Shown here: one piece after another, positions 1 to 40,070 of the stretch
Numbering within the stretch: position 1 is the first letter of the stretch
How the letters are laid out: the number at the start of each line of letters is the position of its first letter
DNA from: a virus
Length of the DNA: 40,070 nucleotides
Virus record (IMG/VR): IMGVR_UViG_3300044641_010277
Span: 1-40,070 of that record
Strand: one strand, 5' to 3'
Notes under the pieces: generated by a model
Told to the model about the DNA's origin: nothing
What the model saw: only the letters and a program-made list of their open reading frames with translations
Database searches by the model: none
Program-made: the position numbers and the translations under genes

Positions 1-100
1 CCCAAGGCCCCTGTGGGGTAAGGGTTTCCCCTAGGCCTCCCCCTAGGGTATGGTTTCAGGCTTTAGAATAATCTAAATCCTGCATTGACAGCATCTGTCA
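1..100. other. GC-rich non-coding left edge with small hairpins
   Basis: No gene is seen here. Positions 1-50 are rich in C and G runs with two CCTAGG palindromes and a CCCC-TGT-GGGG hairpin. At 86-100 a perfect hairpin (TGACAG, loop CAT, CTGTCA) directly follows the stop codon of the leftmost gene when read on the minus strand. No T-run follows it there, so it is a weak terminator candidate and could equally be an operator. The segment starts CCCAAG and contains AGGGTATGG, loosely resembling the edges of the 41-bp intergenic repeat at 35373. Confidence 0.45.
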
Positions 101-508
101 CTAAGTTATCACCACATCATCCTCCGGCCATTCGGGATCGATATACTCAGCAACGGCAAGAGCCAGTAAATCCTCCCTATTGCCTGCAGGATACTCTTGG
201 TCCGCCCTGTGGCTAATCCTACGAGGGACTAGGATGTCACGAGAGGAGTTTGGCCTGCGACCTCTGCGCGGAGGGAATAGGAGCTTGTCTGCCTCCTCCT
301 CTAGCTGCTCAGGAGTCAGCAGTTCCAGGCTACCTATATAGTTAGGGGGAGGGGTTGCTGGAGGAGGATTCGAGAGGGGGAGCCTTGGCTTAGTCGAGCA
401 CTTGAGGCACTTGCCAGTAGGCAGGGAGGGAGGTAAGCCACCTGCCTGGTTGTGGCTATCGCTCTTCTTGTTTCGAGTTCCCAAGGCTCCCCCTATATAG
501 TATCGCAT
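101..508 (-). CDS. Hypothetical proline-rich protein, last gene of the early operon
   Basis: Unrecognised 135-aa protein. The middle (about residues 45-60) is proline-rich, followed by an acidic and then a basic stretch; the C-terminal third is acidic. A single CxxC (KCLKC, near residue 35) could be half of a zinc site. No good Shine-Dalgarno sequence precedes the ATG, so the start is uncertain. Base composition is clearly more GC-rich than the AT-rich genes to its right. The frame contains a perfect 13-bp inverted repeat (376-388 with 481-493). It may be a real but fast-evolving accessory gene, or a chance open frame in GC-rich DNA. Confidence 0.5.
   Translation of the reverse strand: MRYYIGGALGTRNKKSDSHNQAGGLPPSLPTGKCLKCSTKPRLPLSNPPPATPPPNYIGSLELLTPEQLEEEADKLLFPPRRGRRPNSSRDILVPRRISHRADQEYPAGNREDLLALAVAEYIDPEWPEDDVVIT
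376..493. repeat. 13-bp perfect inverted repeat inside the leftmost gene
   Basis: GGGGGAGCCTTGG at 376-388 is the exact reverse complement of CCAAGGCTCCCCC at 481-493. The arms are about 92 nt apart. A nearby CCTATATAG also occurs twice (about 330 and 491). This repeat content is unlike the flanking AT-rich genes. Function unknown. Confidence 0.6.
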
Positions 509-543
509 TATTGATTGGAATGGCTTGGTTGCTGGGTTTGATT

Positions 544-1293
544 TTACGGGGCCACATCATCTGAGATGCTTCCAGATATATAGCTAACCACTTCCAAGTC
601 TTTCCAATATCCTGTTAATACTGAATATGATTCATTATTTGACGAACTGTCTACACCTAGAACTATCTTTCTAAGCCTGTCCTTATCTAAATTTTTCTTC
701 ACACAGGATAGCTCGTTCTCTAGGAACATCTTGTCTTCTTTTAGCTTTTGAATCTCAGACTCTAGGTGCTCAATATGTTTTGAGCCTTCTTGCTCCATCT
801 CTTTTCTTTTCTTGACTTCATTTTTCATCATCTTCTGCGTGTCTAATAATGAGAACTGAAGCTTTACTATATTTTGACTTAGAGATGCTATTCTCTCTGA
901 ATCGATTTCTGTTTGATTTTTTAGGTTACTTATTGTGCTGTAAAGTCTTGATTGAGCAGATTCTAAGGAAGTCTTCTCATTTCGAAGAAAAGCTTTATCA
1001 GCCCTTAAAGCTTCGATTAACTGATTTAAACCAGAAGAACATGCCTTCTCTCTTTCTAGCTCTGAATATGCTTTTTCAATCTCTTTCTCTACTTTCTTTC
1101 TAGTTTTACTCTTTAACTTCTTAAGCCATTTGCCAGCGATCTTTCTTGTAGTATTACTCTCTTCCATATCTTCCCTCTTATCTTTTTCTGCAGGTGTTTC
1201 TTGAGTTAACACCTTCAATGGATCTCTTAACATATTACTGTTAAAAGCAGTAGTAAAGCCATCAATTGCTATTCTTAGTTCTTCGAACTTCAT
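544..1293 (-). CDS. Hypothetical long coiled-coil protein
   Basis: Unrecognised 249-aa protein. From about residue 45 to 205 it is almost entirely charged heptads (K, E, L, S), predicting a long parallel coiled coil; the basic stretch near residues 52-70 (GKWLKKLKSKTRKKV) could contact nucleic acid or membrane. The C-terminal 40 residues are less charged and probably globular or disordered. The start is supported by AGGAG five bases before the ATG. It sits in a run of small coiled-coil frames (1301-2264) with similar composition. No enzyme motif is visible. A scaffold or host-takeover role is possible but unsupported. Confidence 0.8.
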   Translation of the reverse strand: MKFEELRIAIDGFTTAFNSNMLRDPLKVLTQETPAEKDKREDMEESNTTRKIAGKWLKKLKSKTRKKVEKEIEKAYSELEREKACSSGLNQLIEALRADKAFLRNEKTSLESAQSRLYSTISNLKNQTEIDSERIASLSQNIVKLQFSLLDTQKMMKNEVKKRKEMEQEGSKHIEHLESEIQKLKEDKMFLENELSCVKKNLDKDRLRKIVLGVDSSSNNESYSVLTGYWKDLEVVSYISGSISDDVAP

Positions 1294-1300
1294 CTTACTC

Positions 1301-1537
1301 CTAAATTGGCTTGAAGTTTAAATCATGTATTGCTTGATTAGCTAAGCTTATTTTTGAAGTTAAAGTCTCTATGTATTCTTTATGGCAAATTATCTCTTCT
1401 TCTTTTTCCATTAGCTTTATGCTTAATGTTTTGTTCTCTCTGTCTAGTTGATGGATGGTTTCTCTTAGACTTTCACACTCAGCCTCCGCCTTTCTTATTT
1501 GATCTATTGCGTTCTGAAGTATTGACTTGATTACTAT
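1301..1537 (-). CDS. Coiled-coil frame lacking a canonical start codon
   Basis: Between two genes lies an open minus-strand frame from the TAG at 1553-1555 down to the TAG at 1301-1303. It reads as heptad-rich coiled coil (for example KAEAECESLRET, then KEEEIICHKEYIETL), the same style as both neighbours. The open part contains no ATG, GTG or TTG before an internal ATG at 1409-1411, which would leave only 36 residues. An ATA at 1535-1537 lies about ten bases after an AAAGG. It may start at a rare AUA or AUC codon, be a fragment of a decayed gene, or reflect a base error in the assembly. Confidence 0.4.
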   Translation of the reverse strand: MVIKSILQNAIDQIRKAEAECESLRETIHQLDRENKTLSIKLMEKEEEIICHKEYIETLTSKISLANQAIHDLNFKPI

Positions 1538-1572
1538 TCTTCTGTGACCTTTCTATAATTTAATTATTAAAT

Positions 1573-1812
1573 TTATATGAGTTCATTTTCTTGTCTTATT
1601 TTTTTTAGCTTCTCAAGCTCTGGAATTACATTTACTCTTATTATTTCAAATATTTCTTTCAAGTATTTTTCATTCTTTCTTATTCCAGATCCCATCTTTG
1701 CGTAAGTCTCTGTTCCATAGTAAGCCAATTCTACAAGAGTTTTGGCTTGGTCTTCTGTAAGTGTTATACAAAATTGCGTTCTAAGCTCTGAAATTCTAAA
1801 AACTTTATTCAA
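1573..1812 (-). CDS. Hypothetical small protein (79 aa)
   Basis: Unrecognised. The open frame extends to a GTG at 1828-1830, but an AGGAGG lies inside that extension nine bases before a TTG at 1810-1812, so I prefer the TTG start, giving a protein beginning MNKVFRISELRTQF. The middle resembles a short helical domain (LTEDQAKTLVELAYYG) and the C-terminus is a charged helix ending KLKKIRQENELI. It follows the coiled-coil gene to its right in the same operon. No known motif. Confidence 0.7.
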   Translation of the reverse strand: MNKVFRISELRTQFCITLTEDQAKTLVELAYYGTETYAKMGSGIRKNEKYLKEIFEIIRVNVIPELEKLKKIRQENELI

Positions 1813-1829
1813 GACGAACAGCCTCCTCA

Positions 1830-2264
1830 CTATATAAGTTCTCTATCAATAGTGTCTATCAACAAATTGAGGCAATCAATCCATTCTTTAAACTCTTTCT
1901 CCACTAAAGTTACTGATATAGCTGTTTTTATTAGTTCTAACTTCTTTGTTTCGTTCATACTACTACTTTCTAAGATTGTATTCATGTATTCAATGTTTCC
2001 AGTATTTCTTCTTAAACAGTCTTCTATGCTATCTTTTAATCCTTCAATCTCTTCTTTCAAGTTTTCTACTTCATCTTGAAAACCAACTTCAAGAGACTCT
2101 ACTCTATCATGTAATCTTGCGTTTTCGCTAATTGTTTCTTCATAGTCTTTTAAACACTCAATTAACTCGATCTTCTGTTGATAACTCAAGTCATTGATAC
2201 CATTGTGATCTAGCCTTGCAAGTTCTACCGCATTCTTCAACCTATAAAGATCTTTGTCAGTCAT
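1830..2264 (-). CDS. Hypothetical coiled-coil protein (144 aa)
   Basis: Unrecognised, mostly alpha-helical. Residues about 30-80 form an acidic coiled coil (ESLEVGFQDEVENLKEEIEG); flanking parts are predicted helical and acidic. The ATG overlaps the stop of the upstream zinc-binding gene by four bases (ATGA), indicating translational coupling. It belongs to a cluster of small coiled-coil genes at the distal end of the early operon. No function can be assigned. Confidence 0.78.
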   Translation of the reverse strand: MTDKDLYRLKNAVELARLDHNGINDLSYQQKIELIECLKDYEETISENARLHDRVESLEVGFQDEVENLKEEIEGLKDSIEDCLRRNTGNIEYMNTILESSSMNETKKLELIKTAISVTLVEKEFKEWIDCLNLLIDTIDRELI

Positions 2265-2698
2265 CTTTGCAACATTATCCTTTCTTTTATCTTCTTCCTA
2301 AGTTTTTCTACTAACTTGCTCCATTTAGACTTATCAGGGTTTGGAGAGTATTCGATCATTAATAACTCTTCGTTTATTGATTTTATAGCTAAAAGATTTA
2401 ACTCTAGCTTCTTTTCTACTTCCTCACCCTTAGTCAATGGCTCCAAATATGAGTATGCACAGCCCTGGCATTTTTGCCTGCTGCAGTGTGCTCCAGGCTT
2501 CTCTGGTGCCCTGTTTTTGTCTCCTGAGTCCCAAATCTCGCAGTGATAACACTCTGACTCTAGGGAAAAGTTTTCTGACTCAATTTTTTCTAGTAGGTAA
2601 GAGTATATTCTCTGCGATATTGATGGATGAAGTCTTGATATAGCTTCTATATCAATAGAGTATCTTGGAGTTATTTTCTTCTTATTTTGCTTGCTCAC
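2261..2698 (-). CDS. Hypothetical protein with a cysteine/histidine cluster (likely zinc-binding)
   Basis: 145 aa. Residues about 50-80 hold CYHC, then HCSRQKCQGC, giving at least five cysteines plus histidines in a pattern suitable for one or two zinc ions. The flanks are helical and basic at the C-terminus (KLVEKLRKKIKERIM). The GTG start at 2696-2698 lies inside the end of the upstream gene (17-nt overlap), preceded by a GGGAG. Not a family I recognise. The metal cluster and basic tail suggest nucleic-acid or protein binding, an inference only. Confidence 0.75.
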   Translation of the reverse strand: MSKQNKKKITPRYSIDIEAISRLHPSISQRIYSYLLEKIESENFSLESECYHCEIWDSGDKNRAPEKPGAHCSRQKCQGCAYSYLEPLTKGEEVEKKLELNLLAIKSINEELLMIEYSPNPDKSKWSKLVEKLRKKIKERIMLQR

Positions 2699-3071
2699 TT
2701 TGCACTTTCTCCCTCTTGTAGGGGGCGCAAGGGTAAGCCCTTTCTCTTCCGTTTCCGTAAGCTTTTTTCTGACACCTAATCACTTGAAAATGCTTATTTT
2801 TAATAGGATCAAAATACTCATCAATACTTGCCTTGGCCCCGCAGGACTTGCATTTCTCGTGTTTCTCGTTTCTTTCAATCTGTTTTGTCATCTCAAGATT
2901 AAACCTTCCGCTATCATATCCAATCCCTAACTTGTGACCAATAACCTTGCAACCGAGAACTATTGATGAGTTTTGGTGAATCTTACCGTCTTTTTCCCTG
3001 TTCTTCTTTCTTCCGTCTTCACAAGCTTTTCTCCATTTTTCTTCATCTCTTCCAGTGAAATTAAAGCTCAT
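2682..3071 (-). CDS. Hypothetical zinc-ribbon-like protein (129 aa)
   Basis: Basic protein. CKSC near residue 75 and two later cysteines (VIRCQKK and YPCAPYK) are spaced as in a loose zinc ribbon. The N-terminal 35 residues are strongly charged. It begins just after the stop of the UDG-like gene and overlaps the next zinc-cluster gene by 17 nt, so the two small zinc-binding proteins are probably co-translated. Start context is weak (AAGAAATAAAAATG). No family recognised; DNA or RNA binding is plausible. Confidence 0.75.
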   Translation of the reverse strand: MSFNFTGRDEEKWRKACEDGRKKNREKDGKIHQNSSIVLGCKVIGHKLGIGYDSGRFNLEMTKQIERNEKHEKCKSCGAKASIDEYFDPIKNKHFQVIRCQKKAYGNGRERAYPCAPYKREKVQSEQAK

Positions 3072-3073
3072 TT

Positions 3074-3856
3074 TTATTTCTTGCCCTTCTTAATCTCTTC
3101 GACTATGCTTCCAAACAGTCTAGTATGCTTCTCCTGTAGGTATGGATTTAGATCTGAAATCCTTTCTCCGATGATCTCAGGGTAAGCTTCTTTGTTGTTG
3201 GAGAAGAACTCATATGCAAGCTCAGCTAATTTCCACTTCGATATTCTCCCAAGGAAATCTAGATCGCTTTCCCATATTTTTCGAAGCCCTTTATTGTCTA
3301 GTGCCTGCTTTGGTTCGATTGTAACGAAATAACTTATATAGTTCGCTTTCCCATTTAGGCCGAAACCTGGACAGGGTTCTAGCCAACCCTTTGAACAGGC
3401 CGCACCAAACTGAGTGTTAGGCCTAATTGGGCGCAATGCCATTGAGCCTAGCACCAAGACTGACTCTGGCGAACCGTGGGCTAATTGAGCCAGGACGTTA
3501 GGCCTACAGGCGCGTTCAGATTCACTAATGGGCACCAACCTGGAATCCGGCCTGCAACCCAGGGAAGGGATTAATCGGACTTTCCCCCAGGATATGCCTG
3601 CCCTTTCCGCTAGAGACTCCTCTAAGAAGTCCCTCTCCCTGCCAACTATTGAAAGCCCCTGTTGAGAAGCCATTGGGGAAGGCGGAGGAAGGATGATAGC
3701 TAGGATCGGAGAGGAACTTCCCTGACTTGATACAGGACTTGAATTTTTATGTAAACCGCAAAGCTGACAATTTCTGACATTGTTTTGCAGTGAAGTGTAA
3801 GAAGTTGCTAAAGCTATTCTTTTTATTACTTCTGGGTTAGTGCCTTGAGCAATCAT
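3074..3856 (-). CDS. Uracil-DNA-glycosylase superfamily protein (Fe-S, family 4/5-like) with altered catalytic motifs
   Basis: 260 aa. The layout matches Fe-S uracil-DNA glycosylases: four cysteines at 30, 33, 101 and 117 (NCQLC, LGCRPDSR, ACRPN) fit the cluster ligands; VGRERDFLEESL (71-82) matches the PFVGRAG-type segment; VLVLGSMAL (133-141) matches the LGxxA strand; and TIEPKQAL (179-186) lies where families 4 and 5 carry an HPS/HPA motif. The usual GExPGxxE/D motif is replaced by a proline-rich LPPPSPMASQQG, and the catalytic-loop His is Glu. Known members excise uracil from DNA; this one may be inactive, altered in substrate, or a structural partner. GGAG lies eight bases before the ATG. 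The sliding clamp is encoded just upstream, and clamp-UDG contacts are known in other systems. Confidence 0.75.
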   Translation of the reverse strand: MIAQGTNPEVIKRIALATSYTSLQNNVRNCQLCGLHKNSSPVSSQGSSSPILAIILPPPSPMASQQGLSIVGRERDFLEESLAERAGISWGKVRLIPSLGCRPDSRLVPISESERACRPNVLAQLAHGSPESVLVLGSMALRPIRPNTQFGAACSKGWLEPCPGFGLNGKANYISYFVTIEPKQALDNKGLRKIWESDLDFLGRISKWKLAELAYEFFSNNKEAYPEIIGERISDLNPYLQEKHTRLFGSIVEEIKKGKK

Positions 3857-3920
3857 CTAAAGCACTCCATGACATCAAGCAAAGTGTTAGCAATACTGCC
3901 CAAACTAAAAGAACTTCCAT
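3837..3920 (-). CDS. Candidate 27-aa membrane peptide
   Basis: Short frame between the clamp and the UDG-like gene. It starts at an ATG (3918-3920) about ten bases after an AGGAGG located in the end of the clamp gene. The product begins MEVLLVWAVLLTLCLMSW, a single hydrophobic helix with a short charged tail. It overlaps the start of the UDG-like gene by 20 nt. It fills the gap between two otherwise tightly packed genes. It could be a real micro-protein or only a translational coupling leader. Confidence 0.45.
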   Translation of the reverse strand: MEVLLVWAVLLTLCLMSWSALDDCSRH

Positions 3921-3922
3921 CT

Positions 3923-5089
3923 CTAACCTGCCTCCTGATTTAGTATTAACTGGCATACTCCAGTATATTTTGCCAATGATTTTTGGTAATTCTTTTCGTG
4001 CAACACATATAAACAGTTTGATTGAGGCTTTCTGAGTTTGATTACTCCATCTGCAACCGAACAAAGATCAAAAAACCTCTTTGAGTTTACCGTGAAGAAA
4101 GGGAACTCTCCGTTTACGTTTTCAGCCCTGCAACAGTCTGAAGCTGTTTTTTTAGAAACGAAAGAACAAGCTAGCATTGACAGATTCTGTCCTTCTTCGC
4201 TACTGGTTAGGCTTACTAACAGATTCTTGTTGTCTTCGTTTTTTGTGCAAGTAGACACTCTTTCTAATGACTTTTGAATAGCTCCTGAGTTCACTTCTAA
4301 ATCTGCAATGAAGCTTTCTTTTTTCATTTTGTTCTTTATTGATGCAGTGTTTAGCTCTACCGACCTAAAGGATGCCCAAATATGATCTTGCTCAAAAACT
4401 ACGAGATTAGATGGAAGGTGTGAAGCTGGAAATTTAAAGTTTATAGGCCTTGTGTGATCAAACTTTATTTTCAGAAGTGCAGAACAGGCGTAAGGTGGAA
4501 TCATGGTCTGCCTGATATCTCCAACTTCGTCTTCTTCAGTAATCTCAACAACTAAAGCTGAAATTCCATCTATTCCAGTTAGGTATACTTTTCCGTTCTC
4601 TGCCTCTAAATAAACTCCAGAAGCATCTGCTCCAGGAGGTCTTTCCTTTGATGCAAACTTTAAACAAGACTCAATCCCCTGAATCAATGGTCCGGCCAGT
4701 AACTCTTCGCATTCAGTTCTGACTTTCCAGTAATTTGAATCCATAAAATCAGAGGCTGGAAATATTGGAAAACTTTGGCTAGATCCTTTTACTGAGGCTT
4801 TAAAGAATCCATTGTTAAGATCGAACTTTATGACTCCTTCCAACAGTTTCACATAGTCTAGTAGTTCATGGGCAGAGAAGAGAAAGTCAAAGTTTGTCAT
4901 TGGCTTAGCTATCTCTGACAGATCAATTTCTATCATCGATTCAGTATCTGTTCCGCTAAGCTTTAATTTTCCATCTTTGCTGGTTATTTTTGCCTGAGTA
5001 AATGAAACTATTGTGCTTTTCCTGGGAACAACTGAACAAATCATAGTTAAGCACTTTGTAAAGAAGTTAGATTCGCAACAAAAGATCAT
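3923..5089 (-). CDS. dnaN: DNA polymerase III beta subunit (sliding clamp)
   Basis: 388 aa, close to the usual 365-390 residues of bacterial beta clamps. The N-terminus aligns with the family pattern: a short strand, then RKSTIVSFTQAKI and GKLKLSGTDTESMIEIDL, matching the conserved LSLTGTDLE region. Three repeated clamp domains of about 125 residues are plausible, although sequence conservation fades toward the C-terminus. The ring-shaped dimer would encircle DNA and tether a polymerase, MutS-like or nuclease partner. The gene overlaps the upstream ERCC4 nuclease by four bases. No polymerase is visible in the window, so a host polymerase III is the probable client. Phage-encoded clamps of bacterial type are uncommon. 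Confidence 0.85.
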   Translation of the reverse strand: MIFCCESNFFTKCLTMICSVVPRKSTIVSFTQAKITSKDGKLKLSGTDTESMIEIDLSEIAKPMTNFDFLFSAHELLDYVKLLEGVIKFDLNNGFFKASVKGSSQSFPIFPASDFMDSNYWKVRTECEELLAGPLIQGIESCLKFASKERPPGADASGVYLEAENGKVYLTGIDGISALVVEITEEDEVGDIRQTMIPPYACSALLKIKFDHTRPINFKFPASHLPSNLVVFEQDHIWASFRSVELNTASIKNKMKKESFIADLEVNSGAIQKSLERVSTCTKNEDNKNLLVSLTSSEEGQNLSMLACSFVSKKTASDCCRAENVNGEFPFFTVNSKRFFDLCSVADGVIKLRKPQSNCLYVLHEKNYQKSLAKYTGVCQLILNQEAG

Positions 5090-5736
5090 TTGAAAAACTC
5101 CAATATTCTTTTTGATTTTTTTGGACCTATCTTATCAATCTTCTCTAGTCCTCCATTAAGAACTTCTGGGATCAAATCAAATGGAAGCCTTCCATACTCT
5201 TCGAGAATCCTCTCCGCAGTAGTTGCTCCGACACCAGGAATCCCCTGAAGAAAGTGAAGCTTCCAAGCAGTGTCATCTGCCTCTCTTCCTGGTCCTGGCC
5301 TTGTTGATAATCCTGTGTGACAAGATTTGTCGCACCAGGAAAAAAAAGAAACTATTGATGTTATTGTCTCTTCTTTTCTATCTGTCCAAAGGTATGGAAT
5401 TTTGTGTGTGATCTGTATTGATAAAAGAATTCCCAAAAGCTGAACTCTAGAAAATCCTCCTAGTCTTGGATTTGCCAGATTGCCTTCAGAAGTCCAAACC
5501 CCTCTGCCCTCAAGTATTAGTAAACAGTTTGGTATTGATAGCATCATTGGCAATTCCCTATGAAGTCTTCCATCTCTAACAGATGAGAGAAAATCTTCTG
5601 GAAATTGTTTCCGCTGAACTCCTGCTAATCCGCTAGATGTTGGGCAGAGAAAGTCTACTCCGTATTGCTCAGGTAAAGATGAGGTTTTTCCAATTGCCTG
5701 AAAAACACTTGGTTCAGTTGGAGAAACTAGAATCAT
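5086..5736 (-). CDS. ERCC4-family nuclease with helix-hairpin-helix domain
   Basis: 216 aa with the ATG at 5734-5736, which overlaps the upstream stop as TGATG; a TTG nine bases further upstream is less likely. The N-terminal half carries the ERCC4/XPF signature as GVQRK at about 39-43 followed by an acidic residue near 48 (consensus VERKxxxD), so the first acidic position is Gln. The C-terminal 55 residues contain two helix-hairpin-helix motifs (IPGVGATTAERIL and IDKIGPKKSKRIL), as in XPF/Mus81 proteins that cut branched or flap DNA. It lies between the Sak4-like ATPase and the clamp, consistent with processing recombination or replication intermediates. Confidence 0.82.
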   Translation of the reverse strand: MILVSPTEPSVFQAIGKTSSLPEQYGVDFLCPTSSGLAGVQRKQFPEDFLSSVRDGRLHRELPMMLSIPNCLLILEGRGVWTSEGNLANPRLGGFSRVQLLGILLSIQITHKIPYLWTDRKEETITSIVSFFSWCDKSCHTGLSTRPGPGREADDTAWKLHFLQGIPGVGATTAERILEEYGRLPFDLIPEVLNGGLEKIDKIGPKKSKRILEFFK

Positions 5737-6572
5737 CAATGACAATTCCAGCCTGCTATTCTCATTAAGTAGTCATTTGCAAAGCCTCCTAAAACCACTT
5801 GGTTACCGTTTTGATCTACTCCAAAAAACTCTGAAACCTGGCAATCAATCTGAACCCTGCCTCTGTCTTTCACTGTTCGCATCCAATATTTTCGATCTCT
5901 TCCCTCTTTTTTCTGCTGCATAAAAATCACAGTATGGACATCATGATCTGTATCTTTATATCCTGAAGGCTTAAATCCAACCCTGCCATATTTTGTCACT
6001 ATGCTTTCACTGTCTAATTTATCGTTAACGGGTGAGGCAGTTGAACAGATTATTACATTAGCTCCAAGTTTGAAGAAGATTTTTTGGGCTAATGTTTTAT
6101 ATAGCTTTTTGATGATTGTCCAATCTTTAAGCCCATCGAATGGATTGACTTTTTTAGAGCCAGAACTTGCCAGGTTCTCTCGCATCTCCAGAAAGAAGTC
6201 ATCGATGCCCTTGTGAAAAACCTTCTCTGTATAATGCTCTTGCGCCCAATCCCAAAGTTTACAGAAAAGATCTATCACTAAAAAGTCCCCCCTCTCTGGC
6301 TTGATTAGTGACGAAATTTTATCTAGAGCTTTATCCGCTTCTAACCAGGATGAAACCTCGAAGATGTCAATATTTGTCAACCAAGGAAAAGCAGTTTGAA
6401 GTGTTCTTTCCGAACCGCAATCTGTATCAACAAAAAAGAATCTTGCTGGCTTTCCTAATTGCTGAGAAACTGCTGCAACCGTAAAAGTTGAGTAGCTTTT
6501 CCCATCTCCCGCTTGTCCATAAAGCATAATTCTTTCTTGCAGCTTTCTTTTTATTACAGGTAAATTATTCAC
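5736..6572 (-). CDS. RecA-fold ATPase, Sak4-like recombination protein
   Basis: 278 aa. Walker A is GQAGDGKS at 19-26 and Walker B is DFLVID ending at Asp101. FFFVDTDCGSER (45-56) resembles the strand-loop after Walker A in phage RecA-like AAA proteins (Sak4 group), which promote single-strand annealing or exchange together with an SSB. Start is a GTG (6570-6572) with AGGT five bases upstream, overlapping the previous gene. Neighbours (exonuclease, ERCC4 nuclease, clamp) support a recombination or replication-fork role. A terminase or helicase loader function is less likely given the context. Confidence 0.8.
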   Translation of the reverse strand: MNNLPVIKRKLQERIMLYGQAGDGKSYSTFTVAAVSQQLGKPARFFFVDTDCGSERTLQTAFPWLTNIDIFEVSSWLEADKALDKISSLIKPERGDFLVIDLFCKLWDWAQEHYTEKVFHKGIDDFFLEMRENLASSGSKKVNPFDGLKDWTIIKKLYKTLAQKIFFKLGANVIICSTASPVNDKLDSESIVTKYGRVGFKPSGYKDTDHDVHTVIFMQQKKEGRDRKYWMRTVKDRGRVQIDCQVSEFFGVDQNGNQVVLGGFANDYLMRIAGWNCH

Positions 6573-6900
6573 TGCCTACCTCGCCTACCTCTTCTTCTGT
6601 TCTCTCGGTAACTTTGAATAATTCTGCTATAGATTCCGTTATTTCTGGTGGAACCAATCCTGGGCAGATAACCCCATTATCATACAACCACCTAGCAGAT
6701 CTCTTCTCTTCCTCCGTAGCCATATAACCTGGGTTTTGATTTGCCTTTTGAGCCAATGCTCCAACAAGCAAAGAGCAAGCTACCAGATGATGCATAATGT
6801 TAGTTACTTCTGTTCTTTTTATTGGATCCTGAGCTTTTCTCATATCTTGCCAGTTTGCTTTTTGTTTTCTCTTCCCTGATTTCTTTAGTTTCTTTTTCAT
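6565..6900 (-). CDS. Hypothetical protein (111 aa), basic N-terminus, acidic C-terminus
   Basis: The ATG at 6898-6900 follows GAGGAG by eight bases and is preferred over a GTG nine bases upstream. The first 25 residues are strongly basic (MKKKLKKSGKRKQK), the middle is helical with a conserved-looking MHHLVACSLLVGALAQ, and the last 30 residues are acidic. It precedes and slightly overlaps the Sak4-like ATPase. No family recognised; charge distribution suggests a small nucleic-acid-binding or accessory protein. Confidence 0.7.
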   Translation of the reverse strand: MKKKLKKSGKRKQKANWQDMRKAQDPIKRTEVTNIMHHLVACSLLVGALAQKANQNPGYMATEEEKRSARWLYDNGVICPGLVPPEITESIAELFKVTERTEEEVGEVGSE

Positions 6901-7012
6901 TTTTATCACTCCTCAAAATATGTCTTCTCATAGCTGCAGCAGAGTATCCAAATCCACATTCAGGATCATTGCATTCTGCGTCTTCGTCAAACCATTGTCT
7001 AACCGTAGGCAC
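6800..7012 (-). CDS. Small protein with cysteine/histidine motif, overlapping the next gene
   Basis: 70 aa. GTG start directly abuts the TAA of the methyltransferase-like gene (TAAGTG). Residues about 14-34 read CNDPECGFGYSAAAMRRH, a possible short zinc-binding site, and occupy DNA not used by any other gene. The C-terminal 33 residues are lysine/glutamate-rich and are read out of frame over the first 101 bases of the following gene. The N-terminal half looks genuine; the overlapping tail could be real or incidental. Confidence 0.5.
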   Translation of the reverse strand: MPTVRQWFDEDAECNDPECGFGYSAAAMRRHILRSDKNEKETKEIREEKTKSKLARYEKSSGSNKKNRSN

Positions 7013-7606
7013 TTAGCCCTTCCACCTTTCTTCTTTTGCAGTGTAGTTTAGGATTTGTATTTTTCCAGTGTCTCTAATTATCTCGTTATCCCAAACAAAC
7101 CAGGCGTAACAAGCTGAATCAGTTCCAAGTCCATCAAAGCTTGGCCTGTTTGGTAGTATGTAAACATCTGCCATTCCAACTTCTTCCCAGAAAGACTTTC
7201 GTTTTTCGCTCTCAAGGAAACCAACCCTTAAAAGCATAGCTATTTGTATTTTTTGATAATTGAAGAAGTGATGCCTTATTATCTCTTCTGCTTCTAGGTA
7301 TGGAGGATTGGTTATCGATGCAGAAATGCCTTGAACAACAATGCTTTTACAATCTGTCAAACGATTAAATGACCACAAGTTAGAGGATATGTCCAAATGA
7401 GGACTCTTGTCATCTATATCAATTGCTACCCAGACTCTATTCTCAAACTCATTGAAAGCTCTTATTATGTTGCCTTCTCCCGCGCAAGGCTCAAGCAATA
7501 TTCCTGGTTTTGGTCTCCACTTTTCAAACAGTCTCCTAGCGCACCAAACAGGCGTAGGGTAATTATCGTTTAAAGATCTCTTTGATCTTGCTCCTGCGTT
7601 ACTCAT
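7013..7606 (-). CDS. Class I SAM-dependent DNA methyltransferase-like protein
   Basis: 197 aa. LLEPCAGEGNI at about 37-47 is the SAM-binding motif I, and ITNPPY at 98-103 is the catalytic (D/N)PPY motif of N6-adenine or N4-cytosine methyltransferases. YPTP near residue 16 is typical of phage-type enzymes of this size. No target-recognition domain is obvious, so substrate is unknown. It starts at an ATG with a strong AGGAGG seven bases upstream. Likely role: protecting phage DNA from restriction or marking it, inferred from the family. No cognate restriction gene is nearby. Confidence 0.75.
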   Translation of the reverse strand: MSNAGARSKRSLNDNYPTPVWCARRLFEKWRPKPGILLEPCAGEGNIIRAFNEFENRVWVAIDIDDKSPHLDISSNLWSFNRLTDCKSIVVQGISASITNPPYLEAEEIIRHHFFNYQKIQIAMLLRVGFLESEKRKSFWEEVGMADVYILPNRPSFDGLGTDSACYAWFVWDNEIIRDTGKIQILNYTAKEERWKG

Positions 7607-7626
7607 TTTTTTACCTCCTATTTTCT

Positions 7627-7830
7627 TTAGTCAGTGTCAAAAATTGACATTATTATGTTTGATAGTTTTATTCCATCTTCTTTACTGAGTTCACAAGGTA
7701 TCTCAACTTTGATTTCTTGGTTCTTGCCAAGAAAGATTACATGGCATCTCCTAAAGTTTTCATTGATAAATACATCGAAACCTGGAATTTCACTTGATGA
7801 AGTCTCTTTATCCTTGTCTACTATCTTCAT
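7627..7830 (-). CDS. Hypothetical small acidic protein (67 aa)
   Basis: Unrecognised. Predicted beta strands (FDVFINENFRRCHVIFLG and EIKVEIPCEL) followed by a short helix suggest a compact fold. The ATG overlaps the stop of the exonuclease gene by four bases, so the two are translationally coupled; it may be an accessory partner of the exonuclease. Confidence 0.65.
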   Translation of the reverse strand: MKIVDKDKETSSSEIPGFDVFINENFRRCHVIFLGKNQEIKVEIPCELSKEDGIKLSNIIMSIFDTD

Positions 7831-8855
7831 TTCTTCTCCCTGTAATCAATTCTCATATGAGTTCCCTGAGTTTTATACTGTTCTTCCAGTTTAGCGATCT
7901 CAGGGTAGTCTCTTTTTAATGCAGTTCTATCGATTGCAGGTGGAGAGTTTTGAGTTCTTATAGTGTATCTTCCGCACCTAACTTTCTCGTGTTCTGAGTT
8001 CTTATGGAACTGTTCTAGGGCTGATTTTATCCGTTTCTGCTCTTCGCACAGGTTGCCAATCTCTGTCCCTAACTGCCTGTTTCTATCAAGCAGGTTAATG
8101 ATTTGTTGACCCTGGTCCGAGGCTTCATCTAGCTCTAGGATCTTGTTTTCGTTCTTGTCTTCTTCGTGCAAGTCTTCAAATAAGCAAGGAAATTTCTGCT
8201 TCGAAGACTCAAAGCACACTAATTTCTCTCCATTTTTAGACTTGTTTATTAACTCCATAACAAGACTAGTTTTCTCTGTTATTCGGCCAACTACAGATGG
8301 ATCATGGTCGAATATTTGAATGTTAAGCCTAAGATCTTCTTTGCATTGGCAGGCCATAGCTATCTTTATGCCAGATCCTGTCTCAGAGTAACTCATATAT
8401 CCGTTTAGATAATGAGTGTAGAGATCTACTTGGTCTCTATAATTCTTGAACTCGTCCAACCCGGAAGAAAGGAATAGATCATAACTAGGTCCATACATTG
8501 ATTTAACTTCTAGCAAGCAAGGTCCTAAAACAACATTTTCCAAACCGAACTTTGGAATCGATGGGATACCCAGAAGTATCCCGTCTATATGACCCCTAAC
8601 CGTGCAACCGTTTTTCAGCGGTATGCTCACTTCCAATTGATCGCAGATTGGTCTAGCCCCCTCTCTGGCTAACCTATCTTTCACAATTAGTTCGTGCTCG
8701 TGTCCTAACTCAAAAGCTTTTAGAGTCCTGTGAGAGTGTTCCTCAATTCTTCCTAGAGCGATTGCAGCTAGTTTTACTGGACAAGATCCAATAGATGAGG
8801 CTCTAAAAATCCATCTTCCATCTTCAAAATAAACAGCAGGCCTGTTGTCTGACAT
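7827..8855 (-). CDS. PD-(D/E)XK exonuclease (RecB/Cas4-like phage recombination nuclease)
   Basis: 342 aa. The RecB-family motifs are visible in order: SSIGSC near 20-25, LGHEHE (His52), GHIDG (Asp91), LLEVKS (Glu116, Lys118) and QVDLYTHYL (Gln142, Tyr146). Such nucleases resect double-strand ends to feed a single-strand annealing or strand-exchange protein. The region after about residue 250 is coiled coil (the LLDRNRQLGTEIGNL region) and is an unusual extension. Cys25 and later cysteines (about 210-225) raise a Fe-S cluster as in Cas4/AddB, but the full four-Cys pattern was not found. The ATG follows GGAGGTAAAAA. A strong terminator lies just upstream. Confidence 0.8.
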   Translation of the reverse strand: MSDNRPAVYFEDGRWIFRASSIGSCPVKLAAIALGRIEEHSHRTLKAFELGHEHELIVKDRLAREGARPICDQLEVSIPLKNGCTVRGHIDGILLGIPSIPKFGLENVVLGPCLLEVKSMYGPSYDLFLSSGLDEFKNYRDQVDLYTHYLNGYMSYSETGSGIKIAMACQCKEDLRLNIQIFDHDPSVVGRITEKTSLVMELINKSKNGEKLVCFESSKQKFPCLFEDLHEEDKNENKILELDEASDQGQQIINLLDRNRQLGTEIGNLCEEQKRIKSALEQFHKNSEHEKVRCGRYTIRTQNSPPAIDRTALKRDYPEIAKLEEQYKTQGTHMRIDYREKK

Positions 8856-8880
8856 TTTTTACCTCCATTTTTACAATTAA

Positions 8881-8914
8881 AAAACAGGGTGCCTGAGATT
8901 AGGCACCCTGTTTT
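8881..8914. terminator. Strong intrinsic terminator, bidirectional
   Basis: Perfect 14-bp inverted repeat: AAAACAGGGTGCCT (8881-8894), loop GAGATT, AGGCACCCTGTTTT (8901-8914). A-runs and T-runs on the outer sides make it work in either direction. On the minus strand it follows the gene ending at 8927, separating it from the exonuclease gene, so upstream genes are probably transcribed at a higher level than those to the left, unless read-through or a new promoter supplies them. Confidence 0.9.
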
Positions 8915-8926
8915 ATTTACTCTACT

Positions 8927-9457
8927 TTATTCGCTCTTCTTCCCCTTTTCAGTCTTCTTGGTGCCTGCATTGGCAGAGGCTTCTGCTGCTTCTCGTGCGG
9001 CTTTACGTGCTGCTTTAGCTGCCCTCTTCTCAGCTAGTTCTTGAGCCTTCTGCAGGCGCAAGGCTTCCTTGTAAGCTCGCCGATCTTCTGGAGACATAGC
9101 TTCGAGTTCAGCTTTTCGCTCCAACTTTGCGTTTACCGAGGCCAAAACTTCTTTATACTCTTTGCAGAAGTATGCTGAACGCCCAATAAAATCAACATCC
9201 TCCTCAGTATTACCGCTTACGTCACGAGTAGAAAGAACCGCAGTTCCGTTCGCAGAAACAGCTAGCAAACTAGAAAGGACTCCGTTTCCGACAATGTTTC
9301 CAGCCTCATCCATACGCGGTTGGATGTTGATGGATGACTTGATTTCGTTAACACCATTTTTGGCAAGAGCAACTGCAAGATCTTTTCGTGAGGCATCATC
9401 CGAAAGATTAAATACCATAGGAATAGACAGAGTTACCAGAAGTTTAGAAGTAGACAT
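8927..9457 (-). CDS. Hypothetical protein with Lys/Ala-rich helical tail, likely abundant
   Basis: 176 aa. The first 110 residues look like a beta-rich domain. From about 110 onward the sequence is highly charged and alanine-rich (KRAAKAARKAAREAAEA) and ends in a lysine-rich tail, reminiscent of histone-H1-like or DNA-coating tails. GGGAG nine bases before the ATG and a strong terminator immediately after suggest high, separate expression. No recognised family; a DNA-associated role is inferred from composition only. Confidence 0.72.
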   Translation of the reverse strand: MSTSKLLVTLSIPMVFNLSDDASRKDLAVALAKNGVNEIKSSINIQPRMDEAGNIVGNGVLSSLLAVSANGTAVLSTRDVSGNTEEDVDFIGRSAYFCKEYKEVLASVNAKLERKAELEAMSPEDRRAYKEALRLQKAQELAEKRAAKAARKAAREAAEASANAGTKKTEKGKKSE

Positions 9458-9522
9458 TATAAATATTCTCCCTTTTTAGCTTTAGCTTTCAGTTTTGGTT
9501 GTTGTTTACTCTTAGAGCATAA

Positions 9523-9538
9523 GGGTAAAAATTTACCC
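9523..9538. promoter_or_regulatory. Short palindrome between two early genes
   Basis: GGGTAAA and TTTACCC separated by two bases form a near-perfect palindrome in the 95-bp gap between the Q-rich protein gene and the next gene. No clear T-tract follows on the minus strand, so an operator is as likely as a weak terminator. Confidence 0.4.
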
Positions 9539-9552
9539 AACTTAATTAAAAT

Positions 9553-10503
9553 TTAAGCCATCTGTTTTAATTCTGCGTATAGTTGACCTGAAATCAGTCC
9601 AGTTGCTAACACAGGATTCGTGAAAATTTCAGGAGCAAAATTTCCAGCCTGAGAAATAAATACCTCATTGGTATTGCTCAATGCCAGGACTCGAAGATTT
9701 TGCTGGCTTACGGGATTGAGATGAGCAACCAATCCTTGAGCTACCTGCTGAGCTTGCCCTGCAACCTGCTGAACCTGCTGAGCTTGCCCTGCAACCTGGC
9801 CTGCCATCTGATTGACCATCTGGCCTGCAACCTGGCCAAAATTGCTCATCATTTGATTTGGGACTTGTCCTGCGAATTGATTCTGTGGCATTGCCATTTG
9901 ATTCTGCATTTGTCCCTGATTTGCCTGCTGATTTAGTTGCTGATTTACCTGATTTACATATTGAACTTGCTGAACCTGCTGAGGACTTTTGCGCCCCAAA
10001 TACTCGACAGGGAAGGCGCGGACTTGCTTACGCACTTTATCCCCTTCCTTGTATTCGAATTCAACAGGCTTCACCTGCCAGCAAGTATCGATCCAGGTTT
10101 CGGCAAGAGTGACATCTTTTGGTAGTAAATCCATAGCACAATTCAAGCCAAACTCTCCCTCTTTAATCTTGTGAATAATGGTTCCGATAGTTGAGCTTAC
10201 GTGATAACTCTTTTTTCCGTTAGGGAACTGAACTCTGGAGCCATTGTCCATAGCCTCAGCATCTTTGCCCAAAGACCAATACTGTTTAATTTCTTCTCCG
10301 TTCTCCAAGTTTTGACCAATGAGTTTTAGGATCACAGTTTGGCCCTTGTTATAGTTAGCGTCAGTTGTAAAATAAGCCTCAGTGAAATGAACTTTAAAGT
10401 CCATATTTCCACCGAAATCAAGCTCGGTAGACTCATGAGCAACTACCTCCTTTTCGATTTGCTCTTTGATCAATTTTGCTTCTTCTGGAGTAATCTGGAA
10501 CAT
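9553..10503 (-). CDS. Putative single-stranded-DNA-binding-type protein with Q/N-rich linker
   Basis: 316 aa. Residues 1-165 look like a folded, beta-rich domain; residues about 185-275 are a low-complexity Q, N, V, A, G, M region built of repeats such as QVAGQAQQV; the last 45 residues look folded again. A folded domain plus a Q-rich disordered linker next to a helicase, exonuclease and Sak4-like ATPase fits an SSB-like protein, but no OB-fold signature is certain and there is no acidic C-terminal tip. Residues 12-33 (IKEQI...EV.AHEST.L..G.N) closely match the N-terminus of the ribbon-helix-helix protein at 12929. Start context is weak (AGAAAG). Confidence 0.6.
   Translation of the reverse strand: MFQITPEEAKLIKEQIEKEVVAHESTELDFGGNMDFKVHFTEAYFTTDANYNKGQTVILKLIGQNLENGEEIKQYWSLGKDAEAMDNGSRVQFPNGKKSYHVSSTIGTIIHKIKEGEFGLNCAMDLLPKDVTLAETWIDTCWQVKPVEFEYKEGDKVRKQVRAFPVEYLGRKSPQQVQQVQYVNQVNQQLNQQANQGQMQNQMAMPQNQFAGQVPNQMMSNFGQVAGQMVNQMAGQVAGQAQQVQQVAGQAQQVAQGLVAHLNPVSQQNLRVLALSNTNEVFISQAGNFAPEIFTNPVLATGLISGQLYAELKQMA
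9743..9798. repeat. Tandem 30-bp repeat in the Q-rich coding region
   Basis: ACCTGCTGAGCTTGCCCTGC plus AACCTG occurs at 9743-9768 and again at 9773-9798, a 30-bp period with 26 identical bases. It encodes QVAGQAQQV-type repeats in the disordered linker. Expansion by slippage or unequal recombination is likely; this is not a CRISPR array, as the frame stays open and the units are in-frame amino-acid repeats. Confidence 0.8.
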
Positions 10504-10590
10504 GTCTAGACTTTCTTTCTGCGTTTTTACGTGATGCCCACATAAAGCGATTACTCAAAATCACTGACAATAAGCTCCAATACGGAAAGA

Positions 10591-12927
10591 CTAGCTAGTA
10601 TCAATTCCGTTTAAAGCGATTGGGTCTCTATTGTCAAACACTAAGCCGTTAATAAACCAACGAGGCATAAAGTGTGACATTTCTTTGTATAATCTTAAGA
10701 ACTGTTCGTCTATGATAAATGTTCGACACCAGTCTTCCCTATGTCGCATTCCTCTTCCTGTCATTTGAATGATTGTGCGTAGAGTATTTGCCCGATACCA
10801 GACTTCCCCGTCTCGTTTTGTTGGTTGTCTGCTGCGCCTAGAGATCTGTTTGTCTCCAAGCGAAGGAAACGGAATTTTTGGAATAACAACAATGCGACAC
10901 AAGTCATCTTTCAAATTGACTCCTCTGTCCATACTTGGAGCCAGCAGGATGCCATCTTTTGTCTTCCTGAGTTCGTCGATAGCCAGATCTCTTTCACTTG
11001 CTTGAGTGTATGATATAGAGCTTAGTAAGTTGTCTGCAAAAAAGTCTTGTAAATATCTAGTCAATTCGTAAGAAACAGTATGAATCAACATTCTTCCTGG
11101 GTAATTCTGGCGAATCCTTAAACACTCTTTAGCAATAACAGGCATACTCGTATCCTTGTTTTTGTAGGTCATCGATGCAACTGGCTTAACAAAAACAGGC
11201 CTTCTCTCTGCTGGAAAGTTACTCTCAATGCGAATGAATTCAAAGTCTTTTAGACCAATATTATCGGCAAACTCTTCTGGACTAAGGACAGTTCCCGACA
11301 TCACTATATTGATTATTGAGTGTTTGAATAAGTATTTTTCTCCGTATTTACCAACACGAACAGGACGGAAAATCACTGACTTATCTTTAATTTCGTAAAC
11401 CCAAGGCTCTTGATCTTCTGCAGTATTGTCGGAGAGCTTTTCAATGTCTGACTTAACGTCATCAATTTTTATGAGTGTCTCTTTACAAGTCTTCAGAAAT
11501 GGATCTTCATCCTCATCTGACTCTATACAGTCTTCCGTTTCCTCTCGTATGTATTCCCTGATTTTCTCGTAAAGTTGAGACAACCAGGCAGTTCTTTTTG
11601 ACCAACGAGAGTGAGAGGATGGAGGAGTCTCTTTGAAAAATTCAAGAATTTTAGGTCCAATAGTTAGCTCAATAAATCCCATCAAAGCTTTTTCAAGTTC
11701 GTCGGCTTCGTCAAAAATTGACACTCCACGGTTTGCAAATCCCTCAGAAATCTTTAGGTTAGGATTAAATCCTAGGCTTCCAGCATAGTTGTCATTTCCT
11801 GCTGCTCCAAAGTGATTTGCTGTTAGGAAATATTGAGTATTGAGAACCGCGCAATCAGAAGCCTGAGCTATTTTTTTGGCTTTTACATAAGGGCACTTTC
11901 TCTTGCTTGATTCAGCAATAATTGAGCCATCTTCCCGAACAAATGGGAGACACAAACTGCAACCCTTCCCCTTTTTGTAGTTGCACTTATCGCAAGTAAG
12001 ATAAGAGTCTGCTGCTTTGTAATTATTGCGCCCCTTCAGGATTCTTGAGTCAGAAAAGTCTGAGTGAAACTGTTCTTGTAAAGGCTTTGTTGAGCAAATG
12101 TAGTTTATCCTAGCACCAACCATCTGGCCAACTAGGTAACCGTATAAAGTTTTTCCCATTCCAACAGGACCTTCGAGCAAGATGTTTCGCTTTCCGCCTT
12201 CAATGGCTTCTGCGGTTGCCTGTAGCGCCTGAATCTGTCCCTGGTTTAACTCTGTTGCCCAATCTGGAAGAATTAAGGAACTTAATGGTTTGCAAGTTAT
12301 TTTGCTGAAAACTTGAATCTTTTGATCTCCAAACTGATTTTGATCAAAAGATTTTTCATCAAAGTCTTCTTCCTCTGAAACATCTTTGTTAGTGTCTAAT
12401 ATTGACACTCCATCTTTCTTTACATCAATGCTGAAGCCCACGAATTCTGAAGAGTATTCCTCTTTCCATTCGTTCAAAAAAAACTCTTCCACAGACTCTG
12501 ACTTTTCTTTAGCTAGAATTTTTATTGTTGCTGGCTCAACTTTTGGAGATTCATCCAAGATCTTAATCTCTAAGGGATTCCAGGTTAGGTCAACCAAGGA
12601 AATTTTAGGAGCTAAGGAAACCTGCTTGCTCTTTCCGATTGCGTTTAAAATTCTCACAGCAATCGAATGGCTACAGTTTGACTTCCTGTAGCCACCTTTG
12701 TTATGGGAGGAACACTCGCAATTGTATCTTCCGCTTTGATCTATAGTAACAAGGTAATCTGAAAACTCATCTCCTAGAGATGGCCTTCCTTTCACTTTAA
12801 AAATCAAATCTGAAACCTCAGAAACATCTTCCAGTCTCTTCTCTGCTCGTTGGATCAAACTATCCTTAATCCAATCAGGTAAACCATAATGAACCGACCA
12901 GGATTCATGCGTCTTTGGTTTTTTCAT
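10591..12927 (-). CDS. SWIM zinc finger fused to a DinG/XPD-like helicase
   Basis: 778 aa, superfamily 2 helicase. N-terminal SWIM zinc finger: Cys70, Cys72, Cys85, His87 (CxCx12CxH). Helicase domain: Walker A GPVGMGKT at 253-260; iron-sulfur cysteines 312, 315, 323, 326 and 345; Walker B as DEAD at 406-409 (XPD/DinG members usually have DEAH); and motif VI QMTGRGMRHR near the C-terminus. DinG/XPD enzymes unwind DNA 5' to 3' and resolve R-loops, D-loops or forks. It follows the ribbon-helix-helix gene by one base, whose last codons supply the GAGG ribosome-binding site, and may be the main replication helicase here. Confidence 0.88.
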   Translation of the reverse strand: MKKPKTHESWSVHYGLPDWIKDSLIQRAEKRLEDVSEVSDLIFKVKGRPSLGDEFSDYLVTIDQSGRYNCECSSHNKGGYRKSNCSHSIAVRILNAIGKSKQVSLAPKISLVDLTWNPLEIKILDESPKVEPATIKILAKEKSESVEEFFLNEWKEEYSSEFVGFSIDVKKDGVSILDTNKDVSEEEDFDEKSFDQNQFGDQKIQVFSKITCKPLSSLILPDWATELNQGQIQALQATAEAIEGGKRNILLEGPVGMGKTLYGYLVGQMVGARINYICSTKPLQEQFHSDFSDSRILKGRNNYKAADSYLTCDKCNYKKGKGCSLCLPFVREDGSIIAESSKRKCPYVKAKKIAQASDCAVLNTQYFLTANHFGAAGNDNYAGSLGFNPNLKISEGFANRGVSIFDEADELEKALMGFIELTIGPKILEFFKETPPSSHSRWSKRTAWLSQLYEKIREYIREETEDCIESDEDEDPFLKTCKETLIKIDDVKSDIEKLSDNTAEDQEPWVYEIKDKSVIFRPVRVGKYGEKYLFKHSIINIVMSGTVLSPEEFADNIGLKDFEFIRIESNFPAERRPVFVKPVASMTYKNKDTSMPVIAKECLRIRQNYPGRMLIHTVSYELTRYLQDFFADNLLSSISYTQASERDLAIDELRKTKDGILLAPSMDRGVNLKDDLCRIVVIPKIPFPSLGDKQISRRSRQPTKRDGEVWYRANTLRTIIQMTGRGMRHREDWCRTFIIDEQFLRLYKEMSHFMPRWFINGLVFDNRDPIALNGIDTS

Positions 12928-12928
12928 T

Positions 12929-13567
12929 TTAATCCTCTTCCTGGAGTAGTGCGGCCTGAGCTTTAGACTTCAGTATTTTCAACTGCTTCAAAAATCTTTT
13001 TCGGTAAGGATCGTTCATTTCGCGAGCATTTTTTTCTAGATACTCAATCAGTGTAAAAGCTTGATTAAAGTCTTTGCGTCTTACCAATGATTTGATCTGT
13101 TTGTTGGCTTTAATCGAAACAGTATCAAAAGCTCTTCCCTCTGACTCGATCTTATCAATCATAGCCTCCGAAAGGTAGGGAGCTAATACGGCAGGATTCA
13201 TGTTGTCTTTATTTTTGAGCAACCAAGCAACCCTTTGAATAATTGCATCTCGAACGAATTCTGAGGTTGTTTTGTAAGCTGGAACTTGCTCTTTAACGTA
13301 TGACAGTAAACCTCCCCAATGCTGAGGGAGCCTTACAGTGATTACACTTGAGTGTCCCTGTTTGTCTTTGCTTGTCGAAAAAACAACTGCAGGATCTATC
13401 TGGTCAACAATTTCCAGGCTTCTCTGTATTTCGGAAGATCTCTCATTGTTGATTGTCCATCTGTTCTTTCCATCTTCCAGTTGTGTGCTCTCGTGCGCTA
13501 TCACTTCTGCAGCGATCTGTTCCTTGATTGTCCTCATTGCAGGCGTAGTTGGTGGGGACTTTTTCAA
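12929..13567 (-). CDS. Ribbon-helix-helix DNA-binding protein, probable regulator/initiator/partition protein
   Basis: 212 aa. Residues 74-118 form a ribbon-helix-helix: strand SVITVRLP, helix WGGLLSYVKEQV, turn, helix TTSEFVRDAIIQRVAWLL. Such dimers (CopG, Arc, omega) bind short tandem repeats. The C-terminal 90 residues are helical and basic. Start is a TTG with AAGGA about nine bases upstream; an ATG at 13535-13537 has none. It is the first gene after the GTAATAC array and heads the replication operon, so it is the obvious candidate to bind the array. Residues 14-35 match the Q-rich protein at 9553. Confidence 0.75.
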   Translation of the reverse strand: MKKSPPTTPAMRTIKEQIAAEVIAHESTQLEDGKNRWTINNERSSEIQRSLEIVDQIDPAVVFSTSKDKQGHSSVITVRLPQHWGGLLSYVKEQVPAYKTTSEFVRDAIIQRVAWLLKNKDNMNPAVLAPYLSEAMIDKIESEGRAFDTVSIKANKQIKSLVRRKDFNQAFTLIEYLEKNAREMNDPYRKRFLKQLKILKSKAQAALLQEED

Positions 13568-13579
13568 AGTTTTTCCTTC

Positions 13580-13627
13580 CTCTCTGGCGCACAGAGAGCA
13601 TCTCCCTGGCGCTATGGTTGGCCAGGG
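13580..13627 (-). promoter_or_regulatory. Two hairpins in the leader of the ribbon-helix-helix gene
   Basis: CTCTCT (13580-13585) pairs with AGAGAG (13593-13598) over a 7-nt loop, and CCCTGGC (13604-13610) pairs with GCCAGGG (13621-13627) over a 10-nt loop. Both lie between the repeat array and the TTG start. No long T-run follows, so attenuation or message stability is more likely than simple termination. The second stem includes GGCCAGGGTTG, also found at the end of the 41-bp repeat copy at 16105. Confidence 0.5.
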
Positions 13628-13629
13628 TT

Positions 13630-13858
13630 GGCCTAGGTGACTTGGATAGGTGTAGTTTGTAATACGGTAACACGCAGGTTGTAATACAGTAATACGTATT
13701 ACAATGCTCCTACCAGTCTGTCCTCGTGATACACGTTACTATATAGTATGTGATCACGCTTTTGGCGTATTACTGTATTACATATTACATTTTTGTCATA
13801 CAGCAGTGTAATACAGGCTAGTGTATTACAGGTGCCCTGTATTACAATGGCCTAGGCC
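13630..13858. repeat. Iteron-like array of ten GTAATAC elements with palindromic centre
   Basis: GTAATAC occurs at 13659, 13681, 13689 and 13808; its complement GTATTAC at 13696, 13767, 13775, 13823 and 13839; a one-mismatch copy is at 13782. Extended consensus is TGTAATAC(A/G). Units 13681/13689/13696 and 13767/13775/13782 are spaced 7-8 bp, one inverted pair forming GTAATACGTATTAC (13689-13702). Between the clusters lie palindromes TACTATATAGTA (13737-13748) and GTGATCAC (13750-13757). GGCCTAGG flanks both ends (13630-13637, 13849-13856). The layout fits an iteron origin, a partition site or a multi-site operator for the adjacent ribbon-helix-helix protein. Confidence 0.88.
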
Positions 13859-14073
13859 TATACTATCGAATAGCTAATTACCCATTCGCAACTATTCAAG
13901 AAGACAGCTTGAGCAGAACTTACATCATCTTCTTTGCCTAGTTCGATCCAAATGGCAGAATGAAAATCTGAGGGACCTTCGCTCTCATAAAAAGTAAACT
14001 GTCCCTCCTTAAATGGGAAGCCATTTAAACATCCATTTGGGCAATCGAATTCAAAATAGATTACTAGCTGCAC
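13858..14073 (-). CDS. Hypothetical small protein (71 aa)
   Basis: Unrecognised, beta-rich and acidic, with two cysteines in DCPNGC near the N-terminus. The GTG start at 14071-14073 follows GGAGG by seven bases and overlaps the end of the zinc-ribbon gene. Its stop codon touches the right-hand GGCCTAGG box of the repeat array, so this is the last gene before the array. Confidence 0.65.
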   Translation of the reverse strand: MQLVIYFEFDCPNGCLNGFPFKEGQFTFYESEGPSDFHSAIWIELGKEDDVSSAQAVFLNSCEWVISYSIV

Positions 14074-14381
14074 TTCTCAGCCTCCCATCTTTTAGATCTA
14101 ACTTCCAGAAAAGCTTCGTCGGTTTTGGTTTTTGGGTTTGCTCTCAGGATCTTGTAAAACTCTCGTAGTTCCGCAAGGTTGAAATCAAGAGCCTCAATCT
14201 CGGACCAACCGCACCTTGGGCAATTGCAAAGATGATCTAACTGATTGTTGCAGTTGTTGCAGCGGACTAAGTGCAAGATCCCCCTGTAACGATAATTAGG
14301 AAGCAAATCATTAACGTGAAGCCCACTCATTTGGCTAGAAGTTTTTTGAGGAACACGATTTTTTTTCCAAGTTTGTGGCAT
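14064..14381 (-). CDS. Hypothetical zinc-ribbon protein (105 aa)
   Basis: Residues about 41-58 contain CNNC then CNCPRCGW, a four-cysteine zinc-ribbon pattern. The N-terminus is basic and the C-terminus (after residue 62) is a charged helix. The ATG follows the stop of the upstream gene by two bases. Small phage zinc ribbons often bind RNA polymerase or DNA, but no specific family is recognised. Confidence 0.72.
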   Translation of the reverse strand: MPQTWKKNRVPQKTSSQMSGLHVNDLLPNYRYRGILHLVRCNNCNNQLDHLCNCPRCGWSEIEALDFNLAELREFYKILRANPKTKTDEAFLEVRSKRWEAEKCS

Positions 14382-14382
14382 A

Positions 14383-14652
14383 TCAGCATCCTATCCCTTC
14401 GGCTTTTTTCCATTCTCTGCTTCCATCTTCCCTTTCGATTCTAGAGTAAATAAACCCATCCACCTGTAAGGCGGAACAGATAAAGCCCATTCGAAAACAA
14501 GCTCCTGTCTTACGCCTTTGAAGATAAACCTGGAAAGCTTGCTCCTGGACGGAATGATGATGGTTGCTTTCGGGAGTAAAAGCAAACGAATCAAAAAATG
14601 CTAATCTTGAATCCATAACTAAAACTTTTATAGCCTTAGTCTTAGTGTTCAT
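14383..14652 (-). CDS. Hypothetical protein (89 aa)
   Basis: The ATG at 14650-14652 follows GGAGGT by five bases and is chosen over an ATG 54 bases upstream that lacks a ribosome-binding site. The product begins MNTKTKAIKVLVMDSRL and has a helix around residues 33-48 and a beta-rich C-terminus. Two cysteines near the middle (ACFRMGFIC). No family recognised. Confidence 0.65.
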   Translation of the reverse strand: MNTKTKAIKVLVMDSRLAFFDSFAFTPESNHHHSVQEQAFQVYLQRRKTGACFRMGFICSALQVDGFIYSRIEREDGSREWKKAEGIGC

Positions 14653-14743
14653 TCTGAACCTCCAAACTTGATAAAAACAGTTGCAAGGAATAATGGCAAA
14701 GCCCAAACCTTGACAAGCTTTGCAATGGTAAGGAAAACCAGTG

Positions 14744-15646
14744 TCAAAACTTTACTGCCTCGCATTCTTTGGAACTCAACTCAAGCTCTATTTCAGATCT
14801 AACTTTTTTAGACACAGATTCTCCATCCCACGAGAAACAGATCAAGTCTGACTCTCCATAAAGTCGACCAGATCGATGCACAGAGAACCCTTCCCCAGGT
14901 TGGAGAGCGATCAAGTATTCTGCTCCCCCCCCCATTCTCCCGGCGTCACCCTGGGCACAATAACCTTCAGCAAGAATCTTTGGTTTGTCCAAAAACATCA
15001 ATCTGTCTTCTCTGTTTTTACAGAATTTACAGACTTGATTCTCTCTAGACTTCTCTAAAGCCCAATTTTCAAACTCAATTAAAGACCTAGTTGATTCAAC
15101 CCTGTCTTCTTTAATAGACGGAACACTATTAAATGAATTTAACTCAAAAAATAAACAAAACTTTTCTATGGTATCCCTTTTCCACAAGAACCATTCTATA
15201 TACTCATCATTGTCTGCATCTTCAGAAAATGAGATCGGCAACTTGGTGTAGTCTCCGTGTCTTGGAGAAGGGTTGTCTCGAAGCCAAAGATCAAAGCCCA
15301 ATTGAGCTTGTGAGCTATTAACTGGAATCTTGTGCTCACACTTCCCGGCAAACTTACCTAGCAACTTCCATGAACCACGGAAACCGCTTTGATCCATAAT
15401 CAATACGATAGCTGTTTTACCAGGCTCTTCTCCCTCATTTAATAGCTCTAGAGTGTGACACTTTTCCTTCCCATCAATTACTGAGCAAAGAGCCCATCCT
15501 TCCGATATTTTTTTGTCTGGTGTTGGGAAGTTAACTAGAGACTCTTCGCGACCTCTACCCTTCTCCCCAATAGACAAAAGCTTTGATGAAGAGTAAATAT
15601 AAGGAACTAGTCCGAATTTTTTTGAAACCGTGAAAAAATTAGCCAT
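14744..15646 (-). CDS. Hypothetical protein (300 aa) with CxxC motif and G9 tract
   Basis: The ATG at 15644-15646 is preceded by GGAGGTAACA; an in-frame TTG upstream only reads through the ribosome-binding site. The protein has mixed alpha/beta composition, with CKFC near residue 212 (NQVCKFCKNRED) as a possible half zinc site. Coding-strand ATGGGGGGGGGAGCA near residue 244 contains nine consecutive G bases, a slippage-prone tract that would shift the frame if altered by one base. Largest of the five genes right of the GTAATAC array; function unknown. Confidence 0.72.
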   Translation of the reverse strand: MANFFTVSKKFGLVPYIYSSSKLLSIGEKGRGREESLVNFPTPDKKISEGWALCSVIDGKEKCHTLELLNEGEEPGKTAIVLIMDQSGFRGSWKLLGKFAGKCEHKIPVNSSQAQLGFDLWLRDNPSPRHGDYTKLPISFSEDADNDEYIEWFLWKRDTIEKFCLFFELNSFNSVPSIKEDRVESTRSLIEFENWALEKSRENQVCKFCKNREDRLMFLDKPKILAEGYCAQGDAGRMGGGAEYLIALQPGEGFSVHRSGRLYGESDLICFSWDGESVSKKVRSEIELELSSKECEAVKF

Positions 15647-15691
15647 TGTTACCTCCAAAAAAAAATAAAAAAGTTAAAAAAGTTAAAAAAA

Positions 15692-15886
15692 CTAATCGCG
15701 CCAATCGCGAGACACTCGCGACAGCCTAGACCATTCGTTACCTTTTCCGTCGGTTGCAAAAGAAGCAGTCAGAAATTTTCCACCTAAGCCAAACGCCTGA
15801 ATCTCTACTGAATGAGATACAGCTATTGCTCCGCACTCGGAACCCTGAAAAAAAGTTTGAACTGAAAAACTTGGCAAACAGAACAT
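15692..15886 (-). CDS. Hypothetical small protein (64 aa), first gene of the early operon
   Basis: The ATG at 15884-15886 follows GGAGGTAACAAG, almost the same leader as the next gene (GGAGGTAACA). Short beta-rich product starting MFCLPSFSVQTFF, with no known motif. T-rich tracts precede both ribosome-binding sites on the minus strand. Between this gene and the next lie A/T-rich tandem units (AAAAAAGTT) at about 15666-15690. Confidence 0.62.
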   Translation of the reverse strand: MFCLPSFSVQTFFQGSECGAIAVSHSVEIQAFGLGGKFLTASFATDGKGNEWSRLSRVSRDWRD

Positions 15887-15921
15887 CTTGTTACCTCCAA
15901 GAAAAAAAATGTGCTCCCCCC

Positions 15922-15950
15922 AATAAGCACACAACGAGCTAACCTGTCAA
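15922..15950 (-). promoter_or_regulatory. Weak candidate early promoter
   Basis: On the minus strand a perfect -35 TTGACA (15950-15945) is followed after 17 bases by CTTATT (15927-15922), only a 3/6 match to TATAAT. It would start transcription about 30 bases before the first early gene. The surrounding AGGGGTTGACAG also occurs at 18488-18499, next to another gene start without a -10 there, so a protein-binding site is an alternative. Confidence 0.35.
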
Positions 15951-16025
15951 CCCCTTGAGCAAAAATCAACTACCAAAAACAGGACCCAAAGCGAACCGCA
16001 CAACAGAGCAAACACAACAGTAAGT

Positions 16026-16068
16026 CGGCCTGAGCTAGCTTGCGCTACTCGCAGACTAGCTCAGGCCG
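16026..16068. promoter_or_regulatory. Perfect 13-bp hairpin with inner stem
   Basis: CGGCCTGAGCTAG (16026-16038) and CTAGCTCAGGCCG (16056-16068) are exact complements; the 17-nt loop contains TGCG and CGCA that pair again. No T-run follows on either strand, so it is not a classic terminator. Possible roles include a protein-binding site, a structured leader or a cruciform at an origin. Confidence 0.65.
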
Positions 16069-16072
16069 CAAT

Positions 16073-16113
16073 CCCCAAGCCTTCGCTTCGCTTCGGTGGC
16101 CTCCGGCCAGGGT
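16073..16113. repeat. 41-bp intergenic repeat, copy A
   Basis: Starts CCCCAAGCCTTCGCTTCGCT and ends CGGCCAGGGT. It matches positions 35373-35413 at 40 of 41 bases, same orientation. The element contains TGGCC-TCC-GGCCA, a 5-bp hairpin, and the only difference between copies is the middle base of its loop. This copy lies about 190 bases upstream of the first early gene. Confidence 0.9.
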
Positions 16114-16246
16114 TGCCTGCCTGAGCTTGCTTCTCGTTGCAGCAAACCCCTCCGCCCAACACCAACCCCAACCGCCAGGGATTATGATTAGGGTAAGGCC
16201 CGCTCTGTGTCCCTCTCCAGGTTGGAGTGCCTCTTCCTCTCCTTAT

Positions 16247-16268
16247 CCCTCTCCCTGTTGGCCCGCCC
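16247..16268 (-). other. G-quadruplex motif on the minus strand
   Basis: Plus strand shows CCC at 16247-16249, 16253-16255, 16262-16264 and 16266-16268, so the minus strand reads four G3 runs with loops of 1, 6 and 3 bases. This meets the usual G3N1-7 rule. It sits in the pyrimidine-rich part of the divergent gap. Confidence 0.6.
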
Positions 16269-16362
16269 TGCTTATCTGTCCCCCTGCCTGCCTGCCTGCG
16301 CCTGGTTGACTACGCCTGCGCCCACTTCGCCTACAGAGTCTCACTGCTGCGCGGTTTGGCGT

Positions 16363-16388
16363 GAAAAATTTTTTGAAAAAATTTTTTG
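16363..16388. repeat. Tandem A-tract/T-tract repeat upstream of the plus-strand genes
   Basis: GAAAAATTTTTTG (16363-16375) is immediately followed by a second unit with A6T6 (16375-16388), a 12-13 bp period. Such phased A/T tracts bend DNA. They lie about 80-100 bases before the first rightward gene, where an upstream promoter element or regulator site would be expected. No convincing -35/-10 pair was found. Confidence 0.45.
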
Positions 16389-16464
16389 AAAGCTGGAGGA
16401 AAAAACTAGGAGTCTGAGAATAACTTTGAAAATCCAAAAATTTATCGCTCGGAGGTAAGACAAG

Positions 16465-17121
16465 ATGGCTAGCAAGATTAAGACTTTGAAACAACAAGTC
16501 GAAGAGAGTGTTCAACTTGGGAAAGAAGTTTCTTCTTTGGCTTACGCTACACTGGAAGTCTTCGGTGAAAGTGAGCATCAACATCTTCTTGATTTCGCTA
16601 AGACTTGCATTGGCGAAAACAGATACCTAATCGAAACCAGACAGGTTGATTCACTCAGAATCAATCTACAAGCTCTAATGTCTTCGGGAGTTGAAGTAGC
16701 TATGATGGATGGGGTTGACTTCGGAATCTTCAACTATGAAAAAGTCAAGCCAAACAACTATCAGAGAAAGCTTTTTTCAGAGCTTCTAAGCTCAGGCTAT
16801 ACCGCAGAACTTGCTCTTGAGGAAATCAAGAAAAATTCAACCCCACCAACCAACGCGCAGGCAGAAGGTTGCGCTCTCTATTTCATAGACGGAAAGCCTG
16901 CATACGAGGAAAGAAATATCACGATTGGGGTCAATGTATACTGCATTGGCAAGTATCAAGATGTTCCATCTATTTGGAATATAAAGTGCAGAGAGGAGAA
17001 GAAGCAGTTTATTTCTGAAGACGGCCAGATCTATGCTGTTCTTCCATTAAACAACTTTGCAAAGTTGATGACAAACGGTTTCACTGTTAGTCAAGTTTTA
17101 GATATGAAGGAGGTCAAATAA
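16465..17121 (+). CDS. Hypothetical protein (218 aa), first rightward gene
   Basis: Unrecognised. GGAGGT precedes the ATG by seven bases. The N-terminal 45 residues are helical and charged; the remainder is mixed alpha/beta, with SGYTAELALEEIKK near 108-121 and a beta-rich C-terminal third. No membrane helix, signal peptide or enzyme motif. It heads a three-gene plus-strand group, the only rightward transcription in the window, so it may be a regulatory or host-interaction gene expressed separately from both large operons. Confidence 0.8.
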   Translation: MASKIKTLKQQVEESVQLGKEVSSLAYATLEVFGESEHQHLLDFAKTCIGENRYLIETRQVDSLRINLQALMSSGVEVAMMDGVDFGIFNYEKVKPNNYQRKLFSELLSSGYTAELALEEIKKNSTPPTNAQAEGCALYFIDGKPAYEERNITIGVNVYCIGKYQDVPSIWNIKCREEKKQFISEDGQIYAVLPLNNFAKLMTNGFTVSQVLDMKEVK

Positions 17122-17853
17122 ATGTCTGTCACAGTGAAGAATCAAAACAAAACCGAATTCTACGTTAACCATGAAGGCGTAAGCCTTTTTATAGAGAGGC
17201 TAGGGTTCTTCTTTTTCCCTGATAACTGCTTCTCGTTCGGTTACGTAGATGGAAGAAAGTGCGTATGGAATCACTTTGTCCCAGACAATGGATCTGGTCA
17301 AAAAGACTTTGGTCAAACTGAATCAAGTTTATCTTCTGGATTTGATCCAGAATCAATAATTGACTTCGAAGATCTCCCTAAGTGCGGCTTTTCATTCGAG
17401 GAGGCAGCACTTGTTTATGGCATAAACTTCCAACACGAATCTGCCTTCACCAACCCAAAGTTATCTGACAGTAACTCAGAGCTAGAACGATGGATTGGCA
17501 AGTCAATTGGAGAAACTACTCTTTTTAGACTGAATCTCGCCATTCTCTCAAAGAGACTAAAGATGCCTCCATCCGTTGCAACAAAGATCATTGAATGCCA
17601 GATGATCGAGGAGGGGTTTCAGATAGTTCTTCCTAGGCATCATTTCGAGAACTTGAGCAGAGGAAGGGGGTCCTGTAGATCTCTGGACTCAAACGGGAAT
17701 ATCGTTTGGGGGAAGAGGGTTGATGAAGGCTATCTTGTCGGCAAAGGCAAATGGATTGTTAACGGTAATGACGGTTTTTCTAGGAAGAAGGATGTTTCTT
17801 GGAGAGTTGAAACCGTGAAGATCGGCAACCAGAATTACACTATGGCTTTTTAA
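17122..17853 (+). CDS. Hypothetical protein (243 aa), second rightward gene
   Basis: Unrecognised. The ATG directly follows the preceding TAA and has AGGAGGT eight bases upstream, inside the end of the first gene, so the pair is co-translated. Residues 1-60 are aromatic-rich (LGFFFFPDNCFSFGY); the middle is helical; the C-terminal 50 residues are glycine/lysine/tryptophan-rich strands. No known motif. Confidence 0.8.
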   Translation: MSVTVKNQNKTEFYVNHEGVSLFIERLGFFFFPDNCFSFGYVDGRKCVWNHFVPDNGSGQKDFGQTESSLSSGFDPESIIDFEDLPKCGFSFEEAALVYGINFQHESAFTNPKLSDSNSELERWIGKSIGETTLFRLNLAILSKRLKMPPSVATKIIECQMIEEGFQIVLPRHHFENLSRGRGSCRSLDSNGNIVWGKRVDEGYLVGKGKWIVNGNDGFSRKKDVSWRVETVKIGNQNYTMAF

Positions 17854-17865
17854 GGAGGTCTTTAA

Positions 17866-18063
17866 ATGTTTGAATTGATTAGAAAAAGTGACAATCTCCT
17901 AATCAGTAGGCACAAAACACTCCTAAGCGCCTTCCGTAAAGCTGCTTTACTTCAGAGGAAGTCAAAGCAGTCTGGTAGTTTTCTCGGAATCAAGATCGCA
18001 AAGAACGGAGACACTCCTTCTCTGGAGGAATGGGAAAATGTTATTGACCATCTAATGACATAA
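17866..18063 (+). CDS. Hypothetical small basic protein (65 aa), third rightward gene
   Basis: AAGGAGGT lies seven bases before the ATG. The first 45 residues are basic and partly helical (FRKAALLQRKSKQ), the rest slightly acidic. Size and charge would suit a small nucleic-acid or protein-binding regulator, but nothing specific is recognised. It ends 18 bases before the shared terminator. Confidence 0.72.
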   Translation: MFELIRKSDNLLISRHKTLLSAFRKAALLQRKSKQSGSFLGIKIAKNGDTPSLEEWENVIDHLMT

Positions 18064-18080
18064 TCTACTAGTCAGACCAA

Positions 18081-18114
18081 AAAAGACCCAGGAGTTTTTG
18101 CTCCTGGGTCTTTT
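18081..18114. terminator. Bidirectional terminator between convergent operons
   Basis: Perfect 14-bp inverted repeat: AAAAGACCCAGGAG (18081-18094), loop TTTTTG, CTCCTGGGTCTTTT (18101-18114), followed by more T on the plus strand and by T-rich sequence on the minus strand. It ends both the rightward three-gene group and the leftward late operon. Confidence 0.93.
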
Positions 18115-18121
18115 ATTTTTT

Positions 18122-18484
18122 TTACTTGCTAACCTGCCTCAATACCGCAGACACTGCACCCACCAAAATCGAATCTAAGTCACCAGGCAGATTAACGCTA
18201 GTCCTCAGTCCCCAATCAACAACCGTCCTGCTGTCCTCCTCAATCAGCCTCGGCGAAAAGCTTACTTGCGGTTGCAGGCTAGCCATCATTGAAGCCAACC
18301 TGCTAGCTGGCTTTCCACTTCCATCCGTTTGCTCACTCTTACTCTCGTTCACACTCGTTACCTCTTTCCTTTTCTTCTCGTCATCTCTACCTGAAACCGC
18401 TTCGATTAAATCTTTGGTCATCTCTGCGATCTCAATTCCGTTTTTGATTTTCTCTTGCCATCTCCCAATGTTTTCGTTTGTCAT
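18122..18484 (-). CDS. Hypothetical protein (120 aa), last late gene
   Basis: Unrecognised. N-terminal helix, a disordered serine/lysine/glutamate middle (about 33-58), then a hydrophobic helix-prone C-terminus. No transmembrane helix or lipobox, so it does not resemble a spanin. It directly follows the endolysin and precedes the terminator, so expression with the lysis genes is likely. AGGGG lies about ten bases before the ATG. Confidence 0.65.
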   Translation of the reverse strand: MTNENIGRWQEKIKNGIEIAEMTKDLIEAVSGRDDEKKRKEVTSVNESKSEQTDGSGKPASRLASMMASLQPQVSFSPRLIEEDSRTVVDWGLRTSVNLPGDLDSILVGAVSAVLRQVSK

Positions 18485-18504
18485 AATCTGTCAACCCCTA
18501 CCCG

Positions 18505-19221
18505 TCACCCCTGCCATCTTGCTCCATAACCTCTGACATCAATGTGTACAAATCCGCTTCCAGGATAATAGCCTACTCCGCCATCATCTCCTATGACGGA
18601 TTCTGCCACTTCCAACAACTTCTCCGTGCTCACGTTACCGCAAATATCCGCAGCTAGTCCATCGATGTGACAACTGTTACTAGCTCCGCCAACCGATCTA
18701 TTGTAAGCAGGTGGCCTGTATGCTGATAAAATTCTCAGAGGTCCAACTTTCTCCCTAATCTTTTCTAGCATTTGAATCAACTTCGGAGAAACTCTTACAT
18801 ATTTGTAAGTTTCGGTATCATGGCAAAAGAATTCACTTGCAGAAAAATTGTTGCTAAGCTTGAAATCTGGCTCAACATCTAGCAATCTTGCTGCATCATA
18901 TGCGTTTGTTACTCCGTATTTATTGGCTTCAGTTTCTGAAATCAAAGCCATTTTAACGGAACCTCCAGGGAAGTTGACTACTCCAGAAGGGTCTTTTTTG
19001 CCATTGTTTTGATGACTTTTTTTGTCACTACTATCACTGCTTCTCCCAAGAAAAAGCTTCCCGATCTCCTCGTCAACTTTGATGGCTAAACCCAATCTGC
19101 TAGCGATATCTCTGCACAACTGAACTTCTCTATCAGTTTCGAGATTGCAGGACCAATCGATTTTGTCAGCAGGGCAAAACAATCTAAGCTTCTTTTTCTG
19201 GCTTTGATTCTCTTGATTCAT
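18505..19221 (-). CDS. Endolysin, M15-type D,D-peptidase
   Basis: 238 aa starting at an ATG (19219-19221) with GGAG nine bases upstream; longer in-frame starts lie in the holin gene. The catalytic domain spans about 115-238. Zinc-binding and catalytic residues are visible: HIDGLAAD (His185, Asp192) and FVHIDVR (His226), with SAYRPPAYNR upstream, typical of peptidase M15 enzymes that cleave peptidoglycan cross-bridges. The N-terminal 80 residues are a separate linker or binding part. No signal peptide, so export depends on the holin, whose gene overlaps by 38 nt. Confidence 0.88.
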   Translation of the reverse strand: MNQENQSQKKKLRLFCPADKIDWSCNLETDREVQLCRDIASRLGLAIKVDEEIGKLFLGRSSDSSDKKSHQNNGKKDPSGVVNFPGGSVKMALISETEANKYGVTNAYDAARLLDVEPDFKLSNNFSASEFFCHDTETYKYVRVSPKLIQMLEKIREKVGPLRILSAYRPPAYNRSVGGASNSCHIDGLAADICGNVSTEKLLEVAESVIGDDGGVGYYPGSGFVHIDVRGYGARWQG

Positions 19222-19729
19222 TGTCAATTTTCTCCATTTCTTTACTTTCAACTTTTGACAGTCTTCTCTCAAGTTCGTCTAGTTTCTTGTCTGCAACATC
19301 CGCAAAACGGTTCATTAGTTTTTTGGCCCTAGGATTATCAGACAATGAAGCCGCATTTCTTAGAACACTGGTAGCTTCTGCTAGTATTACTGCACCTTCA
19401 ATAACTTTAGCAACAAACACAGAGCCAAAAAATCCCATGTCCCTAATTCCCCAAGCAACAACCAAAACGATAACCCAGAGTAGCCACTTTAAAATGCTTC
19501 TAGTTGCTCTGCTTGGCGAAAATCTGTGTTCTCTCCAGGCTAACCATGATCCTAAAACTAAATCCAAAAACCAAAACAATGTAACCCAGAACACAGGACT
19601 GCTAAAGGCGAATCCATCCAACTTAGACCAAAGAAAACCCCAAACAAATATCAGGCAAGATTTCATTCCGCCTTCGCCTGATAATTCTGAAAGATGGCTT
19701 GAAAAGTATTTCAACCTTACTTCCTCCAT
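19184..19729 (-). CDS. Holin, multi-span membrane protein
   Basis: 181 aa. Hydrophobic segments lie at about 22-36, 43-65, 82-101 and 103-122, followed by a charged coiled-coil tail of about 50 residues. The pattern WFLDLVLGSWLAW, a basic loop, then ILKWLLWVIVLVV and ILAEATSVLRNA resembles the phage_holin_4 family. Holins open the inner membrane at the programmed time so that the endolysin reaches the wall. AAGGA lies five bases before the ATG; a second ATG at residue 22 might give a dual-start product. Confidence 0.82.
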   Translation of the reverse strand: MEEVRLKYFSSHLSELSGEGGMKSCLIFVWGFLWSKLDGFAFSSPVFWVTLFWFLDLVLGSWLAWREHRFSPSRATRSILKWLLWVIVLVVAWGIRDMGFFGSVFVAKVIEGAVILAEATSVLRNAASLSDNPRAKKLMNRFADVADKKLDELERRLSKVESKEMEKIDNESRESKPEKEA

Positions 19730-19730
19730 C

Positions 19731-20033
19731 TTATTCCTTGCCTTCTAGGAGTTTGATGATGGCTTCATTCTGGGCTTTTAGTGCTAGAAGAGAAGCCTTA
19801 GAAAAAGACAAATCAGCAGGCACAATGGATCTCAACTCTGTGGCTTTCTCTTCTGAAATCTTTACTTCAGATGACAATTCTTGTCCATTGGAAAAATACT
19901 GAACAGCTTCTTCTTCTGTTTCAAACCATTTCCAGCCATCATTTTTCTCTTCTTTGTTTTTGCTGGTAAGTGACCATCCTGGCCCATGGATTTCGTTTGC
20001 TTTTTGTAGTTCGTTATTCTTCTTGTAAAACAT
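19731..20033 (-). CDS. Hypothetical protein next to the fibre gene (100 aa)
   Basis: The preferred ATG (20031-20033) overlaps the fibre stop as TAATG, giving MFYKKNNELQKANEIHGPGW; an ATG 18 bases upstream is possible. Residues about 35-50 (DGWKWFETEEEAVQYF) resemble short aromatic motifs seen in small genes that follow tail-fibre genes; a fibre-assembly helper is an inference from position. The C-terminus is helical. Confidence 0.62.
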   Translation of the reverse strand: MFYKKNNELQKANEIHGPGWSLTSKNKEEKNDGWKWFETEEEAVQYFSNGQELSSEVKISEEKATELRSIVPADLSFSKASLLALKAQNEAIIKLLEGKE

Positions 20034-21355
20034 TATTTTGCTACCGTCCATCCCTTTCCAGTTGCTATTGCCAAATCAGCCCCACTCAAAGAAGCCGCGC
20101 CAGGGTTACCGGTTACATTTACAGTTTGCGTTCCAGAAGCAGTTCCCAGATTAGTAAATACTTCCACAATAGCATCTCTTGTAAGTTGGCAATTGAGAAA
20201 GCTAATTGAAAAACGCATTCCTGTTCCCTGAAACCTTCTTAAGTTTGGGCAACTTGAGAAGATCCCAGAAGAACCCGTTGTAACAGAAGATAGGTTCATA
20301 GGTCCAACTTCTTCAAGATTTGCATTTTGAAGAAATAGGCTTGATATAGTCGTTACTCCAATAACCATATTTAACACAGAAGCATCCCTAAAACTTGTCT
20401 GCTGAAACGCAGAGGTCATTGACGTTAATAATCCAGATCCAAATGTCATAGACGGTAAGAACTGAATTCCAGAACCTATAAAAGTACTACTTAAGTTTGT
20501 GCAGCTAGGAGCATTTATGGCCCCTAGAAACCTAATCAGTGAATATGTGTATGAAAAAGCAGAAGAAAGTGTTGTGCAAGCAGTAAAACTGTATGCAGGT
20601 ATAAATTTTAAAGAGTGACACTCAGAAACAAATGAACTCCACAATGTAGCTGCAGAAGTGTTAAAAAATGGAAGCTCTACAAGATCAAGGCAACCTGAAA
20701 ACATACTGTCTACACGGTTGCTTTTTAGGTTAGCTGGAACTTCAACAATCCTTAGATTAGCTAAACCAGTGAATTGTGTGCTATTACTAATTGTGTTTCC
20801 GTCATAAGACAGCCACCTAGCCCTTCTCAATCTCCTTGCTGGAGCAACTAATGTCCCTCCGAACACTGGAGCAGAGGACAAATTAGGACTAGAAATCACA
20901 ACATCTAGCCAACCTGTAGAGTATGCACTAGATCCCGCTGAAGAATGTTTCCTGTCTAAACTAAATGCAGTTATGTTATTTGCGGCTTGTGGTGTAACTG
21001 TAATCAAACACTGCCTGAAGCCTTCGCTCGTTAAAGTCCCACTAGACACATCTGCCCAAGCGATATTCCTGGAAGCTACACTTCCGCTTGAAAAGTTTTG
21101 CGGAGAACTTCCATCTCCCCAATTAACCGTATAAGCTCCAGAACAACTAAAGGCAACCCAATTTGAATCCCTATTGTTAACAGCAAGCAACCCTACAAAC
21201 TTTTGCTCCGTAGCCAATACGGTTGGCATAGGGAGCCAATCTGAAGGCCTCTCCCAAACCTCTACCTCTCCCCCTCCATTTCCACTTCCATCTAATGCTG
21301 TAACTTCTGAAATAAAATTTTCATCAATCAACATTTTAGCTAACCAATCTTCCAC
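20033..21355 (-). CDS. Tail fibre-like protein with BspA-type leucine-rich repeats
   Basis: Up to 440 aa. After an N-terminal linker comes a beta domain containing NWGDGSS (PKD-like), then from about 160 to 380 a series of imperfect 22-24-residue repeats of BspA/DUF285 type (for example LVELPFFNTSAATLWSSFV). The C-terminus TVNVTGNPGAASLSGADL is a familiar ending of phage and bacterial surface proteins of this kind. Likely host receptor binding. The start is uncertain: a GTG at 21353-21355 within the previous gene or an ATG at 21332-21334 just after its TAA, both without a strong ribosome-binding site. Confidence 0.72.
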   Translation of the reverse strand: MEDWLAKMLIDENFISEVTALDGSGNGGGEVEVWERPSDWLPMPTVLATEQKFVGLLAVNNRDSNWVAFSCSGAYTVNWGDGSSPQNFSSGSVASRNIAWADVSSGTLTSEGFRQCLITVTPQAANNITAFSLDRKHSSAGSSAYSTGWLDVVISSPNLSSAPVFGGTLVAPARRLRRARWLSYDGNTISNSTQFTGLANLRIVEVPANLKSNRVDSMFSGCLDLVELPFFNTSAATLWSSFVSECHSLKFIPAYSFTACTTLSSAFSYTYSLIRFLGAINAPSCTNLSSTFIGSGIQFLPSMTFGSGLLTSMTSAFQQTSFRDASVLNMVIGVTTISSLFLQNANLEEVGPMNLSSVTTGSSGIFSSCPNLRRFQGTGMRFSISFLNCQLTRDAIVEVFTNLGTASGTQTVNVTGNPGAASLSGADLAIATGKGWTVAK

Positions 21356-21695
21356 TTACTACAAGGCTAACCGTGCTAGAAGAACTACTTTTTACCTGAA
21401 TTCTTGCAAACATCATTGCTGTCTCGGTTTTAAAAGTTTCATTTGCAGCATTGCTTGCAAGCATTGGCCAAGCGGTTCCATAATGCAAAGGCACAAAGTT
21501 TCCATTTGAATCGATTCTCCCCTGAACGATTCTTACTTCAATTGCTGCAGAAGAGATACCATTCATAAAAAGCAGACTCTTATTCAGAGCGAATGGTTCA
21601 CCTTGGTTTGTCCAAGCTCCAGCGGTAGATCCAATGGTAGCGGACTCAAGAACAAAAAGTTCTTTGATAAATTCAGGGTTAGGATGAGCTATCAT
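21336..21695 (-). CDS. Hypothetical tail-tip protein (119 aa)
   Basis: Predicted all-beta, serine/threonine-rich at the C-terminus. GAGGAA lies seven bases before the ATG. Located between the 924-aa tail protein and the leucine-rich-repeat fibre, so probably a structural tail-tip or adaptor component. No recognised domain. Confidence 0.68.
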   Translation of the reverse strand: MIAHPNPEFIKELFVLESATIGSTAGAWTNQGEPFALNKSLLFMNGISSAAIEVRIVQGRIDSNGNFVPLHYGTAWPMLASNAANETFKTETAMMFARIQVKSSSSSTVSLVVSGRLVS

Positions 21696-21713
21696 TTATG
21701 TTTCCTCTTCTTT

Positions 21714-24488
21714 CTAGGTTTTGATTTGATTCATTCCAAGTATTACTCTGTCAGAACAAACCGCCATCAATCTAAGTTCTTCAATTCCAAAATTGACAGA
21801 AGGCCTTTCTATTAAAGGTAGTGTCCATTCTATGCTGTCTGAGACTTCTTTCTCTATTACATATTCAGACTCTGTTATTCCTATCACAAAAGATTTAACC
21901 CAAGTTTCACCTGCTTCTGGCGGAAGAGCACCTTCTACTGCCCAAGTGTATTCGATTGCAACTATATCAACTTCGGCTATTGGAGTTGAAAGAATTACTT
22001 TATTTGGAGCTTCAAAAGTATATGGAACTTCGTTTTCTTCTTCGTTTACATATACTTTTGAAATTGTAGCTGTTCCATTAGAAAGTAAAAATGTTACCCC
22101 ATCTTCACCTTCTGAGTTATTGGAACCAAAAGTGTCGAATCCATTGGTTGGAGCATATCCATAATCTCCAGGAAACACTCTTTTGTAATACTCAACAGAC
22201 AAAATGATCTTGTATTCAGTTCCTATTTTAACAACCTTCATCAATGGTCCCAAACCATTAATGTTGTTGCAGTAGTGATCGAATTCACCAGACCTTGCCC
22301 AAAGTTCGCTAGATGATTCAGCAGAATAATATCTATCCTCGTCAAACTTGGTAACTGGAAAAAATTCACTTGCAGGTATTTCAAATAAAACAGATGTAGC
22401 ATCGATGTTTGTAACTGTTATCATTGGAATACCTAAAGCACAATCTTTCGAGTCTCTCCAATTATGCAACCATAAAACGATTCCAAGTTCATCTATTGGT
22501 ATAGCCTGAAAAAACTCTTCTCTTATTGGTATGCTTGGATCTGAAACAAAAAACTCATGATTAGAATGAGGAAGTTCAAGAAGATTCGCAGTTGAAGAAA
22601 TTCCAGGACCAATTGAGAATAAAAATGTTGATTCCATGTGAACTAATCTAGGTATGTAGACTCCATTGTATTCTCTTCTGATAGCTACTCCGCAAGGCGT
22701 TCCAGTTTGGATAAACGGGAAAGCTTGAAGCGAAAAGTTATCTCCCTGGGAACTCTCTTGATGAGGTATATATACTTCTGATTTTACTTCTCCAGGCAAA
22801 ACTCTCCTTAATGCAAGATTTTGCTGAGCTATCCAAAATGGCCTAGATCTTGTTATTGCTCCATACCTTCTGCCACTCGTCCCCGAGGAGTAGTTTGGCC
22901 AAATATTGCTTTGAGCTACTCCGCAAAATTTAGATTCTCCAAGATCTGGAGATCTTACATCTTCACTATTGAATGGATTTACATAAGGCGCAAATATTGC
23001 TCCCAAGTAAAACTTTTGCTCAGTGTATGTATATGGATAATTGTCTCCAAAACAAGATGCTATTCTTTCTTCTGAAAATGATGAAGGCTCAAAAAGCGGA
23101 GGATAATCAGCGGCTTTTGCAGCTATGGCATTAGCCATTTTTGTAGCTTGGCCTTGAGTGTAAGAGTTTTCTAAGAGTATTTGAGAGAAGGATACACTTC
23201 CACTATTTGCGTTTATTTGTATTTCAATAACTTTGTTTTGAGCGAAACCTAATCCTCTTGTGTAGTTGGTTGCAACGGAACCGACAATCTCTAGGTTTGA
23301 AACTCCAATCTGCTTTACACAAGAAGCTACTCCAAAGAAGTAATTTAATCCACCTAACCTTGCGAAAGGCGGTCCGTATTGTGGCCTATTATTGCTCAGT
23401 GAGAAGTCTTCTGGAAATTTTCCTATTGCTTTAACATCGCTGGCTAAATATGATGGCCTGTTGTCTGGTTCAGAATATCTTGGTGAAAACTGAGTATTCA
23501 TTGCGATATTTAGCCAGTCAACTTTTTCATTCAAAGACCATTCGCCAATTGTGTTTTGAGTGTAGGAAAATACATATGAACTCTTTTCCCAAGATTCAGC
23601 AGACAAGCTTGATGGTATTATTTCGTCAAATGCACCTTTAACCATTGTGTTTTCAAACAGATTCATGCATCTTGCAGTTAATCTATTTATTGAGTTTACT
23701 GCTGAACTAACCTTTATTGATCCAATGTTTGGACTAGAAAGAGAACTTGGGTTTAATGCGGATACAGTTAACACTGTAGCTTCATCTGTGTCACTAACTC
23801 CATCTGGAAGAGAGTTAAACATTCTTGTGAATACTGTTATAAAGTTTGTTTGCTCATCAAAAAATGCGTAGCAGTCAGAAAGATATCCTTGCCCACCAAA
23901 CCTATCTCTACCAAGTGTCAATTCGAAATCATGATAATCCAATACGTTCCAGTTATTAGTAATACTTGTTGAAGCAGTTATTACTCTAACTTTGTCTAGC
24001 TCTATCCCATCTTCAATAAACTTTATTATTCCTACTTTACCTTCAGGTAAAACAAGAATAGATCTTATCAGACCTCCACCAGAAGGTTCTCCTATCAAGT
24101 TTATTGATTCAGATCCTGCGAAATCATCAACAAAATTTCCACTAAAAGAAAAAGAGTAACCAATGGCATTCCTATAGGCATTTCCCCAGGACTGTCCCCA
24201 TTGACCAATGGAGAATACGTCTTCGACTAAGCTTGCTCCGAATCCTGAGAATGGTCTTTTTCTGGCAAAAGGTAGCTGATTAGATGACCTTGCAAAATCA
24301 ACTTTAACAACTTCTCCAGGAGAAGCATCAAAGTTTGATGGGATAAATATCGTCTTGCCTTCTGGCCAGTGATTTCTTCTTACCTCAATCTTGCCATTTT
24401 CGTTATTTCCTGTTGCATCGAAAAAAGTTGAAACTTTGTTTTTTTGAGTTACAAGTTTTTTTAGAAACTTTGATATTTCTTGCTTCAT
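21714..24488 (-). CDS. Large tail-tip/host-recognition protein (924 aa)
   Basis: Unrecognised long, beta-rich, low-cysteine protein with many aromatic, asparagine and serine residues, as expected of receptor-binding or baseplate-periphery proteins. The first 75 residues (a basic helix MKQEISKFLKKL, then an OB-like beta domain with GKIEVR and GEVVKVDF) parallel the whole small protein encoded just upstream at 24506. GGAGGT lies six bases before the ATG. Second largest gene of the window; no enzyme motif seen. Confidence 0.72.
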   Translation of the reverse strand: MKQEISKFLKKLVTQKNKVSTFFDATGNNENGKIEVRRNHWPEGKTIFIPSNFDASPGEVVKVDFARSSNQLPFARKRPFSGFGASLVEDVFSIGQWGQSWGNAYRNAIGYSFSFSGNFVDDFAGSESINLIGEPSGGGLIRSILVLPEGKVGIIKFIEDGIELDKVRVITASTSITNNWNVLDYHDFELTLGRDRFGGQGYLSDCYAFFDEQTNFITVFTRMFNSLPDGVSDTDEATVLTVSALNPSSLSSPNIGSIKVSSAVNSINRLTARCMNLFENTMVKGAFDEIIPSSLSAESWEKSSYVFSYTQNTIGEWSLNEKVDWLNIAMNTQFSPRYSEPDNRPSYLASDVKAIGKFPEDFSLSNNRPQYGPPFARLGGLNYFFGVASCVKQIGVSNLEIVGSVATNYTRGLGFAQNKVIEIQINANSGSVSFSQILLENSYTQGQATKMANAIAAKAADYPPLFEPSSFSEERIASCFGDNYPYTYTEQKFYLGAIFAPYVNPFNSEDVRSPDLGESKFCGVAQSNIWPNYSSGTSGRRYGAITRSRPFWIAQQNLALRRVLPGEVKSEVYIPHQESSQGDNFSLQAFPFIQTGTPCGVAIRREYNGVYIPRLVHMESTFLFSIGPGISSTANLLELPHSNHEFFVSDPSIPIREEFFQAIPIDELGIVLWLHNWRDSKDCALGIPMITVTNIDATSVLFEIPASEFFPVTKFDEDRYYSAESSSELWARSGEFDHYCNNINGLGPLMKVVKIGTEYKIILSVEYYKRVFPGDYGYAPTNGFDTFGSNNSEGEDGVTFLLSNGTATISKVYVNEEENEVPYTFEAPNKVILSTPIAEVDIVAIEYTWAVEGALPPEAGETWVKSFVIGITESEYVIEKEVSDSIEWTLPLIERPSVNFGIEELRLMAVCSDRVILGMNQIKT

Positions 24489-24505
24489 TTTCTACCTCCA
24501 GAAAA

Positions 24506-24742
24506 CTAACCGTATAGACCAGGCCCGTCTGACTGCGATAATCCCCTGCCCTTGCTCAGGCTCACTGACTCAAGCTGTCCAGGGTTACCATAGTAAGGCA
24601 GCTTAATTACTCCGCTTGAGCCTATTGGTCTAACTGAGACTAATCCATCTGCAACCTCTTCAACTTTTCCAAAATCAAAGCCAGCAACTTTTTTCGATTG
24701 TTTCATGACTTCTCTTTTGATGAATTTTGCTAGATCTTTCAT
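24506..24742 (-). CDS. Small tail protein with OB-like domain (78 aa)
   Basis: Basic N-terminal helix MKDLAKFIKREVMKQSKKV followed by beta strands (GLVSVRPIGSSGVIKLP) and a glycine-rich end. It overlaps the 460-aa tail gene by four bases. Its layout repeats that of the N-terminus of the next protein (24488 leftward), suggesting both dock on the same surface. Probably a baseplate or tail-tip part; function inferred from position. Confidence 0.65.
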   Translation of the reverse strand: MKDLAKFIKREVMKQSKKVAGFDFGKVEEVADGLVSVRPIGSSGVIKLPYYGNPGQLESVSLSKGRGLSQSDGPGLYG

Positions 24743-26121
24743 GGTTGTGCTCCAAGTTCGACAGTCATTCTCAGAGAGTCTGAATCCCCTCTTCTTGTGA
24801 CAGATTGTGTCATCATCTTCTTGTCTGTCAATTCAAAGTGCTCAATATTCGCAACTGTAACGCCTGCCACTAGTCCAGGCTTTGCTGCTAATTTCAAAGG
24901 AGCATCAATTGAAGCTGTTTCGTAGTTTAGTAACTCTTCTAGAACCAAGGCAGTTGCTGCTTGTGTTGCGGTTGTATTATTCGGAACGTGCTGCATAACT
25001 ATAGGCTCATCTAGTTTCTTTTTTCCTATAGTTGAATTAGAAGAGTGAACATATTCCCCAAAAGCATCTTCTTCATAAGGTCCTAATGCTTCGATATGAT
25101 CGCTTCCTATTACCTCGACCAAATACGGAATGTCTTCTGGTGATGGTCCCGAACCAATTGGAGGATAAAGATTAAATCTTACTCTATGAGCTTTAACTCC
25201 TCCAATATAAGTATACACAGGAGAAGGTGTTATAGTAGTTCCAGACTCATCGTCCCAAACAGGTTCGCCAGTATAGCCAGGAGCAAAAAGAGTTACTTTT
25301 AATGTTGCATAATTTAGAGGAACAGATAATGGAATAGTGATAGCTCCCAAACCTTTTCCGCTTATTGGTTCATTGCCTCTTATCAACTCTTTTGGCCTTT
25401 CAACTCTAGCCTGAGTTATAAGATCTTCATTGCTCTCCTGATAAGTCAGAACAGCAATATCCTCATCATCTTCAAGAGTGTAGTCTATAGTTGCTGAACT
25501 AAGATCTATTCCTCCAGGATTTATGGTAACTTCAGCATTTCCAGTAAGAACTAAATCACACTTATGAACATCAAGAAGTTCCCTTATGTATTCAATTGGA
25601 ACACCTATTCTGTGAAAAGTTCTGACATTGAAACTAGGTTGATTCTGAATAACGGTAAAACCCTGTCTCTCAAATGTCTCCTCTATCACTGAATGAGACG
25701 AAACCAATAGTGCCTCTGTGCTTCTAACGTCATCTTCAACAACATCTTTTTCAAACATTGGCTCTATTTCACTAGATCCAGAAATGCTCCAAGATGCGCC
25801 TTCTGGCGTTATTGAGAGAAGTCTGTTTGTAACTATGAGCCTTTCACTAGTTTCACTTTCTTCTCCAACAGTTATTTCACAAGTAAGCCATCTTGACAAA
25901 ACCCAATCTTCGTCAAACTGCTGAGGAATTAATTCCGAACCAATGCTCCCTGATTTTGAAGTTTCTGAAGTAAGAGGAATTTCTATAGAAAATTCAGTTA
26001 CAGATTTTCTAGCAAGTCTTATACTCCAGGATTGAACTGGAATTATTATCTGACTTCCGCTTGATGTATGAACTCTCCAAATAACTTCCGAACCAGGGTA
26101 TTCAATTGTCTCAGACATCAT
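24739..26121 (-). CDS. Tail protein, probable baseplate hub component (460 aa)
   Basis: All-beta start (residues 10-60: VIWRVHTSSGSQIIIPVQSW) followed by mixed domains; residues about 165-230 include GVPIEYIRELLDVHKCDLVL. The size, beta content and location after the tape measure and a small distal-tail gene fit the tail-hub (gp27-like or Dit/Tal) slot of siphoviruses, but I do not recognise a specific family. AGGAG lies just before two adjacent ATG codons; the second gives better spacing. Confidence 0.62.
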   Translation of the reverse strand: MMSETIEYPGSEVIWRVHTSSGSQIIIPVQSWSIRLARKSVTEFSIEIPLTSETSKSGSIGSELIPQQFDEDWVLSRWLTCEITVGEESETSERLIVTNRLLSITPEGASWSISGSSEIEPMFEKDVVEDDVRSTEALLVSSHSVIEETFERQGFTVIQNQPSFNVRTFHRIGVPIEYIRELLDVHKCDLVLTGNAEVTINPGGIDLSSATIDYTLEDDEDIAVLTYQESNEDLITQARVERPKELIRGNEPISGKGLGAITIPLSVPLNYATLKVTLFAPGYTGEPVWDDESGTTITPSPVYTYIGGVKAHRVRFNLYPPIGSGPSPEDIPYLVEVIGSDHIEALGPYEEDAFGEYVHSSNSTIGKKKLDEPIVMQHVPNNTTATQAATALVLEELLNYETASIDAPLKLAAKPGLVAGVTVANIEHFELTDKKMMTQSVTRRGDSDSLRMTVELGAQP

Positions 26122-26126
26122 TTCTC

Positions 26127-26519
26127 CTAGACTATAGATAAAACTTCCAGTTCAAGATTTATTGAAACTTTCACTGGAAGCTTGTTTCTCATTGTTGGAT
26201 CTATCTCTCCAACAGACTTACAAAGATAAGTAGAATAACTGTTGTTAAATTGAACAGACATATGCTGGCCATCTATTACTCTTGTTATAAGGGTTACAAT
26301 AGAAAGATATTTTTCATAAGTTACGTTTAGTCTTACAGAAATAACTCCTAAATCATAACCTCTTCCCTGTATAACTTTTGCGCCAGGAGCTATCAATTTT
26401 ATTGTAGATCCAGATCTGCTTCTTTTGGGGAATGGAATTTCTGAAGGCTGTTCACCTTTTTCAAAGTTTACTCTGTTGCCCCCAGATTCGTCACCTAACC
26501 AACAGTTCCAGTTTGGCAT
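26127..26519 (-). CDS. Putative distal tail protein (130 aa)
   Basis: Beta-rich protein starting MPNWNCWLGDESGGN, with alternating hydrophobic strands (VISVRLNVTYEKYLSIVTLI). The ATG directly follows the TAA of the tape-measure gene (TAAATG). The position immediately after the tape measure is where distal tail or minor tail proteins are encoded. No recognised signature. Confidence 0.65.
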   Translation of the reverse strand: MPNWNCWLGDESGGNRVNFEKGEQPSEIPFPKRSRSGSTIKLIAPGAKVIQGRGYDLGVISVRLNVTYEKYLSIVTLITRVIDGQHMSVQFNNSYSTYLCKSVGEIDPTMRNKLPVKVSINLELEVLSIV

Positions 26520-29500
26520 TTATAGATCCAACTTTCCTGACTTATTTAATTCTCCGTTTCTTCCGTTAACAGATAACCTGGATAGCTTTCCAACTTCCTT
26601 GCCAGAGCTATCAAGTAAGACGAATTCACCAGATAAATTTACGTCAACAGAAGAGCCCTGAGCACTAAGATCTTCAACTATTCCTGGTGTTCTTCTAGTT
26701 GGATCTTTAATTGTTTCTCTAGAAATTCTACTCTCTAAGTCAGAAAGTCCTGGAATAAAAGTTTTCTTTTGACTTTGCTTCTGTCTTCCAGTGTCTGAAA
26801 ATCTTGAATTTTCACCTGATAAAAACTCTTCAAAGCTTAAAATTCTTCCTGAAAATTCAGAGCTTTCACCTTGCTTCGACTTGTTTAATTGTTCTTCAAT
26901 TGCTTTTGTTGTTTGCTCAATTTCTTCTCTGGTTGCTCTTTTTGCTTCTAGAAGTTTCTGCTCAGCTTCAATTCTTATTTGCTCAAGCCTTGCTGGGTCT
27001 TTGGTTTTTGATGCTTCAATTTCTTGATTTAACTTAATCTCTCTTTCTTTTACCTCAAGGGCAGCTAGCGCTTGTTGCTCAAAAAAGCTCTGACTAACTT
27101 TCCCTGCCTCTGCAGCTTTGGCTAGTTCTGACATTTTGAATTCATTTATTTGTAGTTCTTTTTGGGCAAACTCTCTCGCCCTATCAAGCCTGGTTGATTC
27201 TCCTCTTTCTTTGATGTCAGATAATTCTGCTTCAAGTTCTCTTGCAATATTTGCTTTTTCTCTTGATGCTCTTTTTTCAATTTCACTTATTTCAGATTGA
27301 TCTGTAGTTTTTGCCTTGTCTTGTTCAGCACCTAAATCAACCTGAATCGATAATTCTTTAGCTTTTCTTTGAGCTTCCTTAATTCTGGCAGGAGTTACAT
27401 CAAGACCTTTTTCCTCTATTTTATCAAGTCTTCCGCTTCTGAACTCAGATGACTTTAGGTTCTCTTGAGAATCTTCAATCTTTCCTTTTAATGTTCTTTC
27501 ATTTAGTTTTACTCTTTCGCTTGCTATCTTCTTTTCATATGCCAGAATCTTGTCTTCAATAGATCTTCTTTCATTTCCGAAACTTTGATAAAGCTTTGAA
27601 AGAGCTTTTAGCTCATTAATCTTTTCATTGTTTGGCTTTTTTGAATTTTCGATCTCTTGAATAGACTGACGAAATCTTTCGTCAAAAGATTTCTTTTCTT
27701 CTTGCTTTCTTTGTGCGGAAAGCTTTTTCTCTTCTTCGAATACCTTTCTTTCGATAGCTCTTCTTTCGTCTCCGCTGAGAGCGTATCTATTCTTCAGATC
27801 ATTTAACTGATTTATTTTCTCTTGGCTTCCAGCCTTCGAAACCTCAATAAGTTGAAGTTCGTCTTTATATCTTTCTTCGTTAAAGGTTGATTGCTTTTCT
27901 GCGTCAACTTGAGCTTTAGCTCTTTTCTCTACCTCAAGCCTAACTTGCTCTTCAACTTTTTTAAGCTTCTCAATATCAGCAAGTCTTTTCTTTCTAGCTT
28001 CCTCGTCATCTTTATCTAATTTATTTCTTTCAGAAGCTATCCTAGATCTAATATCTTCTCCAGTAACTCCAATATCAACCAAGGTTCCAACCGAAGAAGA
28101 AATGGCTAGATCTTTGCTTACCTCGGTAACCTGTCTTCCCAGAGAAGAAAAGCCTTGCTCACTTTTTAAAAGCTCAGAATTAAATTTAGCTATATCATTA
28201 AATGCACTTGAGTAGGCCGCAGATATAGCGATTCCTAGTCCTGCTGCAGCGGCTACGGTTCCTGCTATAGCTAATCCTGTAGCGGTTACACTTGGAAACA
28301 ATGCACTAAATGCTGAGCTTAGATTAGTTACACCTTGCTTGATTCCAGTTTTAGCTAAATCACCTAAACTTTTAACCGCACCAGAAGCCGCCTTTCCAAC
28401 ATCTTTTAAATCTGTTGAAAGAATTTTGCCTACTCCAGCAAAACTGGAAACGATTGAAGCACCTACGCCTGCAGACTGAATACCAAGTAGAGAAATAACC
28501 TTTCCTAATCCTGCTGTAGTTGCTAGTATTCCGGCTATAGCTGCAGAAGCTCCTGTAAGTGCTAGTCCAAAGGTTTTTATTGGTTCTGGAATTTTATCAA
28601 AAGCATCAAAGATAGTTGTTGCAAACTTAACTATTGCAGTTGCAGCGGGAAGAATAGCCTTAGTTGCTCCAACCTGAAACCTTTCAATTGAAGCATCAAA
28701 AGCCTTTCTTGATTGATTAAATGAGCCAGCTAAAATGTCGGTTGACCTTTTTGCTGCGCCTTGAGAATTCTGCATAAAGCCTAATTCAGTATTGTAACTT
28801 TTAAGGGAATCTCCAAGCAAAGAATTAGCAATAGCAAACGCCTGCTGAGATCCTGCGATGTCCTGAAGGGCAGCTTTGTTCCCTCCAATTGATCTTTGGA
28901 TTTCAGCTAAGGTTCCTCCTAGTCCCTTCGACTTCAACGTAGTGAAATCAATGCTCAATCCATAACGCGATAGAGCTTTTCTGCCTTCCTCAGTTGGGTT
29001 GATTAGACTAGTTAGCAAACCTCTAAGACCTTCTACCGCACTTGAGGTCGGAACGCCATTTCTTGTCACCACAGACAGTGAGGCGGCTAACTCTTCCAAT
29101 CCTACGCCAGATTGGGCAGCGACAGGAGTTACTAGAGCCAAACTCTGGGAAAGCTCAGCAATAGTAGTAACACCACGGTTTTGCAATTGAAAGAAAATGT
29201 CTGTAAATTTACCTGCTTGATCGGCTCCTTGGCCGTAACTGTTTAAAGCTCCAGCAAGAAGTCTAGTTGCTGCAGTTGCGTTTGTTGTTCCATCTGCAAT
29301 TAGTAGTAATGAATTTTTTGCTATTTCTGTGCTTGCAGAAGCTGACTCGAAGCCACTTCCAACCGCCTGCAAAGCAACCGCTGCGGATTCAGTTGGACCT
29401 ACTGCAATATCAAAATCTCTTCCAAGAGTTCTTATTCTCTCGGCAAAAGTCTCTAACTGCTTTCCTCCAATGTCTGATATTGCAGCTATATTTGTTATTT

Positions 29501-29807
29501 GAGATTCAAAGCCTGCACCAACATTTAGGCCTCCAGAAAAAGATTCACTTGCTTTTTGGCCTATTGATTCAAATGCTTTAGAAAAATTACTAAATCTTTT
29601 TTCATCAAGAGTCTGCTTAAACTTGGAATCTAGTTTTGCAAGTTGAGATATTACAGCATTAACAGAAGATTCTGACTTTTTATCTATAGAAGAAAATGCT
29701 GCAGAAAACTGCTGTTCAAGCTTTGATACTCCAGAAGTTGACTCTAGAACTTCTGTCTTAAACTTATCCAAATAAAGCCTAAGCTCTGCGCTAATTTTTT
29801 CTGACAT
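26520..29807 (-). CDS. Tape measure protein
   Basis: 1095 aa, the longest gene. Residues about 95-370 match the TP901-type tape-measure core (FESQITNIAAI, ADGTTNATAATRLLAGALN, LEELAASLSVVTRNGVPTSS, GSFNQSRKAFDASIERF). Hydrophobic, glycine/alanine-rich segments follow (about 380-530), then a long charged coiled coil (about 600-1000). In it, two roughly 50-residue units (from EVSKAGSQEKINQL and from EIENSKKPNNEKIN) are repeats. Tape measures set tail length; at the usual 0.15 nm per residue this suggests a tail near 165 nm, if unprocessed. No peptidase motif was seen. Confidence 0.93.
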   Translation of the reverse strand: MSEKISAELRLYLDKFKTEVLESTSGVSKLEQQFSAAFSSIDKKSESSVNAVISQLAKLDSKFKQTLDEKRFSNFSKAFESIGQKASESFSGGLNVGAGFESQITNIAAISDIGGKQLETFAERIRTLGRDFDIAVGPTESAAVALQAVGSGFESASASTEIAKNSLLLIADGTTNATAATRLLAGALNSYGQGADQAGKFTDIFFQLQNRGVTTIAELSQSLALVTPVAAQSGVGLEELAASLSVVTRNGVPTSSAVEGLRGLLTSLINPTEEGRKALSRYGLSIDFTTLKSKGLGGTLAEIQRSIGGNKAALQDIAGSQQAFAIANSLLGDSLKSYNTELGFMQNSQGAAKRSTDILAGSFNQSRKAFDASIERFQVGATKAILPAATAIVKFATTIFDAFDKIPEPIKTFGLALTGASAAIAGILATTAGLGKVISLLGIQSAGVGASIVSSFAGVGKILSTDLKDVGKAASGAVKSLGDLAKTGIKQGVTNLSSAFSALFPSVTATGLAIAGTVAAAAGLGIAISAAYSSAFNDIAKFNSELLKSEQGFSSLGRQVTEVSKDLAISSSVGTLVDIGVTGEDIRSRIASERNKLDKDDEEARKKRLADIEKLKKVEEQVRLEVEKRAKAQVDAEKQSTFNEERYKDELQLIEVSKAGSQEKINQLNDLKNRYALSGDERRAIERKVFEEEKKLSAQRKQEEKKSFDERFRQSIQEIENSKKPNNEKINELKALSKLYQSFGNERRSIEDKILAYEKKIASERVKLNERTLKGKIEDSQENLKSSEFRSGRLDKIEEKGLDVTPARIKEAQRKAKELSIQVDLGAEQDKAKTTDQSEISEIEKRASREKANIARELEAELSDIKERGESTRLDRAREFAQKELQINEFKMSELAKAAEAGKVSQSFFEQQALAALEVKEREIKLNQEIEASKTKDPARLEQIRIEAEQKLLEAKRATREEIEQTTKAIEEQLNKSKQGESSEFSGRILSFEEFLSGENSRFSDTGRQKQSQKKTFIPGLSDLESRISRETIKDPTRRTPGIVEDLSAQGSSVDVNLSGEFVLLDSSGKEVGKLSRLSVNGRNGELNKSGKLDL

Positions 29808-29817
29808 TTACTTCACC

Positions 29818-30093
29818 CTATCCTATTCTAACCGAATAAACAGCAGGCCATCTTGGTTGGATCTGAAAATGAATTGTCATCATTTCATTGAAGTTTGGAT
29901 AATCCCACTTATCCCAATATTCTTCATCTGTCATGCTTAAAATTGATTTTGAATAATAAAGCCTAGACCAGTGATCTATAGGCTTGATTAAGCTTTCTCT
30001 TGAAGGCGACTTTTCTCCGTTATCGCATTCGCCTTCACTAATGCGATTTCTGGAAAAGTTTCTTTTATAAGCTCTTCCAGTTTTGCAGCAAGT
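29818..30093 (-). CDS. Tail assembly chaperone, -1 frame extension (gpT-like part)
   Basis: An open frame in -1 relative to the chaperone gene runs from just after a TAG (30094-30096) to the TAG at 29818-29820. Past the chaperone stop it reads IDHWSRLYYSKSILSMTDEE then a WD-rich stretch, similar in style to gpG-T C-terminal parts. The only start codon in it is an ATG at 29932-29934 (38 residues), so independent translation is unlikely and a programmed -1 shift within 29988-30093 is inferred. No canonical X XXY YYZ heptamer is present; candidates are A AAA G near ATAAAAGAA, T TTT near ACTTTTCCA and GAGAAAAGT. Confidence 0.6.
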   Translation of the reverse strand, partial: TCCKTGRAYKRNFSRNRISEGECDNGEKSPSRESLIKPIDHWSRLYYSKSILSMTDEEYWDKWDYPNFNEMMTIHFQIQPRWPAVYSVRIG

Positions 30094-30368
30094 CTAATCC
30101 ATTCTTCGGAAGTATAACGAGGCAAATATTCTCCATCAATAAAATCTTCAAAAGAAATATTTATTTTATTTGCTCTTCTAAACGATTCTGAAGCGGCATA
30201 AGCAAGAAGAATGACTCTTTCATATCCTGGACTATTATCTACCAAAAAAACAAATGGCTCTACTCCAGAGGTAACCTTTAGAGTATACATAGCTCTATGG
30301 TTAAAAGTGAAAAGCCAGGATTCTTTCTTTCCGTTATTGTTTATTTCTATAAAAAATTCAGTCTGCAA
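29988..30368 (-). CDS. Tail assembly chaperone (gpG-like)
   Basis: 126 aa. The start is a TTG (30366-30368) with GGAGG six bases upstream; a longer frame merely reads through the ribosome-binding site. Position between the tube protein and tape measure, small size, acidic helical middle (FEDFIDGEYLPRYTSEEW) and the overlapping -1 frame are all typical of the chaperone that coats the tape measure during tail assembly. Sequence alone is not diagnostic. Confidence 0.72.
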   Translation of the reverse strand: MQTEFFIEINNNGKKESWLFTFNHRAMYTLKVTSGVEPFVFLVDNSPGYERVILLAYAASESFRRANKINISFEDFIDGEYLPRYTSEEWIRLAAKLEELIKETFPEIALVKANAITEKSRLQEKA

Positions 30369-30387
30369 AATTACCTCCAACTATAGA

Positions 30388-30422
30388 AAAATGCGCTACC
30401 CCAAAGAGAGGTAGCGCATTTT
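30388..30422 (-). terminator. Intrinsic terminator after the major tail protein gene
   Basis: AAAATGCGCTACC (30388-30400) pairs perfectly with GGTAGCGCATTTT (30410-30422) around a 9-nt loop. It lies just after the stop of the major tail protein gene and before the chaperone. Read-through must occur for the downstream tail genes unless they have their own promoter. Confidence 0.87.
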
Positions 30423-30431
30423 GTTTTTCGA

Positions 30432-31349
30432 CTAGGAAGCCGCAGTAGTCACATTAAGCTGCAAATCAGAAGCAGGAGTATTTCCGTCCTCATCTTCAAC
30501 AACAGACTTAATAATTACCTTGTATGTAGTTGACAAGGAAAGGTTCGAGGTTGGATTAATCACAATGGTATCATCACTTTCCGTAACGGTTGCAAATGTT
30601 GCAGAAAATGGAACAGGTGTGCTTCCAACATTTGTTTGAAACAATACAGTGTAACGGTTAACAGTGTTTCTTCGAAGAGTTCTACTCAATTGAACCGAAA
30701 TATTGGAAGCGATTGGATGTCCAGTAATAGTAGAAGTTACTAGAGTTAATGCCCCAACAGTAGGATCTACAAGATTAGAAGAAACCTTGTTATTGCTTTC
30801 TTTCATGATAATTCTCTTGTAAATAGTTGCAACTTGATTGTCATTATTTACAGTCTCAATTGGATACGAACTTTCGGTGAACAATGCTTGCCCAGAGAAC
30901 TGATTAGTTCGATAAGCTCTTTGCGCCTGGTTTCGCTGTAGACTTGCGAAAGTAACGCGAGGAAGCCACAAGACAACATTCTCGCCATTTCTTCCAACCT
31001 TGTCAGTCATTGCCCATAAGCCAACATAAGCCGCGCCAGAATCTTCATGAAAGATTAATGAATCTTCATCTGGAGTTTTATTCCTTGCCATATTGTAGAT
31101 CATGGCTTCAACTTCTGGGGTAACTCTTGCAGCTTCTACCGAAACTTCAACTGCATCCAAAGAAGATTGCGAATCTAGCGGAATTCCATCTCCAAGAAGT
31201 GTTACTTGTTCCTGATTAAGGTTTACATTGATAGATTGTGCTCCGAACCATCTTTCACGTTTTCCGTAAATAGGTCCTGCGGTTCCACCAACAGGATCGC
31301 TAATAATCGGAGCAACAGCCAACTGCTTTACGTTATAAGCTTGCCACAT
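30432..31349 (-). CDS. Major tail (tube) protein with C-terminal Ig-like domain
   Basis: 305 aa. ATG (31347-31349) chosen because GGAG lies six bases upstream; the longer frame includes it. Residues 1-195 resemble the siphovirus tail-tube layout (MWQAYNVKQLAVAP, then VSVEAARVTPEVEAMIYNM). The C-terminal 100 residues form a bacterial Ig-like domain of SbsA/Big_5 type (ISVQLSRTL, YTVLFQTNV, LSLSTTYKVIIKSV, DEDGNT), common as surface decorations on tail tubes. Flanked by terminators on both sides, consistent with very high separate expression. Confidence 0.82.
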   Translation of the reverse strand: MWQAYNVKQLAVAPIISDPVGGTAGPIYGKRERWFGAQSINVNLNQEQVTLLGDGIPLDSQSSLDAVEVSVEAARVTPEVEAMIYNMARNKTPDEDSLIFHEDSGAAYVGLWAMTDKVGRNGENVVLWLPRVTFASLQRNQAQRAYRTNQFSGQALFTESSYPIETVNNDNQVATIYKRIIMKESNNKVSSNLVDPTVGALTLVTSTITGHPIASNISVQLSRTLRRNTVNRYTVLFQTNVGSTPVPFSATFATVTESDDTIVINPTSNLSLSTTYKVIIKSVVEDEDGNTPASDLQLNVTTAAS

Positions 31350-31373
31350 TTTTTTCTCCATTCATAAAAAAAG

Positions 31374-31389
31374 AAAGGCAAAAGCCTTT
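31374..31389 (-). terminator. Small intrinsic terminator upstream of the major tail protein gene
   Basis: On the minus strand AAAGGC, loop TTTT, GCCTTT is followed by a T-run (CTTTTTTTATG). It lies between the stop of the tail-terminator gene and the start of the tube gene. The stem has only six pairs and may be leaky. Confidence 0.65.
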
Positions 31390-31414
31390 TAATTATTTTG
31401 TTTTAATTTAAAGA

Positions 31415-31915
31415 CTACAGATCTTCTGGTGAATAATAAGAACTTAAATCAATCTCCAGGTTTAAAGTCCATCCAAATATATCTCTATCAATAAAGGTAT
31501 TATTTGGCTCATAACCTGAAGATCTAATTTTTTTAATCATTTGACCAGATGGAATATTTAATTGATCTGTAAACTCATCTTGTCTGAAAATTTCTGCAAG
31601 CTTAGAGATTAAAGAGATTGAATGGCTTCTAACTTCTCCTGAAGATGGGGGAGAAGAGAAGATATTGATTCTTATTCTGTGCAAATCTTCTCTTTGTGAA
31701 TCCATTGAACTTGAGTCTTCTTCTTCCCCAAGTTCTCCTCCAGGAAGTTCAATAACAACACAAGGCAACGGAATTTCAGATTCGTCAGAAGCCAAACCCC
31801 AAAACTCATCAAGATCTACAGATTGAATAGATGGAGAAAATGAATCCTTTTTTTCTATTATTTTTTCCATTATTGCTTCAACTACATCAAGCAATAAAAC
31901 AGGATAATACCCCAT
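31415..31915 (-). CDS. Tail terminator-like protein
   Basis: 166 aa from the ATG at 31913-31915, which overlaps the previous stop as TGATG; an ATG 12 bases upstream is possible. Acidic middle with LPCVVIELPGGELGEEED, then a C-terminal beta half (DIFGWTLNLEIDLSSYY). Size and place immediately before the tube gene are standard for gpU-like tail terminators. The call rests on synteny. Confidence 0.62.
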   Translation of the reverse strand: MGYYPVLLLDVVEAIMEKIIEKKDSFSPSIQSVDLDEFWGLASDESEIPLPCVVIELPGGELGEEEDSSSMDSQREDLHRIRINIFSSPPSSGEVRSHSISLISKLAEIFRQDEFTDQLNIPSGQMIKKIRSSGYEPNNTFIDRDIFGWTLNLEIDLSSYYSPEDL

Positions 31916-32517
31916 CAAGACTTCCATTCTTTAAGCGCTCTTCTCCAAGCAAGCTTAATGTTTTTTTCATTTTTTCTAATCAAAGGATTCATAATCAATG
32001 CTTCAAGAATCTTTGAATTCAAAAGAATAACGTGCCTTAGTTTTTGTTGCCCTTTATCAGGCCTGTTTGCCCAATTGAGAAGCCTTTGTGAAGATGAGAA
32101 ACTTACAAACTTAAACCTAGATCCTGGAGAAGGTCTTTGTCCTCTTTTTTTTCCAGGCTGAAGATACAATCCGCTTCTTTCTAGTTTGGAAGACAAGCCC
32201 AAGTATTCAACTACGCCTTTCAAAGCTTTACTTCTTGCGTTTGTGTAGTGAGAAATCATTTCAATCTTTACGGTTGATTCTCTGCTTCCACTTAAAGCCT
32301 CTACTCTATGAGCTTTTATTTTTGGTTGACGAAAAGATCTTCCATCCGCTGAATCTTGTTTGCTGACATTTTTTGATAAAAATATCTTTTTTGAAGATTC
32401 TCTATCTAATCTTCTTGCTATCTTTCCAGTTTCTCCCTTAACTTCTGCTAAAACTTTTTTCTCTGCTCTTTGAAGTCTTCTTACTAATTGCTCTGGAGAT
32501 TTTCTCCATCTTGTCAT
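31915..32517 (-). CDS. Head-tail joining / minor tail protein (HK97 gp10-like position)
   Basis: 200 aa, strongly basic with arginine/lysine-rich helices at the N-terminus and middle. The ATG overlaps the previous stop by four bases. Third in the connector series; the gp10-like tail-completion slot is inferred from order, as no motif is decisive. Confidence 0.6.
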   Translation of the reverse strand: MTRWRKSPEQLVRRLQRAEKKVLAEVKGETGKIARRLDRESSKKIFLSKNVSKQDSADGRSFRQPKIKAHRVEALSGSRESTVKIEMISHYTNARSKALKGVVEYLGLSSKLERSGLYLQPGKKRGQRPSPGSRFKFVSFSSSQRLLNWANRPDKGQQKLRHVILLNSKILEALIMNPLIRKNEKNIKLAWRRALKEWKS

Positions 32518-32855
32518 TGTCTTGGTTTCTTCTGTTCTGTAAGAATTCCAGTTTGATATTTTGGAACTGTCGAAAAGCTTGGCCTAAAAAGATCTCTCTG
32601 AAGAGGCTTGAACTGATAAGTTTTGCCATCAATTTCAAATAGATCTCCATTCAGAACCTCTTCTTCTCCATACTCAACAAGAAGTTGTTCTGTTGAAAAG
32701 TCTCCAAGAATGCCTTCTCTAAGTCTTGTCGGCAAAGGAGATAGTCTACAGTTTAAACTGCCAAAAACTGTCACTGGAGAAACTGCTGTTTGTTGAGTTC
32801 CAGAAATTGTTCTCCCTGGTCTTTTAACTGTTGCTAAGCTATAGAATCCCATCAT
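32514..32855 (-). CDS. Head closure (stopper) protein
   Basis: 113 aa, beta-rich: residues about 15-110 give strands around VTVFGSLNCRLSPLP and DLFEIDGKTYQFKPL, as in SPP1 gp16/HK97 gp7-type stoppers. It overlaps neighbours by four bases at both ends. Assigned mainly from synteny and size. Confidence 0.65.
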   Translation of the reverse strand: MMGFYSLATVKRPGRTISGTQQTAVSPVTVFGSLNCRLSPLPTRLREGILGDFSTEQLLVEYGEEEVLNGDLFEIDGKTYQFKPLQRDLFRPSFSTVPKYQTGILTEQKKPRQ

Positions 32856-33544
32856 AAAATGTAAGACTTCCTTTTGGGAAATTCTGAAAGATAAATCCTA
32901 GCTTTGCTTGTTATAGTTGATTCTTCTGCCTTTGTAGAAGATCTATCATATGTAACCGAATATCCTCCTGCGGTTCTTTCAGAGGATACTTTCGGGTAAG
33001 AATTAATGATTGATTCAGCAGAAGATATGCTCATCAAATACTCAAGTGAAATAGATTCACAAGCAAGTTGTATCTCAAAAGGAAGAGCTTCAATTGATGA
33101 TAGAGATTCATTTGGTAACCTGTATCCTGCAGAATACTCAATAGTGAAAGGATAGGCCTCGGTTAACAACTCTGGTTCACCTAATGGATTTCGATCTTCT
33201 ACCTCAATAGGCCAACCGTTTTTTCTGTAAATCCATCCTTCTTCATTTGAATTTTCAGTTCCAGTTATTTCAGATAACTCTGAAAGATCTATCTCTTCAT
33301 CATTTTTAGTTACAGATATAACAGATCTAATTGGGAATCTTGAAAGATAGAGTCTTCTATCACCAGAACCCTGAAGAGATTCGGTTATGGAACTTGAATA
33401 ACCAAGTTTTCTTCCTAAATATTTTTCAATTTCATTTGAAGCAAAATTTATCGCTTCTTCAGCTTTTGAATCTGAAATTCCAGACATTCCAGGAAGAGCT
33501 TTAACCCTTGATATAGTAGTTAAAGCATTGGCATTTAAGCTCAT
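32852..33544 (-). CDS. Head-tail adaptor (HK97 gp6-like connector)
   Basis: 230 aa. The N-terminal helices (ITSDSKAEEA-like ISDSKAEEAINFASNEIEKY) and the strand RRLYLSRFPIRSVISV are characteristic of gp6/gp15 connector proteins that sit under the portal ring. The C-terminal half contains FEIQLACESISLEYL, another helix typical of the family. Start ATG has GAGG about eight bases upstream. Confidence 0.78.
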   Translation of the reverse strand: MSLNANALTTISRVKALPGMSGISDSKAEEAINFASNEIEKYLGRKLGYSSSITESLQGSGDRRLYLSRFPIRSVISVTKNDEEIDLSELSEITGTENSNEEGWIYRKNGWPIEVEDRNPLGEPELLTEAYPFTIEYSAGYRLPNESLSSIEALPFEIQLACESISLEYLMSISSAESIINSYPKVSSERTAGGYSVTYDRSSTKAEESTITSKARIYLSEFPKRKSYIL

Positions 33545-33568
33545 AACCGAACCTCATTCTTCTAGTTT

Positions 33569-34003
33569 TTAACTGTTAACCGTCCATTTTGGATTAAGCA
33601 AAATAGCATTAACAGAAAGACCTAAAGTCGGACTAGTTCCACCAGTGAAGGTGGTGCTAGAAGTACCCCTAGCATATCTCTTGCCCTTAGCAAATCTGTA
33701 GGAGATTCTGGTTTGAGTATTTTCTGCCGAAAGAGTAGCACTTGCAACAGAAACTAAATCCAAATCAGTAACATCCGTCCAATCTGTCCCATTATCGCTA
33801 TGTTGGACTTTATTTACTACTGCAACAGTTCCGTTTGAAGTTAGATCTCCTACAGTAAAAAGAAATACAGCATCTTTGTATGCTTGAGGGTAAGCCTGAA
33901 AATCAATAGTTGCTCCATTACTTGCTCCATTTGCATTGACAACTACTGGACGAACCTGGGGAACGTGTAATAAGTTGTCACCAGGAAGAAATTTACCAAT
34001 CAT
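33569..34003 (-). CDS. Probable capsid decoration or head accessory protein
   Basis: 144 aa, predicted beta-sandwich with threonine/serine/glycine-rich strands; NKVQHSDNGTDWTDVTD resembles a repeated element in phage structural proteins downstream of capsid genes. It starts three bases after the capsid stop with GGAGG eight bases upstream. No cysteine. Likely a trimeric decoration or stabilising protein; not confirmed by a family signature. Confidence 0.62.
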   Translation of the reverse strand: MIGKFLPGDNLLHVPQVRPVVVNANGASNGATIDFQAYPQAYKDAVFLFTVGDLTSNGTVAVVNKVQHSDNGTDWTDVTDLDLVSVASATLSAENTQTRISYRFAKGKRYARGTSSTTFTGGTSPTLGLSVNAILLNPKWTVNS

Positions 34004-34006
34004 TTT

Positions 34007-35269
34007 TTAGTCCTCCGTTTTTCCAGTTTCACAAACAGTGAAGGCGTTTAGCTGCCTTGGTCCCATGTCTCCGCACCAAATAGCCAAAAGCTCAAATTGA
34101 TCGTAAGCCATTCGGCTATGCTCTGAATACATCAACTCTAAACCGCGTGAAGTTCCGATCAAGAATTCGCTAAAAGCTCCAATTGCCATCTGTGTTGGTG
34201 AACCGCTAGTCCCAAAAGTTTCTAACTGGAAATCTTCAAAACAAGGGATTCTAAGCATTTCGCTTTTTTCAGTAAAAGTTGAAAACTTAGACAATCCAAA
34301 GCCATTTTCAGCGGCTTCCAGCAAGCAAGATACATCTTCGTTAAAGACCCAAGCTAGACCATCATTGATATTCCCCTTGTTCGCTTGACGAAAAGCCTTT
34401 TTGAAGAAAGCCCAAAAAGCTCTAGTGTCAACCTTTAAAGCACTTTGAGTTCCAGTAAAACGAGGAATCAAAGAACCATATTTAAACAAGCCCTTTGGCT
34501 CTTTTTGCCCATCTCCGTTAAATGCTACTCGTCCCCATTCCTGATTAAATGCGCCTGCAGTATCGCTTGCAGCAATTTGGCCTGCGCCTGCGCCTTTGGT
34601 GGCACGAACCCACTCACGAGACATATGCAAACGAACAGCATGCTTTTTCGGAATCATCTCCAATGCTCCATATTTCGGAGTATTAGATTCAGTGATTAAA
34701 GAGTTCTCAATTTCCCAAGTTCCTGCAGTTCCAGATTCTAGGCGAGGGATATAAGTTTTACCTTCGCCAATAGAGATCATACGAACTCCCATCTTCAAAA
34801 TTGAAGCGGTAAATCGGAAGAATGGGATAATCTCATCCATAAATTCAGCAGGAACAACAATTCCGCCGTTTTCAGGTCGCTGAACTTCCATTGCCCTTTC
34901 AATTAGAGCAGATTCAGATCGATCAAGAGTTTTACTGTCTCGAAGACTAGAAATAGTTCTAGAAACAGCATCATTAGGTCCTTTGGTTGAAATCTGGTTT
35001 GCAAACTCTGCAACAATTGCAGCATATGCTTCACCAGGTTTGCGACCTCTTTCTTCAGATCTGCGAAGCTGAATGAAAGTTTCCTTCATCCATTTGGCTT
35101 GAGACTCCATGAATTCTCTGTGTTGTTCCATTTGTTCTTTCATTGAAGAACATAGGCTTCCAATTGCTCTTGCCTGTTCGGCAGAAGCTTCAAATGATTT
35201 TTGTTGATTCTCAAGAAAGCGGGAAACCTCTTCGGCTTCTACTTCTACCAAATCAGGCTTAGCTGACAT
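34007..35269 (-). CDS. Major capsid protein, HK97 fold
   Basis: 420 aa. Residues 1-100 are a charged coiled coil (scaffold-like delta domain) expected to be cut by the adjacent protease. From about 110 the sequence follows the HK97 pattern: VPAEFMDEIIPFFRFTASIL, IPRLESGTAGTWEIEN, IPKKHAVRLHMSREWV, WVFNEDV and GAFSEFLIGTSRGLEL, which are the N-arm, P-domain and A-domain segments. AAGGA lies eight bases before the ATG. A 240-bp non-coding leader with a 41-bp repeat precedes it. Confidence 0.93.
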   Translation of the reverse strand: MSAKPDLVEVEAEEVSRFLENQQKSFEASAEQARAIGSLCSSMKEQMEQHREFMESQAKWMKETFIQLRRSEERGRKPGEAYAAIVAEFANQISTKGPNDAVSRTISSLRDSKTLDRSESALIERAMEVQRPENGGIVVPAEFMDEIIPFFRFTASILKMGVRMISIGEGKTYIPRLESGTAGTWEIENSLITESNTPKYGALEMIPKKHAVRLHMSREWVRATKGAGAGQIAASDTAGAFNQEWGRVAFNGDGQKEPKGLFKYGSLIPRFTGTQSALKVDTRAFWAFFKKAFRQANKGNINDGLAWVFNEDVSCLLEAAENGFGLSKFSTFTEKSEMLRIPCFEDFQLETFGTSGSPTQMAIGAFSEFLIGTSRGLELMYSEHSRMAYDQFELLAIWCGDMGPRQLNAFTVCETGKTED

Positions 35270-35511
35270 CTTTTTATTCCTTTCAGTTTCACTAATAAGA
35301 GCTATTGCTCGCCTTGTTATTAAAAAAACGGTTCGATTCGGTTGGACTTCGTTAGCAAAGTTTTTTGGTCAACCCCAAGCCTTCGCTTCGCTTCGGTGGC
35401 CTTCGGCCAGGGTATGACTTCAAAAAACTGAGCAAACTTCGTTCCCCCCTCCTCTCCCGGCCGATAATCTTTATTATTGATAATCCTTGCCCAGAATCCG
35501 CGCTAGACTGC
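35270..35511. other. Non-coding leader of the capsid gene
   Basis: About 240 bases without a gene, between the small membrane-protein gene and the capsid start. It contains repeat copy B (35373-35413), a C-rich patch (35440-35462), and a direct repeat GATAATC at 35463-35469 and 35479-35485 (16-bp period). A TTGACC lies on the minus strand near 35365-35370, but no convincing -10 element was found. A capsid-specific promoter is possible. Confidence 0.55.
35373..35413. repeat. 41-bp intergenic repeat, copy B
   Basis: Matches copy A (16073-16113) at 40 of 41 bases in the same orientation, 19.3 kb away. The hairpin here reads TGGCC-TTC-GGCCA; only the middle loop base differs between copies. It lies 104 bases upstream of the capsid start, in the leader of the late structural genes. 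Confidence 0.9.
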
Positions 35512-35622
35512 CTAGTTTAAACAGGCTCCAAAAAATGATGACAATGCGCTAAATGCTCCGAACTGAAGAGCTATACAGAATAAAAATCCTACCCAAAATG
35601 ACTTCCAGTTAATTCTTTTCAA
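35512..35622 (-). CDS. Small membrane protein (36 aa)
   Basis: TTG start (35620-35622) overlaps the protease stop by four bases (TTGA) and has GAGG five bases upstream. The product begins MKRINWKSFWVGFLFCIA and continues hydrophobic to about residue 30, ending FFGACLN: a basic N-terminus and a single transmembrane helix. Lies between the protease and the capsid genes. Function unknown; too short for ordinary gene calling but the start signals are good. Confidence 0.65.
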   Translation of the reverse strand: MKRINWKSFWVGFLFCIALQFGAFSALSSFFGACLN

Positions 35623-36374
35623 ATCTGCCTCAGTTTTTTCAGTGAATTTTTTATAAGTCTTACAAGACTGCTCTCATTGCTTCCAGCATTTTGCTCTTGC
35701 TCGACAAGTTTTTCTAACATCTTTTTGTCTCTATTGATTGCAGCTAGACCTAGTGCTCTAAGGCCTTCAGAATATAGCTCTTCTGCTCTGTCCTCAGTAA
35801 GAAGTGAATCCCCTACTGCTCTTGTTAGTGCGCCAGGGGAAGCCCCTAGAGCAACCGCAGAGGTCTCTAAATGAATGCCTCTCAAAAAAACGAAATCAAC
35901 CAAATCTTTTTCGAGATAGCTTCTTTCATCTTTGTCCAAAGTGTCTAGAATTTTTTTCGGAGAAGTTCGGCTAACAGTTGAGTCTGAGCTTCTCCAGGAA
36001 ACCCTGGCTCCTGTGCTCCAACTTCGCATGTACCCACCTGCATAAAGTTCCATGTATTCGCCTGCCTCTACAGTAGTGGCGAATTTAATCAATTGATCTA
36101 GGCCTCCGTTATGTGGAGTATACTCAATTCCCATTGCGATAGCTTTTTCTCTTTGATTGTGATTCTTAAGGATAATTGGGTTTCGTTCATAGTCTTTTTT
36201 TGCGCTATCCCAAAACCTTGGAGAGAAAACGGTTCTGTAGCTGTCTGGAACTTTTGCGCTAGCACAAATAAGCAAAGTTCTGCTTTCCCTGTCAAAACTA
36301 TTTTTGTATTCTTTTGCTCTTTCTTCAGAAAATTCTTGAGCTAAAGAGTAAATTGTTCTTAATTCTGCTTCCAA
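35619..36374 (-). CDS. Prohead maturation protease (HK97 gp4-like)
   Basis: 251 aa. NPIILKNHNQ (His72) and HLETSAVALGASPGA (Ser172) match the catalytic histidine and serine of the U35/HK97 prohead protease family. The region MELYAGGYMRSWSTGARVSW between them is a typical strand pair. The C-terminal 80 residues are helical and may be removed. It would cleave the delta domain of the capsid protein. TTG start with AGGAGG four bases upstream. Gene order portal-protease-capsid is standard. Confidence 0.85.
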   Translation of the reverse strand: MEAELRTIYSLAQEFSEERAKEYKNSFDRESRTLLICASAKVPDSYRTVFSPRFWDSAKKDYERNPIILKNHNQREKAIAMGIEYTPHNGGLDQLIKFATTVEAGEYMELYAGGYMRSWSTGARVSWRSSDSTVSRTSPKKILDTLDKDERSYLEKDLVDFVFLRGIHLETSAVALGASPGALTRAVGDSLLTEDRAEELYSEGLRALGLAAINRDKKMLEKLVEQEQNAGSNESSLVRLIKNSLKKLRQI

Positions 36375-36382
36375 GTTTCCTC

Positions 36383-37735
36383 CTAAATTTTTGGCTTACC
36401 CAATCCGCTTCCTGGCGTAGGATTGTTTTTTGGGGAATTGTTGCTTCCACCTGATTCTGCTCCGCCTTGCCCTGCTGTAGACATAACTACTTTGCCTTCG
36501 GAATCAACAATTACCATATTTGCAGGTACCATTCTATGTTTGCCAATCTCTCCACCAGGAGGATCATAACCAAGATCCTGGCAAGCTTGATCTCTGTCGA
36601 TTAGTCCGTTTGTCCAGGCTCCAAGAGTTTTTTCCCTCTCGTCTTGTGCGGCTTCTCGAATAGGAGAAACAAACCAAAGCTGCCTTCCTGGGAAGTGTTT
36701 TTTGATTCCCTGGTTAAAAACTTTGCAAAATCTTTTAAGCCTAGGGTAAATAACCAACCTAGAATAAACCCTAGTAGAAGCCTCAATGTCTTCCGAGTTT
36801 TTATTTAGCCCCATGATTGCAGGCGGAATAGAGTAAACCATCATAAAAGTTTCTATAGAACTTTTCTTGGTTTCATCTAGTTGCATATCAGACTGACTAG
36901 GCTGAATCGGAGTAACTTTAATACCCTTGTTGATAAACAAAGCTCTGAAGGCATTTAATACGCCTTCATGTGACTTTCTCCATTCGTTCTTGATCCTCTT
37001 GAGATCATTATCCATCATGTTTGGATCATTAACTTCAACTATGATATGTGGTGTTGCTCCGTTCGCAAAAAAGCTGTTTGTGTATTTTGTTGCGTTTTTA
37101 TATTGATCTGCCTCGTTGCAAAGACACTGAGCAAGTCCCCCTCCAGGTTCAGAGGGGTTCCAAAACTTTGGGTTTCTATACCAAATCGCATCTTCTTCAA
37201 GAACTTTGATGTTCATTTGTGTGCCAGGAACTGTCACATTAAAAACTATTTCAGAGAGAATCTCCTCTCCTACTGCTCTATGGTTTTCAATGGTAAACAT
37301 ATTCGGAGGGACTGGAACCAAGGAGCGAATCTTTCCTCTGTGAATGTCTTTTAGCAAAAGCCACTTACCTGCAGTATCATCCCAAGCCTGGCAAAGCTCA
37401 ACTAATTGATCGAAAGTTCCCCCACCAAAACTACTCCAACAGTTTTCCAGAAAGAGACAGAATTCGTCAGTGTCCTCATCTGCTCTCTGCCATTTCTTGG
37501 AGTCAATTCTTTGGCGAACGTAAAACTCTTGAGAAGAAACATCTGAGGCTATCCTACTAACTACTGCGCGAAATGGAGCAAGCTTCTCTAACTCATTTAG
37601 CCAACCGTTATGGCTGTATACTCCTGTCCCATCATTAGCAGTTATGATCGAAGAGTATTCTTCGCTATTTACAATTCTTGCTCTATCTTCTCTTTCTTCA
37701 GAAAAAACTGAAGTTATCTTTTTCCAAATACTCAT
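36383..37735 (-). CDS. Portal protein
   Basis: 450 aa of the HK97-type portal family: RIASDVSSQEFYVRQ near 60-75, NPKFWNPSEPGGGL, and the stem/crown section YSIPPAIMGLNKNSEDIEAS followed by RVYSRLVIYPRLKRF. The dodecameric ring forms the DNA entry pore and terminase docking site. The last 60 residues are glycine/asparagine-rich and probably disordered. The ATG overlaps the terminase stop (TAATG). Confidence 0.92.
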   Translation of the reverse strand: MSIWKKITSVFSEEREDRARIVNSEEYSSIITANDGTGVYSHNGWLNELEKLAPFRAVVSRIASDVSSQEFYVRQRIDSKKWQRADEDTDEFCLFLENCWSSFGGGTFDQLVELCQAWDDTAGKWLLLKDIHRGKIRSLVPVPPNMFTIENHRAVGEEILSEIVFNVTVPGTQMNIKVLEEDAIWYRNPKFWNPSEPGGGLAQCLCNEADQYKNATKYTNSFFANGATPHIIVEVNDPNMMDNDLKRIKNEWRKSHEGVLNAFRALFINKGIKVTPIQPSQSDMQLDETKKSSIETFMMVYSIPPAIMGLNKNSEDIEASTRVYSRLVIYPRLKRFCKVFNQGIKKHFPGRQLWFVSPIREAAQDEREKTLGAWTNGLIDRDQACQDLGYDPPGGEIGKHRMVPANMVIVDSEGKVVMSTAGQGGAESGGSNNSPKNNPTPGSGLGKPKI

Positions 37736-39270
37736 TATGCAACTGCTAACCTTCCTCTAGCAAAAGTGAGATTAACCGCGTCAGATCTATCTGGGCTTTT
37801 AGCTCCTCGTTTGATCATTTCGCGTTTAGACTCAATTTTAACTAGTCTTCTTTCGTCTAGAGTCCAAACTCTATCGGAAAGCTCTTTTGTTAATTCTGTA
37901 TCATTTGGATCACAAGCAACTTGCTCAGGGTTTTCTGGGTTGAATGCTGCCCTCATTTTGAAAGCCATTTCACTTGGCTTGTTTGCATAGTGTTCTGGCT
38001 CTTCTGTTTTCTCGTTTGAGTAAGCCCTAATTACTCCAACCCCATCAAGAATACCAGGATTGCCGAAGTCATCTTCTTTTGTTGCTCCTGCCAATCTATC
38101 AGCTAATCCCTTGCCGATAACAGTTCCGTCAACACAAACAACATTTATCTTTTCATTGATAATCAGTTCAACAAGCTCTTTAAAAATTACATCATGATCG
38201 CCAATGCTCCATGATTTCAAGTAATAGATAATTCTTCCGTGTCGAACATATGCCATAGTTTCATCTTTTCCGCCACCTGCAACATCAAAGCCAAGAATTC
38301 TCTCGCCTTCTCCGCCAGATTTTCCACCTAGTTCTTCCCAATTTTTATGAGCCATTTCTACCCAGGATTCAGGAATAACTTTTTCAAGAGAAACTAAGAC
38401 AAACTCTCCAAGAACTTTCATTCTCCAAAGCGGAGAATTTTCTCCCCAAATAATTCTCTTTGAGTCTACCCACTTTTTTTCGACAAGCCCTTTTACTACT
38501 GTTTCACCTTTTATCACGTTAGGAGTATCTAACGCGCTAATTTTTATTTGATTCCATTCTTTACTTTTTACAGGGTGAAGATGACTGTCGATAAATGGAC
38601 CAACAGAACACAGAGGATTCCCGATCATCAATGTTCTGCAGTTTATTCCAGTTGTTATTCCATCAAATCCCTCGTAAACTTCCTGAGAAACGCCTGCTGC
38701 CTCTTCAATAAGAAATAAAACATTTTCAGATTCATGGAAACCTGCTGCAGTGTTTCCTCCGTCACAAGAGAAACCAAAGGCCTGCCAATTGTCTTCAAGC
38801 TCAAGTTTTGCTTGAAGTAATTTTCCTTTTAAAATTTTCTTTGCGCCCTTGTAGAGCTTTCTGATTTCTCGCCAAAGAACCATTTTAACTTGGCGATCTG
38901 TTGGAGCAGTAGTCACTACAATTGATGGCCTTCTAGTAAATAACCAGTAAAGCAAAAGACAAGCCGCAGTGAATGTTTTTCCGCTAGCATAGCAAGCTGA
39001 AACTGTTGTTTTTTCGTTCTCTTCTACACTTTTTGCGATCTTCTCCTGAATCGGGTAAGGCTCAACTCCAAGAACTTCTCTGCAGAATTCAGGGAATTTT
39101 CCCTGATATTCTGTCATCGGTTCTGGTATTACTTCTTCTTTTTTGCCTCCGCAAAAAGTTGCCCAAGAACTTCTTTGAAGCAAGAAATTGTCGTAAGCAC
39201 TTCTAAGACCAAAACTAACTCTTGATCTTTTTTCGTCAAGGAGACCCCAGGAGGATTTAAGCGATAACAT
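37735..39270 (-). CDS. terL: Terminase large subunit
   Basis: 511 aa. ATPase part: Walker A ACYASGKT at 92-99, Walker B VLFLIEE (about 184-190) with catalytic Glu, and coupling motif TLMIGNP near 213-219. Nuclease part: ILGFDVAGGGKDE (Asp329), VVCVDGTVIG (Asp380) and PDRSDAVN near the C-terminus, the three acidic clusters of the RNase-H-like domain. It translocates and cuts DNA into the prohead. AGGAGG lies about 12 bases before the ATG, a longer gap than usual. Confidence 0.95.
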   Translation of the reverse strand: MLSLKSSWGLLDEKRSRVSFGLRSAYDNFLLQRSSWATFCGGKKEEVIPEPMTEYQGKFPEFCREVLGVEPYPIQEKIAKSVEENEKTTVSACYASGKTFTAACLLLYWLFTRRPSIVVTTAPTDRQVKMVLWREIRKLYKGAKKILKGKLLQAKLELEDNWQAFGFSCDGGNTAAGFHESENVLFLIEEAAGVSQEVYEGFDGITTGINCRTLMIGNPLCSVGPFIDSHLHPVKSKEWNQIKISALDTPNVIKGETVVKGLVEKKWVDSKRIIWGENSPLWRMKVLGEFVLVSLEKVIPESWVEMAHKNWEELGGKSGGEGERILGFDVAGGGKDETMAYVRHGRIIYYLKSWSIGDHDVIFKELVELIINEKINVVCVDGTVIGKGLADRLAGATKEDDFGNPGILDGVGVIRAYSNEKTEEPEHYANKPSEMAFKMRAAFNPENPEQVACDPNDTELTKELSDRVWTLDERRLVKIESKREMIKRGAKSPDRSDAVNLTFARGRLAVA

Positions 39271-39312
39271 TTTCTCTCAAATCCTCCTGGTCGCAACCCT
39301 TCTTTTATTTGC

Positions 39313-39975
39313 CTAAGTGTATTTTACTAGGCGTTTATTTGCCTTTTCTTTAATCTGCTTTTTAATGTTATTTGCTTGAGTAGGTCCAAAGTTTTCTTCA
39401 ATTACTTTGTAGGCCTCATCAATGAAAGACATCATTTCGCGAGAAATGAGTTCTGCTTTGACTCTTCCGTGGTATGGATTATGAGCATTTTGAAAGCTCT
39501 GCCAAAAAAGAAATCTATCTTTTTCGTTTTTCTTGTTTGCAATCATTGAGAAAACAGGGTTCATCTCGAAAGCTGCAACAAAGTAATTCTGAGCTTCATG
39601 AAAGTCTCTGGCGAATTTTTCGTCTTTTTCCAGATAACTTTGCACTTCTGCGACAGTGATTTCCTTATCAGTTCCTTTGCTTGCCAAAACTACCGCAAGT
39701 TCAATATGATATTTTTTGCGCATAGCTTTAATTACTGCGGCTTTCCGTTCGGCTTTGGATTTGGCTGGAAGGTTAGCAAACTCTTCTTCTTCTTTAATCA
39801 AAGAAGCTCTAGTTACATACTCTTCCAGAGCTATTCTTCCAAGTTCTGCCATGGAAATCTCTTTATGTGCGGCCAAAACTCTGTAATTTGCGTATGCCTC
39901 TGAAGACACGTTAAACTGGTATTTTTCGTAACCCTTGCCCTTGTCTTCCTCGTTTTTTCCTTGCTCTTCTTCCAT
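39313..39975 (-). CDS. Probable terminase small subunit with ribbon-helix-helix-like N-terminus
   Basis: 220 aa. ATG (39973-39975) with GGAGGT upstream; a TTG 15 bases further up merely reads through it. After an acidic, charged first 15 residues, YEKYQFNVSSEAYANYRVLA and ISMAELGRIALEEYV form a strand-helix-helix arrangement like a ribbon-helix-helix or CopG-type domain. The rest is helical, with FLFWQSFQNAHNPYHG near 155-170. Directly upstream of the large terminase, where the small subunit that recognises the packaging site is normally encoded. Family assignment is by synteny. Confidence 0.65.
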   Translation of the reverse strand: MEEEQGKNEEDKGKGYEKYQFNVSSEAYANYRVLAAHKEISMAELGRIALEEYVTRASLIKEEEEFANLPAKSKAERKAAVIKAMRKKYHIELAVVLASKGTDKEITVAEVQSYLEKDEKFARDFHEAQNYFVAAFEMNPVFSMIANKKNEKDRFLFWQSFQNAHNPYHGRVKAELISREMMSFIDEAYKVIEENFGPTQANNIKKQIKEKANKRLVKYT

Positions 39976-40070
39976 TTGTCTAACCTCCAAAAAAAAATAG
40001 CGCCAACTTGTGACGCGGTATCATTGATTCAATTCGCTTTTAAGTTCTTTTTGTTGATTTTGTGTTCCGG
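39976..40070. other. Right-edge non-coding leader
   Basis: AT-rich sequence upstream of the terminase genes with an A9 run next to the ribosome-binding site. No promoter with both elements was seen and no repeat of the left edge is present. Confidence 0.4.

Follow-up and report, generated by a model that had tools for sequence, protein, structure and literature searches.

A short peptide matched within phages on unrelated proteins of a gene cassette, a likely N-terminal docking arm

In this study, a single IMG/VR virus record of 40,070 bases (hereafter, the window) was compared with relatives of its gene cassette. The same short peptide is carried by several non-homologous proteins of one phage, beyond chance and not at the DNA level, and the peptide pair of the window is one instance of this wider and more interesting pattern. 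We consider it probable (about 0.7) that the peptide serves as a short docking arm, N-terminal and tending to match within each phage, on a ribbon-helix-helix (RHH)-type protein (R), an OB-fold, SSB-like protein (Q) and, where it has an N-terminal extension, an XPD-like helicase (H). From the sharing, the within-phage match, the action at the protein level and the location of the peptide, which are what was observed, we infer docking and its target, and docking appears likely on these sequence comparisons.

In the window, R (12929-13567, minus strand; 212 aa) is an ORF with relatives that was assigned to the RHH type by its sequence pattern, and it has a TTG start, upstream of which GAGAGGAAGG is found. 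The glutamine-rich Q (9553-10503, minus strand; 316 aa) was characterised from its ORF, its relatives and a structural model. Sequence comparison aligned residues 14-35 of R (IKEQIAAEVIAHESTQLEDGKN; 13463-13528, minus strand) with residues 12-33 of Q (IKEQIEKEVVAHESTELDFGGN; 10405-10470, minus strand). An earlier note on this DNA, made from the letters alone, had pointed to a peptide common to both N-termini with 14 identical residues; the peptide was found as described, and the count is 15 of 22. In the record, which has 353 ORFs, R and Q were mutual best N-terminal matches (score 76, vs 32-37 for the next best), and none of the 1081 other gene pairs reached the R-Q score, the highest being 39. 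The match is thus not due to chance.

The gene of H lies between those of R and Q (10591-12927, minus strand). H is an XPD/DinG-like SF2 helicase by its Helicase_C_2 domain (PF13307, E 3.6e-23, score 82.9 vs a cut-off of 25.3) and its Walker A motif, GPVGMGKT, and it matches phrog_2488 (E 1.1e-87). The protein starts with MKKPKTHESWSVHYGLPDW, and the residues HES are common to R, H and Q. Residues 6-19 of H (THESWSVHYGLPDW; 12871-12912, minus strand) form a candidate tag, weak alone and supported by the family-level pattern; against the gene pairs of the record, p was 0.016 for H-Q and 0.16 for R-H, and the tag ranked only 6-38 of 353 ORFs. The helicase's own match in the window (THES, to the AHEST core) is weak. 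The N-terminal region of H also holds a CxC...CxH zinc-finger pattern (12667-12720, minus strand), which we take to be SWIM-like. C70, C72, C85 and H87 are invariant and the pattern is kept in the aligned helicases of the window and of a relative, L011; no SWIM match was obtained for H in Pfam.

Apart from the peptide, R and Q are unrelated, as had been proposed: an OB-fold-like domain, a glutamine-rich linker and a helical C-terminal domain make up Q, and R combines an RHH-type sequence with helices. AlphaFold2 models of both proteins were built with new alignments. The model of Q has a low-confidence helix at residues 6-18 and disorder at 19-31 (pLDDT under 50), followed by a confident beta domain (residues 36-171; 9991-10398, minus strand). 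Its best VIA match was PrgE (8s4t_A; Z 6.0, rmsd 5.2 over 103 residues), with many OB proteins below it, and this Z falls short of the value of 8 from which VIA trusts a match. Foldseek returned no match to the beta domain at E<=0.001, and Q had no convincing sequence match in Pfam, PHROG or PDB. The glutamine-rich linker (9739-9990, minus strand) has low pLDDT in much of its length and other compositions in relatives; the C-terminal domain (9556-9738, minus strand) is confident in the model and conserved in relatives. In the model of R, a low-confidence helix at 14-24 and a disordered stretch at 25-39 (pLDDT under 50) precede helices at 82-94 and 101-118, with no strand in the monomer. The RHH-like pattern is VITVRLP...SEFVRDAI; the ParD match was weak (7ycv_A, E 0.52), and there was no Pfam RHH match. 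In both models the tag is a predicted flexible arm ahead of or outside the folded domains, and in Q the flexible segment is predicted to precede the OB domain, as in arms of the PrgE and gp32 kind. The earlier note had allowed that the motif might belong to an ordinary shared fold; the models place it outside the folded domains.

Relatives were obtained through the helicase. R, Q, the Sak4-like and the XPF-like proteins, as the queries used, had no match in 50,697 phage records (tblastn), and single-sequence searches of viral contigs with R and Q gave no close relative. With the helicase as the single query sequence, one relative was obtained, L011, which is 34 % identical and shares the gene order of the window. 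A pattern from the alignment of these two helicases, K[IV]P[FY]P.L.DKQ, retrieved 22 stretches of viral contigs; the tag played no part in this choice. L014 is the contig of L011, and L026 and L034 were left out; L016, L017 and L020 were searched for R and Q, gave no match of note and were also left out. Seventeen cassette regions were compared, of which 12 hold R and Q, two (L138 and L151, at contig ends) hold only H and Q, and three (L149, L150 and L152) lack Q and were excluded from the tag tests. H was excluded for L140 and for the split helicases of L141 and L144-L147, which have no N-terminal extension; H of L148 was retained although this helicase also begins near its core. Start codons were assigned by a simple ribosome-binding-site rule, except H of L137 and R of L144 and L148, assigned by hand, and the window, for which the first listed start was used.

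The gene order R-H-Q recurs in the relatives, accompanied by a Cas4-like exonuclease, a Sak4-like ATPase and an ERCC4/XPF-like nuclease. In the window these are a Cas4/RecB-like exonuclease (7827-8855, minus strand; phrog_1990, E 7e-12), a Sak4-like RecA-fold ATPase (5736-6572, minus strand; phrog_124, E 8e-13) and an ERCC4 (XPF-like) nuclease with helix-hairpin-helix (5086-5745, minus strand; PF02732, E 7.6e-11), all without the tag. The Sak4-like and XPF-like proteins, and the Cas4-like protein with the L011 query, had tblastn matches in 14 of the 15 records compared, the exception being L142, a fragment. The cassette of six genes (5086-13567 in the window), whose products include XPD-, XPF-, Cas4-, Sak4- and OB-like proteins, recurs across L136-L151; no counterpart was found among isolated phage records with the queries used. 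For the window's terminase, portal and capsid genes, no similarity was seen in the other 14 records, some of which are represented by cassette stretches alone. Searching bacterial and archaeal genomes with the helicase alignment confirmed nothing; a helicase DNA pattern gave 84 stretches there, nearly all from methanogens, which are putative chromosomal helicases. In the annotation tables of HF2, vir080 and Tunturi_5, named phages with related helicases, the cassette was not recognised.

In most relatives, the N-termini of R and Q, and often of H, share a peptide of their own that differs from that of the window. The tags of L137 are TSKVGWDPV (R), NTGVGWDPV (Q) and MSKVGWEAV (H), and those of L139 are DDSWSTDDGSG (R), FDSWETGSG (Q) and FDSWAVESST (H). 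L142 has VHPENEV (R), IHPDNEI (H) and VNDENAV (Q), and L143 has SSWEPV (R), SSWEGV (H) and AGWEGV (Q). Pairs were found in L147 (R MPPGFELDDG, Q MPPGFELDSG), L141 (R DPWRM, Q DPWKL) and L151 (H MGSWTTR, Q MGSWDTR). Of the 13 R-Q pairs, those of L145 and L146 have no recognisable common tag and those of L143 and L144 a marginal one. In a loose consensus of the tags, an aromatic residue is followed by T or P, next by S/T-G and by L or Y; the HEST.L form of the window is similar to RESTGL in Q of L151.

The exact AHEST peptide occurs in no relative compared, which is literally the absence from all homologues that the earlier note had held would count against it. That reasoning missed the point, as conservation lies in the sharing and not in the sequence. 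A profile scan of viral contigs for the motif gave 598 pattern matches, 0 of them confirmed, and is a weak test because E 1e-3 is nearly out of reach for a peptide of 26 residues. Of the four matches to the pattern E[VI].AHE[ST]T.L..G, three represent a single unrelated protein in several copies and the fourth is apparently non-coding; the 16 matches of IKEQI..E[VI].A were judged unrelated by context.

Within-phage matching was evaluated by summing the best ungapped scores of own pairs, with hand-cut tag segments, and comparing them with partners shuffled between phages. For R-Q in 13 phages, the sum was 425 vs 225 (sd 26) after shuffling, and 0 of 100,000 shuffles was as high; H-Q in nine phages gave 210 vs 156 (sd 15; p=7e-5), and R-H in seven phages 188 vs 122 (sd 15; p=1.9e-4). 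Without the window, p was 2e-5, 6.6e-4 and 1.3e-3 for R-Q, H-Q and R-H, respectively. Fixed 35-residue N-termini gave z values of 7.3 (R-Q), 3.2 (H-Q) and 4.1 (R-H) against shuffled partners. Residues 41-75 had a slight R-Q signal (p=0.033) and none for H-Q and R-H, and no signal was obtained from residues 81-115, the C-termini, or N- vs C-termini. Own pairs were also compared with pairs of other gene starts from the respective phage, using fixed lengths instead of hand-cut segments; without the window, Fisher's combination gave 1.6e-10 (R-Q), 2.5e-6 (R-H) and 2.2e-4 (H-Q). Phage by phage, p<0.05 was reached for R-Q in 9/13, H-Q in 6/9 and R-H in 4/7 phages. The best of 13 OB partners for R was its own Q in 10 of the 13 phages. 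An ORF-wide contig scan, a test much weaker than the shuffles, placed the partner first for 4/13 R queries and 3/13 Q queries; low ranks of this kind are expected for motifs that span 5-8 residues.

An ORF scan for a fourth carrier covered the whole or nearly whole contig for the window, L136-L139, L141-L143 and L147, 60 of 67 kb for L140, and part of the contig for L144, L148 and L151; L145 and L146 were left out. The three query proteins rank at the top by construction, each tag finding itself, and the scan gave no further candidate firm enough to claim. In L139, QYDTWETVSDI scored 40, above the 31 of R against Q. It lies in a 134-residue minus-strand ORF at 746 of L159 and resembles the L139 tag FDSWETGSG, and on this resemblance the ORF is a possible fourth carrier. 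The other candidates, like this one among noise, were VVGFRTVAAAGLP in L140 (42), NRWETT at a C-terminus in L138 (34) and FDPWQLD in L141 (29); the last was rejected, its relative in L147 being without the tag of that phage.

R, Q and the extended H, which tend to carry matching arms in each virus of this kind, belong to one replication/recombination cassette. All arms would fit one site, whose owner would select matching arms, and arm and site would drift together from virus to virus; a match within phages and drift between them are expected if all arms fit one co-changing site. By analogy, the tag may be an assembly arm that belongs to the SSB and of which its partners carry copies, and such an arm on the helicase and the RHH protein would seat both on the SSB filament. 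R, probably on GTATTAC repeats beside its own gene, would assemble the helicase and SSB there. GTATTAC occurs 16 times in the window vs 1.5 expected, and nine of the 16 are clustered upstream of the RHH gene (13659-13845, without strand), a cluster that probably represents RHH operator or origin repeats, judging from sequence. Seven-base repeats also lie upstream of R in L146 (GTATACA, seven copies) and L141 (GTAACAC, four copies); the remaining R genes of the compared relatives had no comparable cluster.

The receptor could instead be a third protein, namely the Sak4-like ATPase, the XPF-like nuclease, the Cas4-like exonuclease or a host replication factor, a proposal that competes with the SSB-arm form and not with docking as such. 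We hold it to be a substantial possibility, somewhat short of even odds, and by analogy such a receptor, above all the Sak4-like ATPase, is nearly as possible as the SSB arm. The recurrence of each of the three phage proteins in 14 of 15 records agrees with it, as do two precedents: Sak4 of HK620 is described as working with its cognate SSB via the last six residues of the SSB (PMC5928155), and the polymerase of T7 is described as having basic patches on which the helicase tails dock (PMC12593628). However, the ORF scan saw the tag on none of the three proteins, a mirror-tree test singled out no receptor and favours none of them, and a host factor would need to vary between phages. The earlier note had suggested a docking tag for a common partner such as the helicase or clamp, and this is supported in part. 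As a prediction, the protein-level docking tag is well supported by the within-phage matching in relatives. In several relatives the tag is also on the helicase, which is therefore a co-carrier, not simply the partner. The window's DnaN-like sliding clamp (3923-5089; PF00712, E 1.5e-12) had no match in the other 14 records, of which parts only were available for some, and a phage clamp is therefore unlikely as a general partner.

A further extension of the docking arm, which we regard as rather doubtful, is an address code by which the SSB-like protein, helicase and RHH initiator of each virus accept own-code partners only. If true, replication complexes of co-infecting or recombining phages would be kept from mixing, and evolution would be fast, since the code need only match itself.

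A turnover or targeting signal, either an N-terminal degradation tag for a host protease (e.g. ClpXP) or an address to a replication compartment, would agree with a tag that is N-terminal, flexible in the models and present on several proteins of one operon. It is nevertheless improbable, as a host protease motif should be alike across phages, not matched within each.

Codon choice bears on the two remaining explanations. The same codon is used at 3 of the 15 identical R/Q residues in the window (6.3 expected from codon usage, P(3 or fewer)=0.06), which confirms the three counted previously with 15 as the denominator, and at 21 of 69 identical residues over the 13 phages (27.8 expected; Met and Trp omitted). 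Codon agreement is no higher than expected, and selection therefore acts on the peptide, not the DNA, as had been suggested from the window. The DNA similarity between the start regions of R and Q is at or near background in most phages; only L137 and L147 lie clearly beyond the 95 % level of random stretches, and in L147 most differences inside the tag are synonymous. The tags of these two phages retain some DNA identity, which would suit a functionless remnant of a duplication, or of gene conversion, involving the gene starts, yet synonymous positions are at expectation while residues remain identical, and the sharing recurs in phages without structural-gene similarity to the window; this origin seems, if anything, slightly less probable than a turnover signal. 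A nucleic-acid element under the start codons (operator, origin or translational operator), with the peptide as a by-product, would suit the location at gene starts and an RHH protein that probably binds DNA repeats beside its own gene, but it is close to refuted by codon choice, with agreement below expectation over the 13 phages and start-region DNA at background in most.

Docking by terminal peptides is known for SSBs, and the acidic tail of T7 gp2.5 (SSB) uses a polymerase site similar to that of the gp4 helicase tail. To our knowledge, there is no case of three unrelated proteins of one operon with the same peptide, in step within each virus and free between viruses; we know of neither a phage-specific copy of the T4 gp32 arm common to a helicase and an RHH protein nor per-phage matching over three proteins in T7 gp4 and gp2.5. 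The T7 tails are acidic and C-terminal, in contrast to the N-terminal tags described here, and gp4 is described as docking on basic patches of the polymerase by its tail (PMC12593628). The first 12 residues of PrgE, an OB-fold SSB of plasmid pCF10 and the protein nearest in fold to the OB domain of Q, are described as driving oligomerisation, with the N-terminal tail as a major contributor (PMC11137577). PrgE differs from Q in sequence (~9 % identity), Q has an extra linker and C-terminal domain, and the passages of the source covered here (PMC11137577) make no mention of partner proteins that share the PrgE tail. In T4, the N-terminal domain of gp32 is reported to bind the core of the adjacent gp32 (PMC12893549), a likeness in that a phage SSB contacts its neighbour's core by an N-terminal domain; the sequences differ. 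SSB-Ct, a short terminal SSB peptide, is described as recruiting the Sak4 recombinase (HK620, PMC5928155) and the DinG helicase; it is C-terminal, on the SSB and bound by partners, whereas here the partners carry the same peptide N-terminally. In the literature searched, mainly titles and openings of abstracts, nothing was found on an N-terminal peptide common to phage SSB, helicase and RHH proteins, and the per-phage sharing is undescribed as far as this search reaches. Tag sharing would let the partners of a complex be read from sequence alone, would supply natural matched and mismatched pairs for the study of assembly specificity, and would explain cassette specificity across phages whose other genes differ.

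Two further observations concern the helicase genes. In L141, L144, L145, L146, L147, L149 and L150, two ORFs encode the XPD-like helicase, divided at about the same place in each, between its two RecA-like halves; the ORFs overlap by 4 bases in L149, are separated by 6 bases in L150 and have another ORF between them in L145 and L146. These split helicases are without the N-terminal extension and without the tag, and a two-subunit SF2 helicase would be unusual. The annotation of Halorubrum phage HF2 places a predicted type II hammerhead ribozyme (L172:3796-3863) immediately upstream of the gene for its Rad3-related helicase.

Follow-up and report, generated by a model that had tools for sequence, protein, structure and literature searches.

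A Thirteen-Site GTAWTAC Array beside a Ribbon-Helix-Helix-Helicase Operon in a Virus Contig: a Candidate Operator and Possible Replication Origin

The closest known systems to the locus described here are CopG of pMV158, orf56/orf904 of pRN1, and omega/parS of pSM19035. In pMV158, one operon holds the gene of the ribbon-helix-helix (RHH) copy-control repressor CopG and, downstream of it, that of RepB, a rolling-circle initiator; a single short element serves as the operator. In lambda (O/P), P22 (18/12), and SPP1 (38/39/40), the gene of a DNA-binding protein sits beside a helicase or helicase loader gene, and iteron repeats are found at the module. ORF56 of pRN1 is CopG-like. The gene of this small DNA-binding repressor is cotranscribed with that of the replication protein (orf904); the repressor regulates copy number, and the origin has been proposed to lie downstream of orf904 (PMC4234260). 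Omega (ParB) of pSM19035 binds as RHH dimers to 7 to 10 contiguous 7-bp repeats, which may have either orientation and overlap promoters, with each dimer taking one repeat of the contiguous array (PMC9499535).

The window analyzed here is the whole 40,070-nucleotide stretch of IMG/VR virus record IMGVR_UViG_3300044641_010277, a 40-kb virus contig with terminase, portal, capsid, tail, holin, and endolysin genes. The gap at 13568-13857, flanked by the leftward genes 13858-14073 and 12929-13567, contains an array of GTAWTAC heptamers; the few short, overlapping ORFs inside it are mechanical only, and the array lies in non-coding DNA, as an earlier note on this sequence had stated. That note counted nine exact copies and one near copy. 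The nine exact GTAATAC copies were recovered on the two strands (13659, 13681, 13689, 13696, 13767, 13775, 13808, 13823, and 13839), and four near copies, each with one mismatch, were found instead of one (centers 13670, 13729, 13785, and 13798), giving 13 sites in total. The features of the gap are as follows.

13655 to 13850, no strand assigned: GTAWTAC array of 13 sites (9 exact and 4 one-mismatch), by motif scan and shuffles
13703 to 13766, no strand assigned: inter-cluster spacer, read from the sequence, with the degenerate site GTGATAC (13726) and the palindrome TACTATATAGTA (13737-13748), the latter between GTGATAC and GTGATCAC
13629 to 13637, no strand assigned: TGGCCTAGG, outer boundary repeat on the left of the array (repeat family D5)
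13848 to 13856, no strand assigned: TGGCCTAGG, outer boundary repeat on the right of the array (repeat family D5)

The array consensus is TGTAATAC, the exact GTAATAC/GTATTAC copies span 13659-13845, and most sites fall in two clusters, 13659-13702 and 13767-13845, with center-to-center spacings of the 13 sites of 8, 14, 8, 7, 30, 41, 8, 7, 13, 13, 15, and 16 bp. The occurrence of copies in both orientations, to which attention had been drawn, is largely trivial, since GTAWTAC is palindromic except for its central base; GTAATAC and its reverse complement differ at that base alone, and site orientation therefore says little. The whole record has 16 GTAATAC copies versus 1.75 ± 1.29 expected, and the gap has 9 versus 0.15 in 5,000 dinucleotide shuffles (shuffle maximum, 3). 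Among 776 300-bp windows elsewhere in the record, none holds any 7-mer as frequent as that of the array; equal density elsewhere, which had been named as the observation that would speak against a special role, was thus not found. Like an iteron origin, the array has many repeats of one site concentrated at one genome location. Its single-strand folding energy is far lower than that of shuffles (z, -4.8). A nucleotide-level search against known phages gave no match. The spacer, in which TACTATATAGTA forms an AT palindrome, is a possible promoter or unwinding element; no strong sigma-70-type match was seen within 13703-13766. Other repeats were also noted in the record: CTCYCTGGCGC, present twice, 22 bp apart, shortly before the start codon of the RHH gene (13580-13612; repeat family D4); a 41-nt GC-rich repeat, 98% identical, at 16073-16113 and 35373-35413, 19 kb apart (D6), which may be a control element or a terminator; and a common leader on the minus strand (poly-T plus GGAGGT) at 15646-15665, 15888-15907, and 39978-39997, at or close to where three leftward ORFs begin (D7).

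The gene next to the array was proposed in the earlier note to encode an RHH protein, and the structural modeling of its product agrees with that proposal.

12929 to 13567, minus strand: RHH protein of 212 aa with a helical C-terminal domain, TTG start, and GGAAGG upstream (ORF list, relatives, and structure model)
13211 to 13351, minus strand: RHH core, residues about 73 to 119, the strand VITVRL plus two helices (alignment, core model, and structure search)

A full-protein model built with 20 relatives was confident in the core region. Because the full-length model gave just generic helical matches in Foldseek/VIA, the core was modeled alone (pLDDT, 90), and the top PDB matches of this model are RHH proteins, i.e., NikR (2wvd; root mean square deviation of 1.1 over 45 aa), ParD antitoxins, Arc, and pCXC100 ParB. 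The predicted fold is a strand-helix-helix core like those of solved RHH structures, and by this model the 12929-13567 protein has the RHH fold. Buried (hydrophobic) and polar residues alternate in the VITVRLP strand and, by eye, likewise in most aligned members. At the sequence level, the best matches are CopG/Arc/MetJ antitoxins with E values of 0.01 to 0.02; PHROGs and Pfam, RHH models included, gave no match for this protein, and tblastn detected no relatives of it in deposited phages. An apparent second, N-terminal CopG-like segment was seen in the RHH proteins of three related loci, L018 (3710-4420), L025 (9206-9961), and L027 (8559-9245).

Leftward from the array, the RHH gene is followed by genes for an XPD/DinG-type helicase, a Cas4-type exonuclease, a methyltransferase, a Sak4-like ATPase, an ERCC4 nuclease, a beta clamp, and a uracil-DNA-glycosylase-like protein, which bears out the earlier observation that replication genes follow the array.

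10591 to 12927, minus strand: XPD/DinG-type helicase (phrog_2488, Helicase_C_2), the conserved partner and next gene downstream of the RHH gene (PHROGs, Pfam, and relatives)
7827 to 8855, minus strand: Cas4-domain/RecE-like exonuclease of the replication-recombination operon (annotation match)
5736 to 6572, minus strand: Sak4-like ATPase (annotation match)
5086 to 5745, minus strand: ERCC4 (XPF-like) nuclease with helix-hairpin-helix (domain match)
3923 to 5089, minus strand: DNA polymerase III beta-type sliding clamp (annotation and domain match)
3074 to 3856: uracil-DNA-glycosylase-like protein

The RHH and helicase genes are co-directional with 1 bp between them, a pairing that is kept in relatives, and nothing besides this operon starts directly downstream of the array. 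No match was found in the record, which is possibly incomplete, for ParA (PF13614; E ≤ 0.1) or actin-like ParM (PF17989), and none was found in it for a tyrosine integrase, DnaB, or PolA (family A polymerase). As DnaB was not found in the record, the XPD-type helicase is the sole candidate replicative helicase found. The beta clamp, the ERCC4 nuclease, and the uracil-DNA-glycosylase-like protein occur in the record without any recognized DNA polymerase, and the beta-type clamp suggests a bacterial host. A tblastn search with the ERCC4 nuclease found no relatives in deposited phages. The GC-skew analysis that had been recommended was run and is uninformative on the origin, since one strand carries nearly all the genes.

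The locus shares with CopG and pRN1 the layout of a co-directional RHH gene immediately 5′ of a replication gene. As in pMV158, the RHH gene precedes the replication gene in an operon, but a single short operator is found there versus a 190-bp array here, and RepB is a rolling-circle initiator. The lambda, P22, and SPP1 modules likewise bring together a DNA-binding gene, a helicase gene, and repeats; however, their initiators are not RHH proteins, and their helicases are of the DnaB type rather than the XPD/DinG type. pRN1 differs in being a plasmid, in that orf904 encodes one multifunctional replication protein, and in its proposed origin downstream of orf904, and no description of an array of 13 sites was found for orf56/orf904. 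Its likeness lies in an operon of a small repressor and a replication protein with the control region directly upstream (PMC4234260).

The first relative examined, L009, matches this gene order and likewise has an array, in other letters, upstream of its RHH gene. The helicase alignment was then widened to 80 loci, in about 19 of which, all from uncultivated viruses, an RHH-like gene abuts or closely precedes the helicase gene; the weakest of these pairs are L020, L042, and L054, which were unreported by the first profile, and L026, L033, and L041, which match the profile poorly. At least seven relatives have an array of their own.

L015, upstream of the RHH gene: motif TGTATACA, beyond all 60 shuffles
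L018, upstream of the RHH gene: motif TGTAWTACA, beyond all 60 shuffles
L041, upstream of the RHH gene: motif GGATATCC, beyond all 60 shuffles
L020, upstream of the RHH gene: motif GTAWGAC, beyond all 60 shuffles
L042, upstream of the RHH gene: motif TGTAACAC, beyond all 60 shuffles
L025, 1 kb further upstream: motif GTAWTAC, by copy concentration at one place
L009, upstream of the RHH gene: a weaker TGGTATCA set, missed by the shuffle test

The array of the present record is likewise beyond all 60 shuffles in the same upstream test. In L018 and L025, which have GC contents of 57 to 59%, five of the six heptamer copies in 14 kb and six of the seven GTAWTAC copies in 18.6 kb, respectively, sit in the array. 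Upstream arrays are more common with RHH-paired helicases (9/19) than with other XPD-type helicases (5/48; Fisher P = 0.002), a count that includes a coding repeat (CAGTGTC in L035) and weak cases (L034 and L026). The rest of the record has no comparable array. Arrays in relatives are linked to the RHH gene and the helicase, with letters that differ in most relatives; about half of the RHH-helicase loci (L010, L019, L032, L036, L047, and others) lack a significant array in the 450 bp upstream. Scanning the collection for three copies of GTAWTAC returned mostly coding repeats and unrelated contigs, with no RHH-helicase pair in the stretch examined, so the heptamer alone is not diagnostic. Non-coding GTAWTAC arrays were seen in unrelated viral contigs (L116, 6717-6850, and L166, 1890-2096), and AAATAGCAAA-type repeats occur upstream of an XPD-like helicase without an adjacent RHH gene in L222 and L223 (about 4876-5300). 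In six relatives (L013, 2092-3692; L020, 9995-11644; L041, 9983-12023; L042, 10010-11748; L054, 9998-11777; and L057, 9938-11634), the helicase is encoded by two genes that are divided at one common point (after about ATTISFxVxxxxLG), and the halves overlap, abut, or have small genes between them (L041); the split enzyme is possibly a two-subunit helicase. The array motif GTAAGACAGTATGAC of L020 reappears exactly at its helicase split (10975-10989).

Across eight arrays, the center-to-center distances peak at 7 to 8, 13 to 16, 22 to 23, and 28 to 31 bp, and the best period, 7.4 bp, was reached in none of 300 random placements. Restricting the analysis to exact or near-exact sites gives a period of 7.6 bp, which was reached in 3 of 1,000 placements and persists with this record left out. 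The sites thus lie on a lattice of about 7.5 bp, but with gaps, matching the spacing of cooperative RHH dimers. A common lattice under changing letters is as expected of arrays along which proteins of one kind pack. At the strand positions predicted to face the DNA, this record has R/T/V versus G/R/T and N/R/H in L018 and L025, despite the common GTAWTAC, and no simple rule pairing strand residues with motif letters across loci emerged from the alignment.

In the function proposed here, RHH dimers would bind the near-palindromic GTAWTAC sites of the adjoining array and line up side by side on the 7.5-bp lattice, forming two nucleoprotein blocks around the central spacer with its AT palindrome. 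This complex would autoregulate the RHH-helicase operon and would most probably also serve as the initiator at the replication origin of the phage, where the co-encoded XPD/DinG-type helicase would be recruited to open the DNA. Binding of the array by the RHH protein is very likely, and autoregulation is likely by analogy with pRN1 and pMV158. The case for an origin is about evenly balanced: the number of sites, the two blocks around the AT palindrome, the single location, and the constant helicase partner point to it, and the pRN1 analogy, in which the repressor partner is a copy-number regulator with the proposed origin elsewhere, counts against it. The whole reading, a cis-site of the RHH protein serving in autoregulation and as an origin with helicase recruitment, has in our estimate an even chance of being correct; the loci with no upstream array, the 1-kb distance of the L025 array, and the differing strand residues weigh against it. 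Among the operator, origin, and partition readings, operator and origin together are favored.

The array may instead be an operator only, with the RHH protein acting as a CopG/ORF56-like repressor that coats the RHH-helicase promoter and sets the dose of replication proteins, the origin being elsewhere. The position of the array directly upstream of the co-directional operon, where no other gene starts, argues for this, as does the use of the small protein as a repressor in the operon of the same layout in pRN1 (PMC4234260). However, two blocks with 13 sites over 190 bp appear to exceed the needs of a simple operator, and repression alone leaves the constant helicase partner unexplained; we consider this explanation possible but somewhat doubtful.

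It is improbable that another protein, a host or phage regulator, binds the array with the RHH gene as a bystander. Some related loci seem to have other DNA-binding genes nearby, with HTH-like reading frames in L013, L020, L042, and L054 and a second RHH-like gene in L009 and L010 (both by eye), but no further DNA-binding gene was recognized around the array of this record, the RHH gene is the constant neighbor, and the lattice suits RHH arrays better than HTH sites. A role as a partition site was among the options raised earlier; in this reading, which is very unlikely, an RHH ParB or ParR would bind the array as the centromere (parS/parC) of a plasmid-like phage. RHH ParBs do bind tandem heptads (PMC9499535), and pCXC100 ParB is among the fold matches of the core. 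The GTAWTAC array of L143 (5730-7040) consists of two triplets with 9- to 10-bp spacing; an actin-like gene (ALP_N) and then a short RHH-like gene come directly after it, and the arrangement resembles a parC centromere using this heptamer. The conserved partner here, however, is a helicase, and neither ParA nor ParM, nor a tyrosine integrase, was found in the possibly incomplete record; omega/parS requires ParA (delta) and contiguous, non-palindromic WATCACW repeats, whereas the sites here are near-palindromes at gapped multiples of about 7.5 bp. It is hardly credible that the array works as DNA structure, its repeats being extruded as hairpins or cruciforms on which the ERCC4/Cas4/Sak4 recombination set acts, as the low folding energy is expected of any array of palindromic sites and relatives preserve the spacing rather than long pairing arms, the L020 array being mainly direct repeats.

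The operator-and-origin reading would place the locus in an undescribed phage replication module, and searches of the open-access literature turned up no account of a phage module combining an RHH protein with an XPD-type helicase. We suggest tentatively that the initiator in such a module is an RHH protein rather than a winged-helix or Rep protein, that it nucleates the origin on a 7.5-bp-lattice array whose letters drift fast, and that an XPD/DinG-type helicase then takes over the DNA, the viruses themselves having no recognized DnaB-type helicase or family A polymerase. This would connect the RHH family, commonly regarded as one of repressors, antitoxins, or partition factors, with the replication module of a wide uncultivated siphovirus-like group and would provide a candidate, testable origin for phages that apparently copy their DNA without their own DnaB-type helicase or family A polymerase. 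The constant spacing and changing letters of the arrays may also offer a natural series for the evolution of RHH specificity.
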